From: Catillopecten margaritatus gill symbiont
Lineage (GTDB): Bacteria > Pseudomonadota > Gammaproteobacteria > PS1 > Pseudothioglobaceae
Direction of reading: 5' to 3'
Length of the DNA: 64,000 nt
Assembly: GCA_037956075.1 (NCBI GenBank)
Contig: CP138327.1
Span: forward strand, 930,001-994,000
Part shown: one piece after another, positions 1 through 64,000 of the stretch
Numbering within the stretch: position 1 is the stretch's first letter
Layout of the letters: every line of letters begins with the position of its first letter
Position numbers and translations under genes: made by a program
Notes under the pieces: generated by a model
Told to the model about the DNA's origin: nothing
Database searches by the model: none
The model's input: the letters and a program-made list of their open reading frames with translations, nothing else

Positions 1-1163
1 CAGCCAGAAGACCACGCCCATTGAAAATTATAACCGCCTAACCAACCCGTCACATCAACGGTTTCGCCGATGAAATATAAATTTTGTTGTTTATTAGATT
101 CCATTGTTTTTGATGAAAGCTCGTTGGTATCTACACCACCTACGCAAACTTCTGCGGTGCGCATTCCCTCCGTGCCACTTGGGGTAAGTATCCAATGGTT
201 AATGGTTTCACCCAAAGTGATTAAATCAACTTTTTTGATTTGATTAAGGGGTGTATCGGCTAATTTTTTATTGATTAATGTGTTAGCTAATCGGGTGGCT
301 AAACGCTTGGGAAAATGGGTGCTAAGGGTGGTTTTTAATAGAGATTTAGCATTCGTTTCTTGCATTTTTAACAACCAATCACCAGCGATTAAATCGGGTA
401 ATAAATTGATGGCAATATTATCGCCTTTTTGCCAATAAGAAGAGATTTGCAAAACGGCAGGGCCGCTGATGCCACGATGAGTGATGAGCATACTTTCTTT
501 AAAACTTTGGTGATTGCATGACACAATGGCGTTAATACTCAAACCCGATAAATCTTTAAAATAATACTCAATGTCTTTTTGATGAAAAGTAAATGGCACT
601 AAGCCAGGTTTAAAATTAATCGATTTGTGCCCGAATTGCTTGGCAATTTGCAAACCAAAATCAGTGGCACCCATTTTGGGAATAGAGGCACCACCTGTGG
701 CAATAACTAATGATTTTGCTTGGAATTTTCCTTGGTTAGTGGTGAGGGTGTATTGCGTTTTGTGATCAATGTTTTCAATGTCGATATTGGGCTTAATGTC
801 AATTTTTTGGCAATTGTCTAGCAACAGTTTGAGCACGGCTTTTGATTTTTCGTCACAAAATAATTGCCCCAAAGTTTTCTCCGTCCAATGCAAGCCTGCA
901 TTTTCTAAAAGTGCGATGAAATCCCACTGCGTGTAGCGAGATAAGGCGGATTTACAAAAGTGAGGGTTGTTGGAAATGTAAGCCTCGGGGTCGATGTGCA
1001 GATTGGTAAAGTTGCAACGCCCGCCACCTGAAATCAAAATCTTTTTACCGATTTTATCGGATTTATCCACGAGTAAAACCGTGCGTCCTCGCTGTGTGGC
1101 TTGTGCCCCGCACATCAACCCTGCCGCACCTGCACCGATGACGATTACATCATATTGCTTCAC
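1..1163 (-). CDS. BaiN/YhiN (HI0933-like) flavoprotein, 3' part outside window
   Basis: NAD(P)/FAD-dependent oxidoreductase of the HI0933/BaiN family; the cellular substrate of most members is unknown. The frame opens with GTG at 1163 and stays open to base 1, so the C-terminus is missing. Visible signatures are an N-terminal FAD dinucleotide fold (VIGAGAAGLMCG, about residues 8-19), the family motif SGGGRCN near residue 50, and a later ATGGAS segment. Near the window edge is a typical C-terminal FAD motif (GETVDVTGWLGGYN). The GTG overlaps the stop of the upstream gene by four bases (GTGA), which implies translational coupling at the end of the dapB-persulfide dioxygenase operon. The family assignment is firm; the reaction is not. 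Confidence 0.85.
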   Translation of the reverse strand, partial: MKQYDVIVIGAGAAGLMCGAQATQRGRTVLLVDKSDKIGKKILISGGGRCNFTNLHIDPEAYISNNPHFCKSALSRYTQWDFIALLENAGLHWTEKTLGQLFCDEKSKAVLKLLLDNCQKIDIKPNIDIENIDHKTQYTLTTNQGKFQAKSLVIATGGASIPKMGATDFGLQIAKQFGHKSINFKPGLVPFTFHQKDIEYYFKDLSGLSINAIVSCNHQSFKESMLITHRGISGPAVLQISSYWQKGDNIAINLLPDLIAGDWLLKMQETNAKSLLKTTLSTHFPKRLATRLANTLINKKLADTPLNQIKKVDLITLGETINHWILTPSGTEGMRTAEVCVGGVDTNELSSKTMESNKQQNLYFIGETVDVTGWLGGYNFQWAWSSG

Positions 1164-2416
1164 AATAATGATTGGATAATATCAACAACACCTTGTTCGT
1201 CCCATTCCAAAGCACCACGATAACCGTAGCGAATTGTTCCATTTTTATCAATCAAAAAGTTAGAGGGATAGGCATATACACCCCAATCTTTGACGGCTTG
1301 CCCGTTATCGTCTAATAAAATGGGTAAAGTTAGCCCTACTTTTTTGATGAATTTATCGATTTTATTTTTTGGTTCGGCGACATTAATGGTGATAATTTTA
1401 AAATCTTTTTGATTAAATTTTTGTTGTAAACGAACCAAAGAAGGAATCTCTGTTACGCATGGCCTACACCAACTTGCCCAAAAATTAATCAACACAACTT
1501 GCCCTTTATAATCATTAATATCTGCCACTTTTCCGTCCAGCGTTTTTAGGCGTAATGGCATCTGTTGCTTGCCGTTATATTTGTGCAAAATGGGGTCGCT
1601 AAAAGTAGTTTTGATAACGGCATTTAGGTCTTTATCAGTGGTTACAATTTTTGCTGGTTTCAGCGTTTTCATTAATTGTATCGCTTGATGATAAGTGCTT
1701 GCTAACTGCTTTTTTGCCTTAATGCCGAACTTTGATAATTTACTCGGTTTTTTCATATGAAAACCATAGCCCACCCCTGTTAAACGGTGCGTAAATACAG
1801 CGCTACCCCCTTGTTTAAGTTGCGTTGCAATCTCTTGAGCGCGTAAAAATTTAGTGCCAAATTGAGGCAACAAAATATAAATTGGTAAATTACTATACTT
1901 AGCAATATCAATGTATTTTGCTTGACTGCCCAAGCCAGGTCTGCCATCAATCAAATGTGGAGAATGAAAAATATGCCCTTTTAGCAAGTTAGAATCAGGA
2001 TTTTTTAACTGCCATTGATAAGCGATTTTAAGCGCCACTTGCGCCCCACGCCCCATTGTAACAAATAGAATTTTTTTAAATGATTTCTGCTCAGCAATTG
2101 CCACCAAATTTACCAAATCATCAATATTAAAACGATTAACGCTACTTTTATATTTAGGAATCATATAACTGGCATGCAAATCCAACGCCCACACATCGTA
2201 GCCATTTTCCGCTAATTGCTTGGCGGTAATTCTGTAACCCCTGCCAAAACCACGCCCTGCTGGTAAGTAAATAAGCAAAGTATCACCATTTGATGGGTAG
2301 GCATTAACGCTAATACTGTTACCAGATTCTAATTCAACCTCGAATTTACCCGCAAAAACAACCGAAGATAACGCAAGGTAAATCGCCAAAAACCCACTGT
2401 AAAAACTACACTTCAT
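1160..2416 (-). CDS. Periplasmic fusion: alpha/beta-hydrolase-like domain plus TlpA/thioredoxin domain
   Basis: 418 residues from the ATG at 2416. I prefer this start to the one five codons upstream because it begins directly with a signal peptide (MKCSFYSGFLAIYLALSS, then VFA-GKF). Residues about 25-270 look like an alpha/beta hydrolase (LLIYLPAGRGFGRGY, YDVWALDLH), but the nucleophile elbow reads TMGRGAQ instead of GxSxG, so the catalytic serine seems lost. Residues about 285-418 are a TlpA/ResA-type thioredoxin fold with WCRPC. A role in periplasmic thiol-disulfide exchange follows from the second domain. The pairing with a degenerate hydrolase is odd. It overlaps the genes on both sides and belongs to the persulfide dioxygenase operon. 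Confidence 0.75.
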   Translation of the reverse strand: MKCSFYSGFLAIYLALSSVVFAGKFEVELESGNSISVNAYPSNGDTLLIYLPAGRGFGRGYRITAKQLAENGYDVWALDLHASYMIPKYKSSVNRFNIDDLVNLVAIAEQKSFKKILFVTMGRGAQVALKIAYQWQLKNPDSNLLKGHIFHSPHLIDGRPGLGSQAKYIDIAKYSNLPIYILLPQFGTKFLRAQEIATQLKQGGSAVFTHRLTGVGYGFHMKKPSKLSKFGIKAKKQLASTYHQAIQLMKTLKPAKIVTTDKDLNAVIKTTFSDPILHKYNGKQQMPLRLKTLDGKVADINDYKGQVVLINFWASWCRPCVTEIPSLVRLQQKFNQKDFKIITINVAEPKNKIDKFIKKVGLTLPILLDDNGQAVKDWGVYAYPSNFLIDKNGTIRYGYRGALEWDEQGVVDIIQSLL

Positions 2417-2663
2417 AATTATAAATCTCAATTAAATAATACAACATCGTACCTTCAGACGAACGCGCTGGACCAACAACTTTGGCTGGGTAAAATTTCT
2501 TTTCAGGATTAGCTTGTGCGACTGCCGTTTCAAAATCCTCCACAATCTCCACACTCGCCGCTGGCACTCTCTCACGCTTAACTCGTGGAATACGCACCAC
2601 TGCAAACTGCTCTTTAGCAAAATTTGCTCGTGGATGCGGGTCTAATGAATAGCCGTTAACCAT
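2406..2663 (-). CDS. Conserved-looking 85-aa protein in the persulfide dioxygenase operon
   Basis: I do not recognise this protein. It is soluble, with no signal peptide or membrane segment and no cysteine. It has a basic stretch (RIPRVKRERVP) and an acidic helix (VEIVEDFETAVAQANPEKK). The ATG at 2663 shares one base with the stop of the upstream dioxygenase gene (TGATG), so the start is well placed; a TTG one codon upstream is less likely. It overlaps the following TlpA-fusion gene by 11 bases. Such tight coupling suggests a function connected with sulfur oxidation or redox handling, but nothing in the sequence itself shows that. Confidence 0.65.
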   Translation of the reverse strand: MVNGYSLDPHPRANFAKEQFAVVRIPRVKRERVPAASVEIVEDFETAVAQANPEKKFYPAKVVGPARSSEGTMLYYLIEIYNYEV

Positions 2664-3367
2664 CAATCAGCAACAATTTTAGAGCCGCAAACTTGATTGG
2701 CTGGCACCGCAACATGGATTTTTGCAGGCAGTGATAATTCCATTGCATTGACCCGACGCACAAATTCTTGCTTATCAACCCCGCCACCAATCATCTCATT
2801 AAACGCCTTTTCTTCCCAAATAGTGCTCACCGTTCTACCGCCATAATCGTGTGCGGGATAGATGCTGGTTGCATCTGGCAATGTAAATAAACGCTGAATT
2901 GAGTCGAATAGTTTTTCCGCCGAACCCCCTTGGAAATCACAACGACCGCAACTTCTAATCAGTAGCGCATCCCCTGTAAAAACTTTATCATCAACCACAA
3001 ATGACATACAGCCATTCGTATGCCCTGGTGTGGCTATGGCAATAATTTCGTGTGAACCAAAATTTAAACGCTCACCGTCTTTAATTAAAATATCAGCACA
3101 GGCAACTGGATTAGCCTTGCTAAGGACAATTTTAGCATTGTTAAATTTCTGTTTAAGCGGACAAGAACTGGTGATATGGTCAGCGTGTACATGAGTTTCA
3201 ATAATGTATTTAAGGGTCAATCCTAACTCTTCAATCAATCCAATATCTCGCTGCTGAGTTTCATCAACGGCATCAATAATAATCGCCTCTTTGGTCTTTG
3301 AATCGGCTAATAAATAAGTATAAGTTGAACTTTGTTTTTCAAATAAAGGTTTGAAAATTAGGCTCAT
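2663..3367 (-). CDS. Persulfide (sulfur) dioxygenase, ETHE1-like metallo-beta-lactamase fold
   Basis: 234 residues. ETHE1-type enzymes use a mononuclear iron to oxidise glutathione persulfide with O2 to sulfite in the cytoplasm. The metal-binding motif THVHADH lies at about residues 58-64. Further ligands sit in ATPGHTNG (about 112), FTGDALL (about 130) and YPAHDYGG (about 173). ETHE1-specific marks are GRCDFQGG and the C-terminal LSLPAKI...AVPANQ, which separate it from glyoxalase II. The start overlaps yciI by four bases (ATGA). In this genome it gives a sulfane-sulfur oxidation route parallel to the Dsr system, feeding sulfite to the same downstream oxidation. Confidence 0.9.
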
Positions 3368-3662
3368 GGCAATACTTTTTTAAACGGCTTTACAATCACG
3401 CTTGCATACGCACCTGACTCTAAATAAGGGTCGGCATCCGCCCAAGTTTGTGCATCCGCAAGGCAATCAAATTCTGCCACCACTAGCGAGCCTGTAAAAC
3501 CCGCTTCGCCTGGTTCGTTGTTGTCAATCGCAGGATGAGGGCCTGCTAAAATCAATCGTCCTTGGTTTTTTAAAACAGTCAATCTTTCAATATGTGCAGG
3601 ACGCACTGACATTCTTTTTTCAAATGAATTTTCAATATCTTGTGCAATGATTGCATATAACA

Positions 3663-3663
<1 letters not shown>
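3364..3663 (-). CDS. YciI-family protein
   Basis: 99 residues with the YciI/YCII dimeric alpha+beta fold. It starts MLYAIIAQD, has the conserved histidine in the RPAHIERL helix (about residue 23), and carries the [10 protein letters not shown] turn and a C-terminal VIVKPF strand. The biochemical role of most YciI proteins is undefined; the His-Asp pair is thought to be catalytic. The ATG at 3663 overlaps the dapB stop by one base, and the stop overlaps the persulfide dioxygenase start by four, so it is co-translated within the operon. Confidence 0.88.
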
Positions 3664-4412
<749 letters not shown>

Positions 4413-4417
4413 TTAAT

Positions 4418-4552
4418 TCACTTTTTAGATTGGTGTATCACCAAATCAACCATTGGTTTGTTGTATCTAGTGAGGGTAATTTTTTCACCTTGAAGCACAC
4501 GATTAATAAGGTTTGATAGATTGGCTTTCGCCTCCGTAATACTCACTCTCAT
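4418..4552 (-). CDS. Short Phd/YefM-type antitoxin-like protein (44 aa)
   Basis: Small ORF that I translated directly. It begins MRVSITEAKANLSNLINRV and continues with a QGEKITLTRYNKPMVDLV segment. This is the N-terminal DNA-binding Phd/YefM fold (the EAK..L..L...GE.I.ltr..kp.a.l pattern). The C-terminal toxin-binding tail of typical antitoxins (about 70-90 aa) is missing. No toxin gene lies on either side: downstream is dapB and upstream is a MITE-like repeat. It is probably an orphan or truncated antitoxin that may still act as a small DNA-binding repressor. Confidence 0.6.
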   Translation of the reverse strand: MRVSITEAKANLSNLINRVLQGEKITLTRYNKPMVDLVIHQSKK

Positions 4553-4603
4553 AATACAACCTTAATCCATAAAATGATTTAATTATACCCGCTTAATTCA
4601 GTG

Positions 4604-4812
4604 TATCCCCAATCCAAAGATAGAAAGTGTGAATATGGCGTTAAGCCTTGCTATCACAGTGTTTTAAAAAAATCTGAGTGCCGCCCAGTGGTTCCACAGT
4701 GATTTTTTTGAAATACCCCAGGGTAGCCTCTCTTGGCTAAAGCCAATTCACCTTCTGCTGTGGTAGTGAGGGTTGGCGTCAGATTTGCATTTTCTATTTT
4801 TGGATTAGGGAT
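4604..4812. repeat. MITE-like repeat, family 1 (TACCCTAATCCAAA ends), copy A
   Basis: About 209 bp with near-perfect terminal inverted repeats (TATCCCCAATCCAAA at the left, TTTTGGATTAGGGATCA at the right). The interior matches the reverse complement of 59919-60120 almost throughout, sharing GTTAAGCCTTGCTATCACAG, the GGGTAGCCTCTCTTGGCTAA block and TTCACCTTCTGCTGTGGTA. It has no transposase and only a spurious frame, so it is a non-autonomous element. It fills the 345-base gap between recQ and the Phd-like gene together with flanking AT-rich DNA, in which I see nothing else. Confidence 0.8.
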
Positions 4813-4896
4813 CATAGGTTTTGAGTAAAAATAAATCGGGTTTCCCTGCAAAAACCAAGTAAGGAAAAAGTGATAAAAATAAAAGTACTTTGGTTT

Positions 4897-7041
4897 TCAT
4901 TTGATTTGGTTTAACTGCCTGAAAATTGATAGTTGATGATGCACCTCGTCAATAGAGCCCAACGCTTCAATGCCTTGTAAAATCCAATCACTAACTTTTT
5001 CATCAATGACAACTGTGTCAAAAAGTTGTTGCCTTTTGGTGTTTTCAATTTTACCTTCTTCGGCTAATTTATTGATATGACCTAAAATGGTTGAAATTGC
5101 CAATTCGCGTTGTTGGCACATTTCCTCTATTGAGGAACCTTGTTCGATGAGTGCCAAAGTGGCTGTGTAGGTAGCATGTAATTTTCGTGCAGGTTGTTTA
5201 ATCTCAGATTCTTGTACTGATTCTACGACAGGTTCTTCAAAATCATCTGTTCTCAAGGTTGTTAATAATTCTAAAAAACGCTCGCCATATTTTTCAATTT
5301 TGATTTTTCCAACGCCATTAATTTGCAACAAACTGGCTTCATTGTCTGGCAAAAAATACGCCATTTCTGCTAAGGTTTTATTATCAAAAATAATATAAGC
5401 AGGCATCCCCTCTTCTTTGGCAATTTCTGCCCTTAACGCTCTTAATTTCTCGAAAATTTCTTCGTCAACCTCATATTCTTGCTTCGTCATTTTTTTAGGC
5501 TCTGAAGTTTTGCTTTGCGTTTGTAAATTACTCGAACGAATATCAACTGTTTGTTTGGATTTCATAATGTCCATGGCAAAATCAGTTAACTTTAACACTT
5601 TAAATTCGCCTATTATTAAAGCATCTATTTCTAATAAACGGTCGCCAATAATTTTCCACATGACTCTACTGGTCTCACTGCCAATGCCATAAACGGATAA
5701 ATCCTGATGTGCATTATTCAACACTTTTTTATTTTTTGAGCCTAACAAAACATCGATAACATACCCCTGACCGAAGCCCTGTTCGGTGCGATAAACCGCT
5801 GATAAAAACATTTTTGCTTGTTCGCTAATGTCGCTGCGTTCGGTATCTGGGTTAAGGCAATTATCGCATTGCGTCTGACAGGCAGGCATTTCATCATCAA
5901 AATAATGACTTAAGGCTTGATGCCGACAGGTCTCGGAAAAAGCGTATTTTTTAATTAAGTTCAGTTTGTGATATGCCAAATTACGATAATCTTCATTTTC
6001 AATATCGGCAATAAATCGCCCCAATAAACCCAAATCACCCGTTGAATAAAGCAGCATAACTTCACTTGGTAAGCCATCTCGACCCGCTCTGCCCATTTCT
6101 TGATAATAGGCTTCCATGGTTTTTGGAATTGACATATGCACGACAAAACGAATATTGCTTTTATCAATGCCCATTCCAAAGGCGATGGTGGCAACCATAA
6201 TATCAATGTCGTCATTGACAAAATCGCTGAACGCCTGGCGACGCTCCTCAGATGACAAACCTGCATGATAAGCACGGGCTTTTAAGCCCTGTTGCCTTAA
6301 AAAAGCACTGAGTGACTCAGTATTTTTGCGTGAAAGTGTGTAAATAATACCTTGCTCGTTTTGATGATTTTGCAAAAAATCTAATAATTGCGTATGTCCA
6401 TTCCCCTGTCTAGGTTTGACATTAATGAACAGATTATCACGGAAAATCTTGCCACGAACAATATTATTTGTGTCTTTAAATTGCAGTTGGCTGACAATAT
6501 CTTTTTCCACTTGCGTCGTTGCTGTCGCTGTAAATCCAGCAACACCTACTTCTGGAAAGCGAGTTTTCAACAAACCTAATTGACGATAATCTGAGCGAAA
6601 TTCATGCCCCCATTCACTCACGCAATGCGCTTCGTCAACCGCAAAAAAAGCAATATCAAGACTGCTTAAAAACTGTAAAAAATATTCATTTTGCAATCGC
6701 TCAGGCGCAACAAAAACAAACTTTATCTCGCCATTTTTTAAACCAATTTCTGATTGATTATTCTCTTCTGAACTTTGCAATGACGACATCATTACCGACT
6801 GAACACCCTTTGCTGTCAAGCCATGCACTTGATCTTGCATCAACGCCAACAAAGGCGAAACCACAACAACAACCCCCTCCATCAACAAACCTGGTAATTG
6901 ATAACACAACGATTTACCGCCACCTGTTGGCAGGATTAATAAGACATCTTCATGGTTGATAATTTTGTCAACAACCACCTCTTGCAACGGGCGAAACTCA
7001 TCAAATCCAAAAGTATTTTGTAGGACTTGATGTTTATTCAT
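4897..7041 (-). CDS. recQ: ATP-dependent DNA helicase RecQ
   Basis: 714 residues. A 3'-5' DNA helicase for recombination repair and replication-fork maintenance. Domain order: helicase core with Walker A PTGGGKS (about residues 38-44), DEAH box (136-139) followed by the RecQ loop SEWGHEFRSDY, and the motif VI region QEMGRAGRDG (about 320). Then comes the Zn-binding RQC cysteine cluster (C-x-n-CQTQCDNC, about 380-400) and winged helix, then an HRDC domain (about 530-605, LLQINGVGKIKIEKYG). A C-terminal helix-turn-helix extension (about 630-714, EEMCQQRELAISTILGHI) follows. Six bases separate it from kdsA upstream, so the two are probably cotranscribed. Confidence 0.96.
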   Translation of the reverse strand: MNKHQVLQNTFGFDEFRPLQEVVVDKIINHEDVLLILPTGGGKSLCYQLPGLLMEGVVVVVSPLLALMQDQVHGLTAKGVQSVMMSSLQSSEENNQSEIGLKNGEIKFVFVAPERLQNEYFLQFLSSLDIAFFAVDEAHCVSEWGHEFRSDYRQLGLLKTRFPEVGVAGFTATATTQVEKDIVSQLQFKDTNNIVRGKIFRDNLFINVKPRQGNGHTQLLDFLQNHQNEQGIIYTLSRKNTESLSAFLRQQGLKARAYHAGLSSEERRQAFSDFVNDDIDIMVATIAFGMGIDKSNIRFVVHMSIPKTMEAYYQEMGRAGRDGLPSEVMLLYSTGDLGLLGRFIADIENEDYRNLAYHKLNLIKKYAFSETCRHQALSHYFDDEMPACQTQCDNCLNPDTERSDISEQAKMFLSAVYRTEQGFGQGYVIDVLLGSKNKKVLNNAHQDLSVYGIGSETSRVMWKIIGDRLLEIDALIIGEFKVLKLTDFAMDIMKSKQTVDIRSSNLQTQSKTSEPKKMTKQEYEVDEEIFEKLRALRAEIAKEEGMPAYIIFDNKTLAEMAYFLPDNEASLLQINGVGKIKIEKYGERFLELLTTLRTDDFEEPVVESVQESEIKQPARKLHATYTATLALIEQGSSIEEMCQQRELAISTILGHINKLAEEGKIENTKRQQLFDTVVIDEKVSDWILQGIEALGSIDEVHHQLSIFRQLNQIK

Positions 7042-7047
7042 AAGTGT

Positions 7048-7881
7048 TTAAAGTTGATCTTCTAAAAACCCATTTTTCTTAGTGATGTGGTCAATATCTT
7101 GCAGAGTTTTTAGCATTTCAGACATTTTATCGATGGGTATCATATTCGGTCCATCACTGAGGGCTTCGTTCGGATTGGGGTGGGTTTCCATAAAAAATCC
7201 TGCGACGCCAACAGCGGCAGCAGCTCTGGCAACCACGGGCACCATCTCTCTTTGTCCACCTGATGTACCACCTTGTCCGCCTGGTTGTTGCACGGAGTGG
7301 GTAGCGTCGAAAACGATGGGTTGTCCTGTGGAGCGCATACTGGATAGTCCGCGCATATCAGAAATTAAGGTGTTGTAGCCGAATGAAGTACCACGGTCGC
7401 AGATGGTGATGGTTTCGTTGCCAGTTTCTAGGGCCTTATCGACGACATTTTGCATATCCCATGGCGCTTGAAATTGACCTTTTTTGATATTAACGGGGAT
7501 GCCTTGCTTGCAGACATTTTGGATAAAGTTGGTTTGACGCACCAAAAAAGCGGGGGTTTGCATCATATCAACGACCGATGCGACTTCGTCAAGTGGCGTG
7601 TCTTCATGGACATCAGTTAACACAGGCACGCCGATTTCGTCTTTGACTTTTTGCAAAATACGCAAACCCTCTTCCACACCTAAGCCTCTAAAACTGCTAG
7701 TGCTGGTGCGATTAGCCTTGTCATACGATGATTTGTAAATAAAATTAACCCCCAATTCATCGGTTACTTTTTTCAAATATTCGGCAGTTTCCATCGCCAA
7801 TGCTTCGGATTCAATCACGCAAGGTCCAGCGATGAGGAAAAATGGGTGGTCGATGCCGACTTCAAAATCTAATAATTTCAT
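7048..7881 (-). CDS. kdsA: 3-deoxy-8-phosphooctulonate synthase
   Basis: 277 residues. Condenses phosphoenolpyruvate with arabinose 5-phosphate to make KDO 8-phosphate for the lipopolysaccharide inner core. Family signatures are [11 protein letters not shown] (about residues 16-26), [12 protein letters not shown] (about 50-61), [16 protein letters not shown] and [12 protein letters not shown]. The protein is full length. It is divergent from trpC across a 47-base AT-rich gap that must hold both promoters. kdsB is in another operon at 16097. Confidence 0.97.
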
Positions 7882-7928
7882 ACTTAATATTTGTTATAAA
7901 AACTCAGCGTTAATTATATTCGTTTAAA

Positions 7929-8735
7929 ATGACCACTATGACAAATACGCCCGATATTTTAAAAAAAATTATTGCCCGCAAAGAAGAAGAGATTATTGCT
8001 CGCAAAGAAATTATTCCTGTGCAAAAAATGCTGGACGATGCCTACAAAAATCGTGATACGAGAGATTTTTACCAGGCATTGAAAAATAAAGCAGACTTAA
8101 AAGAGAACGCGGTAATTGCAGAAATTAAAAAAGCATCACCTTCTAAAGGCGTATTGCGTGAGAATTTCAATCCCGTTGAAATCGCTCAAAGCTACCAAAA
8201 AGCAGGGGCAGCGTGTTTATCAGTGTTGACTGACAAAGATTTTTTCCAAGGTGACGACCAATATTTAACCGATGTGCGTAACGCCGTCTCCATTCCCGTA
8301 TTACGCAAAGAATTCATCATTGACCCATATCAAGTTTATGAATCCCGAGTTTTAGGTGCCGATTGCATTCTGTTAATCGCCGCCTGTTTGAGCGACGAAC
8401 AAATGGAAGATCTTGCCATGCGTGCAATTGCCATTAATATGGATGTCTTAGTTGAAGTGCATAATCAGGAAGAATTACACCGTACGATGCAATTAGGTTT
8501 GCCAATGATTGGCATTAACAATCGTAATTTACGCAATTTTGAAGTATCTTTGAATACCACGATTGAACTAATGAAAGAAGTAGAAAAAGACACTTTAATC
8601 ATCACCGAAAGTGGTATTTTATCCGCAGATGATGTTGCCTTTATGCGCAAAAATGAGATTTATAGTTTCTTAGTTGGCGAAGCATTTATGCGCCAAGATA
8701 ATCCGGGTGTGGCATTACAGGAGATTTTCAAATGA
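7929..8735 (+). CDS. trpC: Indole-3-glycerol phosphate synthase
   Basis: 268 residues, TIM barrel. Converts CdRP (1-(2-carboxyphenylamino)-1-deoxyribulose 5-phosphate) to indole-3-glycerol phosphate in tryptophan synthesis. Visible signatures are EIKKASPSKG (about residues 62-71), SVLTDKDFFQG, PVLRKEFIIDPYQVYE, IGINNRNL and ITESGI. A second ATG four codons downstream (MTNTPDIL) is an alternative start. It is monofunctional, not fused to trpF. The stop overlaps the OsmC-family gene by four bases (ATGA). Confidence 0.97.
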   Translation: MTTMTNTPDILKKIIARKEEEIIARKEIIPVQKMLDDAYKNRDTRDFYQALKNKADLKENAVIAEIKKASPSKGVLRENFNPVEIAQSYQKAGAACLSVLTDKDFFQGDDQYLTDVRNAVSIPVLRKEFIIDPYQVYESRVLGADCILLIAACLSDEQMEDLAMRAIAINMDVLVEVHNQEELHRTMQLGLPMIGINNRNLRNFEVSLNTTIELMKEVEKDTLIITESGILSADDVAFMRKNEIYSFLVGEAFMRQDNPGVALQEIFK

Positions 8736-9142
8736 ATACAGTAAGGTGGATTGAGGGCATGATGATGGTCGGCGAATCCGATAGTGGTCACGCCATTGTT
8801 ATGGACGGCCCAGAAGCATTAGGTGGCAAAAATCTCGGCGTACGTCCAATGGAAATGTTGCTACTCGGCATGGGTGGTTGCACTACAGTTGATGTGGTTT
8901 CCACGCTGAAAAAAATGCGTGAAGTTGTGCGTGATTGTCGTGTGGAAATCAGTGCCGAACGCGCCGATGAACATCCAAAAGTTTTTACGAGTATTCATCT
9001 ACATTTTATTGTTGGAGGTGATAATTTGAATGTTAAAAAAATTGAAAAAGCTGTGAGTTTATCAGCAGATAAATATTGTTCTGCCTCGATTATGCTCGGC
9101 AAAACTGCCACCGTCACCCATGATTTTGAAATCCATGAATAA
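8732..9142 (+). CDS. OsmC/Ohr-family protein (YhfA-like)
   Basis: 136 residues. OsmC-family proteins are small dimeric thiol peroxidases or related redox proteins. The two family cysteines are present, one in LGMGGCTTVDVV (about residue 50) and one in DKYCSASIM (about residue 113). The short domain without an N-terminal extension resembles the YhfA subgroup rather than Ohr, so peroxide specificity cannot be assumed. The start overlaps trpC by four bases and the end overlaps a small membrane protein gene, forming a trpC-osmC-membrane-protein transcription unit. Confidence 0.9.
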   Translation: MNTVRWIEGMMMVGESDSGHAIVMDGPEALGGKNLGVRPMEMLLLGMGGCTTVDVVSTLKKMREVVRDCRVEISAERADEHPKVFTSIHLHFIVGGDNLNVKKIEKAVSLSADKYCSASIMLGKTATVTHDFEIHE

Positions 9143-9353
9143 CTGGGGCTGGCTTGGCACGATAACAGGTATCACTGGTGGTTTGCTAGTGGCACTCAAT
9201 TTTGAATATTCAAAATTTGGCTACATTTTCTTTATGATTTCTGCCATTAGTTGGGTAATTCAAGGGCTTAAAAACAAGGACAAATCATTGATTTTACTCA
9301 ATGCTTTTTTTATTTGTGTTAATGCATTGGGGATGTACCGCTGGTTTTCTTAA
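9135..9353 (+). CDS. Small three-helix membrane protein
   Basis: 72 residues from the ATG at 9135; a start five codons upstream would overlap the osmC-like gene further. Three hydrophobic segments can be seen, at about residues 6-24, 31-47 and 53-70, separated by short polar loops with KNKDKS in the second. The C-terminus reads NALGMYRWF, a pattern I know from small uncharacterised inner-membrane proteins of the PnuC/SWEET size class. I cannot assign a function. It overlaps the osmC-like gene by eight bases. Confidence 0.65.
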   Translation: MNNWGWLGTITGITGGLLVALNFEYSKFGYIFFMISAISWVIQGLKNKDKSLILLNAFFICVNALGMYRWFS

Positions 9354-9760
9354 AGAGATTTTTAGCTTTAACATTAGTAATTAGCACCCCTATTTTTGCC
9401 AATCATGTCTTTCCGCATGTTTCAGAAACAAATAGCGATGTTGAGTCTTTAAAAACACAATTAATTAGCCTTGAAATTAATTATGAAATGGGCGTAAACA
9501 ATTTCGATATTCAAACTCAAACAAAAAAACTTAATAATCAAATTCTAAATTACGAGCATCAACTAGAAAATTTAAACAAAGAAGAAGACAGTAGATGGGG
9601 TGAGAATGAACAGATGCTTCTCGGTGTAAAACATCAACTTCAATCATTGAAAAAGAAAATGAAGCTTGAAGGTGACTGGGGAGAAATAAAGCTTAGAGTG
9701 CAAGATTTAAGAGGTAACAGTCCTGGCGCCGTAAAACTCAAATATAATTACGGCTTTTAA
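9341..9760 (+). CDS. Predicted exported coiled-coil protein with non-standard start
   Basis: The frame is open from 9323 to 9760. Its first ATG (9488) leaves out an obvious signal peptide encoded just upstream: LKRFLALTLVISTPIFA followed by NHVFPH. No ATG, GTG or TTG precedes that signal in frame; CTG at 9341 (after GGGGA) or ATT at 9326 are the candidates. The mature part (about 115 aa) is polar and heptad-like (VESLKTQLISLEI, TKKLNNQILNYEHQLENL, LLGVKHQLQSLKKK), so a periplasmic coiled coil is likely. No recognised family. If the 9488 ATG is used, the product is a 90-aa cytoplasmic protein. Confidence 0.5.
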   Translation: MVFLKRFLALTLVISTPIFANHVFPHVSETNSDVESLKTQLISLEINYEMGVNNFDIQTQTKKLNNQILNYEHQLENLNKEEDSRWGENEQMLLGVKHQLQSLKKKMKLEGDWGEIKLRVQDLRGNSPGAVKLKYNYGF

Positions 9761-9777
9761 ATGTTTAAAATCTCGAT

Positions 9778-9806
9778 AATAGTGCTTTCAAACTGCTATT
9801 TTTTTA
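9778..9806 (+). terminator. Putative Rho-independent terminator
   Basis: AATAGTG and CTGCTATT form a short stem around a loop of eight or nine bases, followed at once by seven T residues. It lies 18 bases after the exported coiled-coil gene and just before the tRNA-Ser promoter. The stem is short and AT-rich, so strength is uncertain. Confidence 0.45.
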
Positions 9807-9815
9807 GCGTATAAT
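9787..9815 (+). promoter_or_regulatory. Putative sigma-70 promoter of tRNA-Ser
   Basis: A perfect -10 box TATAAT lies at 9810-9815, with a weak -35 (TTTCAA) 17 bases upstream. The tRNA begins 11 bases after the -10 box, which suits a short 5' leader. It overlaps the terminator of the preceding gene. Confidence 0.5.
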
Positions 9816-9826
9816 ATTTTTCTTTT

Positions 9827-9919
9827 GGAGAGTTGGCCGAGTTGGCTGAAGGCGCGCCCCTGCTAAGGGCGTATAGGGTTTATCCCCTATCGAGGGTTCG
9901 AATCCCTCACTCTCCGCCA
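9827..9919 (+). tRNA. tRNA-Ser(GCU)
   Basis: Class II tRNA of 93 nt including an encoded CCA. Acceptor GGAGAGT pairs with ACTCTCC. The anticodon stem-loop GCCC-CTGCTAA-GGGC gives anticodon GCT for AGC/AGT serine codons. A long variable arm (TAGGGTTTATCCCCTA) and a T-arm with GGTTCGAATCC are present. Confidence 0.97.
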
Positions 9920-9937
9920 TATTACTGCGTCTTTTTC

Positions 9938-10025
9938 CATTCTACAAGGCGAACGAATAAACCCTCTCAATCACATGGTTTTACCTGTGCTCAATCGAGT
10001 ATTTTTTCGTTCGCCTTGTAGAATG
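9938..10025 (+). repeat. 20-bp perfect inverted repeat downstream of tRNA-Ser
   Basis: CATTCTACAAGGCGAACGAA (9938-9957) is repeated as its exact reverse complement at 10006-10025, with a 48-base spacer. The arms extend imperfectly into flanking T and A runs. It starts 18 bases after the tRNA. It could be a processing or termination structure, or the ends of a small mobile element; the spacer has no coding capacity. Confidence 0.7.
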
Positions 10026-10043
10026 AAAAAATACTTGTAATAA

Positions 10044-10080
10044 TTGTTAGGTAAAATTTACCCATTATTCAATCTAACAA
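10044..10080 (+). promoter_or_regulatory. Nested hairpin in the thiG leader
   Basis: TTGTTAG (10044-10050) pairs with CTAACAA (10074-10080). Inside it, GGTAAAATTTACC (10050-10062) forms a second hairpin. It ends 12 bases before the thiG ATG. It lacks the conserved TPP-riboswitch core, so any regulatory role is speculative. Confidence 0.3.
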
Positions 10081-10091
10081 CCAACTTTACT

Positions 10092-10871
10092 ATGTCTGAT
10101 ATACCTTTAATAATTGCAGGAAAAACTTACAATTCTCGTTTATTGGTAGGGTCGGGAAAGTATAAAGACCTTGTTGAGACTAAGTTGGCAACGGAAGCAG
10201 CAGAGGCGGAAATTATTACCGTAGCAATTCGTCGGACAAATATTGGGCAAGATGCGAATGAACCTAATTTATTAGATGCTGTTCCGCCAGAAAAATACAC
10301 TATTTTGCCGAATACGGCAGGGTGTTATAACGCTAAGGATGCGGTGCGAACTTGTCAGTTGGCGCGTGAATTGCTAGGGGGGCATAATTTGGTGAAATTG
10401 GAAGTGTTGGGTGATGAGAAGACGCTTTATCCGAATATTGTTGAGACTTTAGTGGCGGCACGGACTTTGGTAGATGATGGGTTTGATGTGATGGTTTACA
10501 CTAGCGATGACCCAATCATTGCCAAAGAATTGGAAAATATTGGCTGTTGTGCTGTAATGCCGCTTGCTTCTCTCATTGGTTCAGGACAAGGTCTTGCCAA
10601 TCCTGCAAATATCAAACTCATCAAAGAACATGCTAATGTGCCTGTCTTGGTGGATGCAGGTATCGGCTGCGCATCAGATGCTGCCAAAGCAATGGAATTA
10701 GGTTGCGATGGTGTATTGATGAATTCTGCAATTGCCAATGCTGAAAATCCAATTCTAATGGCAAATGCAATGAAACACGCGGTGATTGCGGGGCGTGAGT
10801 CTTTTCTTGCGGGTAGAATGATGAAAAAAGCTTACGCTTCTGCTTCATCTCCCATGGAAAATCTAATCTAA
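10092..10871 (+). CDS. thiG: Thiazole synthase
   Basis: 259 residues from the ATG at 10092; a TTG start 16 codons upstream would lie in the leader hairpin. ThiG forms the thiazole phosphate of thiamine from DXP, dehydroglycine or iminoglycine and the ThiS thiocarboxylate. Marks are [10 protein letters not shown] (about residues 14-23), TVAIRRTN, the Schiff-base lysine in LVKLEVLGD (about residue 100), [23 protein letters not shown] (in part) and a conserved C-terminal [15 protein letters not shown]. It stands alone; thiS is 48 kb away at 59017. Confidence 0.96.
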
Positions 10872-10970
10872 AAAATAACGCGCTTAAAAATACAGTATCA
10901 GCAATTTCTATAGTCCCCACTTTGCTGTCATTCTGAGAATAATTCAATAAATGCTTTTTTTATTTCCACA

Positions 10971-10997
10971 AGATTCCTCGGCTATGCTCGGAATGAC
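10971..10997 (-). repeat. 27-bp dispersed palindromic repeat, copy 1
   Basis: AGATTCCTCGGCTATGCTCG followed by GAATGAC is the reverse complement of the consensus GTCATyyCGAGyGyAGCCGA-rrrATCT. Further copies are at 11103, 25509, 29406 and 30233. The element is an imperfect palindrome around CGAG..CTCGG. Confidence 0.75.
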
Positions 10998-11081
10998 AGT
11001 ATATGAATGGCTCGGAATGACAGTATATGAATGGCTCGGAATGACAGTGTATGAGTGGTTTGGAGTAATAGCATATGGGTG
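10986..11081 (+). repeat. 24-bp tandem repeat, four copies
   Basis: Period 24: GCTCGGAATGACAGTATATGAATG is exact at 10986 and 11010, with two changes at 11034 and strongly diverged at 11058. The unit begins with the last bases of the 27-bp palindromic repeat, so the array probably grew by slippage from that element. The thiG-bioF gap (10872-11208) holds only this array, two palindromic repeats and a terminator-like hairpin. Confidence 0.85.
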
Positions 11082-11102
11082 GACTGGGAAATCTTACCCT
11101 GT

Positions 11103-11129
11103 GTCATCCTGAGCGTAGCCGAAGGATCT
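11103..11129 (+). repeat. 27-bp dispersed palindromic repeat, copy 2
   Basis: GTCATCCTGAGCGTAGCCGA followed by AGGATCT, on the plus strand. Same family as the copies at 10971, 25509, 29406 and 30233. Confidence 0.75.
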
Positions 11130-11162
11130 GCCTCAAACACCCCCCCCTAGAATAACAATACG

Positions 11163-11194
11163 AAAAAAGGGTGGCTTCACCGCCCTTTTTTTTG
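11163..11194 (+). terminator. Putative Rho-independent terminator between thiG and bioF
   Basis: AAAAAAGGGTGG-CTTCA-CCGCCC followed by eight T residues. A GC stem with one G-T wobble and flanking A/T pairing. It ends 14 bases before the bioF start, so it could also act as a leader attenuator for bioF. Confidence 0.6.
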
Positions 11195-11208
11195 GTTTAA
11201 AATGGGCT

Positions 11209-12285
11209 ATGAATTTTACTTCTACTATCAAAACCCTTAAAGAAAATCATCTTTACCGTTCTGCAAGGATAGCTGATGACAGGTGCGTGGATTTTTGCTC
11301 GAATGATTATTTAGGGTTGAAAAATCATTCGAAAGTGGTGGAAGCATTTAAACGAGGGGCGGATAAATTTGGCGTGGGTGCTGGGGCATCGCATTTGATT
11401 AATGGGCATACGGCGGCACATCAAGAATTAGAGGAGGCGTTGGCAGATTACACTGGACAGAAAAAAGCGTTGTTGTTTTCAACGGGGTATATGGCGAATA
11501 TCGGGGTGTTTTCGGCGTTGAAAGGTGAATTAGATTGGGTGTTACAAGATAAGCTGAATCATGCATCATTGATTGACGCCAATCATTTGATTGGATTGCC
11601 GTTACAGCGATATTTGCATAAGAATATTGATTCATTAGAGAAAAAAGCAGGTAGGCAGGCAGGACAAGGACTGATTGTGACTGACTCAATATTTAGCATG
11701 GATGGTGATTGTGCAGATATTGGGGAGATTGACAAAGTGGCTAAAAAATCTAATGCATTATTGATGCAGGATGATGCGCATGGGTTTGGGGTTTTTAAGG
11801 CTGATATTCCGAAGCACTCTATTTATATGGCAACTTTAGGCAAGGCAGCGGGTGTGGCAGGAGCTTTTATCGCAGGAGATGTGGATTTTATTGATTTTTT
11901 AGTGCAAAAATCCCGTCCTTATATTTACACCACGGCGATTGCACCGGCTTTATGTGTGGCAACGCTTGAAAGTTTGGAATTGATTAAAAAAGGCGAACAA
12001 AATGAGAAATTATTAAGCAATATTGCTTTTTTTCAGAAGTTTTCTCAGTCATTGGGCTTGCCGATTACAAAATCAGACTCTGCCATTCAGCCTTTAGTGA
12101 TTGGTAATAATAAGCACACTTTAAAAATTAGTCAAACCCTACTTGAACAAGGCTTTCATGTTGGCGCCATTCGCAGTCCGACGGTGGCAAGAGGCACGGA
12201 GCGATTGCGTATTACTTTAAATGCTAATCATACGCAGACTCAAATTGAACAATTATTAATTCAGGTCAAATATGCTTTACAGTAA
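11209..12285 (+). CDS. bioF: 8-amino-7-oxononanoate synthase
   Basis: 358 residues, slightly short for the family (about 385) through a compact N-terminus. PLP-dependent condensation of pimeloyl-ACP (or -CoA) with alanine in biotin synthesis. Marks are FCSNDYLGL (about residues 29-37), GAGASHLINGH, FSTGYMANIGV, LNHASLIDA, QDDAHGFGVF and the PLP lysine in ATLGKAAGVAGAF (about residue 213). The stop lies 14 bases inside the start of bioH, so the two are coupled. Confidence 0.95.
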   Translation: MNFTSTIKTLKENHLYRSARIADDRCVDFCSNDYLGLKNHSKVVEAFKRGADKFGVGAGASHLINGHTAAHQELEEALADYTGQKKALLFSTGYMANIGVFSALKGELDWVLQDKLNHASLIDANHLIGLPLQRYLHKNIDSLEKKAGRQAGQGLIVTDSIFSMDGDCADIGEIDKVAKKSNALLMQDDAHGFGVFKADIPKHSIYMATLGKAAGVAGAFIAGDVDFIDFLVQKSRPYIYTTAIAPALCVATLESLELIKKGEQNEKLLSNIAFFQKFSQSLGLPITKSDSAIQPLVIGNNKHTLKISQTLLEQGFHVGAIRSPTVARGTERLRITLNANHTQTQIEQLLIQVKYALQ

Positions 12286-12979
12286 CACCGTCGGTACAGG
12301 CAAAGATTTGGTGTTGTTGCACGGCTGGGGATTTAATAGCGAGTTGTTTCACGATTTAATTACACGCTATAAAAATCAATATCGCATGACTGTGATTGAC
12401 TTGCCTGGACACGGACGAAGCAAGGAAATTGAAGGTGGAATGGATGAGTGGTGCGAGGTGATTATTAAAATTTTGCCTGATAATCCGATTTTATTGGGTT
12501 GGTCTCTGGGTGGATTATTGGCGATTAATATTGCTCATAAAATCAAAATATCTCAATTGATTTTGCTGTCCTCTAGCCCTAAATTTGTACAAACTGAGGA
12601 TTGGAAACACGGCATTGATGTGGATAATTTTCGTCAATTTTCTACTGCCCTATCACTTAATTTGTCCAAGGGATTGAAGCGTTTTGTGAGTTTACAGACG
12701 AACAATAAAATACAATTAAAATCACTCAATCACTCTATTGATAGCTTACCTGCAACGCCCGAGGCGCTTAATCAAGGGTTAGAAATTTTATTAACGAGTG
12801 ATTTGCGTCAGAAACTTATGCGGTTAGAGGTGCACACTCAAATTGTTTTAGGTAATCGAGATACTTTGATACCAATTAATATTGCCAAATGGTATGAACA
12901 GCAAAAAATATCGGTGGTAACTTTAAATACTGGACACTTGCCTTTTTTACATCCAGACTTTGAATTGCGTATAATTTAA
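12272..12979 (+). CDS. bioH: Pimeloyl-ACP methyl ester esterase
   Basis: 235 residues, alpha/beta hydrolase. BioH releases pimeloyl-ACP from its methyl ester, closing the BioC-BioH route to the pimeloyl moiety. The oxyanion segment [12 protein letters not shown] is at about residues 15-26. The catalytic triad can be seen: serine in GWSLGG (about residue 75), aspartate in GNRDTLIP (about 195) and histidine in NTGHLPF (about 222). The position immediately after bioF supports the assignment over a generic esterase. Its 3' end carries a probable promoter for purE. Confidence 0.92.
12946..12975 (+). promoter_or_regulatory. Putative sigma-70 promoter for purEK inside the end of bioH
   Basis: TTTACA (12946-12951), an 18-base spacer and a perfect TATAAT (12970-12975). 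The purE ATG follows 24 bases after the -10 box with the strong RBS GGAGAAGAAG between them. The elements overlap the last bioH codons. Confidence 0.55.
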
Positions 12980-12999
12980 CAAAAACTTTGGAGAAGAAG

Positions 13000-13488
13000 A
13001 TGAGTGCAATTGTAGGGGTTATTATGGGGTCAAAATCTGATTGGCCAACCATGAAAAATGCGGTAGAAATGCTGGAAGAATTTGGCGTTCCTCACGAAAT
13101 TAAAGTGGTTTCTGCCCATCGCACCCCCGATTTGATGTTTGAATATGCAGCCACTGCCAGTGAACGCGGTTTAAAAGTCATTATCGCTGGTGCGGGTGGT
13201 GCAGCACATTTGCCAGGGATGGTGGCAAGTAAAACCATTGTGCCAGTTTTGGGTGTACCCGTGCAATCTCGTGCGCTTAATGGTCAAGATTCTTTACTTT
13301 CTATTGCTCAAATGCCTGGTGGTATTCCTGTTGGCACACTTGCGATTGGCGATGCGGGTGCCAAAAATGCGGGGATTTTAGCGGCACAAATTATTGCCAA
13401 TAATGACGATGCAGTTAAAGCAAAAGTAACGGCTTTTCGAACAAAGCAAACGCAAGATGTTCTTGACAATCCCAACCCACAAAATTAA
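13000..13488 (+). CDS. purE: N5-carboxyaminoimidazole ribonucleotide mutase
   Basis: 162 residues from the ATG at 13000, just after the RBS GGAGAAGAAG; an upstream TTG would include that RBS. Class I PurE moves the carboxyl group of N5-CAIR to C4 in purine synthesis. Marks are [11 protein letters not shown] (about residues 8-18), the histidine of VSAHRTPD (about 44-51), [14 protein letters not shown] and [11 protein letters not shown]. The stop directly abuts the purK ATG. Confidence 0.96.
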
Positions 13489-14577
13489 ATGAAAGTTGGT
13501 ATTTTAGGTGCAGGTCAATTAGGCAGGATGCTGGCAATTTCAGGTTATCCGCTAAACCATCAATTTGGTTTTTCGGGTAACAGCCTTGATGAGCCTTCTG
13601 CTTTATTGGGGCATATGTTTGTCGGTGATGAGAGTGTGGCATCTTTGGTTGATTTTGCCGATGTCATTACTTATGAAAGTGAAAATACCGATGTCCAAAT
13701 CGTCAAAGAAATCAGCAAAACCCTTCCCGTTTACCCAGGTGAAAAATCACTCTTCACTACCCAACATCGAGGTCGTGAAAAGGCGCTGTTTGATAAACTC
13801 AATATCCCTTGTGCACCATATCAAATGGTGAATTCTGAGCAAGATTTAACCAATGCTGTTGCGACAATTGGCTTGCCTGCGATTTTAAAAACAGCCACCG
13901 AAGGCTATGATGGCAAAGGACAGTTTTTGATGCGCAAAGAAAGTCAAATTGCCGAAGCGTGGCAAAGTATGAAAGGTGTTGAATCGATTTTAGAAGGTTT
14001 TGTGAATTTTAAACGAGAACTTTCATTAATTGCCGTGCGTGATACCAACAATAATCACAAATATTACCCACTGGTCGAAAACACACACCACGACGGCATT
14101 TTGCGCCTCACTATTGCCCCCGCACAAGCGATTGATGCCGAGGTGCAAAAAACTGCTGAACACTATATGCAGACTTTGTTGGACGAAATGAATCATATCG
14201 GTGTGCTAACCATTGAACTGTTTGAGACGGACAGCGGTTTAGTCGTCAATGAAATGGCACCTCGTGTGCATAATTCTGGACATTGGGGCATTGAAGGAGC
14301 AAATACTTCGCAATTTGAAAACCACATTCGTGCCATTACAGGGCAGCCACTCGGCGACACTACACCCACGCATCCGTTTAATGCAATGATAAATATTATC
14401 GGAAAAATTGGCGATACCAATACCGTGCTCAACATAGCAAATGCACATTTACATTTATACAACAAAGCAGAGCGTACCGATAGAAAATTGGGGCACATCA
14501 ATATTACTGCAAATTCTGAGCAAGAATTAAACGCAACAATTGAACAATTACAGGAGTTTTTACCAAATGGAAGTTAA
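13489..14577 (+). CDS. purK: N5-carboxyaminoimidazole ribonucleotide synthase
   Basis: 362 residues, ATP-grasp enzyme producing N5-CAIR from AIR, bicarbonate and ATP. Marks are the N-terminal GILGAGQLGRML (about residues 3-14), the ATP-grasp segment ILKTATEGYDGKGQF (about 129-143) and VNEMAPRVHNSGHWGIEGANTSQFE (in part), which is diagnostic for PurK. It starts at the base after purE. The end overlaps the next small gene by 11 bases. Confidence 0.96.
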   Translation: MKVGILGAGQLGRMLAISGYPLNHQFGFSGNSLDEPSALLGHMFVGDESVASLVDFADVITYESENTDVQIVKEISKTLPVYPGEKSLFTTQHRGREKALFDKLNIPCAPYQMVNSEQDLTNAVATIGLPAILKTATEGYDGKGQFLMRKESQIAEAWQSMKGVESILEGFVNFKRELSLIAVRDTNNNHKYYPLVENTHHDGILRLTIAPAQAIDAEVQKTAEHYMQTLLDEMNHIGVLTIELFETDSGLVVNEMAPRVHNSGHWGIEGANTSQFENHIRAITGQPLGDTTPTHPFNAMINIIGKIGDTNTVLNIANAHLHLYNKAERTDRKLGHINITANSEQELNATIEQLQEFLPNGS

Positions 14578-14866
14578 ATATAAATGGCACGAGGCGATGC
14601 TCTATAAAGTAACAGGCGATGCGATTGCCATCAGACCTGTTGATGGTAAGGAAGAATTTGAAGTATCGGAATTACAAACCTTTATTGAGGGCTATTTGGG
14701 TTTTATCAAACAAGGCAATGGAATGCTGGTCATCAACGATGATGGCGAGGCTTTAGGTCTACCTCAAAACGAAATGGCAGGAAAAAATGGTTACGCCTTG
14801 TTTGGTAATGTCATTTTTGTACCTGTTGATAGCACTGAAACACCTTTAGATGTAACAATGCACTAA
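14567..14866 (+). CDS. DUF3846-like small protein
   Basis: 99 residues from the ATG at 14567, which has the RBS CAGGAG 11 bases upstream and overlaps the purK stop. The segment LQTFIEGYLGFI, then LVINDDGEALGLPQNEMAG and LFGNVIFV, resembles the DUF3846 pattern (a GYie motif, a NedG..lglp.N motif and a final hydrophobic strand). DUF3846 proteins are uncharacterised and common on phages and plasmids. This one is embedded in a housekeeping operon after purK. No catalytic motif is seen. Confidence 0.6.
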   Translation: MEVKYKWHEAMLYKVTGDAIAIRPVDGKEEFEVSELQTFIEGYLGFIKQGNGMLVINDDGEALGLPQNEMAGKNGYALFGNVIFVPVDSTETPLDVTMH

Positions 14867-14892
14867 CTCTTTCAACAGGAATCAAACCTGTT

Positions 14893-15267
14893 TTAACCAA
14901 AACGCTTTTCTAAGTAAGTAATGATTTCAGCCGTTTCAGGCATCCATTCAGTTTTGCCGTTTTCGGTGATTTTTAGGCAAGGGACTTGGGTTTTTCCAGT
15001 TTCCTTTAGGAGCTCTGCACGGAATATGCCTTTTCTATTTTGTGCGTCTCTGGTGATGATGTTTAAATTTAAACGCCTAATAGTTCTGCGGGTTTTGATG
15101 CAAAATGGACAGCCGAAGAATTGATAAAGCTCAATATTTTCAGTTTGCGCATCGACTTCTTTTTGTGCTTCTGGACTGCGTTTGACTTTGCTGACGGGGA
15201 TTAGCCAACTCACAAAAGCGATGATTGCACCTAATCCGTTTCTAAATCCTTTTAATAATAATTTCAT
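14893..15267 (-). CDS. Membrane-anchored glutaredoxin/GST N-domain protein
   Basis: 124 residues. An N-terminal hydrophobic segment (about residues 12-27, [15 protein letters not shown]) precedes a glutaredoxin-like thioredoxin fold with the CPFC active site in [12 protein letters not shown] (about residues 53-56), a cis-proline in TQVPCL and a C-terminal [14 protein letters not shown] typical of GST N-terminal domains. Probably a membrane-associated glutathione-dependent redox protein on the cytoplasmic or periplasmic face; topology is not clear. Its start overlaps the folD stop by four bases. Confidence 0.8.
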
Positions 15268-16100
15268 TTTTTATTCCTTGCCGTGTAGGCGGTTAAAGTA
15301 TTTTCTAATAAAGTGGCAATGGTCATTGGACCCACACCGCCTGGGACTGGGGTAATCCAGCCTGCTATTTTTTCGGCACTGTCGAAATCAACATCACCCA
15401 CTAATTGACCGTTTTCCAGTCTATTAATGCCAACATCAATCACAATAGCCCCTTTTTTAATCCATTCACCTTTAATCATTTTTGGACTGCCGACAGCTAC
15501 CACAACCACATCAGCTTGTTTAAGTTTACTTGATAAATCTTGGGTTTTACTGTTACAAATCGTTACCGTGGCACGGGCATTTAACAGCTCCATTGCCATT
15601 GGTCGCCCAACGATGTTGGAGACACCAACCACCACACAATCTTTACCCACTAAATCAATACCAGTCGTTGCCAACATCGTCATCACGCCTTTTGGAGTGC
15701 AGGGGCGTAATTGGGCTTTATTTTGCATTAATTTACCGATATTTTCGCTGTGAAAACCATCTACATCCTTGGCAGGGCTAATGGTTTCAATTACTTGATT
15801 GGTATCCAAATGTTTTGGCAAGGGTAATTGCACCAAAATGCCATCAATTTTATCATCACAGTTTAATCGTGCCACTTCCGCCAATAATTCTGCCTGAGTA
15901 ATCTCGGCAGGTTGGTTGATTTTTTCAGAATAAAAACCAACTTCTTTGCAGGCATTGTCTTTATTACGAACATAGACCGCAGAGGCAGGGTCATCACCCA
16001 CTAAAATCACCGCCAAACCTGGTTTACGCTCCAGTTTTTCGACTTGTTTACTAATGTTTGTTCTTAACAATTGAGCGATTTTTTTGCCGTCTATAATCAT
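15264..16100 (-). CDS. folD: Bifunctional methylene-THF dehydrogenase / methenyl-THF cyclohydrolase
   Basis: 278 residues. NADP-dependent oxidation of 5,10-methylene-THF and hydrolysis to 10-formyl-THF. Marks are the catalytic [14 protein letters not shown] (about residues 48-61, with the lysine in YVxxK), GILVQLPLP (about 95), [12 protein letters not shown] and the C-terminal [10 protein letters not shown]. It overlaps kdsB by four bases and the glutaredoxin-like gene by four bases, giving a kdsB-folD-grx unit. Confidence 0.96.
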
Positions 16101-16831
16101 TGTAATGCTTTCCTTACTTTTTCTAAATCTTTTGCTGTGTCCACGCCAAATCCTGTCGGCACACAGGCTTTGCTAATATGAATCTCAAAGCCTTCGTTTA
16201 ATACCGTGAGTTGTTCTAATTTTTCCACTTGCTCGTAACGCGAGCTGTGCATTGTTAAATATTGCTTAATAAAGCCCGAACGATACGCATAAATGCCAAT
16301 ATGTTTAAAACACAAAGACACATCAAAATCGGCTTCTTCACGAAAAGCAGGAATGGGCGAACGCGAAAAATAGAGGGCTTTGCCCTTTTTATCAAATACC
16401 ACTTTCACACAATTCGGGTCTAAATACTGGGCTTTATCCACCACATTTTCACACAAAGTTGCCATTTGCATTTGTGAACTGGCTAAATTTTGTGCCACTT
16501 GCTTAATCACCTCCCCTGTTAGCATCGGCTCGTCGCCTTGCACATTGACGATGATTTTTTCGTCGTCAATATTCAGCGTTTCTAACACTTCGGCAATGCG
16601 CGCAGTGCCAGAAGTGTGTGCTTCACTGGTCATACAGGTCGTTGCACCAAAACTTCTTGAAACTTCGTCAATTATGGTGCTATCTGTAGCGATTATGACG
16701 CTATCTGCACCACTTTCAATGGCATTTTCGTAAGTGTGTTGAATAAGGGGTTTACCGTGAATGTCTTGCAATAATTTCGCATTCAAGCGGGTCGATGCGT
16801 AGCGCGCGGGAATGATAACCGAGAATGACAT
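16097..16831 (-). CDS. kdsB: 3-deoxy-manno-octulosonate cytidylyltransferase
   Basis: 244 residues. Activates KDO to CMP-KDO for lipopolysaccharide assembly. Marks are the nucleotide-binding [15 protein letters not shown] (about residues 7-21), [22 protein letters not shown] and KHIGIYAYR. The ATG shares one base with the stop of the Trm112-like gene, and the order lpxK, trm112-like, kdsB is the usual gammaproteobacterial arrangement. Confidence 0.96.
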
Positions 16832-16992
16832 TAACTGATTTTTCTCGCTTCTTCAATCAGTAGCACGGGGATACCATCGGTAATTGGGTACGCCAAACCG
16901 CTGACTTCGCAAATCAATTCATCATCAACTTGCTTCAATGGGGCTTTGCTTTGTGGGCAAACTAATAATTTTAATAAGGCTTCATTAATCAT
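16831..16992 (-). CDS. Trm112/YcaR-family (UPF0434) protein
   Basis: 53 residues, translated by eye. It begins MINEALLKLLVCPQSKAPL and ends with a LAYPITDGIPVLLIEEA block, the conserved Trm112/YcaR C-terminal motif. Members are small zinc-ribbon-like proteins. Here the first half keeps one cysteine (VCP) where zinc-binding members have CxxC, and one further cysteine sits before SGLAYP. It lies between lpxK (four-base overlap) and kdsB (one-base overlap), as in many gammaproteobacteria. Confidence 0.9.
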   Translation of the reverse strand: MINEALLKLLVCPQSKAPLKQVDDELICEVSGLAYPITDGIPVLLIEEARKIS

Positions 16993-17900
16993 AATTTTTC
17001 ATCAAGTTTATTCAAAAAATCCTCGCTCAACTCGGCTTCAACCTGTAAATACCACATCTCATCCGTTGCGAATTGCCTACATTTTACACAATCCTTAGCG
17101 GTCATAATAATAGGATGTGCATCTTTAAAATTCAATTCTTGTTGAGTAAATGGATGATGGTCTTTAAAAGGATGTTGAATTAAATCAACGCCTAAATCAC
17201 TTAATGCGGTAAAAAATTTACTCGGTTTACCAATCCCTGCAACGCCATGGCAGATTTTCCCTTTAAAATAATCTAAGGGTTGTTGTTCTTGGGTTTTTAA
17301 ATTAATAAACATAATGGGCTTTAAAACGCTTTGAACAACAAAATCGACACTTTTCAAACGATTTTTAGACTCTCGCAATGGACCTGCTGGCAAGAAAAAA
17401 CCATTCCCAAACCCATTTTCCACACAAATTTCCACCGCTCTACCCATCCCATAATGTTGCAACCCATCATCGCTAATAATAATATCTACACCATGCTCAG
17501 CCATTATATCTTGCACTGCCTGTGCTCGATTTTTATTTACTGCCACTGCCACCCCAGTTTGCCAATAAATCAACACTGGCTCATCTCCCACCACTTCAAC
17601 ACACGATTTTTCATCCAAAATTATAGAGTTCTTACCCCTATAATTGCCGCCATAACCCCGAGAAACCACGCCAACTTTTTTATTTTTTGTTTTAAAATAT
17701 TCAACTAAAGCGATGACTATCGGGGTTTTTCCACTACCGCCTACGGTGATGTTACCTACCACAATCACAGGGATGTTAAAATGGCGAGTGGGTAATAAAC
17801 CGATACGATAAAGTCCTTTTCTAATAAGTGATAACATATAAAAAATTGCCGAAAGTGGCAATAATAAATAGTTCATCGGTCTGCGTGTATTTAAATCCAT
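16989..17900 (-). CDS. lpxK: Tetraacyldisaccharide 4'-kinase
   Basis: 303 residues. Phosphorylates the lipid A disaccharide at the 4' position at the inner membrane. Marks are an N-terminal hydrophobic anchor (about residues 10-30), the P-loop VVGNITVGGSGKTP (about 45-58), VVSRGYGGNY and ISDDGLQHYG (about 140). An ATG eight codons further in (MNYLLLPL) is an alternative start. First gene of the lpxK-trm112-kdsB-folD-grx operon, divergent from lolC/E. Confidence 0.95.
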   Translation of the reverse strand: MDLNTRRPMNYLLLPLSAIFYMLSLIRKGLYRIGLLPTRHFNIPVIVVGNITVGGSGKTPIVIALVEYFKTKNKKVGVVSRGYGGNYRGKNSIILDEKSCVEVVGDEPVLIYWQTGVAVAVNKNRAQAVQDIMAEHGVDIIISDDGLQHYGMGRAVEICVENGFGNGFFLPAGPLRESKNRLKSVDFVVQSVLKPIMFINLKTQEQQPLDYFKGKICHGVAGIGKPSKFFTALSDLGVDLIQHPFKDHHPFTQQELNFKDAHPIIMTAKDCVKCRQFATDEMWYLQVEAELSEDFLNKLDEKL

Positions 17901-17954
17901 TGTGTTGCTATTATCCTACCTTTGAAGGGTTAATTATGACAAAATATTGTCCTT

Positions 17955-19190
17955 ATGAGTATTGAATTTAAAATTTCTAACCAATATCTGCGTTCTAACC
18001 GAAAAAAAGGCTTTGTTTCTTTTATTTCTGGGGTCTCTATCGTTGGCTTGGTGCTCGGTGTAATGACGCTGATTACTGTGCTATCAGTGATGAACGGTTT
18101 TCATAAGGAATTGCGCGATAGGGTTTTGGGGGCAATTTCGCATTCTTATATCACTGGCTACGGTGGCACGGTTAAAGACTGGCAATCACTGCAAGAAAAA
18201 ATCAACAAACATCCCAATGTCATTAACACTTCGCCTTATATCCAAAAATATGCTTTGGTCAATACGCCAGTGGGTGCACAAGGGATTAGTGTTAGGGGGG
18301 TTGAGGTTGAGTTAGAAAAGAAGACATCTATTTTGCTGGATAAAATCACAGATGGTACGGCGAAATTAGGAAAATCTAATATCTTAATTGGTGCAGGTTT
18401 GGCAAATAAATTAGGGGTAGCGATTGGTGATAAAGTTACCTTGATTACACCGCAAGTTACTGCTAATATTATTGGAATACAGCCGAGATTTAAACGCTTT
18501 ACCGTGAGTGGTATTTTTGAGGCAGGCGTGGCTGAGTATGACAATAATCTCACTTTTATTCAACTGCAACAAGCGCAAATATTGTATTCAATGAAGGGTA
18601 AAGTATCGGGCATTCGCCTTAAAGTTGACGACTTATTTAACGCCAAAAAAATTACCAACGAAGTGGTAAATGAACTTAATTCTGGGCAATATTATGGCAT
18701 TGACTGGACACAACAAAAAGCCAATTTCCTCCAGGCTCTGAATCTTGAAAAACAAATGATTGCCATTATTTTATCGCTCATTATTGCCGTAGCTGCCTTT
18801 AATGTAGTGTCGATGATGGTGATGGTGGTAACGGACAAAAAAGCCGATATTGCCATTCTCAGAACCATCGGAATGACCCCAAAACGCATTGTCAAAATCT
18901 TCTTTTATCAAGGTGTTACCATCGGCATTATTGGTATTATTGTTGGAGTGATACTCGGTGTGGCGTTGGCATTTAATATCGAGGCTGTCATTGGCGGCAT
19001 TGAGTCTATTTTGGGCTTTCAATTCTTCCCTGCCGATGTGTTTTATATCAGTCGTTTCCCTTCTGAAATTCATTTAAGCGATGTGCTGATGGTGGCAATT
19101 GGTGCTTTTGTTTTGGTGGCACTGGCTTCTATTTATCCCGCTAAACGCGCAGGAAAGCTGCAAATTTCAGAGGTGCTAAATCATGAGTAA
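17955..19190 (+). CDS. Lipoprotein-releasing ABC transporter permease LolC/E
   Basis: 411 residues with the LolC/LolE layout: one N-terminal membrane helix (about residues 22-48, FVSFISGVSIVGLVLGVMTL), a large periplasmic domain (about 50-265) and three C-terminal helices (about 270-400). The MacB/FtsX motif MVVTDKKADIAILRTIGMTP sits on the cytoplasmic loop. With LolD it extracts outer-membrane lipoproteins to LolA. Only one permease gene is present here, so it may act as a homodimer (the single LolF type); it cannot be named LolC or LolE with confidence. It overlaps lolD by eight bases. Confidence 0.92.
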   Translation: MSIEFKISNQYLRSNRKKGFVSFISGVSIVGLVLGVMTLITVLSVMNGFHKELRDRVLGAISHSYITGYGGTVKDWQSLQEKINKHPNVINTSPYIQKYALVNTPVGAQGISVRGVEVELEKKTSILLDKITDGTAKLGKSNILIGAGLANKLGVAIGDKVTLITPQVTANIIGIQPRFKRFTVSGIFEAGVAEYDNNLTFIQLQQAQILYSMKGKVSGIRLKVDDLFNAKKITNEVVNELNSGQYYGIDWTQQKANFLQALNLEKQMIAIILSLIIAVAAFNVVSMMVMVVTDKKADIAILRTIGMTPKRIVKIFFYQGVTIGIIGIIVGVILGVALAFNIEAVIGGIESILGFQFFPADVFYISRFPSEIHLSDVLMVAIGAFVLVALASIYPAKRAGKLQISEVLNHE

Positions 19191-19854
19191 AATTATTGAA
19201 TGTCAAGATTTGGGCTATAGTTACAACAGTGGCAAGGTTGAGACACCTGTTTTAAGCAGATTGAATTTAGTCATTGAACAAGCAGAATCAGTCGCAATTA
19301 TCGGGCAATCAGGCTGTGGTAAATCCACTTTATTAAATTTACTCGGTGGTATGACTCAGCCCACGACTGGAAAGATACTGATTAACAACACCAATTTATC
19401 ACAAATTAATGAAACAAAAATCACCCAACTTCGTGCCCAACATTTAGGCTTTGTTTATCAATTTCACCATTTATTGAAAGATTTTAGTGCGTTAGACAAT
19501 GTCATGATGCCACTCTTAATTCGGGGTGATGATACACAAATAGCCCACGAAAAAGCCAGCAAACTTTTACAAAAAATTGGACTAGAAAACAGACTCAACC
19601 ACCGCCCTGCCGAACTCTCAGGCGGGCAACGACAACGCGTGGCAATTGCAAGAGCGTTGATTAATAATCCAAGTTGTTTATTGGCAGACGAGCCAACAGG
19701 TAATTTAGATGCAAAAAATGCAGCAGAAGTATTAGAATTAATGAGGTCACTCAACCAACAACAAAAATCCGCTTTAGTGCTGGTAACCCACGATATGAAC
19801 ATTGCCAAAAAAATGGATAGATTGCTAACTTTGGAAAATGGAAAGTTAGTATAA
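19183..19854 (+). CDS. lolD: Lipoprotein-releasing ABC transporter ATPase
   Basis: 223 residues. ATPase driving lipoprotein release with the upstream LolC/E permease. Walker A GQSGCGKST (about residues 38-46), Q-loop FVYQFHHLL, ABC signature LSGGQRQRVAIARAL (about 145-159), Walker B CLLADEPTGNLD and the switch histidine in LVTHDMN. Full length. The next gene begins eight bases downstream. Confidence 0.96.
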   Translation: MSKIIECQDLGYSYNSGKVETPVLSRLNLVIEQAESVAIIGQSGCGKSTLLNLLGGMTQPTTGKILINNTNLSQINETKITQLRAQHLGFVYQFHHLLKDFSALDNVMMPLLIRGDDTQIAHEKASKLLQKIGLENRLNHRPAELSGGQRQRVAIARALINNPSCLLADEPTGNLDAKNAAEVLELMRSLNQQQKSALVLVTHDMNIAKKMDRLLTLENGKLV

Positions 19855-19861
19855 TGAGTTT

Positions 19862-20443
19862 ATGAACATACATCAAATGCAAATCTCTTATTCAAGTCAA
19901 GAAGATAGGCTTGTTATGAGTGTTAATAGCGTAGAAGGTGAGGAAATGCGCTTATTTCTTACCCGTCGTATTGTTACGTCATTTTGGGATATTCTTAATC
20001 AAACAATTAACCACTCCTTATTGAATAAGCCTGAGCTTAATGATATGGAACCATCAATACCTACATCAATGATGGTTGACCCTGACAAAGAAGCAACCCC
20101 TCAACAAATGCAACAGCAGATGGAGCACCAAGTAGAACATCAGAATATCATTAATGAAAGTGACTATGCCACACCTTTTAATGCGGGCAATAAATTTCCA
20201 ATGGGTGAGGCACCCATCTTAATAGAAAAAATCACTATTAATGTTTATGAAAATAATAATATTGCTCTTATTTTTACCGGTACTGACGAACAAGACATCA
20301 ACTTAAATCTCAACCCACAGTTATTACATAATATCTTAGACCTACTCATTCGAGTCATGCCGAGCACTGAATGGAATATTAGTTTAATGGACAACTCTAC
20401 CCTACTAATTACTGAAAACAAGGAAAGTTTAGTGCTACACTGA
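19862..20443 (+). CDS. Unrecognised 193-aa protein after lolD
   Basis: Not recognised. No signal peptide or membrane segment. The N-terminal third is a compact alpha/beta stretch (MQISYSSQEDRLVMSVNS, then EGEEMRLFLTRRIVTSFWDILN). A middle linker is rich in Met, Gln and Glu (TPQQMQQQMEHQVEHQ). The C-terminal domain (about residues 115-193) contains EKITINVYENNNIALIF and LNPQLLHNILDLLIRVM. The stop codon TGA is itself the first three bases of a MITE terminal repeat (20441), so the C-terminus may have been cut or altered by that insertion. Eight bases after lolD, so likely cotranscribed. Confidence 0.6.
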   Translation: MNIHQMQISYSSQEDRLVMSVNSVEGEEMRLFLTRRIVTSFWDILNQTINHSLLNKPELNDMEPSIPTSMMVDPDKEATPQQMQQQMEHQVEHQNIINESDYATPFNAGNKFPMGEAPILIEKITINVYENNNIALIFTGTDEQDINLNLNPQLLHNILDLLIRVMPSTEWNISLMDNSTLLITENKESLVLH

Positions 20444-20603
20444 GACCTTTGCATAAATAGGGATGATTAGCAAAATGACAGGTTTTATTAAATTAGAAAT
20501 TTTTTAAATCCACTCCTAGCAAGGCTAAGGGTGTTTTTAAAAAATTTTCAATTTGATGAAAAGTAGCGTTTTGATGATTATTCATATTTATGCAAAGGTC
20601 TCA
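20441..20603. repeat. MITE-like repeat, family 2 (TGAGACC ends), copy A
   Basis: 163 bp with perfect 18-bp terminal inverted repeats TGAGACCTTTGCATAAAT / ATTTATGCAAAGGTCTCA. The interior is non-coding, with CTCCTAGCAAGGCTAAGG. A second element of the same size and layout is at 49988-50152, and a single decayed end is at 30288. The TGAGACC ends resemble those of IS5-group elements (from memory). It sits exactly between the stop of the 193-aa gene and the stop of panD. Confidence 0.85.
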
Positions 20604-20605
20604 CA

Positions 20606-20974
20606 CTAACTGATAGAAGATTGAGTCCTTATTAATACATTACTTGCATCAACATAGCATAAAGTTGGTGCATAATTTCTAGCCTCTATTTCGTTATAAC
20701 TCGCATAAGAAGCGATAATTAATATATCACCCACAGTCGCTTTATGTGCTGCTGCACCATTCACAGATATTACTCCTGTATTGTCTTTGCCACGAATAGC
20801 ATAAGTGGTGAAACGATTACCATTATTAATGTTATAAATTTGAATTTGCTCAAAATCACCAATATTTGCTGCATCTAACAAAACACCATCAATCTCACAC
20901 GAGCCTTCATAGTCCACTTCACTGGCAGTAGCGGTCACGCGATGGAGTTTAGATTTGAGCAAAGTGCGTTGCAT
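20606..20974 (-). CDS. panD: Aspartate 1-decarboxylase
   Basis: 122 residues. Makes beta-alanine for pantothenate and CoA. A pyruvoyl enzyme made by self-cleavage between Gly24 and Ser25; the site is visible in [10 protein letters not shown]. Also [30 protein letters not shown] and a conserved tail. Four bases downstream of oadB on the same strand. Its stop is three bases from the MITE. Confidence 0.95.
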
Positions 20975-20978
20975 ACTA

Positions 20979-22109
20979 TTAAGATAAAAACTGAATCATA
21001 ATACCTGCAGCAATTGCCGAACCAATAACACCTGCAACATTTGGACCCATTGCATGCATTAATAAGAAGTTGTGTGGGTCAGACTCTAAACCTACTTTAT
21101 TAGAAACACGAGCCGCCATTGGCACTGCAGAAACACCTGCTGAACCAATCAACGGGTTGATTTTTTTCTTACTGAATGCATTCATTAATTTTGCCATTAA
21201 TAAGCCACAAGCGGTGCCAATTGCAAAAGCCACCATACCAAGCACCAAAATACCCAAAGTTTCTGGCTGTAAAAATTTATCTGCCATCAACTTAGAACCG
21301 ACTGCCAAGCCTAAGAAAATCGTTACAATGTTAATCAATGCATTTTGTGTGGTATCGCTTAAACGATCAACTACACCCGATTCTTTCATTAAGTTACCGA
21401 ACGCAAACATACCTAATAACGGCGCTGCATCTGGTAATAATAACGCCACCAACATCAATAACATAATTGGGAAAATAATCTTCTCAGTTTGCGAGACTTC
21501 TCTAAGTTGCACCATTTTAATTTTGCGTTCTTTCTCGGTGGTCAACGCACGCATAATTGGCGGCTGAATGAGTGGCACTAACGCCATATAAGAATACGAT
21601 GCCACAGCAATTGCACCCAGTAAATCGGGGGCTAATTTTGAGGCGACATAAATACTGGTCGGGCCATCGGCGCCACCAATAATACCAATTGCCGCTGCAT
21701 CAGTGAGACTAAAGTCAAAGATACCTAGCGCGGTCAAACCAATAGCACCTAATAAGGTTGCAAAAATACCAAATTGTGCAGCAGCACCGAGCAGCAAGGT
21801 CTTTGGATTGGCGAGCAAAGGCCCAAAATCCGTTAGAGCACCCACACCCATAAAAATAATCAGCGGGAAAGCGCCCGACTCAATGCCCACGACATAAAAT
21901 ACATGCAAAATACCACTGCCTTCGGCAATGCCTGCACCTGGGATATTTGCTAAAATTGCACCAAAACCTATCGGCAACAATAATAATGGCTCAAATTTTT
22001 TAACAATCGCAAGATACAAAAGCAACATACCAACAACAAGCATCAACCCTTGACCCCACACCATTTGTTGTAAACCTGTATTTGCCCAAAGTATATTTAA
22101 TTGCTCCAT
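20979..22109 (-). CDS. oadB: Oxaloacetate decarboxylase, beta subunit (Na+ pump)
   Basis: 376 residues, polytopic. The beta subunit decarboxylates carboxybiotin and couples this to Na+ export. Marks are [18 protein letters not shown] (about residues 40-57), the Asp-containing helix [12 protein letters not shown] (about 90), [20 protein letters not shown] (about 140-160) and [16 protein letters not shown] near the C-terminus. About ten hydrophobic helices can be read. It lies between oadA and panD. The presence of the pump implies a sodium gradient is used or made. Confidence 0.95.
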
Positions 22110-22125
22110 ATTAGGCGTCCTCTGC

Positions 22126-23958
22126 TTACGCTAAAGTTAATAAAGTTTGACCCACAGTTACTGCATCGCCTTCTTTGACACTGATGTCGCCAACAATACC
22201 ACCTCGAGCCGCTTTGATTTCAGTTTCCATTTTCATCGCTTCCAAAATAACCAAAACATCGCCTTCGTTAATTTTTTGATGTGGTGCGACCATAACTTTC
22301 CAAATATTACCAGAAAGTGGCGCACCAATTTCCTCTGCACCTTCGATGGGTGCATCATCAATAATTTCTTTTTCTGCTGGTGTGGAGACTGCCGCATTTG
22401 TGTCGGAGGCAGCTTTCATAGAAGTGATATCACCGCCTGCGGAAACATCGACCGTATAAGAGGTGCCCTTCACTAAAACGGTATAAGTACCTTCTTCGGA
22501 ATTATTTATCGTATTATCACTGGCCTGGGGTACAGGCTCAAAAAAGTCAGGGTTATTACGATTTTCTATAAAGCTAATTCCTACTTGTGGAAATAGCGCA
22601 TAAGTCAATAAATCATCAATTTTATTATTAGCAATAGTTAACTTTTTTTCTACAACAATCTCATCAAATTCTTGCTCAAGAATATGCATCTCTGGTGCAA
22701 TATTATCAGCTGGACGACAAGTAATTGGTTTTTCACCATCCAACACTTTATTTTGCAAAATTTTATCAACCTCTGCTGGTGTTGCACCATACTCACCCTT
22801 TAAAATACCGGCGGATTCCTTAGTAATGGTTTTATAGCGCTCACCTGTTAAGACATTGAGAACTGATTGCGTGCCAACAATTTGTGAAGTCGGTGTAACC
22901 AATGGAATATAACCTAAATCTTTACGCACACGCGGGATTTCAACCATCACTTCGTCTATCTTATCGAGCGCATTTTGCTCGCGTAATTGACTTTCCATAT
23001 TGGTCAACATGCCGCCTGGTACTTGCGACAATAAAATTCTTGAATCTACCCCTTTAAGCGAACCTTCAAACTGTGCATATTTAGCACGAACTGGTCTGAA
23101 ATACGCATCAATTTCTTCGAGTTTTGCTAAGTCTAATCCTGTTTTCCTTGGACTATTTTCTAAAATAGCCACCACCGCATTCGTTGCTGAATGTCCATAA
23201 GTCATACTCATTGAACCAATCGCGGTGTCCACACGGTCAATACCTGCTTCTACTGCTTTAACAATTGTCGCTGTTGACAAACCCGTAGTTGCGTGTGCAT
23301 GTAATTGAATGGGGATATCAACTGTTGCTTTAAGTTCTTTTACCAAATCATAGGCATCATAAGGATGCAACAAACCTGCCATATCTTTAATACATAAAGA
23401 ATGCGCACCCATATCCTCAATGGCTTTTGCCATATCCACCCAAGTTTGCATCGTATGCACAGGGCTAACTGTATAAGAAATTGTACCTTGAGCATGCTGA
23501 TCAAGTTTAACCGTTTGGTCGACTGCTGTTTTAAGATTGCGCATATCGTTCATCGCATCAAAAATACGGAACACACCCACACCATTCTCAACACAGCGTT
23601 CAACAAATTTACGCACCACATCATCACTATAATGACGATAGCCTAATAAATTTTGCCCCCTTAGTAACATTTGCTGCGGAGTATTCGGCATCACTGCCTT
23701 GATTTCACGAATACGATCCCAAGGGTCCTCACCCAGATAGCGAATACAAGAATCAAATGTTGCGCCACCCCAGGATTCCATTGACCAATAACCAATCTTA
23801 TCAAGTTTGTCAGCAATCGGCAGCATGTCGTCAATACGCATTCTGGTTGCAAATAAAGATTGGTGTGCATCACGAAAAACCAATTCGGTAATTTCTACTT
23901 TTTTGGTGTTTCCTTGACTGTCAGGCTTCTGAACAATATTTTTTAGAAAATCTAGCAT
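22126..23958 (-). CDS. oadA: Oxaloacetate decarboxylase, alpha subunit (biotin-dependent carboxyltransferase)
   Basis: 610 residues from the ATG at 23958, four bases after oadG; an in-frame TTG 45 bases upstream would overlap oadG. Carboxyltransferase barrel first: [18 protein letters not shown] (about residues 22-39), ESWGGATFD, metal-binding LHAHATTG. Then a conserved PYC/OadA domain, an acidic linker (about 505-535), and a biotinyl domain with the lysine in LEAMKMET (about residue 575). Transfers carboxyl from oxaloacetate to biotin for OadB. Confidence 0.96.
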
Positions 23959-23962
23959 CCCT

Positions 23963-24199
23963 CTACGCTCCCCTATGTATCTTGATTGCTTCTTCAATGG
24001 CAAATTTAGTTTCTTCGTCTATTTCACTATCCATTCCACCAACTGCGGTAGCCATAACTGGTGTCGGATTATTTATTCTTTGAATAACAATCGACATAAA
24101 TTTAGTCACAAACACCAATAAAGTCAAAAACAAAAATACAAAACCCATCCCAAAAAGAGTTAGATTTAATGCCTCTGTCATTAAGTTTGTTTGCTCCAT
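23963..24199 (-). CDS. oadG: Oxaloacetate decarboxylase, gamma subunit
   Basis: 78 residues from the ATG at 24199; a GTG three codons upstream is possible. One membrane helix (about residues 9-32, [20 protein letters not shown]) followed by a soluble tail ending in [18 protein letters not shown], the typical OadG layout. It assembles OadA on OadB. First gene of oadGAB-panD, just downstream of tRNA-Leu on the same strand. Confidence 0.9.
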
Positions 24200-24220
24200 A
24201 CTGCTCACTTTTTTTTAATT

Positions 24221-24305
24221 TGGTACCGATGGACGGGGTCGAACCGTCACTCCTTGCGGAACTGGATTTTGAATCCAGCGTGTCTACCAATTCCACCACA
24301 TCGGC
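24221..24305 (-). tRNA. tRNA-Leu(CAA)
   Basis: Class II tRNA, 85 nt with encoded CCA. The acceptor GCCGATG pairs with CATCGGT through one G-T wobble. The anticodon stem-loop CTGGA-TTCAAAA-TCCAG gives anticodon CAA for TTG codons. The short variable arm and GGTTCGACCCC T-arm are visible. It lies between infA and oadG on the same strand. Confidence 0.96.
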
Positions 24306-24314
24306 TTTATTTTT

Positions 24315-24533
24315 TTATTTATGTCGGAAAGTAATTCTACCCTTAGTTAGGTCGTACGGAGTCATTTCTACCGTAACTTTATCCCCTGGCAAAATACGAA
24401 TATAGTGCTTACGAATCTTGCCAGAGATGTGTGCCAACACATTGTGTCCATTCTCTAACTCAACAGTAAAAGTAGTGTTTGGCAGCTTCTCTTTAACAAC
24501 ACCTTCTAACTCAATATAATCACTTTTTGACAT
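24315..24533 (-). CDS. infA: Translation initiation factor IF-1
   Basis: 72 residues, a single S1/OB-fold domain. Starts [19 protein letters not shown] and ends [11 protein letters not shown], matching IF-1 over its full length. Ten bases upstream of tRNA-Leu, so it probably shares a transcript with the tRNA. Divergent from metF. Confidence 0.97.
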
Positions 24534-24658
24534 ATTTACTTTAACGACTTTTTAAATAAAAGAAGATATTTTACCCCATTGTTGCGCCACATACAAAAGG
24601 GTTTGGTATTAGACAAATACGCTATAATTACTCTCTTTTATAAGCATTCCTGACATTG

Positions 24659-25477
24659 ATGAAAACAAGTTTTGAGTTTTTCCCACCAAGAACTGAGCAA
24701 GGTAAGCAAAATTTAGCGCAGGTTCGACAAGAATTAAGCGTTATCCAACCTGAATATTTCTCAGTAACTTTCGGTGCAGGGGGTACAACACAGGAGGCAA
24801 CTTTAGACACAGTGTTGGATATTCAAAAAAATGACGCTGCTCCTGCCGCTCCTCATTTGTCTTGTATTGGCTCAAAAAAAGAGAACATTGTTGAACTGCT
24901 TGACCAATATAAAGCGGCAAATATTAACCGTATCGTAACACTCAGAGGTGATGTACCATCAGGTATGCGTGATATTGGTGATTTTCATTATGCCAGTGAA
25001 TTGGTTGAATTTATCAAAACTCAATACAACGACCATTTTCACATTGAAGTGGCAGCCTATCCTGAGATGCACCCGCAAGCAAAAAATATTAAAACCGACT
25101 TACAACATTTTGCCAACAAAATCAAAGCGGGTGCCGATGGCGCAATTACGCAATACTTTTATAATGCCGATGCATACTTCCGGTTTATCGATGAAGTAGA
25201 AAAATTAGGCGTTGATGTTCCAATCACCCCAGGCATTATGCCAATTACCAACCACACACAATTGGTTAGATTTTCTAATATGTGTGGCGCAGAAATTCCA
25301 AAATGGATTTTAGAAAGACTCAAATTGTATGAAAACGACCTTGAGGCACTCAGTGCTTTTGGCACGGAAGTAGTAACAGATTTATGTCATACCCTGAAAA
25401 ATCAAGATGTAAACAGCTTTCACTTCTACTCTATGAATCGTACGCAACCCTCATTAGATATTGCGTTATCGCTCTAA
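24659..25477 (+). CDS. metF: 5,10-methylenetetrahydrofolate reductase
   Basis: 272 residues from the ATG at 24659 (a TTG one codon upstream is less likely). Reduces methylene-THF to methyl-THF for methionine synthesis. Marks are FEFFPPRTEQGKQNL (about residues 5-19), the VTFGAGGTTQ block (about 43-52), ITLRGD-like VTLRGDVPSG (about 90), AAYPEMHPQA and TQYFYNADAY. A perfect -10 box TATAAT lies at 24623-24628, but no good -35 can be seen. Confidence 0.96.
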   Translation: MKTSFEFFPPRTEQGKQNLAQVRQELSVIQPEYFSVTFGAGGTTQEATLDTVLDIQKNDAAPAAPHLSCIGSKKENIVELLDQYKAANINRIVTLRGDVPSGMRDIGDFHYASELVEFIKTQYNDHFHIEVAAYPEMHPQAKNIKTDLQHFANKIKAGADGAITQYFYNADAYFRFIDEVEKLGVDVPITPGIMPITNHTQLVRFSNMCGAEIPKWILERLKLYENDLEALSAFGTEVVTDLCHTLKNQDVNSFHFYSMNRTQPSLDIALSL

Positions 25478-25508
25478 GAATATTCAAGTGTGGTACGCAA
25501 CCAGCGTG

Positions 25509-25535
25509 AGATCCTTCGACTGCGCTCAGGATGAC
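25509..25535 (-). repeat. 27-bp dispersed palindromic repeat, copy 3
   Basis: AGATCCTTCGACTGCGCTCA followed by GGATGAC, reverse orientation of the family consensus. It lies 31 bases after metF and is followed by an A/G-rich stretch. The rest of the gap to 25656 has a short hairpin GGTTACAAAAAGATAACC and a direct duplication AAGATGTCATTAAGATGTCATT, nothing else. Confidence 0.75.
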
Positions 25536-25656
25536 AAAAAAAGGAGAGTACTCAAAAGGTGGTAAAAAAAGGGGGGTTACAAAAAGATAACCAAAAAAGA
25601 TGTATTATTAAAAAAGGTGCAATTTAAAGGGTAATTAAGATGTCATTAAGATGTCA

Positions 25657-26091
25657 TTAATGTTGGGAACTGACCCAGCTTTGTAGTTTGTGCAAGCTGG
25701 CTTTGTCTTGGGAGTGACAGTGTTCTTCGAGAATTGCTAAACGCTCAGTCAATTCTAAAAATACCATTTGATGATGCTGATTTTTAATTTCTTCTTTGTA
25801 AAGTTTGGTTTTTAGATTGGCAACAGCTTCAATGTAGATTTTTTCATTTTTACCATGAGTATGTTTATCCACTTCTATTTTATGCATCGCATCATTTTTA
25901 ATGCGTTGCATTTTTTGAATGTGTTGGTCTTGTTCAGAGTCTAAACTGGCATTTGGGTACGCCAACCTTAAACTGTCTGTTGTCACATAGCCTTCGTGTG
26001 TTTGCAATTTACCACTGTTGATTTGATATTGAATGTCGAAACGACTAATACCAAGCATTCTGGCTGCTTTTGATACGCTTAATTTAACCAT
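25657..26091 (-). CDS. HTH DNA-binding protein with coiled-coil tail
   Basis: 144 residues from the ATG at 26091, which follows a strong RBS (GGGGGAGG); an in-frame TTG upstream would include that RBS. The N-terminus reads VSKAARMLGISRFDIQYQINSGKL (in part), a MerR/excisionase-like helix-turn-helix (about residues 6-30), then a short wing. The rest (about 55-140) is a charged helix with heptads (KMQRIKNDAMHKIEVDKH, VFLELTERLAILEE). No family name. An inverted repeat upstream (26117-26152) may be its operator, suggesting autoregulation. Confidence 0.65.
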   Translation of the reverse strand: MVKLSVSKAARMLGISRFDIQYQINSGKLQTHEGYVTTDSLRLAYPNASLDSEQDQHIQKMQRIKNDAMHKIEVDKHTHGKNEKIYIEAVANLKTKLYKEEIKNQHHQMVFLELTERLAILEEHCHSQDKASLHKLQSWVSSQH

Positions 26092-26116
26092 TTCCTCCCC
26101 CAAGAATTAATATGTG

Positions 26117-26152
26117 CTTGACAAGGTAACCTTATTTGACAGACTTGTCAAG
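26117..26152 (-). promoter_or_regulatory. Inverted-repeat operator candidate upstream of the HTH gene
   Basis: CTTGACAAG (26117-26125) and CTTGTCAAG (26144-26152) are exact reverse complements with 18 bases between. A third related half-site (TTTGACAGA) lies inside the spacer. On the minus strand TTGACA and TTGTCA could also serve as -35 boxes for the HTH gene, so binding would block the promoter. Confidence 0.45.
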
Positions 26153-26164
26153 TGTATTAGAGTT

Positions 26165-26881
26165 TTATGAAATAGTTTGGATAGCAGTGAGCAGCCCTAA
26201 ATCGCTAGTTTTTTGGGTAATTATAATCTGCTTAAAGCCCAGAGATTGAGCAACAATTTTAATGCGTTCACTCAATACAACCAAAGGGTGTTGTGTGATA
26301 GCACCCATGTTTATTTTTACTACCATCGACATAAGTGCGGTAAGGTTTTCGACACTGGTAGCAGTAACAATGCCTTCATCATTTTGTAAAAACCTTGATA
26401 AAGATTCACGATGTAAAGAAGTGAGATGGCATGGCACACGCTGATAAACTTCAATATATTCAACGGTATTGTCTTTTTCTAGCCCTTGTTTAAGTGTTTC
26501 TCTACCGCCTTCACCTCGAAAAATCAAAATGGATTGATTGTTCAATACCTTTATTTCGTCCATTGCTAGCAAAGCTTCGCTAGATGCCTTTTGCCTTGGA
26601 AAAGCGTCCACCTTAACACCTTTCTGCTCCAATTTTTTCGCAGTTGCCTCGCCGACAGCAAAAATTTTAGGCGAATGCGTTAAACCCTTAAAAACTTCTA
26701 AACCGTACTCAACAGCATTAGCACTGATAAAAATGAGTGCATCATATTGTACTTTTAACGGTTTATTATTAAGCGACTTGATTTCCAAACTTGGAAATAA
26801 TATAGGTTGATAACCTTGCTCACTTAATAAAGCTTGCAAAGGTTGAACTTGTGACAATGCACGGGTTAATAATATTTGCAA
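26165..26881 (-). CDS. hemD: Uroporphyrinogen-III synthase
   Basis: 238 residues. Cyclises hydroxymethylbilane to uroporphyrinogen III, precursor of haem and of the sirohaem needed by DsrAB. HemD is poorly conserved. Supporting features are MQILLTRALSQVQPLQALL at the start, DALIFISANAVEYGL (about residues 46-60), FAVGEATAKKLEQKG (about 75-89), IFRGEGGRETL (about 122-132) and VTATSVENLTAL (about 173-184). Two-domain layout fits. It follows the 198-aa gene by four bases. Confidence 0.9.
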   Translation of the reverse strand: MQILLTRALSQVQPLQALLSEQGYQPILFPSLEIKSLNNKPLKVQYDALIFISANAVEYGLEVFKGLTHSPKIFAVGEATAKKLEQKGVKVDAFPRQKASSEALLAMDEIKVLNNQSILIFRGEGGRETLKQGLEKDNTVEYIEVYQRVPCHLTSLHRESLSRFLQNDEGIVTATSVENLTALMSMVVKINMGAITQHPLVVLSERIKIVAQSLGFKQIIITQKTSDLGLLTAIQTIS

Positions 26882-26885
26882 AAGG

Positions 26886-27482
26886 TTAATATCCTAATAA
26901 TTCAGCAATAATACGAATTTTATCCAGTGTTTCGCGTTCTGCAAATTTACAAATTAAGATGGTTTTGGTATTGACATTTGCAATGCCTTCAAGATAGTTG
27001 CGCATCTGTTTTTCATCCCACGCCTGTGAAGAATATAGCACTGGGTATTGATTAAAACTCAGCAGTGACTCCGCTACCTTTACCTCTTGTAAATCTAGTT
27101 TAAGCACCATAGAAGACTGAAAACAAATCTTGTAACCAGACAACATATCCATGACTGCTTTACTTGGTGTTTCAGCCACTTCACAAAATAAAATAAAATC
27201 GGCTGCATATACTTGCACAGTGCTCAATAATTTTGTCAGGACTGCAATATCAGTCAGTTGTGATTCTTCAATCGTTAACACCAAGGTAAACTCCCCTTCT
27301 TCATCCTCCTGTATATCTTCAAAGATTTGCTCTAAATCTTCATTGGTATCAATCTCTAAAGAAAGTGTTTTAAAAATAGCTGCATAATAGTCAAAACGCC
27401 AGTCTTCGGGCAAATCATCAGGATAAAAATCATCCTGTAATCCCAAGCCACTACGCCCAATTAAAAATTCTGTTTGATTCAT
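26886..27482 (-). CDS. Possible divergent DUF72-like protein (198 aa)
   Basis: The N-terminus reads FLIGRSGLGLQDDFYPDDLP, then WRFDYYAAIFKTLSLE. This recalls the DUF72 opening (iGtsGw....FYP..lp....l.yYa..F.tvE). The remainder is acidic and shorter than DUF72 proteins (usually about 240-290), and later DUF72 motifs are not evident. I treat the match as tentative. It is upstream of hemD with a four-base gap, and divergent from the CaCA antiporter gene. Function unknown. Confidence 0.55.
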   Translation of the reverse strand: MNQTEFLIGRSGLGLQDDFYPDDLPEDWRFDYYAAIFKTLSLEIDTNEDLEQIFEDIQEDEEGEFTLVLTIEESQLTDIAVLTKLLSTVQVYAADFILFCEVAETPSKAVMDMLSGYKICFQSSMVLKLDLQEVKVAESLLSFNQYPVLYSSQAWDEKQMRNYLEGIANVNTKTILICKFAERETLDKIRIIAELLGY

Positions 27483-27523
27483 TATTCTCTATAATAGGCG
27501 AACCTATATTTCATTTAATTAAT

Positions 27524-28477
27524 ATGATTGATATTCTACTACCATTTGCCGCCCTTTTAACAGGTTTTATACTTTTAATTTGGAGTGCGGACGCATTTAC
27601 CGATAATGGCGCACGGATTGCCACGATTTTTAAAGTTTCACCGTTGGTAATTGGCTTGTTAATTTTTGGTTTCGGCACCTCTGCCCCTGAAATGCTGGTA
27701 TCGGGATTGGCGGCAATGGAAGGCAATACGGGCATCAGTATTGGTAATGCAATTGGCTCCAATATTTTTAATATTGCTTTGGTACTAGGCATCAGTGCAC
27801 TCATTACACCGATTGAAGTTAAAAACAGTGTGTTAAAAAAAGAATGGGTATTTTTATTATTTGTAACGATTGTAACGGGTTTTTTATTGTGGGATAGGCG
27901 GCTTGATGTGGTTGATGGGTTGATTTTGGTCGCTTTATTGGTAACATTTTTAACCTATACACTTAAGACAGCAAAAAACAGCAACAGCCATGAATTTGAC
28001 GAATTAGTGGAAGATGCAGATGAAAATCAAGTGGGTAAAACTTGGTTGATGCTAATTTTGGGCTTAATTGTATTAATTGCCAGTGCAAAATTAATCGTTT
28101 GGGGCGGGGTGGCAGTGGCTAAAAGTTATGGCATTTCGGATTTAGTGATTGGGTTGAGTGTGATTGCACTCGGCACCAGTTTGCCAGAATTAGCGGTATC
28201 AATTGCCAGTGTTTTGAAAAAACAATATGATATGGTCGTGGGTAATGTCATTGGATCCAACCTTTTTAACACAATTGCCGTGCTGGCAATTCCTGGCTTG
28301 ATTCATCCATCGGATATAGCAGATAAAGTCATGACGCGTGATTATCCCGTAATGTTGTTATTAACGGTTTTGCTGTTTGTCCTTGCTTACAAATTCCATA
28401 AAAAGCACGCTGTAAATCGTATGGGTGGTGTGGTGTTGATAGCTATTTTTGGTCTTTATATGTGGCAATTATTTTGA
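27524..28477 (+). CDS. Calcium/sodium antiporter (CaCA family, YrbG-like)
   Basis: 317 residues, ten hydrophobic helices in two related halves. The two alpha-repeat motifs are present: GFGTSAPEMLVSGLAA (about residues 49-64) with GNAIGSNIFNIAL, and ALGTSLPELAVSIAS (about 221-235) with GNVIGSNLFNTIA. An acidic loop (DELVEDADENQ, about 162-172) separates the halves, as in YrbG. It exchanges cations across the inner membrane; ion specificity is not certain. Its end overlaps tsaE by 16 bases. Confidence 0.93.
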   Translation: MIDILLPFAALLTGFILLIWSADAFTDNGARIATIFKVSPLVIGLLIFGFGTSAPEMLVSGLAAMEGNTGISIGNAIGSNIFNIALVLGISALITPIEVKNSVLKKEWVFLLFVTIVTGFLLWDRRLDVVDGLILVALLVTFLTYTLKTAKNSNSHEFDELVEDADENQVGKTWLMLILGLIVLIASAKLIVWGGVAVAKSYGISDLVIGLSVIALGTSLPELAVSIASVLKKQYDMVVGNVIGSNLFNTIAVLAIPGLIHPSDIADKVMTRDYPVMLLLTVLLFVLAYKFHKKHAVNRMGGVVLIAIFGLYMWQLF

Positions 28478-28932
28478 AAACAACCCTAAAAACAACCCTT
28501 AACAGCGAGACTGAAACTCAGCAGTTTGCCAAAACCTTGGCACAAAATTCTAACCCCCCTTTAGTCATTTATTTGCAGGGTGATTTAGGTGTAGGAAAAA
28601 CTACTTTTGCCAGGAGTTTTATCCAGTTTTTCGGCTTTGACAAAGTCAAAAGTCCAACTTATTCTTTGGTAGAAAGTTATCAAAATGACATTATTAACAT
28701 CCACCATTTTGATTGCTATCGCCTTAGCAATCCTGAAGAATTAGAATATATCGGCATCCGTGAATACTTAAAAGGTAATCACATTCAATTAATTGAATGG
28801 CCAGATTTAGGTAAGGGAATAATTGCTCCCGCAGACTTAACCATTGAAATTAGTGGCGACAATAACATGAGAAAATTAACACTGGATGCACAGACTAACA
28901 TGGGTGAGGAGCTACTAAAATGTATCAATTAA
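28462..28932 (+). CDS. tsaE: tRNA threonylcarbamoyladenosine biosynthesis ATPase TsaE
   Basis: 156 residues. ATPase that cycles the TsaBD complex in t6A37 tRNA modification. Walker A GDLGVGKTTFARS (about residues 40-52), KSPTYSLVESYQ (about 65-76), HHFDCYRL and IQLIEWPD are all family motifs. A TTG four codons in is an alternative start that would reduce the overlap with the antiporter gene. The stop lies inside the amiC start (13-base overlap), as in the common tsaE-amiC arrangement. Confidence 0.95.
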   Translation: MAIILKTTLKTTLNSETETQQFAKTLAQNSNPPLVIYLQGDLGVGKTTFARSFIQFFGFDKVKSPTYSLVESYQNDIINIHHFDCYRLSNPEELEYIGIREYLKGNHIQLIEWPDLGKGIIAPADLTIEISGDNNMRKLTLDAQTNMGEELLKCIN

Positions 28933-30116
28933 AAGTTTTTTTACTTTTCCTATTGCTGTTTAGCAATACTCATGCAAGTGACAAAATTACCTTACACGAT
29001 TTTCGTTTTTGGACTTCACCAGAACGCACCAGAATTGTGATTGATGTTGAGGAAGATATTCAATATACAGTTACCAGCAAAGGCAATAGAATTGATTTAA
29101 ATATTCACAATGCGAAGTTTTTGCGCAAAACCTATGACAAATTATTTTATCAAGATATGCGTATCAAACGCACCAAACTCAAACGAAAATTAAAAGAAAT
29201 GCACTTGCTGTTCACGATTAGAAAAAGCTACCATCTCAAAAGCTACATGCTCAAACCCAACTCAAAATACACTCACCATCGATTGGTACTTGATATTTAT
29301 GACAAGTCCAAGCCAATTAAAAAAATCATTAAGAAACCAATTAAGAGAGTTATCAAAAAACCTACCATTCCAAGTACGCCTCCTGTTATTCCAAACACAC
29401 CTTCTGTCATCCCGAGTGCAACCGAGGGATCTCGTCAAACAAAAAAAATCATCCTAATCGATGCCGGCCATGGCGGAGAAGACCCAGGTGCAATCGGCTA
29501 TTATCACTCAAAAGAAAAGAAAATCACCTTGTCCATTGCTAAAAAACTACTAAAAAAACTTAATAAAACTCGTAACTTTAAAGCTCTATTAACTAGGCAC
29601 GGGGATTACTATGTTGGATTAACCAAGCGTATTCGTATTGCACAAGCAAACAATGCCTCTTTGTTTATCTCCATTCACGCTGATTCTGTCAAACGCAGAA
29701 GTGCAAAAGGCGCCTCAGTTTACACACTATCAGAGCGTGGTGGCTCAACTAAATTTGCCAAGCGCTTAGAGCGCTCACAAAATACAGCGGACCAATTTGG
29801 TGGCATTGAAGAAGTACTAAAAGGTGATAAATATTTAAAGAAGATACTTTGGAATTTTTCTAGAAGAGACCGTGACATTCAAAGTCAAAAACTCGGAAAA
29901 CACATCCTACAACAAATGCGCAAAATTGGCCCCTTGCATAAGAAAACTCCGCAAAAAGCAGGCTTCGTCGTTCTAAAAACCCCCGCCATTCCATCAGTCT
30001 TAGTGGAAACTGCTTTTATCTCTAACCCACAAGAAGAAAAACGCTTAGTCAACAAGAAAGAACAAGATAAAATTGCCGACGCTCTCTACCATGCCATCCT
30101 AAACTACTACAAATAA
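28920..30116 (+). CDS. amiC: N-acetylmuramoyl-L-alanine amidase (AMIN + Amidase_3)
   Basis: 398 residues, periplasmic cell-separation amidase. Signal peptide at residues 1-19 (VFLLFLLLFSNTHA). AMIN domain at about 22-120 binds peptidoglycan. A basic, proline-rich linker at about 125-175, and the Zn amidase domain at about 178-398. Ligands: histidine of IDAGHGGEDPG, glutamate of SKEKKITLS, histidine of FISIHADS; catalytic glutamate in LVETAFISNP. The linker contains a translated copy of the 27-bp palindromic repeat (VIPSATEGS). Family naming AmiC versus AmiB is not certain. Confidence 0.92.
   Translation: MYQLKVFLLFLLLFSNTHASDKITLHDFRFWTSPERTRIVIDVEEDIQYTVTSKGNRIDLNIHNAKFLRKTYDKLFYQDMRIKRTKLKRKLKEMHLLFTIRKSYHLKSYMLKPNSKYTHHRLVLDIYDKSKPIKKIIKKPIKRVIKKPTIPSTPPVIPNTPSVIPSATEGSRQTKKIILIDAGHGGEDPGAIGYYHSKEKKITLSIAKKLLKKLNKTRNFKALLTRHGDYYVGLTKRIRIAQANNASLFISIHADSVKRRSAKGASVYTLSERGGSTKFAKRLERSQNTADQFGGIEEVLKGDKYLKKILWNFSRRDRDIQSQKLGKHILQQMRKIGPLHKKTPQKAGFVVLKTPAIPSVLVETAFISNPQEEKRLVNKKEQDKIADALYHAILNYYK
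29406..29432 (+). repeat. 27-bp dispersed palindromic repeat inside amiC, copy 4
   Basis: GTCATCCCGAGTGCAACCGA followed by GGGATCT lies in frame in the amiC linker and is translated as part of SVIPSATEGSR. It matches the copies in intergenic DNA at 10971, 11103, 25509 and 30233. Confidence 0.75.
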
Positions 30117-30150
30117 CTTTACCCCCTGCTATCATTTCTATTGACAGTCA

Positions 30151-30239
30151 CTATCATTTATTAGCAATTACTGTCATTTATTAGCAATTACTGTCATTTA
30201 TTAGCAATTACTGTCATTTATTAGCAATTACTGTCATTT
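30151..30239 (+). repeat. 20-bp tandem repeat downstream of amiC
   Basis: Period 20: CTGTCATTTATTAGCAATTA occurs exactly at 30171, 30191 and 30211, with a one-base variant at 30151 and a partial unit at 30231 that runs into the 27-bp palindromic repeat. No spacers, so not a CRISPR. Confidence 0.9.
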
Positions 30240-30259
30240 CGAGCGCAGCCGAGAAATCT
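30233..30259 (+). repeat. 27-bp dispersed palindromic repeat, copy 5
   Basis: GTCATTTCGAGCGCAGCCGA followed by GAAATCT. It closes the 20-bp tandem array, and its first bases are shared with the array unit. Confidence 0.75.
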
Positions 30260-30287
30260 TATAAACTAACAATCCTTAAACTCAACA

Positions 30288-30315
30288 TGAGACCTCTACA
30301 TTGGACCTCAATATG
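30288..30315 (+). repeat. Solitary end of MITE family 2
   Basis: TGAGACCTCTACATTGGACC followed by TCAATATG resembles the left end of the element at 49988 (TGAGACCCCTGCATTGGGTA...). No partner end is visible nearby, so it is a decayed or truncated copy. Confidence 0.5.
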
Positions 30316-30340
30316 AAAAAATACAATCCCGCTCTCTTAT

Positions 30341-31051
30341 TTAAAACTTCCAACTGGCATTAAATGTAAATAATTGCTCCTTTTTAAAACCCTGTCTAAG
30401 CTTCTTCAATGGGCGTGACCACACAAAGGCTGTACTTAAGTTATTACCACTAGTTTGAAACCCAATAGCACCACCAGCAATCTCACCACAATTATCATTA
30501 TTGTCACTTTCACACTTTACTTTACCGTAATCAAGTCCAATAAAAGGCGTTATAGTTTTTAACAACTTTGGATGTAAATCCAACTTGATGGATTTTGATA
30601 AATCATTTCTAATATACCAAGCATTATTGCCAAATAAACTTAACCTATCATAGCCCCTGACTGTGCTACTACTACCTACAGTTTTTTTATCATTGTCATA
30701 TAAAATATCTCTAGTGTGTTGCAGATGAAAATTTGAATTTAGCGAATAACTCCTATCTTGAAAATAGTATAGCAATTTACTATCAACGCTAAACTTTTTA
30801 AATTCCAAAATTGCCGAATTAATCAAATCAGACTCAGCACCAACATAATCATCGTCTCTCGCCCCAAACCAATCCACACCTTGGTAATAACTATAAGTAT
30901 TGGTCAACTGCCACTGGCTTTGTAAATGAGTATGAATAAAATCAACTTGCGCTAAAGTGATTTTGTAACTGGATACATCAATCGCCCTATTGACAAAATA
31001 ATTTTTAGTATTCTTATGATAAATTGAAAGCAAGGCTTGGTATTTATTATA
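30341..31051 (-). pseudogene. 3' fragment of a TpsB/ShlB-type outer-membrane transporter, cut by IS
   Basis: The open frame runs from the IS boundary at 31051 to the stop at 30341 (about 236 codons) and has no start of its own. It codes for the C-terminal beta-barrel part of a two-partner secretion transporter: alternating amphipathic strands (TYSYYQGVDWFGARDDDYVG, YYFQDRSYSLNSNFHLQH). A VRGYDR motif is typical of the TpsB/FhaC VRGY tetrad, and the protein ends with a terminal Phe (FNASWKF) as outer-membrane proteins do. The signal, POTRA domains and first strands are missing. Its likely partner, a TpsA fragment, lies across the IS pair at 36303. Confidence 0.85.
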
Positions 31052-31060
31052 GGGTCTTAA

Positions 31061-31752
31061 CTAGTTAAGCGGCTCTTTTCTAAAATTATCAAGTAAGATT
31101 TTATACATATCTTGCTTACGATTATTAAATCTAAATTCACATTCTTTAAGATGATATTTAAACATTTTTTTATTCATTCCTTTAAATTTTACTAGTCTAT
31201 TTTTAGCATAACCCCAAAAAGATTCGATGCCGTTAATATGAGAATTTCCTCTGGCAAATTCATTCTTACCATGATGAACACGATAATGCTTTTTATAGCC
31301 AAAATCTACTAAGCCATTATATCCACGCCATCCGTCAGAATTAATAATACTATCTGTTGATGTTTTGTCTTTTATTATGCTGTGAAGGGTTATTCTATCG
31401 CACTTTTCTATAATTTGAGTATAAACCTTATCACCTCGTTTCAATAAGCCAAATACGATTATCTTGCCCCTGGCACCTCGGCCGCGTTTCCCACGGACGC
31501 GCCGAGCACCAAAAAGCTTTCATCAACTTCAATCTGCCCCACTAGTGGGGCAGATTGAAGTTGATATTGGTCTGATAATTCAAAAATTCTTATCCTTACA
31601 AGTGTCAAAATTTTATTAACAGTGTTTAAATTTAGATTGGTTAATTGTGCTATTTGAGTAGCGCTTAAATCCACTGAAAAATATTTAATAACTTCTCTAA
31701 ATTTTGCCTCTGAAAGTCTTGAACGGTTGTAATACTTATTTTTCCTTTTCAT
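31061..31752 (-). pseudogene. Frameshifted ISXO2-like transposase
   Basis: Same protein as the intact copy at 35601, but a one-base loss with neighbouring changes near 31518 (GAAAGCTTTTTGG here, GAAAGCTACTTTGG in copy 2) shifts the frame. The shift lies just after the first catalytic aspartate (IEVDES). The second half continues in another frame from about 31444. The intact copy could still act on this element in trans. Confidence 0.92.
31522..31565. repeat. 44-bp perfect palindrome inside IS copy 1
   Basis: The 22-base arm ATCAACTTCAATCTGCCCCA-CT meets its exact reverse complement without spacer (centre ACTAGT). It codes for the QLQSAPLVGQIEVD stretch before the first catalytic Asp. The same palindrome is at 35788-35831. 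Confidence 0.95.
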
Positions 31753-31950
31753 AACTAGTATTTTAAGCAATTAAAAATTGCTTAACTAGTTAAGACCCTA
31801 TAATTATATACACTTTAAGTTAAACATTATATTTATAAAGTGTTATTAATTCTCTTTTTTAATTGCTTAGGATGTTTGTATAAAAATTAGTATATAATTA
31901 TGACTATAACAAATAGTTATGTGTAAGAAATTTAGAGAAGGAGGCTAGTA

Positions 31951-32229
31951 ATGGTTTCAAAAAATCAAAAAGATAAAATTTGGGATAAAGCCAAAAGAAT
32001 ACGAGGTAAAGGCCCTGCATTATATCGACAAGACCCTTATGGAAATACAATGTACAAACCATCCCATGGTAAAAGTTCTGAAATGGGGTGGGATATAGAC
32101 CATATAAAACCTAAGAGCAAAGGTGGTTCTGATGCAACGGTTAATTTACAAGCACTAAATTCAAGTGTTAACCGTGCCAAAGGTAATTCTGGTGTTAAGA
32201 AAAGTAGGCATTCTAAAATAAATAAATAA
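31951..32229 (+). CDS. Stand-alone HNH endonuclease
   Basis: 92 residues. HNH signature in WDIDHIKPKSKGGSDA (about residues 49-64) followed by NLQALNSSVNRAKGN, the usual D-H...N...N arrangement. A preceding YGNTMYKPSHG segment is typical of small single-domain HNH proteins. The RBS GAAGGAGG is strong. No fused domain, so DNA or RNA specificity cannot be told. It is the first gene inside the left IS copy, in the cassette array, and may pair with the next ORF (17-base gap). Confidence 0.85.
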   Translation: MVSKNQKDKIWDKAKRIRGKGPALYRQDPYGNTMYKPSHGKSSEMGWDIDHIKPKSKGGSDATVNLQALNSSVNRAKGNSGVKKSRHSKINK

Positions 32230-32246
32230 AGTACGGGACAAACGGG

Positions 32247-32660
32247 ATGCAGACATTTTTTTGTAGTTTAAAGGTGGCTAATTGGTTAATTAGTGAAAAG
32301 TTTGAGTTGCAAAGCAACCCAATCACAAAATCACTAAAACCAAAAGAGATATATCTTTTTGGCAAAATCCAAGATTCAGATGAAAGCGCCATGGATGGAT
32401 TTTCTTTTCAATTAAGAATTGGGGGTATTGAAAAACAAGAACACGAAGCTTTATTGGGAAAAGAACATGTGTATGCTGGTATAAACTTACCTACCAATGA
32501 AATAGAAAAGCTAGAAAATCAGCTATTATTAGGCTCGGTAAAATTGAGTTTCAATATAAGTTTACAATTCAAACAAAATATTTCTTTATTTGATTTACCA
32601 AAAAATAAAAAATGTGCACTATCATATTTTTGCAAAAATGTATCCAGCAAAAACACATAA
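32247..32660 (+). CDS. Unrecognised cassette protein (137 aa)
   Basis: Not recognised. Soluble, no signal peptide. Predicted beta-rich middle (EIYLFGKIQDSDESAMDGFS, then FQLRIGG), with two further strand-like stretches (HVYAGINLP, VKLSFNISLQFK). The gene ends directly at attC1, the stop TAA lying inside the attC core. It therefore belongs to an integron cassette, together with the HNH gene just upstream, for which no separate attC is present. It could be the partner of the HNH nuclease; this is inference. Confidence 0.6.
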   Translation: MQTFFCSLKVANWLISEKFELQSNPITKSLKPKEIYLFGKIQDSDESAMDGFSFQLRIGGIEKQEHEALLGKEHVYAGINLPTNEIEKLENQLLLGSVKLSFNISLQFKQNISLFDLPKNKKCALSYFCKNVSSKNT

Positions 32661-32709
32661 CAATTCACTCCAGCGGACTGCTAACGCATCCGCTGAGTTC
32701 AAGCGTTAT
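32658..32709 (+). other. attC recombination site 1
   Basis: 52 bp: TAACAATTCACTCCAGCGGA at the left and TCCGCTGAGTTCAAGCGTTAT at the right form the two imperfect arms. The end motifs TAACAA and GCGTTAT are the R'' and R' core sites of integron attC sites, and the overall sequence is close to the aadA-type attC. The short loop reads CTGCTAACGCA. Confidence 0.88.
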
Positions 32710-32755
32710 GCATCAAATCGGTAATCATGTGTTAGGTAAAAAATAGAAATAGGAT

Positions 32756-33553
32756 ATGGAAACCAAAGAACACACAAAAAAGAAACACGAAGATATTGAG
32801 ATTATCTCCAACGTATCAAAAGAAGATTTTTCGAGAGAAATTTTTATTGGTGTATATGCTGTTGATATTGTTTTTACAGGTATAGTTTTTAAGCAATGTG
32901 TCTTTGATAAGTGCTATTTTAGAAATTGTAAGTTTATTCGGTGTGATTTTACTGGTACAGAGTTCAAATCGTGTAATTTAAGAGGTGCACAGTTTGATGG
33001 TTGTGATTTTATTTACTCCACATGGGAAAAAACTTTGCTTGAAGAAAATTTCTTAGATTATTGTCTTCCTAGCCAAGAAAATCTTGCTAGAGATTTAGTA
33101 CAAGAACTTAGGGTTAATTTTTCGCAAATCGGAAATTACCCTGCTGTAAATTATGCATCAACTATTGAAGTCAAGCTCACAGGTATTCATCTATACAAAT
33201 CTGCATATTCTAAAGAAGCATACTACAGATCCAAACACAAAGGCTGGGATAGAGTTTTTAAAGGTTATGAACATTTCAAATGGAAATTTCTTGATTTATT
33301 ATGGGGTAATGGCGAAAGTATTATTAAAGCAATAGTGACAATATTTTTTCTAATTTCCGTGTTATCTACGGTCAGTTTTAATGTTAATGATTCTTCGTGG
33401 ATTGATAACTTTAAAGCTTCATTTCTAGGGTTTTGGGGCGTGAAATCTAATATAGTTATTCCTGCATATATTTCTATTTGTTTGGTAATTTCAAGATTTG
33501 TGTTTTTTGGTTTATTTATGGCTATTTTAGTAAAAAGGTTGGCAAGAAGGTGA
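32756..33553 (+). CDS. Pentapeptide-repeat protein with two-helix channel-like C-terminus
   Basis: 265 residues. Residues about 40-90 are pentapeptide repeats (FKQCVFDKCYFRNCKFIRCD, then FTGTEFKSCNLRGAQFDGCD). A helical middle follows (about 95-185). The C-terminus has two membrane helices, about 193-212 (IKAIVTIFFLISVLSTVSF) and about 235-258 (ISICLVISRFVFFGLFMAIL). A re-entrant-like FKASFLGFWGV lies between them, and the end is KRLARR. This is the layout of two-helix ion-channel domains attached to pentapeptide repeats, but the TVGYG filter is absent. The stop overlaps the next gene (GTGA). Function inferred only: a membrane effector. Confidence 0.75.
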   Translation: METKEHTKKKHEDIEIISNVSKEDFSREIFIGVYAVDIVFTGIVFKQCVFDKCYFRNCKFIRCDFTGTEFKSCNLRGAQFDGCDFIYSTWEKTLLEENFLDYCLPSQENLARDLVQELRVNFSQIGNYPAVNYASTIEVKLTGIHLYKSAYSKEAYYRSKHKGWDRVFKGYEHFKWKFLDLLWGNGESIIKAIVTIFFLISVLSTVSFNVNDSSWIDNFKASFLGFWGVKSNIVIPAYISICLVISRFVFFGLFMAILVKRLARR

Positions 33554-34173
33554 GCCATGAAATTTATATTTTTGGTTCTATTACTCGTGGTGAGGTCAAC
33601 TCCTCATCTGATACTGACATCCTTGTTATTCCATTAGATGGTGAATCAAAACAGGCCTACCCTTCAAATTGGTCTTATTACACCAAGGATATACTTAATA
33701 AAATGCATAAAGATGGAAGGCTTTTCTCTTGGCACTTATATCTCGATGCAAAATGCATTTATACACCTAAAGCTACTCCATTATTGTTTGAAATGGGGAG
33801 GCCTAGCTCTTACAAGACAGCAAAAGAAGATATTGATGACCTAAGTTATTTATTAAATCAGTCAATGGAATCTCTACAAAATAATACATTTAATCAAATT
33901 TACGAAATTGGAATTGTTCATACCTGTTTGCGCGATATTGCTATGTCAGCATCGTGGTGGTTATTCGAACGCCCATGTTTTTCTATTTATGCGCCATATC
34001 AAATAGGAATTCCATTGCCTATTAATAAAGAAACTTATAGAAAGTTAATATCTGCAAGGCATAATTCAACTCGTGGAATTACCAGTAATTTTGATTGGAA
34101 ACTGGTAGTTGAGGAGTTATTAACTTCATCAATATGTAAGTGGGTGTCGGATGTCAAAAGGGTGTGTGTATGA
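33550..34173 (+). CDS. Minimal nucleotidyltransferase with helical C-terminal domain
   Basis: 207 residues from the GTG at 33550, which overlaps the pentapeptide gene stop by four bases; an ATG 24 codons upstream would lie deep in that gene. The active-site motif IFGSITRGEVNSSSDTDILVI (in part GSxxxGx5SDTD, about residues 8-24) is that of the DNA polymerase beta superfamily (MNT/KNTase type). A third acidic residue may be in WHLYLDAKC. The C-terminal half (about 100-205) is helical, HEPN/KNTase-C-like. Such proteins modify RNases or small molecules as antitoxins or resistance enzymes. Coupled to both neighbours. Confidence 0.75.
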   Translation: MSHEIYIFGSITRGEVNSSSDTDILVIPLDGESKQAYPSNWSYYTKDILNKMHKDGRLFSWHLYLDAKCIYTPKATPLLFEMGRPSSYKTAKEDIDDLSYLLNQSMESLQNNTFNQIYEIGIVHTCLRDIAMSASWWLFERPCFSIYAPYQIGIPLPINKETYRKLISARHNSTRGITSNFDWKLVVEELLTSSICKWVSDVKRVCV

Positions 34174-34481
34174 ACTCATTTGTTAGGAAAGTAGAGGCTG
34201 AAAGAAGTATTCTTACCGAGGTAAATATATATACAAAAGGCAAGGGGCAACTTACAGGGCTTTCTAGTTCTGCAATTGATAACTGGTGTTCATTTCATAA
34301 TGTAGAATTGAATGGTGAAGTATCAAATACACTCCGCAATCTTTCTGATTTATGCAATAGCCTTTCAGATAGAAGTAACGAAAGTTTTGTAAATATTCCG
34401 ATAGAAAGGATATATAAAATTAAAAAAGAGGTTTTGATTTTAATTGATGGTTTAACTGCTCATTTTCATAAAAATGCATAA
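34170..34481 (+). CDS. Small unrecognised protein coupled to the nucleotidyltransferase
   Basis: 103 residues from the ATG at 34170, which overlaps the nucleotidyltransferase stop by four bases (ATGA). No signal peptide or membrane helix. Mostly helical by composition, with LSSSAIDNWCSFHNVE in the middle and IYKIKKEVLILIDGLTAHFH at the end. The stop codon falls in the attC2 core (TAACAA), which closes a three-gene cassette. Function unknown; it may be a regulator or partner of the nucleotidyltransferase. Confidence 0.65.
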   Translation: MNSFVRKVEAERSILTEVNIYTKGKGQLTGLSSSAIDNWCSFHNVELNGEVSNTLRNLSDLCNSLSDRSNESFVNIPIERIYKIKKEVLILIDGLTAHFHKNA

Positions 34482-34570
34482 CAATAGCTTCCAGCAGACT
34501 ACTATAAGCGTCATTTTTTTTGCGGAGCAAAAAAACTGCCCCTTATGGTAGCCGCTGAAGCTGGCGTTAG
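34479..34570 (+). other. attC recombination site 2
   Basis: 92 bp from TAACAATAGCTTCCAGC to GCTGAAGCTGGCGTTAG. The arms pair over AGCTTCCAGC / GCTGAAGCT and ACTATAAG / CTTATGGTAG. A long T-run/A-run hairpin (TTTTTTTTGCGGAGCAAAAAAA) makes the loop. Seven differences from attC3. Confidence 0.9.
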
Positions 34571-34604
34571 AATTTATAAGGTTAGAATTTACAAGGAATA
34601 TAAT

Positions 34605-35234
34605 GTGCAAACTGAAGATGTAATAAAATTAGCAGAAAATCTAATTGAAATTTCTGTCTCTATTGGTGAAAAGGACTATGTTAAGTTTAGAGGGATATAT
34701 GCTAGGGTTTGTGATTTTCTTGCTAAATTTGCAGGAGCTAAAAGTCCTTTCTTAACTCAAATATCTAATTTGCCACGTGATAAAGCTAGCGCAGGAGAAT
34801 ATCTCGCTGAAATATTGCGTTCATTTATAGCTCATTTACAGGATGGGCTTGTTGGTGGGCTTAGTCCTCGGAGACAAGCAGAAATAGACGTTACTTCTGA
34901 TTTTCTTGAACAAGCACAAGGGTTGCTGTCTTCCAAAAAAGTCCATCCTGCAGCACCTGCAGTATTAATTGGTGCAGCACTTGAGGAATTTCTTAGAAAT
35001 TGGGTAGAAGACAGTGGGTTGTCCTTAGGTGGAAAAAAGCCTAGCCTTGATTCCTATGCAACAACTTTAAGGTCAGAAGAATTAATTACAAAACAAGACA
35101 TGAAAGATATTGCTTCTTGGGGTGGCACTAGAAATCACGCTGCACATGGGGAATGGGAAGCGTTGGGGGATTCTCCAAGAATTAGATTAATGTTAGAAGG
35201 TGTTAACTTATTTATGAGAAGGTATGGGGAGTAA
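34605..35234 (+). CDS. HEPN-like cassette protein (209 aa)
   Basis: Start chosen at the GTG at 34605, seven bases after the RBS AAGGA; the longer frame from 34545 would begin inside attC2. Helical protein with no signal peptide. The C-terminal half reads APAVLIGAALEEFLRNWVED (about residues 120-140), later GGTRNHAAHGEWE (about 180-192). The Rx4H motif (RNHAAH), preceded by a long helix with LIGAALEEFLR, is typical of HEPN-fold RNases and abortive-infection proteins. The N-terminal half is not recognised. Single-gene cassette between attC2 and attC3. Confidence 0.65.
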   Translation: MQTEDVIKLAENLIEISVSIGEKDYVKFRGIYARVCDFLAKFAGAKSPFLTQISNLPRDKASAGEYLAEILRSFIAHLQDGLVGGLSPRRQAEIDVTSDFLEQAQGLLSSKKVHPAAPAVLIGAALEEFLRNWVEDSGLSLGGKKPSLDSYATTLRSEELITKQDMKDIASWGGTRNHAAHGEWEALGDSPRIRLMLEGVNLFMRRYGE

Positions 35235-35239
35235 AATTC

Positions 35240-35331
35240 TAACAATAGCTTCCAGCGGACTACCATAAGCGTCATTTTTTTTGCGAAGCAAAAAAACCGC
35301 CCCTTATGGTAGTTGCTGAAGCTGGCGTTAT
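35240..35331 (+). other. attC recombination site 3
   Basis: 92 bp, TAACAATAGCTTCCAGCGGA to GTTGCTGAAGCTGGCGTTAT. Same loop and arms as attC2, with compensating changes such as CCATAAG / CTTATGG. The close match of attC2 and attC3 means both came from one integron platform. Confidence 0.9.
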
Positions 35332-35421
35332 GATTTAAGTGCATTTGAAGCTCTCCGCTTGGAGTAGCTTATGCTGTATAATTTAAGGTGCAATCAAAAA
35401 CCTCTTTAGGATGTATAGAAT

Positions 35422-35571
35422 ATGATTAAAAATCAATCTCTTCCAGTAATAACTGAAATCCCAAGTGAAGAACAAGAGGTATTTGATAAATTAATCAAAT
35501 CATGTCGAAGTAAGTATATTCGCACATCTCAAGAAATTGTAGATAAAATATTTAGGGTCTTAACTAGTTAA
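35422..35571 (+). pseudogene. 5' fragment of a cassette gene cut by IS copy 2
   Basis: ATG at 35422 after attC3. The frame reads MIKNQSLPVITEIPSEEQEV, then FDKLIKSCRSKYIRTSQEIV, and enters the IS after 44 codons, ending at a TAA inside the IS terminal repeat. The truncated product is not recognised; the charged helical opening is not diagnostic. No attC can follow it because the IS interrupts the cassette. Confidence 0.6.
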
Positions 35572-35600
35572 GCAATTTTTAATTGCTTAAAATACTAGCT

Positions 35601-36293
35601 ATGAAAAGGAAAAATAAGTATTACAATCGTTCAAGACTTTCAGAGGCAAAATTTAGAGAAGTTATTAAATATTTTTCAGTGGATTTAAGCGCTACTCAAA
35701 TAGCACAATTAACCAATCTAAATTTAAACACTGTTAATAAAATTTTGACACTTGTAAGGATAAGAATTTTTGAATTATCAGACCAATATCAACTTCAATC
35801 TGCCCCACTAGTGGGGCAGATTGAAGTTGATGAAAGCTACTTTGGTGCTCGATGCGTCCGTGGGAAACGCGGCCGAGGTGCCAGGGGCAAGATAATCGTA
35901 TTTGGCTTATTGAAACGAGGTGATAAGGTTTATACTCAAATTATAGAAAAGTGCGATAGAATAACCCTTCACAGCATAATAAAAGACAAAACATCAACAG
36001 ATAGTATTATTAATTCTGACGGATGGCGTGGATATAATGGCTTAGTAGATTTTGGCTATAAAAAGCATTATCGTGTTCATCATGGTAAGAATAAATTTGC
36101 CAGAGGAAATTCTCATATTAACGGCATCGAATCTTTTTGGGGTTATGCTAAAATTAGGCTAGTAAAATTTAAAGGAATGAATAAAAAAATGTTTAAATAT
36201 CATCTTAAAGAATGTGAATTTAGATTTAATAATCGTAAGCAAGATATGTATAAAATCTTACTTGATAATTTTAGAAAAGAGCCGCTTAACTAG
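35601..36293 (+). CDS. ISXO2-like (IS1595 family) transposase
   Basis: 230 residues from the ATG at 35601 (an in-frame TTG is six codons upstream). An N-terminal helix-turn-helix (LSATQIAQLTNLNLNTVNKI, about residues 27-46) is followed by the ISXO2-like DDE domain. First Asp in GQIEVDESYFG (about residue 81), second in IINSDGWRGYNG (about 138), and HINGIESFWGYAK near the C-terminus for the third position. No zinc-ribbon domain is seen at the N-terminus. It is the only intact transposase of this type in the window. Confidence 0.93.
   Translation: MKRKNKYYNRSRLSEAKFREVIKYFSVDLSATQIAQLTNLNLNTVNKILTLVRIRIFELSDQYQLQSAPLVGQIEVDESYFGARCVRGKRGRGARGKIIVFGLLKRGDKVYTQIIEKCDRITLHSIIKDKTSTDSIINSDGWRGYNGLVDFGYKKHYRVHHGKNKFARGNSHINGIESFWGYAKIRLVKFKGMNKKMFKYHLKECEFRFNNRKQDMYKILLDNFRKEPLN
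35788..35831. repeat. 44-bp perfect palindrome inside IS copy 2
   Basis: Identical to the palindrome at 31522-31565: 22-base arms meeting at ACTAGT, in the coding sequence of the transposase before the first catalytic Asp. In mRNA it can fold into a 20-bp hairpin. Confidence 0.95.
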
Positions 36294-36302
36294 TTAAGAC
36301 CC

Positions 36303-37223
36303 AAGATTATTATTGACATCTACATCGTTACTTGAGGTGATTTGAATATCACCCTTTGCACTTATTTTTTGTAAAGATAGGGTGCCATTATTGTTGATAA
36401 TAATATCCCCGGTAGAGGCTAGCATCTCAGGTGGAAGATTAACACCCAGCCCTTTATCGGTGCCTACGAGAGTAATTCGATTAGCATACATGCCGCCCAA
36501 ATTAGAAGTGTCAAGCAATAAATTTTGAGCTTGCTCTGAATGGCGTGATTGGGTAATATCGCCCTCTTTGTTGATTGTATTTTGACCTAGTTTAATATTG
36601 AGGTTCTTGGCATTAATACTGGCATTAAGTTGTAGGTAATGGCTGTAAATATTGGTGCTATCTTGATTCCTTGCATTTAAACCTGTGCCTTCAATTAAAA
36701 TATCACCGCCATTAACAGTGAGACCATTAAATTGGTTATTGTTAAAGATTGGCTTGCCTGTGGTTAGGGTAATGTTGTTAGTGTTAATAAAGCCAGCGCC
36801 ATTAATAGTTAAGCCATTAGGGTTGGCAATAATTAAATCTGCTTTTTGACCTGCTATCTCGGTCCATCCTTTTAAACTGGAGCGGTTGGTACTGGATACT
36901 TCGTTAAGAATAACAGTTGCGTTATTCGTGAGGTTTTTATTGCCAAAAATAATACCGCCAAGTTGAGTATCAACATTGGTTTGTTTTGAGTTGTTAAGAA
37001 TCAGCCCTTCACTGCCGACATTGTAATGAATAAATTTGTTGTGCGATAATCCATCGCTATTAGGATTGGCAATATTAACGATAGGAACATTATTACGAGC
37101 TTTGTCTAATGCGGTGTTGGTTGAACCATCTGTTTGAAGTGGTACGCCATAAGCTACTAAGGGTATAAATGCCAAATATGCAGCAAAATAGATTAGGAAT
37201 ATTTTTTTAAAAAATGCTGGCAA
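36303..37223 (-). pseudogene. 5' fragment of a TpsA (FhaB/CdiA-like) exoprotein, cut by IS
   Basis: 307 codons from the ATG at 37223 to the IS boundary; the frame ends a few codons inside the IS. Signal peptide at residues about 1-27 (KKIFLIYFAAYLAFIPLVAYG). Then the two-partner-secretion domain: IVNIANPNSDGLSHNKF, GWTEIAGQKADLIIANPNGL with the NPNG motif, and beta-helix repeats (NITLTTGKPI, GGDILIEGTGL). The repeat region and C-terminus of the exoprotein are missing. Its probable transporter, also truncated, lies beyond the second IS copy at 30341. Confidence 0.9.
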
Positions 37224-37255
37224 CTTTAAAGGTAGTCTGGGTAAAGATATGATAA

Positions 37256-37316
37256 TACCCTAATCCAAAAGCAGGAATCACAAACCTGGCGCTATCTCTA
37301 CTTTTGGATTGGGGTA
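37256..37316. repeat. MITE family 1, miniature copy
   Basis: TACCCTAATCCAAAA (37256-37270) and TTTTGGATTGGGGTA (37302-37316) are the terminal repeats of family 1 with only 31 bases between them. The interior does not match the 200-bp copies, so it is an internally deleted or solo-end form. Confidence 0.65.
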
Positions 37317-37373
37317 ATGCTCTTTTTTATGCTGTGTATTTGTTAATATCAAAATTACAATATCGCTATCTTA

Positions 37374-37706
37374 TTATTTTTTATCTGGTACATTATTCTC
37401 TTTTGGAGGTTCATAATTTGGGTCGTTGGGGTTCATAAAAATGAAGCCATAACCACCCTCAGTATCAATTTCGTCAAAATCTACGACGGTGCCTTCTAAC
37501 AAATCCTTTTGTGCATAGGCGATAACATATTCAATGCCGTTAGATTCTAAATGAATATCGCCGTCTGAAAATTCATCAAAACCCATTAGATATTGAAAAC
37601 CTTCATCGGTTTTATCGATGGCGAAACGCATTTGTAAACCTTGTGTGTCTGGGTTTTGAGTGGATAGTCCGATTTCTTCGGCAGCACGCTTAGTAATTGT
37701 AATCAT
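37374..37706 (-). CDS. dsrR: DsrR, IscA/HesB-fold accessory protein
   Basis: 110 residues with the A-type scaffold fold (MITITKRAAEEIG, LQMRFAIDKTDEGFQYLMGF, GIEYVIAYAQKDLLEGTVVD) but without any cysteine, as reported for DsrR, which affects dsr expression or maturation rather than carrying FeS clusters. Ends with a polar tail (NYEPPKENNVPDKK). The ATG overlaps the dsrN stop by four bases, and it is the last gene of the dsr operon. Confidence 0.88.
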   Translation of the reverse strand: MITITKRAAEEIGLSTQNPDTQGLQMRFAIDKTDEGFQYLMGFDEFSDGDIHLESNGIEYVIAYAQKDLLEGTVVDFDEIDTEGGYGFIFMNPNDPNYEPPKENNVPDKK

Positions 37707-39070
37707 ATTTTTTTAGTCGTGTAAGAGGTTGAACCTCTTACATGGTAGATAAAGTTAATAAATTGTTTAACCCAATGATTTCCGCCAACACTGCGTAAAT
37801 GAGTGTAGGTGGCTAACAGATTGTGGGTCAAAATGCCATCTTGCTTATTATCCACACCTACACCGCGTAAGACCTTGTAGGCATAGTGGGTTTTTGGATT
37901 TAGGTTTTCTAGCTTAGAGTAATGGAATTCGTGTGCGTAAATTTTGTTAGCAACATTTACCCAAGGGTGGTTGTTCGTTGGGGCGAGTTGAACATAGCCC
38001 CTACCGATTGGTTTGGGGGTCATTAGGGTATCGCCTTCAATAACACCTACCATTTTATGTGATTTGCCTTGGTGGGTAATTTTTCGACTGAGGTACATTA
38101 AGCCGCCACATTCTGCATAGGTGGGTAAGCCCTTTTCAATTTTTAATTTAATGTCGGAGAGTAAAGATTGGTTGGCACTGAGTTTTTCGAGTTGCATTTC
38201 TGGGAAACCGCCACCGATAAATAAACTATCACATTTTGGTAATTTTGTTGCACTTAGGGTGTTAAAAAATTCAATCTTAACGCCGAGTGATTTGAAGGCA
38301 TCTAAATCGTCTTGATAATAAAAACCAAAAGCTTGGTCTTTAGCAACGGCAACTGTTAAGTTGGCAGAAGTCGCAACTGGTTTTGATGCTACAGATGTTA
38401 TTTTGTTATTTAATGACAAAATTTTATCTAAATTAACTTGGTCAGTAACCAGTTCGCCAGCACGGTCGATGAAAATTTGAGATTGTGCAGATTCATTAGC
38501 GGGCATTAATCCTAAGTGGCGTTCATCAATAATCAAATCTTTAGAACGGCGGATGGCACCGAGAACAGGCACATCGGTGTAATATTCAATGGCTTGAACG
38601 AGTTTTGATTCGTGGCGTTCTCCTGCGACTTTGTTAAGGATTACGCCTGCAATATTAACATCGGGATCAAAGGCTTGGTAACCCATTAATAACGGTGCAA
38701 CACCACGAGTAATACCGTTGGTGTCAATGACTAAAACAACGCTTGAACCCAGTAATTTCGCCATATCGGCATTGGCATCACCGCCCATTGTATTCATACC
38801 ATCATACAAACCTTTATTGCCTTCGATAAAGGTAATATCACTTGGTTGTTGATTAAACAATTCGGTGATTTCTTCTTCGGACATTGTGTAAAAGTCTAAA
38901 TTATAACAAGGGTTACCACTGGCTTGAGAAAGCCAAATTGGGTCAATGTAATCAGGGCCTTTTTTAAAGGCTTGGACTTTGAGAGATTTTGCTTTAAAAG
39001 CGGCACACAGACCTAAACTGACAACAGTTTTACCTGAAGATTTATGTGCAGCAGAAATATAGATGGACAT
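37703..39070 (-). CDS. dsrN: DsrN, sirohaem amidase (CobB/CbiA family)
   Basis: 455 residues. Glutamine-dependent amidation of sirohaem to the sirohaem amide of DsrAB, by analogy with cobyrinate a,c-diamide synthase. An N-terminal P-loop-like segment ISAAHKSSGKTVVSLGL (about residues 5-21) and a KKGPDYIDPIWL block are present. The C-terminal glutaminase domain has the nucleophile Cys in YAECGGLMYLS (about 325) and the histidine in YAHEFHYS. It sits 22 bases after dsrP, consistent with the allochromatium-type gene order. Confidence 0.92.
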   Translation of the reverse strand: MSIYISAAHKSSGKTVVSLGLCAAFKAKSLKVQAFKKGPDYIDPIWLSQASGNPCYNLDFYTMSEEEITELFNQQPSDITFIEGNKGLYDGMNTMGGDANADMAKLLGSSVVLVIDTNGITRGVAPLLMGYQAFDPDVNIAGVILNKVAGERHESKLVQAIEYYTDVPVLGAIRRSKDLIIDERHLGLMPANESAQSQIFIDRAGELVTDQVNLDKILSLNNKITSVASKPVATSANLTVAVAKDQAFGFYYQDDLDAFKSLGVKIEFFNTLSATKLPKCDSLFIGGGFPEMQLEKLSANQSLLSDIKLKIEKGLPTYAECGGLMYLSRKITHQGKSHKMVGVIEGDTLMTPKPIGRGYVQLAPTNNHPWVNVANKIYAHEFHYSKLENLNPKTHYAYKVLRGVGVDNKQDGILTHNLLATYTHLRSVGGNHWVKQFINFIYHVRGSTSYTTKKI

Positions 39071-39092
39071 CAGTTTGCCCCACTACGAAAGA

Positions 39093-40292
39093 TTATTTCT
39101 TATGATGTGGGTCTGCAACATCATCTGCCAAACTCTCAGGCAAGAACGGTAAGAACTTGATTAGAAAAGTAACGGCAATCAATGACACGGCAATGCCACC
39201 CAAGCCCAACATCGTTTCAGGCAATGAAGGTGTGTAAGCGGCGATACCACCATAACCTTCTAAAATTTCTTTACCTGGGAACATTTCCATTGGGTACGCT
39301 TGTCCGCCAACGATAATGACATACAGTTGAGCGATGCCACCGATTAAAACCAATACTGAAGCCAAGCCTAAAGTTGTGCGGTTGCCTTTAAATGCTGGAA
39401 GGTAAATCAATGCCATTGGCACTAAACCACCGATAACAATTTGCCCAATCCAGAAGAGTGGCGTATAGATATGTTCGCCGAATAAAATAAAACTTTCAAT
39501 GCCTGCGTTTTCAGCCAAATAGGCGCTACCTAAGTGTTTAACTGCGACAAAATACATGACTGCTGCCACGAATACGCCTAATAAATGACCTAAGCGATTA
39601 ACAATGGCATCGCCTAATGGGCGTTCAGTCCATTTGTAACTTGCCATCAAAATCAAGATAAAGAATGCCAAGCCAAAAGCAAAGGACATAACGATAAACA
39701 TCGGCGCCATAATCACCGCATCGTAGGCTTGTCGTGCGACTAAAAAACCAAAAATAGAACCTGTTCCCGTTGTTAGAATTAAACGCCAAGAGAATGCCGC
39801 TAAGCCCGCTTTGGAAGTAAATTTGTTCATACGGCGTTCAAACATCATCCACAAATAAACCGCAACAATCACAAAGAAACCATTATACAAAATAATATTC
39901 CAAGCAAAAATTGAGTTGAAATTGTATTCGGTCATCGCCACGATTAAACGGTCGGGACGACCTAAGTCTAAGACCAAGACCATTAAGCCACCTGCCAATA
40001 ATGCCAACGAAACTAAACCCGATAAACGCGCCAAAGGCTTATACATTTTCTTACCGAACACTGAGGCAATTGAAGCAACATTTAACGCACCCGAAGCTGC
40101 AACAATTAAGAACAAAGCGAAAACATGAGGCATACCCCAAACAACACGATTATTCATACCCGTCACATAATGTCCATGATGCTCCATAAATAACACACTG
40201 CCGAGTGACGCTAAAATCAGAATGCCAAGACCTGCAATCAGCGCATAAAAACCTAAACTTCTTCCTTGAATTTGTTGGTAACGAATGTTCAT
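39093..40292 (-). CDS. dsrP: DsrP, NrfD-type quinone-interacting membrane subunit
   Basis: 399 residues, about ten membrane helices (for example LGFYALIAGLGILILASLGS and ALFLIVAASGALNVASIAS). It belongs to the NrfD/PsrC family and forms with DsrO and DsrJ the periplasm-facing part of the DsrMKJOP complex, exchanging electrons with quinone. The final part (FLPESLADDVADPHHKK) is cytoplasmic. Four bases separate it from dsrO. Confidence 0.94.
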   Translation of the reverse strand: MNIRYQQIQGRSLGFYALIAGLGILILASLGSVLFMEHHGHYVTGMNNRVVWGMPHVFALFLIVAASGALNVASIASVFGKKMYKPLARLSGLVSLALLAGGLMVLVLDLGRPDRLIVAMTEYNFNSIFAWNIILYNGFFVIVAVYLWMMFERRMNKFTSKAGLAAFSWRLILTTGTGSIFGFLVARQAYDAVIMAPMFIVMSFAFGLAFFILILMASYKWTERPLGDAIVNRLGHLLGVFVAAVMYFVAVKHLGSAYLAENAGIESFILFGEHIYTPLFWIGQIVIGGLVPMALIYLPAFKGNRTTLGLASVLVLIGGIAQLYVIIVGGQAYPMEMFPGKEILEGYGGIAAYTPSLPETMLGLGGIAVSLIAVTFLIKFLPFLPESLADDVADPHHKK

Positions 40293-40296
40293 AATA

Positions 40297-41028
40297 TTAA
40301 ATCCCGCTATAACGCACGCCAGTATTCAGATTTAAATCTGCTCTGATTTGAGTGCTTTGAACTTTTTTAAGGGTTTGATTGATTTTGCTATTGGCATCAT
40401 ACAAATCACCAAAAATAACCGCATCACTATCAACGGCTGCTGCACAAGCTGGCACTTCGCCTTTATCAACGAGGTGCACGCACATTGTGCACGCTTCAAC
40501 TGTGCCTTTGCCTCGTGGCATATGTTCTTTTTGATTACTTAAATCCTCATGCACAAATGAACGAGAATCGTAAGGGCAAGCCATCATACAATAACGACAA
40601 CCGATACATAAATGTCTGTCAACCAAAACAATACCATCTTCTCGTTTCATTGAGGCATTGGTTGGACACACATCAACACAGGGCGGTTGTTCGCAATGTT
40701 GACACATCATTGGCAGTGCGTCAATTTTGCCTGTCGCTTTGTCTTTAATTTTAACTTTTCTGATCCAATTTGGTTTTTGCTCGCCTGTAGAGTGTGTTTC
40801 ATCACCCCAACCATTTTCTTCTTGGCAGGCACTAACCATATCTCCAATATCAGATTCAGTTAACTTATTGGTGTCAACCAACATGCCCCAACGCTTTTCA
40901 TTGGTTACTGGGTTATCGTTAGCACCCGCAAAAGTTGTTAAACTAATGCCACTGGCAATGGTTGCCACACCTGCGGTTGCAATACCTGTGTTTTTAATAA
41001 AATCACGACGATTTAATTGATTACTCAT
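40297..41028 (-). CDS. dsrO: DsrO, periplasmic ferredoxin-like FeS subunit
   Basis: 243 residues from the ATG at 41028, which shares one base with the dsrJ stop; a longer frame to 41100 has no support. Twin-arginine signal (LNRRDFIKNTG, then VATIASGISL). Cys clusters for 4Fe4S: CQHCEQPPCVDVC, CIGCRYCMMACP, CTMCVHLVDKGEVPAC. It carries electrons between DsrJ and DsrP on the periplasmic side. Confidence 0.95.
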   Translation of the reverse strand: MSNQLNRRDFIKNTGIATAGVATIASGISLTTFAGANDNPVTNEKRWGMLVDTNKLTESDIGDMVSACQEENGWGDETHSTGEQKPNWIRKVKIKDKATGKIDALPMMCQHCEQPPCVDVCPTNASMKREDGIVLVDRHLCIGCRYCMMACPYDSRSFVHEDLSNQKEHMPRGKGTVEACTMCVHLVDKGEVPACAAAVDSDAVIFGDLYDANSKINQTLKKVQSTQIRADLNLNTGVRYSGI

Positions 41029-41411
41029 TACATTTCCTCTTTTGGTGTGGTGCGATGACAAGAGAAGCAATCCAAACTGGTGCCGACTTTTTCGTGGCAA
41101 GTTGAACAGAATTGACCTTTTTCATTAATGGGTATATGATTGTCGTCCTTGGTGGTGCTGTGGCAATTAACACAGCCTTTTAACGATTGCTCTCTGGTGC
41201 GAATACCTTGACGCAAAGTTTTATCGCGTTTGTGCAATAAAAACTCAGGGTGCATTTTTCTAATTTCAGCAAGGCTTGGATGAATCTCTCTACTCTTGCC
41301 TTCTTCCTTTAACTCAGTGGCTCTGTCGCCAAGATTAACATGCTTATCGCCATCGTGTGCAAAAGCAACATTCAGTGACAGCGTTAGAAAAATAGTCAAT
41401 AAATACTTCAT
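41028..41411 (-). CDS. dsrJ: DsrJ, triheme cytochrome c
   Basis: 127 residues. Signal peptide (MKYLLTIFLTLSLNVAFA). Three haem c motifs CxxCH: CVNCH (about residue 78), CSTCH (about 102) and CFSCH (about 115). The short form with three haems is characteristic of DsrJ. Translationally linked to dsrO, and 15 bases after dsrL. Confidence 0.95.
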   Translation of the reverse strand: MKYLLTIFLTLSLNVAFAHDGDKHVNLGDRATELKEEGKSREIHPSLAEIRKMHPEFLLHKRDKTLRQGIRTREQSLKGCVNCHSTTKDDNHIPINEKGQFCSTCHEKVGTSLDCFSCHRTTPKEEM

Positions 41412-41426
41412 AATAATGCCTTTAAA

Positions 41427-43391
41427 TTACTCGCCTAATCCCATTTGGATATAACCCGTCGGACAAACATCGGCACAGATATGACAACCAACACACTTGT
41501 CATAGTCCGTGTCAACATAACGACCTAAAGTTGCTTGGTCTTTCTTGACCTTGAATACCGCATCTTGTGGACAATACATTACACAGTTATCACACTCAAA
41601 ACATAAGCCACAAGACATACAACGCCCTGCTTCTGCTTGTGCTTCTTCTTCGTTATAACCGATTAATCGTTCATCGAAGTTACCCAATACATTGTCAACA
41701 TCCACCAATTTATGGTTACGCGCATTACGCGCTTCGTTGTCAAAATGTCCTAAGAATAATTCTGTGTGGGGAATGATAGAGGCAAACGAACGGTCTTCGT
41801 AGTTATGCACTGCATATTCTGCTGTGTCTGTGCCTTCGCCTAAACCCGCATTTTTTTCGTAATCTGAGGGGGCTAAGTCCCACTCATTCAGTTTTGACAT
41901 AAGGTCAAAGTAATGCACATCGACTTTGTTACGCGCTTTTTGGTTGTCACCATTTAGGTAGTCGCCAATACTTTCAGCAACAATACCTGCTTGGCCAATC
42001 GCTGTGGTCAACAAGTGTGGACGAACCACATCACCACAAACGAAAAAACCAGGTTTGTTTGGCACTTGGAAGTTTTTGTCGGCATCAATAAAGCCATGCT
42101 CATTAAAGAACGAATCGTCCATTCCTTCAGAGTCAACGCCTTGACCAATCGCAGGAACGATTAGTTCACACTCAACATCAAATTCAGAGCCTTCGATTGT
42201 TGTTTTGCCGTCATCTTCTAAACGCACAAAACGCAATGCCGTTGCACGACCTTCTGCATCTTTAATCACTTCTACTGGCTGCAATTGACCTTGAATTTCA
42301 ACGCCTTCACGATTTGCATCATCAATTTCTTCTTGTGCCGCAGGCATATTTTCAATGGTAGAACGGGTTGTTAACAACACATCCGCACCTAATCGTTTAG
42401 AAGTATCAACCACATCGTGTGCCGTGTCATCAAAAATCACTCGTTCAGGACGGTCCTTGTCAGCCGTGTTTTCGATATTACCCAAACGACGGGCAACTGA
42501 AACAACATCGATAGAAGTATCACCACCACCAATACAAATTACTTTACCCGTGATGTGCTTTAAACGACCTTGGTTGTAGGCTTCAAGGAAGGCAACACCC
42601 GATACACAGTTCGTTGCATCACCACCAGGAATTGGCAACATACGACCACTCATTGCACCGATGGCAAATAAAACAGCGTCATAGTCTTTTTCTAATTCTT
42701 CCATAGAAATGTCAACGCCAACTTTGGTATTCATTTTAGTTTCAACACCCGTCTCAAGAATACGGTCAATTTCGTATTGCAATACATCACGAGGCACACG
42801 ATAGTCAGGAATACCGTACATCATCATCCCGCCTAATTGCTCGTATTTTTCAAATACGGTAACGCTATGACCTTGTTTGCGTAACTGCAATGCTGCGGCT
42901 AAACCACCGCAACCGCCACCGATAATGGCTACTTTCTTGCCTGTATCTTTAGCGTTAATTTCAAATTTGTAGCCTTGTTCTTTAGCATTATCGCCAATAA
43001 ATTGCTCTACTGCGTTAATGCCAACAGTATCCTCAACTTCGTTACGGTTACAACCATCTTCACAAGGGGCAGGGCAAACACGACCCATAATGGATGGGAA
43101 TGGATTAGCGTCTGTTGAACGACGGAATGCATATTCCTGCCATGACATATCGCCAGAAGGTTTTTCCATGCCACGAACAATGTCTAACCAACCACGAATA
43201 TTGTGGCCAGAAGGACAAGAACCTTGACAAGGCGGAGTTTGACTAACATAGGTAGGACACTTGTGTGAAGTGTCATTTTGGAAAATCTTTTGACTCCAAG
43301 GTACCGATCCCAAATCATCGCCTTCGTCCTTAAACATTCTGAATGTGTGGTTTTCGCCTTTTTCAATTTTTCCGTATGGATTTTTTTGCAT
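41427..43391 (-). CDS. dsrL: DsrL, NAD(P)H-linked FeS flavoprotein
   Basis: 654 residues, GltD-like fold. N-terminal Cys cluster (CPTYVSQTPPCQGSCPSGHN, about residues 44-63, and CPAPCEDGCNR), FAD motif VAIIGGGCGGLAAALQLRKQ (about 150-169), NAD(P) motif VICIGGGDTSIDVVSVARR (about 280), and a C-terminal two-cluster ferredoxin domain (CMSCGLCFECDNCVMYCP, CVGCHICADVCPTG). In sulfur oxidisers DsrL passes electrons from DsrAB towards NAD(P)+. It is a paralogue of GltD at 50186. Confidence 0.95.
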   Translation of the reverse strand: MQKNPYGKIEKGENHTFRMFKDEGDDLGSVPWSQKIFQNDTSHKCPTYVSQTPPCQGSCPSGHNIRGWLDIVRGMEKPSGDMSWQEYAFRRSTDANPFPSIMGRVCPAPCEDGCNRNEVEDTVGINAVEQFIGDNAKEQGYKFEINAKDTGKKVAIIGGGCGGLAAALQLRKQGHSVTVFEKYEQLGGMMMYGIPDYRVPRDVLQYEIDRILETGVETKMNTKVGVDISMEELEKDYDAVLFAIGAMSGRMLPIPGGDATNCVSGVAFLEAYNQGRLKHITGKVICIGGGDTSIDVVSVARRLGNIENTADKDRPERVIFDDTAHDVVDTSKRLGADVLLTTRSTIENMPAAQEEIDDANREGVEIQGQLQPVEVIKDAEGRATALRFVRLEDDGKTTIEGSEFDVECELIVPAIGQGVDSEGMDDSFFNEHGFIDADKNFQVPNKPGFFVCGDVVRPHLLTTAIGQAGIVAESIGDYLNGDNQKARNKVDVHYFDLMSKLNEWDLAPSDYEKNAGLGEGTDTAEYAVHNYEDRSFASIIPHTELFLGHFDNEARNARNHKLVDVDNVLGNFDERLIGYNEEEAQAEAGRCMSCGLCFECDNCVMYCPQDAVFKVKKDQATLGRYVDTDYDKCVGCHICADVCPTGYIQMGLGE

Positions 43392-43411
43392 TTTTTAAAT
43401 CTCCTTATCTA

Positions 43412-45004
43412 TTATTCTGCTTCTGTGGTTTCTGTTTCTTCCGCAACTTCTGCGTCCGAATTGTCTGTTTCTGGCTTGTCCATAATAATCGCCTCACTCA
43501 CCAATTGGTGGGCACTGACAATCATATAAGGGTCAAAGTCAAATTTTGGTAATACTTTACTGAACTGCGATTTACAAATTGCACAAATGGCAACTAGCGT
43601 ATCAACGGCATCAGTTTTTTCTACTTCTTTCAGTGCTTGCATTCTCGGCATTGCACCTTTAATACGAATCTCCATTAAGTCATCTGTTAATAGACCGCCA
43701 CCGCCGCCACAACAAAAGGTTGATTCCATAATCGTACTGCGTTCCATATCGACATAGTTGTTACAAACGGCTTTAAGTACTTCGCGAGGAAGAATAAATT
43801 GACCGTTTGGAATACCGCCCATATTGGTTGCACGAGCAACATTACAAGAGTCGTGGAAAGTGACTGTTCTATCGTCATTCGCCGATTTGTCAAATTTCAA
43901 CTTATCGCGCTGAATTAAGTCGTGCGTGTATTCAATAATGTGTTGTGGTTGGGGGTAGCGAGAATCTAATTGTTTCTGCAATTTCATTGCGTGTTCATCA
44001 GATGAATTAGCACCTGCGCCAACACCTGAAAGCGTGTTCCAGAAACTATAAGCAACACGCCAAGCATGTCCGCACTCACCAACCATTACACGAGAAACTT
44101 CTAAATCTAATGCCGCCTTGCGAATGCGAAGGGCTGCTTTACGCATAATGTCGTAAGAGCCGATGAACATACCGAAGTTTGCCCCTTCTGAGGCATAAGA
44201 ACTCATTGTCCAAGTAACGCCGTCTTGATGGAAAACTTTACCATAGCCAATCAAACCGTCAATATGTGGCTCAGCAAAGAAATCTGCTGAGGGAGTGATC
44301 AGTAAAATCTCTGCGCCTTTTTGGTCTAATGGGTATTTAACTGCAACCCCTGTTTCTTCTTCAATTTCTTCTTCAAGGTCAAGCAAAGTATCACGCAATG
44401 CTGGCTCAGGTAAACCAAGGTTATTGCCCACTGTGATTGCCTTGCCTAAAATTTGGTTACAATATTTTTGACCAACGCCAACAGCATCCATCACTTCACG
44501 AGCAGCCATTGAAATTTCTGCGGTATCAATGCCGTAAGGGCAAAAAACGGAGCAACGACGACATTGCGAACATTGGTGAAAATAGTTATACCAATCATCC
44601 AACATTGCGTCATCTAACTCTTTAGCACCGACTAATTTAGGGAAGTATTTACCCGCAAAAGTAAAATGGCGACGATACACACTTCTAAATAAATCTTGAC
44701 GCGCCACTGGCATATTTTTAGGATCTGACGAACCTAGGAAATAATGACATTTATCCGTGCAAGCACCACATTTCACACAAGCATCTAAAAAGACTTGAAC
44801 AGAACGATACTTAGATTTAAGTTCACCCATTTTGTTAATAGCCACTTCCTGCCAGTTTTTAACTTTCTCACCTGGGAAACCTAACGGTGCTTGAAATTCT
44901 TCAACAGATTTAAACGGACCCTTGCCGTCCATAATACCTTCCTGTATCTCAGGAATTTCTAAATAAGTGGGTAGTTTTGGTACTTCGAAATCATCCTTAG
45001 CCAT
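43412..45004 (-). CDS. dsrK: DsrK, HdrD-like catalytic FeS subunit
   Basis: 530 residues. Cytoplasmic subunit of DsrMKJOP with similarity to heterodisulfide reductase HdrD; handles DsrC trisulfide or disulfide redox chemistry. Ferredoxin-type clusters CVKCGACTDKCHYF (about 75-88) and CSQCRRCSVFCPYG (about 145-158), then CCG-domain cysteines in VTFHDSCNVAR and STFCCGGGGGL (about 435). The acidic tail (DNSDAEVAEETETTEAE) is poorly conserved. One base separates it from dsrM. Confidence 0.95.
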   Translation of the reverse strand: MAKDDFEVPKLPTYLEIPEIQEGIMDGKGPFKSVEEFQAPLGFPGEKVKNWQEVAINKMGELKSKYRSVQVFLDACVKCGACTDKCHYFLGSSDPKNMPVARQDLFRSVYRRHFTFAGKYFPKLVGAKELDDAMLDDWYNYFHQCSQCRRCSVFCPYGIDTAEISMAAREVMDAVGVGQKYCNQILGKAITVGNNLGLPEPALRDTLLDLEEEIEEETGVAVKYPLDQKGAEILLITPSADFFAEPHIDGLIGYGKVFHQDGVTWTMSSYASEGANFGMFIGSYDIMRKAALRIRKAALDLEVSRVMVGECGHAWRVAYSFWNTLSGVGAGANSSDEHAMKLQKQLDSRYPQPQHIIEYTHDLIQRDKLKFDKSANDDRTVTFHDSCNVARATNMGGIPNGQFILPREVLKAVCNNYVDMERSTIMESTFCCGGGGGLLTDDLMEIRIKGAMPRMQALKEVEKTDAVDTLVAICAICKSQFSKVLPKFDFDPYMIVSAHQLVSEAIIMDKPETDNSDAEVAEETETTEAE

Positions 45005-45005
45005 A

Positions 45006-45779
45006 TTATTCGTCCTTACCTAATGTTTCGTTTAATCTAACTTCCTGCTCTTGTTCTTGCTTCAATGCCCAAGGGGAGATATGGCGCTTCTTGCGGGCAT
45101 CATCAACTTGGTTTCGTGTTGGGCTAAAGAACACACCTGGCACATGCAATAATTTTGAGATTGGGAAGATTGCCAATAAAGCAAATGCCAAGAATATATG
45201 CACTAAGAAATGCACTTCCGTTGGCAAATTTGCCCAATTAAAAGTCAACAAACCCGAGGCAAATTGTTTCACCATAATTACATCTGTGTGGTTACTGGTA
45301 AAGGTCATTACCACACCACTGATACCAATAACCAAAATCAAAATTAGCATCAAATAATCAGACGGTGCTGAGATATAACGAATGCGCTCAACCGCAATAC
45401 GACGACCTATCAAGCCAATCAGTCCGATTACCATCGCAAATGCTGCATATTTAAAGGGTTGAACCAATAAAAATATTTCTGGCAAATCACCTGGCCAGAA
45501 ATAACGAGCGTGGCGAATTAATACTAATGCTAACCCTATATGAAACAACCAGCCAAATAGCCAAGTCCACTTATTAGATTTAAACAAGCTTTCGAATAAC
45601 ACGACTTCGCGTGCCATTCTCATTACCACACCCGTTTGCGTTAACGGCGTTGGTGCGGTGGGAATTTTAAGAGGTGCTGGCGTAATCCAATACTGATAAA
45701 TTTTCCTTGCCATACCGACAACGAATATCACTAGGGATATATAAAATAAAGCCGTAAAAAAAGTGCTTACTACAGACAT
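45006..45779 (-). CDS. dsrM: DsrM, NarI-like cytochrome b subunit
   Basis: 257 residues, about five membrane helices (for instance ALFYISLVIFVVGMARKIY and FLVHIFLAFALLAIFPISKL) with histidines suited to haem b ligation (LFHIGLALVLIRHARYFW). Links DsrK to the quinone pool. A terminator-like structure lies between this gene and dsrC, so it may be transcribed at a lower level than dsrC. Confidence 0.94.
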   Translation of the reverse strand: MSVVSTFFTALFYISLVIFVVGMARKIYQYWITPAPLKIPTAPTPLTQTGVVMRMAREVVLFESLFKSNKWTWLFGWLFHIGLALVLIRHARYFWPGDLPEIFLLVQPFKYAAFAMVIGLIGLIGRRIAVERIRYISAPSDYLMLILILVIGISGVVMTFTSNHTDVIMVKQFASGLLTFNWANLPTEVHFLVHIFLAFALLAIFPISKLLHVPGVFFSPTRNQVDDARKKRHISPWALKQEQEQEVRLNETLGKDE

Positions 45780-45808
45780 ATTACTCTCAAAAAATTCAAA
45801 AAATTTGG

Positions 45809-45838
45809 GAAAACATCCATTAAAAAATAGATGTTTTC
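45809..45838 (-). terminator. Second hairpin before dsrM
   Basis: On the minus strand GAAAACATC and GATGTTTTC form a nine-base stem around an AT-rich loop, followed by CCAAATTTTTTG. A weak terminator or a stability element between dsrC and dsrM. Confidence 0.45.
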
Positions 45839-45861
45839 AAGTCAATATCAGTTTCAAAAAA

Positions 45862-45905
45862 TCCTAACAAACAAGCGTAATAACGCAGGTTTGTTGGGCT
45901 TTTTT
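45862..45905 (-). terminator. Intra-operon terminator/attenuator after dsrC
   Basis: On the minus strand CCAACAAACCTGCGT-TATT-ACGCTTGTTTGTTAGG forms a long imperfect stem followed by ATTTTTTG, 11 bases or so after the dsrC stop. It would let most transcripts end after dsrC while some continue into dsrM. Confidence 0.7.
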
Positions 45906-45916
45906 TGACGCTAATA

Positions 45917-46240
45917 TTAGATACAACCCGTTGGCTTTGGAAGACCGGCGAAGCGACAACCTTGCTTACCAGGACCGTAAGGGAATAAAGAATAAAGGTA
46001 CTTAGAGTTGCCTTTTTCTTTACCGAACTGCTTGCCAATTGCTTTGGTCAATACACGAACCGCTGGTGCGATTTGGTACTCTTCAAAGTAATCGCGTAGG
46101 AAATTAATCACATCCCAATGCTCTTCAGATAACTCAATATCGTCACCTTTTGCCATTTCTACAGCAATTTCTTTAGTCCAATCACCTAGGTTTACCAAGA
46201 AACCTTCTTCATCTACATCTGCTCCACATATTTCAGCCAT
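45917..46240 (-). CDS. dsrC: DsrC, sulfur carrier protein
   Basis: 107 residues. The C-terminal arm has both redox cysteines, Cys95 and Cys106, in CRFAGLPKPTGCI, the mark of true DsrC. It takes persulfide sulfur from DsrEFH and presents it to DsrAB; the oxidised form is read by DsrK. The core WTKEIAVEMAKGDDIEL and NFLRDYFEEYQIAPAVR matches the family. A possible terminator follows, consistent with high expression of dsrC. Confidence 0.97.
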   Translation of the reverse strand: MAEICGADVDEEGFLVNLGDWTKEIAVEMAKGDDIELSEEHWDVINFLRDYFEEYQIAPAVRVLTKAIGKQFGKEKGNSKYLYSLFPYGPGKQGCRFAGLPKPTGCI

Positions 46241-46273
46241 TTTTAACTCCTTTTTATTTTAAATTTAAAATCG

Positions 46274-46570
46274 TTATAGCCACGAAACCGCAGTTCCGTG
46301 TTCTACAACTAAATCAACAAAACCTTCATAGTCAACCAATTGAATGTTGTCTGCGACTTTTGATGAAATTCCTCTTGCGTCCACATCACCCTGCAATGCA
46401 TACACGCGACCCTCGGCTGCCAAATCGGCAAGCACTGAAGATTTTGTGTTATTTGCAGCGGAAATTACGCCGTCTTCGATGAGTAAAATAACGCTACTGT
46501 CGTCAATGGTATTAACACAAGACTGTAGTGAATTACGCTCAAAAACTGATTTGTTTACTGTATGTAACAT
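46274..46570 (-). CDS. dsrH: DsrH, TusB-like sulfur transfer subunit
   Basis: 98 residues. Part of the DsrE2F2H2 hexamer that relays persulfide to DsrC. Starts MLHTVNKSVFERNSLQSCVN, with the conserved cysteine at about residue 18, and ends with a TusB-like GTAVSWL. Twelve bases after dsrF, 33 before dsrC. Confidence 0.94.
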   Translation of the reverse strand: MLHTVNKSVFERNSLQSCVNTIDDSSVILLIEDGVISAANNTKSSVLADLAAEGRVYALQGDVDARGISSKVADNIQLVDYEGFVDLVVEHGTAVSWL

Positions 46571-46582
46571 AATGAGTACTCC

Positions 46583-46987
46583 TTAAAAACTTAAACAAAC
46601 ATCTTGTTCAGACATTAATTTAGAAAGTTCGGCGTTAGTAACAATCTTAACACTCGGCTTTTCTGCCCAATCATCGTCTTCATCTTCGTAAACCAAAGGC
46701 ATAAGATCATCTGCACTTAAGCCTCTTTCTTCTAAAGATTCAGCGGAGACATAAAGCTGGTTAATGTCATAGTCGCCAAGCGCGTGATAAGTCTTAGAAA
46801 AGTTTTTCATACCAATGCCGTCCGTATTTTGCCCTTCAACGATTTGATAAACACCATCGTCAATAAAGGCCAAAGACACATCTTGCTCGAAAGCCGCAGC
46901 AATCAAAACCACTTCTAATGACTCTAATGCATAAACAGTACCGTAAGGGGCCTTACGGTTTAAATACATAAATTTCTTTGTGCTCAT
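46583..46987 (-). CDS. dsrF: DsrF, TusC-like sulfur transfer subunit
   Basis: 134 residues from the ATG at 46987 (preceded by GGAG); the longer frame begins with TTG in the RBS. TusC/DsrF fold: LNRKAPYGTVYALESLEVVL and VSLAFIDDGVYQIVEGQNTD. Sits within the DsrEFH hexamer between DsrE and DsrH. One base after the dsrE stop. Confidence 0.94.
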   Translation of the reverse strand: MSTKKFMYLNRKAPYGTVYALESLEVVLIAAAFEQDVSLAFIDDGVYQIVEGQNTDGIGMKNFSKTYHALGDYDINQLYVSAESLEERGLSADDLMPLVYEDEDDDWAEKPSVKIVTNAELSKLMSEQDVCLSF

Positions 46988-46988
46988 C

Positions 46989-47390
46989 TTAGTCTCCAAA
47001 TACTACTAAACGGTCGGACTGAATGCCCGCTTCAATCAACTGACCTAAGCCAGAGATACGAAACGCAGGATGAATGTTATTACCTTCAATACCATTCTTT
47101 CCCGCTTCAGCCTCATCAACCAAACCACGACGAAGCGCAGCGGCGATACAAACGACAAGCTCAGGCTCGCCTTCAGCATTTTTAATATCTAACGATGCCC
47201 AATTATTAACAATATGGCGGTCGTCTTGTGGCGGCACGGTAAAGCGTGTCGCATTATCAACGCCATCATGATAAAAGAACACACGGAAAATCTCGTGTCC
47301 TTTTGCAATCGCAGCCTTAGCAAACTGATAAGCGCTATCAGAGGCTTGATGCTGGTATGGACCCTCATTAATTTGAATAGAAATCTTCAT
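46989..47390 (-). CDS. dsrE: DsrE, TusD-like sulfurtransferase
   Basis: 133 residues. Binds persulfide at the conserved cysteine in LVVCIAAALRRGL (about residue 81), in the DsrE/TusD fold (ISIQINEGPYQHQASDSAYQ, VFFYHDGVDNA). Active component of DsrEFH that hands sulfur to DsrC. Eleven bases after dsrB. Confidence 0.95.
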   Translation of the reverse strand: MKISIQINEGPYQHQASDSAYQFAKAAIAKGHEIFRVFFYHDGVDNATRFTVPPQDDRHIVNNWASLDIKNAEGEPELVVCIAAALRRGLVDEAEAGKNGIEGNNIHPAFRISGLGQLIEAGIQSDRLVVFGD

Positions 47391-47401
47391 TTTAATAGTC
47401 C

Positions 47402-48475
47402 TTAGAAACGGATGTAAGCAGAAGAGTTCAACTGGTGACGCGTACCTTTCCAGTCAGAAACATGGAATTTAGTAAACGGTAGTCCAGTCTTCTCAAAGAA
47501 TGCCGGCCAGCCGATACGCTCAACCCATTCTCCAACACGCTCCCAATCACGGGCATCGCCTTTATAAACAGCAAGAATTTGCTTAACAACGGCACCCACT
47601 TCCGGCCATCTTGGCGGGTTGTTTGGTAGTCCTGCTGCAACCAACTTCTGAAAAGAAGGCTTAGAACGCGCATTTGAGTGCTTACCACCAATCCAAATCG
47701 CAATCTTAGAATGCTCAGGATCATTGATTTGCATCGGAGGACAAGGCGGGAAACACGCACCACAACAGATACATTTCTTCTCATCAACTTCCAAAGTTGG
47801 CTTGCCGTTAACCATCGCAGGACGAATCGCAGCAACAGGACAACGCGCAACAACCGTAGGTCGCTCACAAACATTTGCCACTAAATCGTGGTTAATCTTC
47901 GGCGGCTTAGTGTGTTGAATGTTAATCGCAATATCACCATGACCACCACAGTTAATCTGACAACAAGAAGTCGTCATATGTACACGGTTAGGCATTTCTT
48001 CTTTCTTAAATTCGTCATACATTTCATCCATCAATGCTTTTACAACACCCGATGCGTCTGTACCTGGAATATCACAATGTAACCAACCTTGCGTATGTGA
48101 AATCATAGAAACTGTTGGACCTGTACCACCGACTGGAAAGCCAGCAGATTCTAAAGCTTCAATCAAAGGATTGACTTTTGCTTCTTGGTCCACCATAAAT
48201 TCAACATTTGAACGGATAGTGAAACGGATATAGCCATCACCAAATTCATCAGCAATATCAGCTAATTTTTTGATGGTGTAAACATCCATTTGTCTTTGTG
48301 TGCCACAACGCACAGTCCAAATTTCTTCGTTATGCTTTGAAGTGTGGTGCAATACACCTGGACGAGGACGGTCGTGATAAGCCCATGCGCCATAGTTGCG
48401 ACGCATTGTTGGGTGCATGTATTGGATAGGATCAGGACAGCCTGATTCGATAGGCATTCTTACTGGTTCAGCCAT
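47402..48475 (-). CDS. dsrB: Reverse-type dissimilatory sulfite reductase, beta subunit
   Basis: 357 residues. With DsrA oxidises sulfane sulfur from DsrC to sulfite. Sirohaem/4Fe4S ligand region TSCCQINCGGHGDIAI (about residues 149-164) with further cysteines in VANVCERPTVVARCP, and a ferredoxin domain with CICCGACFPPCPPM (about 213-226). RxR sulfite-binding residues are likely in FTIRSNVEF. Oxidative (rather than reductive) type is inferred from the gene set, including dsrL and dsrEFH. Confidence 0.96.
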   Translation of the reverse strand: MAEPVRMPIESGCPDPIQYMHPTMRRNYGAWAYHDRPRPGVLHHTSKHNEEIWTVRCGTQRQMDVYTIKKLADIADEFGDGYIRFTIRSNVEFMVDQEAKVNPLIEALESAGFPVGGTGPTVSMISHTQGWLHCDIPGTDASGVVKALMDEMYDEFKKEEMPNRVHMTTSCCQINCGGHGDIAINIQHTKPPKINHDLVANVCERPTVVARCPVAAIRPAMVNGKPTLEVDEKKCICCGACFPPCPPMQINDPEHSKIAIWIGGKHSNARSKPSFQKLVAAGLPNNPPRWPEVGAVVKQILAVYKGDARDWERVGEWVERIGWPAFFEKTGLPFTKFHVSDWKGTRHQLNSSAYIRF

Positions 48476-48510
48476 AATATTTTCTCCTAGTTTATTTTAA
48501 ATTAATTAGA

Positions 48511-49815
48511 TTAAGCGTTTGCTTCTGCTTTGTTTTCAAACCACTTAGTCGCTTCTTCGTCCCACTTGTCCATACGAACATATGACATGTAACGAGGAGA
48601 ATCAACCATGTTAGGATTAACATCTAAGCCAATGCCTTCCATGAAGTTTACAATACCGATGCGTTCAATCATTTCACCTGTGCGTTCGTGCTCTAATGCG
48701 TTTTCAGCAAAGAAATCAATCACTTCACCTGCTAATTCTTCAATGGCTTCATAATCGTCTTCAGTTTCAAGCTTCATAAATGGCACAACAACTGTACCAA
48801 ATAAGTCACCAATCTTCAATGTACGCTTACCACCCATACAAATAGTTACACCTTTGTCATCGCCCGTTGCTAAGATAGCACCTTCGGCAGCATCGCTAAT
48901 ATATTTATGCGTCAATGGTGAAGTTACATTTAAACAATGCATACACTTAACGCAGTTTTTGTTGTCGATTGTCAATGAAGTATCAGATTCAACTTTCATT
49001 GCTTGTGTAGGACAACGAGAAGTAATGTTGTCAACCACATAATCCATACCTTTGTCCGCTACCATTGCTTTCCATGCGTCTTGGTTGATTTTAATATCAT
49101 CTCTCCAAGTACCGATAGTTGAAAAATCTGAACGCTCAATAGAGTTCATACAATCATTCGCACAACCTGAGACTTTAAATTTCATTTTGTATGGCAACGC
49201 TGGTCTGTGCATATCATCAAGGAATGCGTTAACTAAAGTACGCAAAGCCGCTTGCTCATTCGTGTTTGACATTTCACAACGCGAAGCACCGACACAAGAC
49301 ATACCTGTACGAACCGCAGGACCTGCACCCCCCATATCAAAACCGTAGTCGTTTAATTCGTTAAAAATTGTTTGCGTTGTTTCTTCAGTTGCACCCTGCA
49401 TCATAATATCACCAGACTGACCGTGGAATGCAATTAAGCCAGAACCGCCATTGTCAACAAACATATCACACATATCTCTCAATAAAGTAGAAGTGTAGTG
49501 CATACCTGCTGGTGGTTGAATTCTTAAAGTGTGGAACTCAGCTGCATCTTTAAATTTGTAGTCGCCGTTTTCATCTTTAAGCTCGTTAAAGCGTGGAATT
49601 ACACCACCACCATAACCAACAACACCGACTGTACCACCCTTCCAGTAACCTTTTTTAGTCACATAAGAAGTTTCAAGTGTTGCCAATACATCACGAACCA
49701 TGCTTGCACCAGCGTGGTCGTCTTGTGCTAATCGTTTAAGACCTGTTACAAACGAAGGCCATGGACCATTTTCCAACTCATCAAGGTTGGGTGTGTTATA
49801 TAACTCTTTTGCCAT
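48511..49815 (-). CDS. dsrA: Reverse-type dissimilatory sulfite reductase, alpha subunit
   Basis: 434 residues from the ATG at 49815, which has the RBS GGAGAA; an extra 12 codons to 49851 would lie in the leader. FHTLRIQPPAGMHYTS is a DsrA-typical stretch (about residues 94-109). Sirohaem/4Fe4S ligands: CVGASRCEMSN (about 179-189) and VSGCANDCMNS (about 218). Inserted ferredoxin domain with CVKCMHCLNV. First gene of the dsr operon, 66 bases downstream of a good -10 box. Confidence 0.97.
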   Translation of the reverse strand: MAKELYNTPNLDELENGPWPSFVTGLKRLAQDDHAGASMVRDVLATLETSYVTKKGYWKGGTVGVVGYGGGVIPRFNELKDENGDYKFKDAAEFHTLRIQPPAGMHYTSTLLRDMCDMFVDNGGSGLIAFHGQSGDIMMQGATEETTQTIFNELNDYGFDMGGAGPAVRTGMSCVGASRCEMSNTNEQAALRTLVNAFLDDMHRPALPYKMKFKVSGCANDCMNSIERSDFSTIGTWRDDIKINQDAWKAMVADKGMDYVVDNITSRCPTQAMKVESDTSLTIDNKNCVKCMHCLNVTSPLTHKYISDAAEGAILATGDDKGVTICMGGKRTLKIGDLFGTVVVPFMKLETEDDYEAIEELAGEVIDFFAENALEHERTGEMIERIGIVNFMEGIGLDVNPNMVDSPRYMSYVRMDKWDEEATKWFENKAEANA

Positions 49816-49881
49816 TTTTATTTCTCCAATAGTTTTTAATAAATTTCCCAATCCCCAAGATTAGAAAATGTGAACGGGGCA

Positions 49882-49909
49882 ATTATACTTAAATGCAAGA
49901 AAATACCAA
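49882..49909 (-). promoter_or_regulatory. Probable sigma-70 promoter of the dsr operon
   Basis: Minus strand: -35 TTGGTA (49904-49909), 16-base spacer, perfect -10 TATAAT (49882-49887). The transcript would start near 49875 and have a 5' leader of about 60 bases before dsrA, which contains a GGGGATTGGG stretch and the RBS. Confidence 0.65.
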
Positions 49910-49987
49910 AATGGATTGGTGTTTTATTAGTGGTATTTTGAACTATCTCTTAGGGGGTATAGGTTAAAAATACTTTTTTTATCTGTT

Positions 49988-50152
49988 TGAGACCCCTGCA
50001 TTGGGTATGAATACCGCCTAAAAGCCAACTTTCATCCATTTGATAACTTTTACAAAACCTGTATTAACCCTGCTAGGACTGGCTTTGTAAAAATTACCAA
50101 CTGAATAAAATTTAACTTTTATCCGGTATCCATACCCAATGCAGGAGTCTCG
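49988..50152. repeat. MITE-like repeat, family 2, copy B
   Basis: 165 bp with 28-base terminal inverted repeats (TGAGACCCCTGCATTGGGTA...ATACC against its near reverse complement, four mismatches). Non-coding interior with CCTGCTAGGACTGGC, similar to the centre of the 163-bp copy at 20441. It fills most of the dsrA-gltD gap; the rest of the gap (49910-50185) shows nothing else. Confidence 0.8.
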
Positions 50153-50185
50153 TTTCATAAACTTTGCTTGAGCTATGTAAAGGTC

Positions 50186-51628
50186 TTATGAGGTAAATGC
50201 CAGATATTGATTAACTTTTTGAGCCACACCACGCCCTTCATTAATCGCCCAAACAACTAAGGATTGCCCACGGCGACAATCGCCTGCGGTAAAAATACCT
50301 GCTTGAGAAGTTGCATATTCACCGTAGATTGCCTGGTAATTACCTCGTTCGTCAAGGGTGATGTTGGCATCATCGCTGAGATAGTGCTCTGGGGCAATGA
50401 AACCCATTGATAATAAAACTAATTGTGTGTCCCAAGTTTTTGCACTACCATCGATTTCGATTAATTTACCCTCTTTAAAGTCAACATTCACGGTATTAAG
50501 ACCAACCACTTTACCCTCTGCGTCTTTAGTAAATGATTTGGTCATTAAATGGTATTGCCTTGGATCGGCACCAAATACTTCGGTTGCTTCTTCGTGTCCA
50601 TAATCCACACGGTAAATTAACGGCCACAATGGCCAAGGATTATTTTCCGCGCGCTCTTCTGGCGGTTTGCCCATTAATTCAAAATTGACAATTGACTTTG
50701 CCCCTTGTCGCAATGCTGTGCCGATACAATCTGTGCCCGTATCGCCACCGCCAATCACAATGACATCCTTGCCTTTAGCCGACAATTCCGACTCATCGGC
50801 ATGTCCAGTATCCAATAAAACTTGTGTATTTTTAGTTAAATATTCCATTGCTAAATGCACGCCTTGTGCATCACGATTTTCCACTGGCAAATCACGCGCT
50901 TCCGTCGCACCCGTGGTAAATACCAAAGCGTCAAAATCTTTTTGCAATTGTGCGGTTGTTACCTCTTTGCCGACATTCACATCAGTAATAAATTCAATCC
51001 CTGATGCTTTAAGCAAATTCACGCGCCGTTCAACTACATCCTTACTGAGTTTCATATTCGGAATACCATACATTAATAAACCACCAATTCTATCGGCGCG
51101 TTCAAATACTGTAACGCTATGACCTAATTTATTGAGCTCTTCCGCCGTTGCCAAACCTGCTGGACCCGAACCGACAACCGCCACTTTTTTACCTGTGCGA
51201 TTTTCAACTTTAAACGGTTGAATCCACTCTTCTTCAAAGCCACGGTCAACAATCGCTTGTTCAATGTTTTTAATTGTCACTGCTGGATTATTCATCCCCA
51301 ACACACACGAACCTTCGCACGGCGCAGGGCAAACACGCCCCGTAAATTCTGGAAAATTATTGGTTTTGTGTAATCGTGTCAATGCTTCTTGCCACTTGTT
51401 GTGATAAATTAAATCATTCCACTCAGGAATTAAATTATCCACTGGGCAACCGTCATTTGACTGACAAAACGGCACACCACAATCCATACATCTTGCCCCT
51501 TGGTCTTGTAAATGTGCAACATTATGCGAGCCCGAAAAAATCTCGCCATAATCTTTAATGCGCAATTCCACAGGGCGATACGCCTCAGTTTTTCTATCAA
51601 ATTCCTTAAAGCCAGTTATCTTTCCCAT
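50186..51628 (-). CDS. gltD: Glutamate synthase small subunit (GltD)-like oxidoreductase
   Basis: 480 residues. N-terminal FeS cysteines [17 protein letters not shown] (about residues 47-63) and [12 protein letters not shown] motif [20 protein letters not shown] (about 150-169), NADPH motif [20 protein letters not shown] (about 288). Transfers electrons from NADPH to the glutamate synthase large subunit. No gltB lies next to it here. The closeness to dsr, whose DsrL has the same fold, is of interest, but the length and motifs are those of GltD. Confidence 0.92.
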
Positions 51629-51666
51629 TACAAATCAATACTTATTTAAAAGAGCATAATTATATC

Positions 51667-51695
51667 TTGTTTAACAATCGTAATGACTGTATAAT
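51667..51695 (+). promoter_or_regulatory. Sigma-70 promoter of rplS
   Basis: TTGTTT (51667-51672), 17-base spacer, perfect TATAAT (51690-51695). The rplS ATG is 38 bases further on, with GAAGGA as RBS. Confidence 0.65.
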
Positions 51696-51732
51696 TGCCC
51701 CTTTTTGAAGATTTGAACGAAGGAATACAGTT

Positions 51733-52086
51733 ATGAATATAATTGACCAAATTGAAAGCGAACAACTAAGATCAGATATCCCTGATTTCTCATCAGGCGA
51801 TACAGTGGTTGTTCAGGTAAAGGTTCGTGAAGGCGACCGTGAAAGATTACAGGCATTTGAAGGCGTGGTAATCGGCAAGAAAAATCGTGGCATCGGTTCG
51901 GCATTTACTGTTCGTAAAATTTCTCACGGCGAAGGCGTTGAGCGTGTTTTTCAAACCCATTCAAAAATGATTGATTCCGTAGAAGTCAAACGCCGTGGTA
52001 AGGTTCGTCAAGCGAAGTTATACTATCTTCGTGGCCTTACAGGCAAGAAAGCAAGAATTAAAGAGAAATTGGCTGCTAAAAAATAA
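51733..52086 (+). CDS. rplS: 50S ribosomal protein L19
   Basis: 117 residues, matching L19 throughout: [58 protein letters not shown] and the basic [17 protein letters not shown] tail. Located at the 30S/50S interface. Monocistronic here, between its own promoter and a strong terminator, without the usual rpsP-rimM-trmD neighbours. Confidence 0.98.
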
Positions 52087-52106
52087 CAGTAAACTGATTC
52101 TTTTAA

Positions 52107-52136
52107 AAATACCAGCGTTATGCTGGTATTTTTTTG
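52107..52136 (+). terminator. Rho-independent terminator of rplS
   Basis: AAATACCAGC-GTTAT-GCTGGTATTTTTTT: ten-base stem with flanking A/T pairing and a run of seven T. Twenty-one bases after the rplS stop. Confidence 0.9.
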
Positions 52137-52150
52137 TCTAAAATTCCCCT

Positions 52151-53023
52151 ATGGATAACCCCACACTCATTGACACATTTCTCGACCATTATTGGTTGTC
52201 ATCTGGTGCCAGCAAAAACACGCTATCCGCCTACCGCTCCGACCTCAATATCTTTGCTAAATGGCTAAAGAATCCATTAGAGACAATTGACGACACTGTA
52301 ATCAATGATTATTTTCAACACAGAGACCTCAACCCAGCCACCCAAGCCCGTATTCTCACTTGCTTAAGCACTTTTTACAACTATTTAATAACCACAAAAG
52401 TAATTATCAATAATCCAACTGCAAAACTCCACCAACCCAAACAAACACAAAAACTGCCCGTTTTCCTCAACCTCACCGAGGTAGAAAACCTATTAAACGC
52501 CCCCGACACAAAAACCATCATCGGACTGCGTGACCGAGCCATGTTAGAGCTGCTCTATTCCTGCGGACTCCGTGTCTCAGAATTGGTCGGCTTAGAATTT
52601 CACAACCTAAACCTCAACGAAGAATATATCCGTATCCATGGTAAAGGCAATAAAGAACGCATACTCCCTATGGGTGAAGTTGCTATGGAATGCCTTGCCA
52701 TCTACGAAGAAAAATCCCGCCCTTTCCTACTAAAAAATGGACAAACTGACGCCTATTTTCTTAGTAATCGTGGCTCAGGCATGGGCAGACACAACTTCTT
52801 CCACATCGTCAAAAACTACACCAAAAAAGCTGGCATTGACAAACCCCTCTCCCCCCATACCCTTCGCCACGCTTTCGCCACCCACTTAGTTCAACAAGGT
52901 GCTGATTTGCGTAGTGTGCAATTAATGTTAGGGCACAGCGATATTTCTACAACACAGATATACACTCATATTCAAAATACACAGTTGAAAAGTCAACACC
53001 ACAAACATCATCCTCGTGGCTAA
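52151..53023 (+). CDS. xerD: Site-specific tyrosine recombinase XerD
   Basis: 290 residues. Resolves chromosome dimers at dif with XerC. N-terminal core-binding domain begins IDTFLDHYWLSSGASKNTLS, closer to XerD than XerC. Catalytic residues: Arg in LYSCGLRVSEL (about 146), Lys in HGKGNKER (about 172), His-Arg in HTLRHAFATH (about 240), His in LGHSDIS and Tyr in TTQIYTHI (about 275). Full length. Twenty-eight codons short of nothing; starts soon after the rplS terminator. Confidence 0.92.
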   Translation: MDNPTLIDTFLDHYWLSSGASKNTLSAYRSDLNIFAKWLKNPLETIDDTVINDYFQHRDLNPATQARILTCLSTFYNYLITTKVIINNPTAKLHQPKQTQKLPVFLNLTEVENLLNAPDTKTIIGLRDRAMLELLYSCGLRVSELVGLEFHNLNLNEEYIRIHGKGNKERILPMGEVAMECLAIYEEKSRPFLLKNGQTDAYFLSNRGSGMGRHNFFHIVKNYTKKAGIDKPLSPHTLRHAFATHLVQQGADLRSVQLMLGHSDISTTQIYTHIQNTQLKSQHHKHHPRG

Positions 53024-53073
53024 TTTTCTTTTATATCTAGTTTATCTGTTTAACTCTTTGGATTACTTATAGT

Positions 53074-53100
53074 GGGCTTAACTAGTATTTCAATTAATGT
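53074..53100 (+). repeat. Possible IS1595-end remnant
   Basis: GGGCTTAACTAGTATTTCAA followed by TTAATGT resembles the IS left end (GGGTCTTAACTAGTTAAGC then AATTTTTAATTG) with small deletions. It lies in the 143-base xerD-greA gap; the rest of the gap has only an AT-rich partial palindrome (TTATTATTCGCGAATGAAATAATAA). Confidence 0.3.
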
Positions 53101-53166
53101 TTATTATTCGCGAATGAAATAATAATATTTATAGTTGGATGTAGTGATAGTGCACCATCTATGAAT

Positions 53167-53643
53167 TTAGATGTATTTGACTTCTAAAATTTCATAGAGA
53201 ATATCTCCTTGCGGAGCTTTAACAGTAACTTCATCTCCCTCTTCGTTACCCATTAAAGCGCTAGCAATTGGAGAGTGGCATGAGATTTTTTTGAGGGTAA
53301 TATCGGATTCATCTTCGCCGACGATTTGGTAAGTAGTTTCACTATCATCAGCAAGGTTCATTAAGGTAACGGTAGTGCCAAAGACACATCTTCCGTCTTG
53401 ATTGAGTTTGTTGACATCAATGATTTGCATACGGGAAAGTTTTGACTCTATTTCCTTAATGCGACCTTCAATAAAACCTTGTTCTTCTTTGGCAGCATGG
53501 TATTCGGCGTTTTCCTTAAGATCTCCGTGGGCACGGGCAGTGGCAATTTCTTCAACAATACGGGGGCGCTCTTTGTCTTTTAAGTTTAGCAATTCTGCCT
53601 CTAAGGCTTTGGCGCCAACAACGGTCATTGGGATAGTTTCCAT
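53167..53643 (-). CDS. greA: Transcript cleavage factor GreA
   Basis: 158 residues. Rescues backtracked RNA polymerase by inducing transcript cleavage. N-terminal coiled coil ([40 protein letters not shown]) with the two acidic tip residues (D, E in GDLKENAEY, about residues 42-50). C-terminal FKBP-like domain ends in [11 protein letters not shown]. Eight bases after carB. Confidence 0.97.
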
Positions 53644-53651
53644 ATTACCTC

Positions 53652-56600
53652 CTAAGTGTTGAGTGATTGCACTGTTCTTACAGTGATTTCATCATGGGTG
53701 TTGAGTCCATCTAACATTGCAAAGGCAGCTGCAACTGTGGTAGTAAATGGCACCTTATGTACCAACGCTTGACAACGAATAGCTGTGGCGTCTTCTGCAC
53801 CTTGAGTGTCTTCAGTGGAATTAATGATTAAATCAATTTCATCATTTTTAATCATATCAATAATGTGGGGGGAGCCTTCAGAAACCTTGTTAACAGTTTC
53901 ACACTCTAAACCTGCATCGGTAAGTGATTCTTTATTGCTGCGAGTTGCCACTAAATTAAAGCCTTGTTTGACCAGGCGTTTACCCAACTCAGCCAAATCA
54001 TCACGGTCTAACTTGCGCAAACTAATGAATACTTTGCCTTCACTCGGTGCACGGCTGCCAGCGGCAAGTTCTGCTTTGTCAAAGGCAGAGGCAAAATCAT
54101 CACCGATGCCCATTACTTCGCCTGTTGAACGCATTTCTGGACCTAAAATTGGGTCAACACCTAAGAATTTATTGAATGGGAATACCGCTTCTTTAACGCT
54201 AAAATGTTTTGGAATGATTTCTTTGGTGAAATTTAACTCCTTAAGTGTTTTGCCCGCCATCACGCGTGCTGCGATATTTGCCAATGGTTTGCCAATAGCT
54301 TTGGATACAAATGGCACGGTGCGTGAGGCGCGTGGATTGACTTCAATGATATAAATTTCGCCATCTTGGTAAGCCATTTGCGTATTCATTAAACCAACTA
54401 CACCCAGTTTTTTTGCCATGGCGATGACTTGTGTACGCATTTCATTTAGTACATCGTCGGGTAGTGAATACGGTGGCAACGAACAAGCCGAATCACCTGA
54501 GTGAATACCTGCTTGCTCAATATGTTGCATAATACCACCGATAACAACCTCTTCACCATCGCAAATCACATCAATATCGACTTCAATTGCGTGGTCTAAA
54601 AACGAGTCCAGTAAAACTGGCGAGTCATTTGATACCTGCACGGCGGTGTGCATATAATGGTCAAGATTGTCTTTATTGTAAACAATTTCCATCGCACGAC
54701 CGCCTAAAACATAAGAGGGGCGCACGACCAAAGGGAAACCAATGCCGTTGGCAATATCTTGTGCTTGTTCTAATGAACGCGCAGTGCCATTAAGCGGTTG
54801 TTTTAATTCTAATTCTTGTAGCATCTTAGAAAATCGCTCACGGTCTTCGGCTAAATCAATCGCATCAGGACTGGTGCCGATGATGTTTGCACCACTTTTT
54901 TCTAAGGCTTCGGCAAGTTTTAATGGAGTTTGCCCGCCATAATGAACAATAATGCCTTCTGGATTTTCAATTTCAACAATGGACAATACATCTTCCAGCG
55001 TTAACGGTTCAAAATAAAGACGGTCAGAAATGTCATAATCAGTAGAAACTGTTTCTGGATTGCAATTAACCATAATGGTTTCATAGCCATCCTCACGCAA
55101 CGCTAAAGAGGCATGAACGCAGCAATAATCAAACTCAATTCCTTGTCCAATGCGGTTCGGTCCACCGCCCAAAATCATAATTTTCTTCTTGTCGGTTGGG
55201 TTGGCTTCACACTGTTGTTGATAGGTTGAATATAGATAAGCAGTTTCTGTGTCAAATTCGGCAGCGCAACTGTCAACCCGTTTAAAGACGGGTTTTACAT
55301 TTAAGGCTTTGCGTCGTTCACGCACCGAAGATTCGCTACAATGACAAAGTTGTGCCAAACGCGCATCAGAAAAACCTTTGCGTTTTAGGCAGAATAAGGC
55401 ATCGGCATCAATACTGGTAATTTCACTGCCATTGATTTGCATTTCGCTAGAAACAAGGTCTTGGATTTGTGCCAAAAACCACGGGTCAACTTTGGATAAA
55501 TCAAATACTTCGTCCAACGACATTCCCAATCTAAACGCATCGGCTAAATAGAAAATTCGCTCACCACGGGCAGTAATACATTCTGATTTAATTTTATTTT
55601 TTGCATCATCGGCATTTAAATCTACCATTGGATCTAAGCCCACTTTATCGGTTTCTAAGCCTCGTAGGGCTTTTTGCAACGACTCTTGGAAAGTTGAGCC
55701 CATTGCCATTACCTCGCCCACAGATTTCATTTGTGTGGTTAAACGGTCGTCTGCTTTAGGGAATTTTTCAAAGGCAAATCTTGGAATTTTGGTAACAACA
55801 TAATCAATGCTTGGCTCAAATGAGGCAGGAGTTTTACCGCCTGTAATATCATTATCCAACTCATCTAAGGTATAACCGACGGCTAATTTTGCTGCCACTT
55901 TTGCAATCGGAAAACCCGTTGCTTTTGACGCCAAAGCAGAGGAACGCGATACCCGTGGATTCATTTCAATAATGGTTAAACGCCCATTTTCAGGATTGAG
56001 TGCAAATTGTACATTTGAGCCCCCCGTGTCCACGCCGATTTCACGCAAAACAGCCAACGATGCATCACGCATTACTTGATATTCTTTGTCGGTCAAAGTT
56101 TGTGCAGGGGCAACAGTAATTGAGTCGCCTGTATGCACACCCATCGGGTCAAAATTCTCAATCGAACAGATGATGATGCAATTATCTTTGGTATCACGCA
56201 CCACTTCCATTTCAAATTCTTTCCAGCCGAGAATGGATTCTTCAACCAGCAATTCATTGGTCGGCGAAAGATCTAAACCGCGTTCACAAATCTCAATAAA
56301 TTCATCTTTATTGTAAGCGATACCACCGCCTGAGCCACCCATTGTAAAAGAGGGGCGAATCACCGTTGGGTAGCCTACTTTTTCTTGTATTACAAAAGCT
56401 TCTTCTAGATTATGGGCAACTGCTGCTTCTGGCATATCCAAGCCAATTTTAAGCATTGCTTCACGGAATAAATCTCGGTCTTCGGCTTTATCAATCGCCT
56501 CTTTTCTGGCGCCAATCATTTCTACACCATGCTTTTCTAACACGCCATGTCGTTCTAAATCTAAGGCGCAATTAAGTGCGGTTTGTCCGCCCATTGTCGG

Positions 56601-56861
56601 CAATAAAGCATCCGGTTTTTCGACTTCGATAATTTTCTCAACCGTACGCCATTCAATCGGCTCAATATAAGTCGCGTCTGCCATTTGTGGGTCAGTCATA
56701 ATCGTGGCTGGATTAGAATTAACCAAAATTACACGGTAACCTTCCTCACGCAAAGCGGTACACGCCTGTGCACCTGAATAATCAAATTCACACGCTTGAC
56801 CAATAACAATCGGACCTGCGCCGATGATTAGGATACTTTTTAGATCTTGTCTTTTTGGCAT
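53652..56861 (-). CDS. carB: Carbamoyl-phosphate synthase large subunit
   Basis: 1069 residues, full length. Two homologous ATP-grasp halves: N-terminal [20 protein letters not shown] (about residues 11-30), second-half [20 protein letters not shown] (about 560-579), [17 protein letters not shown] and [17 protein letters not shown]. The C-terminal MGS-like allosteric domain is at about 935-1069. Makes carbamoyl phosphate for arginine and pyrimidines with CarA. The gene order carA-mlaA-carB is unusual. Confidence 0.97.
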
Positions 56862-56871
56862 AGTTTTCTAT

Positions 56872-57540
56872 TTAAAATTCGTCATCGTCTGGCAAATCGC
56901 CGTTGTACACATCATGCTTGTTTTTTTGTAAATAGGCAGAACGCATTGAAATATAAGGGTCATCTGCTTTATTAAGTAAATCCGTTGCTGGCAACAACTG
57001 CACACGGGTATCAACTGCTTGCACGATAGTCAAGCCAGTTTTTTGTGCTGTTTTGATGTGTTTAGTTTGTTTTCCTTTTTGTACACTATCGACCACCACA
57101 CCTGTTGCACCACGCACAGTTGAAGGTCCAAGCACTGGTAGTACTACATAATTACCTTCTGGTGCACCCCAAACTGCCAAAGTTTGCCCAAAATCTTCTT
57201 TGGTTTTTGTCAAACCAATCTCACTGGCAACATCAAATAGCCCAAACAATCCAATGGTAGAATTAATTAAAACTCTACTCAATGTGTTGGCGCTATTAAT
57301 CACTTCAAACTGTGCTATTTCGTTGCCAAGTGTACCAACATCGCCAACATTAGAAGAAAAATCACTGACACGATTTTGCACTGGCTTAGGTACATTTTCT
57401 TTATAGGCTCTAGCGGTCGGCTCAAAAACAGCCTTATCTAATCCCTGATTAAACTCAAAAACTGAGCGGTTGCTTTCTTCCCATGGGTCTTCGTTCGCCA
57501 TCAGCGAAAAACTAACCAATATTATCATTAAAAATTTCAT
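56872..57540 (-). CDS. mlaA: MlaA/VacJ-family phospholipid-transport protein without lipobox
   Basis: 222 residues. MlaA removes misplaced phospholipids from the outer leaflet of the outer membrane. Family motifs: [20 protein letters not shown] (about residues 19-38), [18 protein letters not shown] (about 90-107), [20 protein letters not shown] and the [10 protein letters not shown] block. The signal ([18 protein letters not shown]) ends in a signal-peptidase I-like site and has no cysteine, so it is not lipidated like classical MlaA. The ATG overlaps the carA stop by four bases. Confidence 0.9.
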
Positions 57541-58658
57541 TTTTTCATATCCTCTATAAATCTATCAAATAAACCGCTCATATCGTGCGGACCTGGTGAA
57601 GCTTCGGGATGCCCCTGAAAGCCGAATGCTTTTTTACCAACAACTCTAACACCTTGGATAGAATGGTCAAATAACGACTTATGTGTTACTTCAAGTTGCG
57701 ACGGCATACTGTTTTCTGCCACGGCAAAGCCATGATTTTGTGAAGTAATCATCACTTGTTTACTGCCCAAATCTTGCACAGGGTGGTTGGCACCGTGATG
57801 ACCGAATTTCATTTTTTCACTCGAAGCACCACAGGCTAACGACAATAATTGATGCCCCAAGCAAATGCCAAATATTGGCATGTCTTTTTCTAACAAAGTT
57901 TGAATGTTTTTAATCGCATAATCACACGGCTCAGGGTCACCTGGGCCGTTAGATAAAAACACACCATCTGGGTTTGTTGCCAAAACTTCTTCCACGGATG
58001 TTTGTGCATTGACAACGGTTAAATCGCAACCCCTATCAACCAACATTCTCAAAATGTTTTTCTTGACACCATAGTCATAAACCGTCACTTTGAATTTAGC
58101 CTCTAATGGGTTAAATTCACCCGTTTCTAAAAAATAAGAACCCTCATTAAAATCATATGGCTTAATCGTTGAAACCACTTTCGCTAAGTCCATATTTTTC
58201 AATCCAGCAAAAACCTGTGCCTTTTTAATTGCAACTGCCTCATCAATATTATCACCTGTAACAATACACCCTTTTAACGACCCTTTTTCACGCAAATGGC
58301 GTGTCAATGCACGGGTATCAATGTCGCTGATAGCCACAATATTATGCTTAGATAAATATTCATCCAGTGGCATTGTGTTACGCCAATTGCTGAGCATTAA
58401 CGGTAAATCACGAATGATTAAACCAGAGGCGTGGATTCTGTCAGATTCTTCATCAACCGTATTAGTACCTGTGTTACCGATGTGTGGATAAGTCAGTGCA
58501 ACAATTTGTTGTGCATATGAAGGGTCAGTTAGAATTTCTTGATAGCCTGTCATTGAAGTATTAAACACCACTTCGCCCACTGTGTCGCCATTAGCGCCAA
58601 TAGATTTTCCTTTGAAAATCATTCCATCCTCTAACGCTAATAATGCAACTTGTGGCAC
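57537..58658 (-). CDS. carA: Carbamoyl-phosphate synthase small subunit
   Basis: 373 residues. Glutaminase that feeds ammonia to CarB. N-terminal domain [20 protein letters not shown] and [20 protein letters not shown]. The class I amidotransferase domain has the nucleophile Cys in [13 protein letters not shown] (about residue 264) and His/Glu in [14 protein letters not shown] (about 348-352). First gene of carA-mlaA-carB-greA, divergent from the HMA-domain gene. Confidence 0.97.
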
Positions 58659-58750
58659 TGAATACTCCTTGGTTCAAAACTGCAGAAATTTTACCATAAC
58701 TGACACTCAAAATGCTATAATATTGACTTTAAAATAAGTTGAGAATCAGC

Positions 58751-59020
58751 ATGGAAATTATCGTAGAAAATATCAAATGTGGTGGTTGTGCTGGCACAAT
58801 TACCAAAAAGTTAAACGCAACATTTGACACGGAAAGCACCGATGTTAATGTTGAGCAAGGCATTGTAAATATTGACCTTGATGACGGCAAGCGAGGTGAT
58901 TTGGCTAAAATTTTGTTAGGTTTAGGTTACCCTGAAACTGACTCGGTACACGGTTTAGGCTCGGCAAAAGCGAAGGCAAAATCATTCGTTTCTTGCGCTA
59001 TCGGGAAGATGGATAAATGA
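58751..59020 (+). CDS. Heavy-metal-associated domain protein
   Basis: 89 residues from the ATG at 58751; an in-frame TTG 12 bases upstream is less likely. Begins MEIIVENIKCGGCAGTITKK, an HMA ferredoxin-like fold with the CxxC metal site (CGGC, about residues 10-13). The C-terminal extension has another cysteine (SFVSCAIGKMDK). Likely a copper-binding chaperone-like protein; the metal is inferred. A perfect TATAAT lies at 58716-58721. Overlaps thiS by four bases. Confidence 0.85.
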   Translation: MEIIVENIKCGGCAGTITKKLNATFDTESTDVNVEQGIVNIDLDDGKRGDLAKILLGLGYPETDSVHGLGSAKAKAKSFVSCAIGKMDK

Positions 59021-59217
59021 TAATCATTCTAAATGGCAAGTCGTTAGAAGTGGATGACGGATTCAACGCCCACGATTTAATCGTGCAATTAGGCTATGAA
59101 AATCAACGCATTGCACTGGAAGTGAACGAAGCGATTATTGCCAAATCTAAGCACGCTGAATTTATTTTAAATGAGGGCGATAAAGTTGAGATTATCAAGG
59201 CTGTGGGTGGCGGTTAG
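59017..59217 (+). CDS. thiS: Thiamine biosynthesis sulfur carrier ThiS
   Basis: 66 residues, ubiquitin-like fold, ending in AVGGG. The terminal Gly-Gly is thiocarboxylated and donates sulfur to ThiG; here a third Gly precedes. Starts MIIILNGKSLEVDDGFNAHD, with RIALEVNEAIIAKSK and EGDKVEIIKAVGG. Overlaps the HMA gene start-to-stop (ATGA) and converges with mazF, whose stop overlaps by four bases. thiG is far away at 10092. Confidence 0.92.
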   Translation: MIIILNGKSLEVDDGFNAHDLIVQLGYENQRIALEVNEAIIAKSKHAEFILNEGDKVEIIKAVGGG

Positions 59218-59567
59218 TCGTTAAATCCTAATATCCACTCAATTTTTTGTTCGATTTGTTGCATTTCATCTGCGTTTAAAGTTGCAATGGCAGAGGAAGT
59301 GAATTTACCTATGTCTAATGCACGAAATTGTGTGCATAAAACATCTGAATCGTGAGACAATTTATTGCGTTTAACAACTCTTAGGCGTAAAAATTCGTCG
59401 TTCATTAAAGCGGTGGTTAATGGCAATATATTAACGGTGCTATAATTAATTTCATTTAATTTATTGGACTGAATAACCAGAACTGGTCTCACTTTTCCAA
59501 CTTCTGCACCTCTACTTGGATTGAGATTAGCTAAATAAATATTACCCCTGACAAATATTTCGTTCAT
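59214..59567 (-). CDS. MazF/PemK-family endoribonuclease toxin
   Basis: 117 residues. Begins MNEIFVRGNIYLANLNPSRG, then AEVGKVRPVLVIQSN, the MazF/PemK signature with the conserved Arg (about residue 29). The catalytic Thr is likely in VNILPLTTAL. mRNA-cleaving toxin of a type II system. It overlaps the stop of the upstream antitoxin gene by four bases, as typical for such operons. Confidence 0.92.
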   Translation of the reverse strand: MNEIFVRGNIYLANLNPSRGAEVGKVRPVLVIQSNKLNEINYSTVNILPLTTALMNDEFLRLRVVKRNKLSHDSDVLCTQFRALDIGKFTSSAIATLNADEMQQIEQKIEWILGFND

Positions 59568-59881
59568 TTTTTTGATAATTTTAAATTATCCATTGTCTGC
59601 TTAATAATATCATCACTAACCCAGCCTTTGAGGGACTCTTCTTGCAAACCATCCATTAGTGCATTGTCAAAAACTTGCATTTCTTTAAACATCCTACCAT
59701 CTGCCACTTCTCTGCGTGCTGAATCTTGCATTTGTTTGATGTTTTTTGCCCTTTCATTCTTTTTACGATAATCCGTAATCGCCTTGCGAATTAACGCACT
59801 TTTAGAAATATGCTCTTCTAATGCCATTTCATTGATTTGATTAAAAAAATCATCTTGTGTTTTTAAAGTAATTGTTTTCAT
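59564..59881 (-). CDS. Ribbon-helix-helix antitoxin paired with MazF
   Basis: 105 residues from the ATG at 59881. A longer frame to 59992 runs into the MITE and is not real. The N-terminal RHH domain MKTITLKTQDDFFNQINEMA, SKSALIRKAITDYRKK (about residues 1-42) binds DNA. The charged C-terminal region (about 45-105) would wrap the toxin. Together with MazF it forms an intact type II toxin-antitoxin unit directly next to a MITE. Confidence 0.88.
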   Translation of the reverse strand: MKTITLKTQDDFFNQINEMALEEHISKSALIRKAITDYRKKNERAKNIKQMQDSARREVADGRMFKEMQVFDNALMDGLQEESLKGWVSDDIIKQTMDNLKLSKK

Positions 59882-59918
59882 AATACTTAAGTAATGTAAA
59901 AAGTAATACCCATTATAA

Positions 59919-60120
59919 TACCCTAATCCAAAAAATGCAAATCTGACACCAACCCTTACTACCACAGCAGAAGGTGAATTGGCTTTAGCCAAGAGAGGCT
60001 ACCCTGGGGTATTTCAAAAAAATCACCGTGGAACCACTGGGTGGCACTAAGATTTTTTTAAAACACTGTGATAGCAAGGCTTAACGCCATATTCACACTT
60101 TCTATCTTTGGATTAGGGTA
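59919..60120. repeat. MITE-like repeat, family 1, copy B
   Basis: 202 bp with perfect 14-bp terminal inverted repeats TACCCTAATCCAAA / TTTGGATTAGGGTA. The interior is almost the reverse complement of copy A (4604-4812), e.g. GCTACCCTGGGGTATTTCAA against the same block there. It lies between the antitoxin gene and the PP-loop gene. Confidence 0.9.
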
Positions 60121-60129
60121 ATACTTTTT

Positions 60130-61173
60130 CTACACCATCCACTCTTTTTTTATTTCATCTACAGAAAACGGCTTAACGCTAAATTGCTGCGCCACGCCGA
60201 CCTTAAGTTTAACCTCCACATCAACCGACGCTTCTTCTCGACCTTGGGAATAGCGGGCTAATATACGAGTAGCAATTTTGACATCTTCTTGATTGGGTTC
60301 GCCGTCAATTAACGCCAAAGGTCCATTACAACTGGTCGGATAGAGGCTGGCGTATTGATTACGATACCCTTCTAAAAATTTAACTTCGCCTTCTTCTCGA
60401 GCAACAATCATTTTAAATCGTGGGCTTGGACGGATGTGTCTGCCGACTTTGAGCATCATTAAATCATCCAATTCATACTCACGATTGCCACGGGATTGCC
60501 ACATATCCACTAATTTATCGGAATATTGTTTGTCAGTTAAAAAGCAACAACCGCCAGCAGGCGTGGCGTAATCGTCGAACCCATATTCTTTGGCGAGTGC
60601 CATTTGTGGCTTGCGGGTTCTGCCTGAAAAATCCAAGAGTTTTTCTCTATCTACCCAGCCTTCAATTTCCGCTTTGGTTTCTGGTAAATGTTTAGCACAC
60701 AAAGGGCGTAACAGCAAATCATCAGCCCCCGATTCTGCTTGCACAATCGGCATGGTTTCTTTGCGTTGCGACATCGGGCGTTGTCCCATCACTTCGCCAG
60801 TAATGATAAAGTCAAACTCATTTTCCAGCATCCACTCTTTGGCTTTTTTCACCATAAAACCCTTGCAATCAAGACAAGGATTCATATTTTTGCCGTAGCC
60901 GTGTTTCGGATTGAGCAACACATCACGATACTCTTCAATCACATCAATAATATGTAATTTAATCCCCAATTGTTCCGCAACCCACAAAGCATTATTGCGT
61001 TTTTGCTTGTCCGATTTTTGCTTGCGAATGGCGTGTGTATGCCCTTCTACACAAAATCCCGTGAAAAAATTAATGCCCTCAACATGAATCCCTTGATCGA
61101 GTAATAATTTGGTGCTCAATAACGAATCCAATCCACCTGAAATCAATGACACGGCTCTAATTTGTTTACTCAT
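60130..61173 (-). CDS. PP-loop (ThiI/MnmA-like) tRNA-thiolation-type enzyme
   Basis: 347 residues from the ATG at 61173, which overlaps the prmA stop (ATGA). N-terminal PP-loop SLISGGLDSLLSTKLL (about residues 8-23) binds ATP for adenylation. Cysteines that could carry sulfur occur in NPCLDCKGF (about 106) and AGGCCFLTD (about 213). The C-terminal region resembles the NFACT-R_2 domain (VGRHIRPSPRFKMIVAREEG). Often annotated as a thiouridylate methyltransferase; the true substrate is not certain. Possible link to the TusE-like gene across the divergent region. Confidence 0.8.
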   Translation of the reverse strand: MSKQIRAVSLISGGLDSLLSTKLLLDQGIHVEGINFFTGFCVEGHTHAIRKQKSDKQKRNNALWVAEQLGIKLHIIDVIEEYRDVLLNPKHGYGKNMNPCLDCKGFMVKKAKEWMLENEFDFIITGEVMGQRPMSQRKETMPIVQAESGADDLLLRPLCAKHLPETKAEIEGWVDREKLLDFSGRTRKPQMALAKEYGFDDYATPAGGCCFLTDKQYSDKLVDMWQSRGNREYELDDLMMLKVGRHIRPSPRFKMIVAREEGEVKFLEGYRNQYASLYPTSCNGPLALIDGEPNQEDVKIATRILARYSQGREEASVDVEVKLKVGVAQQFSVKPFSVDEIKKEWMV

Positions 61174-62048
61174 TTTCTCACTCCATTTACTCGACACCAA
61201 TCGTCTTTTTGTACCACCGTTAACTCCGAAAAATACTCACCATAAGTCGTTAATATCATCTCAACTTGCTCATGCAAAATACCCGATAAAGCAATACGCC
61301 CACCCGATTTTACCAATCCCGAAAGATGCTCACACAAACCCACCAAAGGCTTTGCCAAAATATTCGCAATCATCAAATCTACTTTTTCCAACTGCCCTTC
61401 ATCATCCGTATGCACAACGGTAATTTTTGCCATTTCTTGATTATTTTCCACATTATTTTGCGTCGCTATCACCGCCTGCGGGTCATTATCCGTGCAAATC
61501 GCCTGACTCGCCCCCAACTTCACCGCAGCAATTGCCAAAATCCCCGTACCCGAACCATAGTCAATCACCGTTTGATTAATCGGAGGATTTTCATCCAAAT
61601 ATTGCAAGCATAAGTCCGTCGTTTGATGCGTCCCCGTGCCAAATGCCAACCCTGGATCCATATTAATAATCACCGCATTTTCAGGCAATTCGTGGCTGTC
61701 TTCCCACGACGGACAAATCCAAAGACGCCTGCCAAATTGCATCGCATGAAAATCTTTCTTACACTCATCTTCCCAAACCCTGTCTTTTAATAAAGCAAAA
61801 TCCACCTCATCAATATCGCAAATCTGCTTCAACCTATCTTTAACATACGACTGATCCGTCTCAACAGGAAACAACGCCGTTATTGTCACATTCTGCCACA
61901 ACGGCGTCGTCCCCACTTCGGGCTCAAAAATCGCATCATCGTGCGTATCACTAAAAGTCACAGAAACACTGCCCAAGCCCATCAAAACTTCACTAACGAA
62001 ATCTGCCTGTTGTTTTGAGGTTTTAAGTGTCATTTGCATCCAATCCAT
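61170..62048 (-). CDS. prmA: Ribosomal protein L11 methyltransferase
   Basis: 292 residues. SAM-dependent trimethylation of L11. N-terminal substrate domain (WMQMTLKTSKQQADFVSEVL), SAM motif VIDYGSGTGILAIAAVKLGA (about residues 162-181), NMDPGLAFGTGTHQTT, MIANILAKPL. Full length. Coupled to the PP-loop gene by a four-base overlap. Divergent from the DsrC-like gene at 62150. Confidence 0.96.
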   Translation of the reverse strand: MDWMQMTLKTSKQQADFVSEVLMGLGSVSVTFSDTHDDAIFEPEVGTTPLWQNVTITALFPVETDQSYVKDRLKQICDIDEVDFALLKDRVWEDECKKDFHAMQFGRRLWICPSWEDSHELPENAVIINMDPGLAFGTGTHQTTDLCLQYLDENPPINQTVIDYGSGTGILAIAAVKLGASQAICTDNDPQAVIATQNNVENNQEMAKITVVHTDDEGQLEKVDLMIANILAKPLVGLCEHLSGLVKSGGRIALSGILHEQVEMILTTYGEYFSELTVVQKDDWCRVNGVRK

Positions 62049-62149
62049 AAGAAGGAAATTATACCGAATTTTAATTCCACATAAAAACCAAGTAAATAAA
62101 TCAAGTAATACATTATAATAGCCGAATTATTACACTATTAGGAATAAAA

Positions 62150-62440
62150 ATGGCACTAGAAAGAACAGGAAATGGATATTTGGTTGATCCAACTATTTGG
62201 AGCGAAGAAATTATGCATGAAATGGCAAAAGAAGACGATCTTGAATTAACAGAAAGCATGGTGATACAAATTATGGCCGCACGAGAATATTTCGCTGAAA
62301 ACTCATCAGTCCCACCAATTAGAACTTTTTCAAAAGTTGTTGGTATTGACAAAAAAATCTTATTTAAGGAATGGCTAACGGGTCCAATGAAGCCAATCAC
62401 AAAATATGGTGGTATGCCTCAGCCTACTGGTTGCGTCTAA
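62150..62440 (+). CDS. TusE/DsrC-like protein with a single C-terminal cysteine
   Basis: 96 residues of the DsrC/TusE/RspA family. Starts MALERTGNGYLVDPTIWSEE; AAREYFAENSSVPPIRTFSK; ends GGMPQPTGCV. Only the penultimate cysteine (Cys95) is kept; the position of DsrC Cys95 is occupied by a non-cysteine residue (the ITKYGGMPQ stretch). Such forms are TusE-like sulfur relays or DsrC-type regulators. True DsrC is at 45917. Opposite prmA and the PP-loop gene. Confidence 0.9.
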   Translation: MALERTGNGYLVDPTIWSEEIMHEMAKEDDLELTESMVIQIMAAREYFAENSSVPPIRTFSKVVGIDKKILFKEWLTGPMKPITKYGGMPQPTGCV

Positions 62441-62450
62441 ATTCACACCA

Positions 62451-62481
62451 TTTTACACCCACGCCCGGCGTGGGTGTAAAA
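62451..62481. repeat. REP palindrome flanking the RAYT gene, copy 1
   Basis: 31 bp: TTTTACACCCACGCC, centre C, then its exact reverse complement. The copy at 63160 is the reverse complement of this one (centre G). It also lies as a terminator-like hairpin after the TusE-like gene. Confidence 0.93.
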
Positions 62482-62485
62482 TGAC

Positions 62486-63160
62486 TTAAAACTCAAAGTC
62501 ATCTGAAGTTAAGAATACATGCTTATTTTCGGCAAAATGAATAGAGGAATTTTTAGTATCTACCTTATATTGCTCTAGAGATCCAGCTTCGTTGATAATG
62601 CTATCAATTGCCTCTTTATCGCAAATATATTCCCCTAACTCTGTACCTAAATATTCAAAAATACTGGATTTTACCAATTGCTCTTTTGGGTTAATTTCAT
62701 GATGTTTGTAATTTAGATTGACATAGCTTGACACACTAGGCAATGCATAATCGCCACTAATATGAGTCGCTTTAAACCTACCTTGAAATAAAGCCCCTGT
62801 TCTTTCGTGTTTTTGATTGAACAACTTAACATAAGAACTTCCGAGCCTTTGCATAAACTTTGAAATACCATCATCGGACTGCTGCTGTAGTAATAAATGA
62901 AAATGATTGGGTAGCAAACAATAAGCAACAATCTTAACTAGCTGCGTTTGATTTTCCAGATTTTTATTTTGTCTTTTCTCTCTCCTGCACATACGAAACG
63001 CATTGCTGGTGTTGGTATTATTCAAATCTTGTAAACGGTTAAAGAAAAAGTATAATTCATCTTTATTGGTAAAAATAGTGCGTTTATCCACACCACGATT
63101 AAAAACATGATAATACTCACCATTTACTAATTGTATCTTTCTGATCGCCATAATACGCAT
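62486..63160 (-). CDS. REP-associated tyrosine transposase (RAYT, Y1-type)
   Basis: 224 residues from the ATG at 63160; a longer frame would run into the REP. Y1/HUH transposase: GEYYHVFNRGVDKRTIF (about residues 14-30), the HUH motif LLPNHFHLLLQ (about 95), and the catalytic Tyr region SSYVKLFNQKHERTGALFQG (about 120-140). Acidic tail. Flanked by two inverted REP palindromes at 62451 and 63160, so it is the mobiliser or domesticated handler of these REPs. Confidence 0.92.
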   Translation of the reverse strand: MRIMAIRKIQLVNGEYYHVFNRGVDKRTIFTNKDELYFFFNRLQDLNNTNTSNAFRMCRREKRQNKNLENQTQLVKIVAYCLLPNHFHLLLQQQSDDGISKFMQRLGSSYVKLFNQKHERTGALFQGRFKATHISGDYALPSVSSYVNLNYKHHEINPKEQLVKSSIFEYLGTELGEYICDKEAIDSIINEAGSLEQYKVDTKNSSIHFAENKHVFLTSDDFEF

Positions 63161-63190
63161 TTTACACCCACGCCGGGCGTGGGTGTAAAA
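63160..63190. repeat. REP palindrome flanking the RAYT gene, copy 2
   Basis: 31 bp: TTTTACACCCACGCC, centre G, exact reverse complement. It lies nine bases after the alaS stop (minus strand), where it could end alaS transcription, and overlaps the RAYT start codon. Confidence 0.93.
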
Positions 63191-63198
63191 CAATTAAA

Positions 63199-64000
63199 TC
63201 AAAGAAGGGTTTTGACTGAGGCGAGTGCTGTGTTTAAATTACTTGGGTCTGTGCCGCCACCTTGTGCCATGTCAGGGCGACCGCCGCCTTTGCCGCCGAC
63301 TTGAGTGGCAACATGGTTGAGGATTTTTCCAGCTTGGTATTTATCGGTTAGGTCTTTGGTAACGCCTGAGACTAAGGATATTTTATTGCCGTCAACGGCA
63401 GCCAAGACAATGATGGCGGAGCCGAGTTTGTCTTTGAGTTTGTCGGCGATGTCGCGTAAATCTTTGCCGCTGACGCCTTCGACGATGCTTGATAATAATT
63501 TAACGCCGTTGATTTCTTCTGCTTGATTGATTAAATCATCGCCTTGGTTACTGGCGAGTTGTTTTTGGAATGAGGTGATTTGTTTTTCTAGGTCTTTTTG
63601 GGTTTTGATTAACTGGGCGACTTTTTGGGCGGCTTGGGCATTGTTAGATTTTGTCATTTGTGCGATTTGACTCAAACTGTCTTGGGTTTGGTTGTCAAAT
63701 TGATAGGCATCATAACCCGTAATCGCTTCAATACGACGCACACCAGCGGCAACACCGCCTTCGGAAGTGATACGGAATAAGCCAATATCGCCTAATTGAT
63801 GAACATGTGTACCACCGCAGAGTTCGACTGAAAAATCGTCTTTACCCATGGTTAAAACACGCACTTTGTCGCCGTATTTTTCGCCGAAAAGTGCCATTGC
63901 ACCGTTCTTTTTTGCGGTTTCAATATCGGTTATAGCGGTATGCACTTCGGTGTTACCTAAAATCTTGCGATTAACCATGCCTTCGATTTTTTCGATGTCT
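63199..64000 (-). CDS. alaS: Alanyl-tRNA synthetase, C-terminal part
   Basis: The frame is open to base 64000, so the catalytic N-terminal part lies outside. Visible are the editing-domain zinc motif VELCGGTHVHQLGDIG, then a coiled-coil linker (about QKVAQLIKTQKDLEKQITSF) and the C-Ala/DHHA1 domain with GGKGGGRPDMAQGGG. It charges tRNA-Ala and clears mischarged Ser and Gly. The gene ends nine bases before the REP palindrome. Confidence 0.96.
   Translation of the reverse strand, partial: DIEKIEGMVNRKILGNTEVHTAITDIETAKKNGAMALFGEKYGDKVRVLTMGKDDFSVELCGGTHVHQLGDIGLFRITSEGGVAAGVRRIEAITGYDAYQFDNQTQDSLSQIAQMTKSNNAQAAQKVAQLIKTQKDLEKQITSFQKQLASNQGDDLINQAEEINGVKLLSSIVEGVSGKDLRDIADKLKDKLGSAIIVLAAVDGNKISLVSGVTKDLTDKYQAGKILNHVATQVGGKGGGRPDMAQGGGTDPSNLNTALASVKTLL

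Follow-up and report, generated by a model that had tools for sequence, protein, structure and literature searches.

The window, a stretch of 64,000 nucleotides from the Catillopecten margaritatus gill symbiont, covers bases 930001-994000 of a genome that consists of a single contig of 1,542,691 bases. An amiC-type gene was identified in it, carrying in frame a copy of a short REP-like repeat, and further copies of the family and tandem arrays lie on either side of the gene:

10971-10997, - strand, intergenic copy
10986..11081, - strand, tandem array with a 24-bp unit of spacer and first repeat half, lying to the tag side of the copy at 10971
11103-11129, + strand, intergenic copy of the CTGAG/CGAAGG stem subtype
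25509-25535, - strand, intergenic copy of the CTGAG/CGAAGG stem subtype
28920..30116, + strand, amiC-type N-acetylmuramoyl-L-alanine amidase ORF (398 codons), the insertion carrier
29364-29384 and 29385-29405, + strand, two degenerate 21-bp units similar to spacer and first repeat half together, coding for TIPSTPP VIPNTPS
29406-29432, + strand, REP-like repeat in frame in amiC, coding for VIPSATEGS, sequence GTCATCCCGAGTGCAACCGAGGGATCT
30139..30239, + strand, array of tandem 20-bp units to the tag side of the copy at 30233, every unit ending in the first bases of the repeat
30233-30259, + strand, intergenic copy downstream of amiC

The position and translation of the in-frame copy were confirmed as given by the first-pass annotation. 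Its hairpin has the stem ATCCC/GGGAT, the inner pairs G-C and T-A and a GCA loop, and is preceded by T, which gives a TGTC tag. When GTCATCCCGAGTGCAACCGAGGGATCT was searched in the window with up to three mismatches, one match was obtained against 0.00 expected from 100 dinucleotide shuffles, and the copy is an exact fit to the genome-wide repeat pattern (GTCATNNCGAGNGNANCCGAGNNATC). The same 27-bp repeat had been reported from four intergenic places; four copies of the family do exist there, but their sequences are not identical, each differing from the amiC copy at 5 or 6 of the 27 positions, and many of these mismatches are paired stem changes.

The AmiC linker and the extent of the insert

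The Amidase_3 domain of AmiC was called by Pfam at residues 178-394 (E 7.6e-48), and the N-terminal part could be aligned with that of AmiC-type relatives. The linker had been described as lying between the AMIN and amidase domains; the amidase side of this description held, whereas AMIN was not called by Pfam in AmiC of this genome and reached only a sub-threshold match (E 0.12) in that of the nearest relative. The closest named relative found with AmiC was Candidatus Thiodubiliella endoseptemdiera (Ca. Thiodubiliella). Since dN against Ca. Thiodubiliella was low relative to dS in both protein parts (amidase part, dN 0.10 and dS 1.36; N-terminal part, dN 0.16 and dS 1.17; values rough, with dS near saturation), amiC is under purifying selection. 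The structure prediction of AmiC was uninformative (mean pLDDT 42.8).

The linker, measured from the RLVLDI-like motif to DAGHGG, comprised 54 residues here against 22-34 in 13 family relatives (14 of their AmiC proteins were compared, one being left unmeasured for misfit of the motif), and the shortest, with 22 residues, was that of the nearest relative. The stretch 29364-29432 accounts for 69 bp or 23 codons in an open frame with no stops, and without these codons the linker would have 31 residues, which falls within the range of the relatives. The earlier statement that the linker was lengthened with its frame intact was thus correct. The linker is P/S/T/K-rich, and linkers of this kind differ among relatives in both length and sequence. 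Conservation of the repeat-encoded peptide in AmiC of organisms lacking the repeat family, which the first-pass annotation had named as counter-evidence, was not observed, the peptide being absent from all 14 family-relative AmiC proteins. The repeat pattern itself, allowing two mismatches, was found in none of the other members of the taxonomic family (82 genomes), many of which are drafts from which repeats may be lost in assembly. Because the linkers of relatives are shorter and the pattern is absent from these genomes, the segment is best read from the sequence comparison as a lineage-specific in-frame insertion into the linker.

The insert is bigger than the 27 bp claimed before. In a blastn comparison of the window with the syntenic Ca. 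Thiodubiliella region the alignment was interrupted at 29360 and 29443, and both 21-bp units fall within the stretch absent from Ca. Thiodubiliella, which points to an insert of about 69-82 bp composed of the repeat and a degenerate 21-bp array. In the tandem test, the unit adjoining the repeat (21 bases ending inside the repeat, compared with the preceding 21) was 14/21 identical (p 0.0055), with transitions at 7/7 differences. The outer unit was weak (11/21 identical), so part of the stretch upstream of the repeat could be ordinary P/S/T-rich linker. The target site of the insertion was unreadable, the nearest relative being too diverged at the linker.

Downstream of amiC, some 7.2 kb that separate the gene from the following syntenic block (30120-37377) are missing in Ca. 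Thiodubiliella, where the blocks are almost adjacent; within this stretch a perfect 44-bp palindrome occurs at 31522 and again at 35788, and two copies of a 98-bp repeat lie at 34479 and 35240. A 162-bp dispersed repeat is present once in the window, at 20442-20602, with 92-94% identity, and three times within 11 kb of Ca. Thiodubiliella (228-389, 1346-1507 and 3391-3550 of that stretch); it is about 76% like its own reverse complement and probably a MITE. As for the gene itself, 10/11 same-genus genomes gave no AmiC match at E <= 0.001, which suggests gene loss in most relatives.

Copies of the repeat and their hairpin

With up to two mismatches, the pattern gave 53 matches in the whole genome against 0 for the reversed-pattern control. 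A pattern for the second subtype gave 15 matches, at sites partly shared with those of the first. A degenerate-codon search for the encoded peptide pattern returned 32 places, all of them already among the repeat-pattern matches. An initial loose count of 85 copies included chance matches (5.8 expected per 166 kb), so a strict definition was adopted, which gave 71 copies in 166 kb and 89 copies in 203 kb after 13 stretches had been added; the 203 kb were gathered around known matches, and the count of 89 leaves out diverged copies elsewhere in the genome. The base preceding GTC was T in 88/89 strict copies and C in the remaining one. Among pairs of neighbouring copies, 27 were head-to-head, 6 tail-to-tail and 3 head-to-tail; the spacer measured 10-16 nt in all but two of the head-to-head pairs (25/27).

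The copies could be grouped into 47 clusters, 45 of which lie between ORFs (23 convergent, 19 unidirectional and 3 divergent). Only two clusters were inside ORFs of at least 200 residues, one in amiC and the other in a moaE ORF. In the latter, the copy at 458884 sits in an ORF extension upstream of the MoaE domain, outside the domain and probably outside the protein. The copy at 163013 falls in a 131-residue ORF with no Pfam match, and two further copies in a 122-residue ORF made largely of repeat; neither ORF was taken as a real gene. Matches within ORFs at 375341, 991906 and 1406903 were loose matches only and were dropped. AmiC is therefore the sole demonstrable protein holding a copy among the 89 strict ones. 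The earlier idea that the repeat moves into genes is consistent with the insertion in amiC, yet it was overstated for a family with one such copy in 89. That the repeat has moved at all is suggested by its presence here and absence in the other species. In addition, a unit of about 2385 bp, containing one repeat copy and a 219-residue ORF of peroxiredoxin-like size, was observed three times in tandem at 797252-805328 of the contig (C1).

For the structure, 61 copies (38 distinct) differing from the consensus at no more than 7 positions were aligned, copies with 8 mismatches being left out. The hairpin has an outer stem of 5 bp, an internal loop (GA/CGA), an inner stem of 2 bp and a GNA/GNNA loop, with a CT(T) tail (consensus CTT), and 96.2% of its cells were paired in the 61 copies. 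Two-sided changes occurred in 5/7 stem pairs. The covariation score was 0.435, which 0/500 shuffles reached, versus 0.262 (sd 0.019), and six slid versions of the hairpin all scored far lower. The first two stem pairs were A-T (34/38 distinct copies) and T-A (34/38). In the DNA energy model a lone 27-mer folded weakly (z -0.31) and a 66-nt dimer very strongly (z -14.8).

The loops of the 89 strict copies were GNA in 60, GNNA in 23 and of other kinds in 6. In RNA, the GNRA loop rule places a purine in the third position; 0/23 GNNA loops had one. The dominance of GNA and GNNA loops, together with this misfit to the RNA rule, gives a hint, though not a proof, that it is the DNA hairpin which is kept. 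Both loop types, with at least two G-C pairs, were reported as very stable DNA mini-hairpins in the available text of PMC4686876.

Outside this genome, a similar pattern was present in 21/369 genomes of a class sample, this genome included, mostly with one or two matches and often with a different hairpin subtype. Seven stretches of viral contigs matched the wider repeat family, and the 66-bp dimer had no match among plasmids. Rfam, at gathering score, gave two tRNAs in the window and nothing on the repeat. The wider family is patchy, and the copy load of this genome is the highest in the sampled genomes. Searches of the open PubMed Central text with the repeat and peptide strings returned nothing relevant, which does not establish absence in print.

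One-sided arrays and transposases

Many copies carry on their tag side tandem units in which a spacer is joined to GTCATYCYGAG and the second repeat half is missing. Such arrays were detected at p < 0.01 in 27 of the 61 copies tested, against about 0.6 expected. In the 166-kb set, first halves standing alone on the strand of a copy and no more than 200 nt away from it numbered 57 upstream and 0 downstream, and isolated second halves 1 and 1; the 203-kb set was slightly less clean, with 61 and 2 first halves and 2 and 2 second halves. The 11-mer GTCATYCYGAG occurs 101 times in the genome, and its reversed form not once. In another gammaproteobacterium a related repeat is present as five tandem copies with a period of 44 (1486-1687 of the stretch); these are whole repeats, whereas the arrays described here are half-elements. 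For half or partial REPs with slippage, only unrelated papers were found in the open PubMed Central text, and absence in print is not established by this.

Twelve Y1 transposase matches were identified in the genome. No repeat copies were present around them in the stretches examined, and the three Y1 loci tested for repeats carry other inverted repeats, one of them containing GGGGTCAG, which fits GGGGWSAS, the motif given for TIR-associated tyrosine transposases (PMC3733652, in part). Y1/RAYT transposases were rejected as partner of the repeat since none was seen beside it in these stretches, and no mobilising enzyme linked to the repeat was found. Within the window, at 62449-63190, a Y1 gene (match at 62717-62941) is flanked on both sides by another palindrome, of 33 bp, whose two copies are 97% alike.

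Palindromes of 20-40 bp with compensatory changes, an unpaired tag with TGTC and CCTC variants (TGTC in this case), A-T and T-A as the first stem pairs, a mostly head-to-head dimer arrangement, intergenic position and no adjacent transposase are shared by this repeat and the CGTC-tagged super-family of REPs, and so is in-frame insertion into a gene, which the available text of PMC3733652 already describes as possibly neutral owing to a location in flexible linkers. The families CGTC-1 to CGTC-4, which include Neisseria dRS3 and Rickettsia RPE-4 and RPE-6 (PMC3733652, in part), have a stem of 8-9 bp, a loop of 4-5 nt and mostly a CCA tail, and the repeat departs from them in all three. As far as that source is available, the tag places the repeat in the super-family, while its stem, loop and tail set it apart from families 1-4. 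For CGTC-tagged REPs, tandem reiteration of units with flanking DNA is described (PMC3733652, in part), whereas the arrays here hold the first half only, and one-sided half-element arrays are not mentioned in the available part of that paper. The repeat also resembles the Rickettsia palindromic elements (RPE), likewise translated in frame at tolerant positions of conserved proteins; it differs in sequence, and in having one in-gene copy where Rickettsia conorii has many (PMC3733652, in part). GTAG REPs or BIMEs with RAYT (TnpA-REP) show comparable tagged hairpins, dimers and tandem clusters with flanking DNA, but the tag here is TGTC and no Y1 gene was seen adjoining the repeat.

Origin of the insert and of the arrays

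A single TGTC/CGTC-tagged REP-like element was very probably inserted into the amiC linker in this lineage, and would have survived because it landed in an open frame, past the N-terminal part and ahead of the catalytic amidase domain. The added residues would then be a tolerated flexible extension with no special role. Counting against this reading are the weak outer unit, the weak fold of a single repeat and the failure to find an enzyme linked to the repeat. The variability of P/S/T/K-rich linkers among relatives could also be taken to mean that the match arose by chance or convergence within a linker of low complexity, with no repeat inserted; this origin was rejected on the shuffle expectation of 0.00 and the 0 reversed-pattern matches, and with tag, stem pairs and GNA loop all present in an exact fit to the pattern we regard it as extremely improbable. 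It is very improbable as well that the segment is ancestral and was lost in the relatives: the nearest relative does have the shortest linker, but loss would be required in 13/13 measured relatives, along with that of a repeat family absent from 82/82 family genomes. An adaptive insert, kept because the longer linker or the in-gene hairpin alters AmiC activity or amiC expression, would agree with amiC holding the sole copy inside a demonstrable protein, and with the inner stem pair of that copy, where the common C-G has been changed on both sides to T-A with pairing kept (2 such rows in 38). The intergenic copy at 1108520 shares this T-A pair, so the change may be inherited with a subtype, and relatives function with linkers of 22-34 residues; we consider adaptation very unlikely.

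Under the preferred reading, insertion of a tolerated element, the repeat may spread as a folded single strand through an enzyme acting in trans, and its tag side may have grown by tandem duplication of spacer, tag and first arm, which would yield the 21-bp units. The simplest mechanism for the arrays would be stalling of a polymerase at the hairpin followed by backward slippage, but slippage alone leaves growth on the tag side only unexplained. The one-sidedness (57 versus 0; 61 versus 2) would be better explained if an HUH (Y1-type) enzyme nicked the TGTC tag again and again, with repair following; the genome has its 12 Y1 matches, and GTAG REPs are cut at the tag by such enzymes (PMC3733652, in part). 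Against it stand the Y1 loci, with other inverted repeats at the three tested and no copy of this one nearby, and the CGTC repeats, for which the available text of PMC3733652 reports no linked transposase. Nicking instead of slippage is accordingly possible, though we would not favour it.

What is new, as far as the accessible part of PMC3733652 allows comparison, is the subtype of stem-loop, together with half-element arrays that are one-sided, in-frame REPs in genes being known already. We propose tentatively that a TGTC REP subtype is kept for the folding of single-stranded DNA, with a GNA/GNNA mini-hairpin as its head, and that an end-specific process at the tag keeps making first-half arrays, which could seed tandem-repeat protein sequence as in the AmiC linker. 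Taken alone, amiC is one more example of REP insertion within a gene. The wider pattern is more useful: with at least 89 copies of one REP subtype, absent from 82 family relatives and showing clear covariation and one-sided arrays of half-elements, this genome offers a natural setting in which to study the spread and growth of CGTC/TGTC REPs, for which no transposase is known, and the conversion of non-coding repeats into protein linkers.
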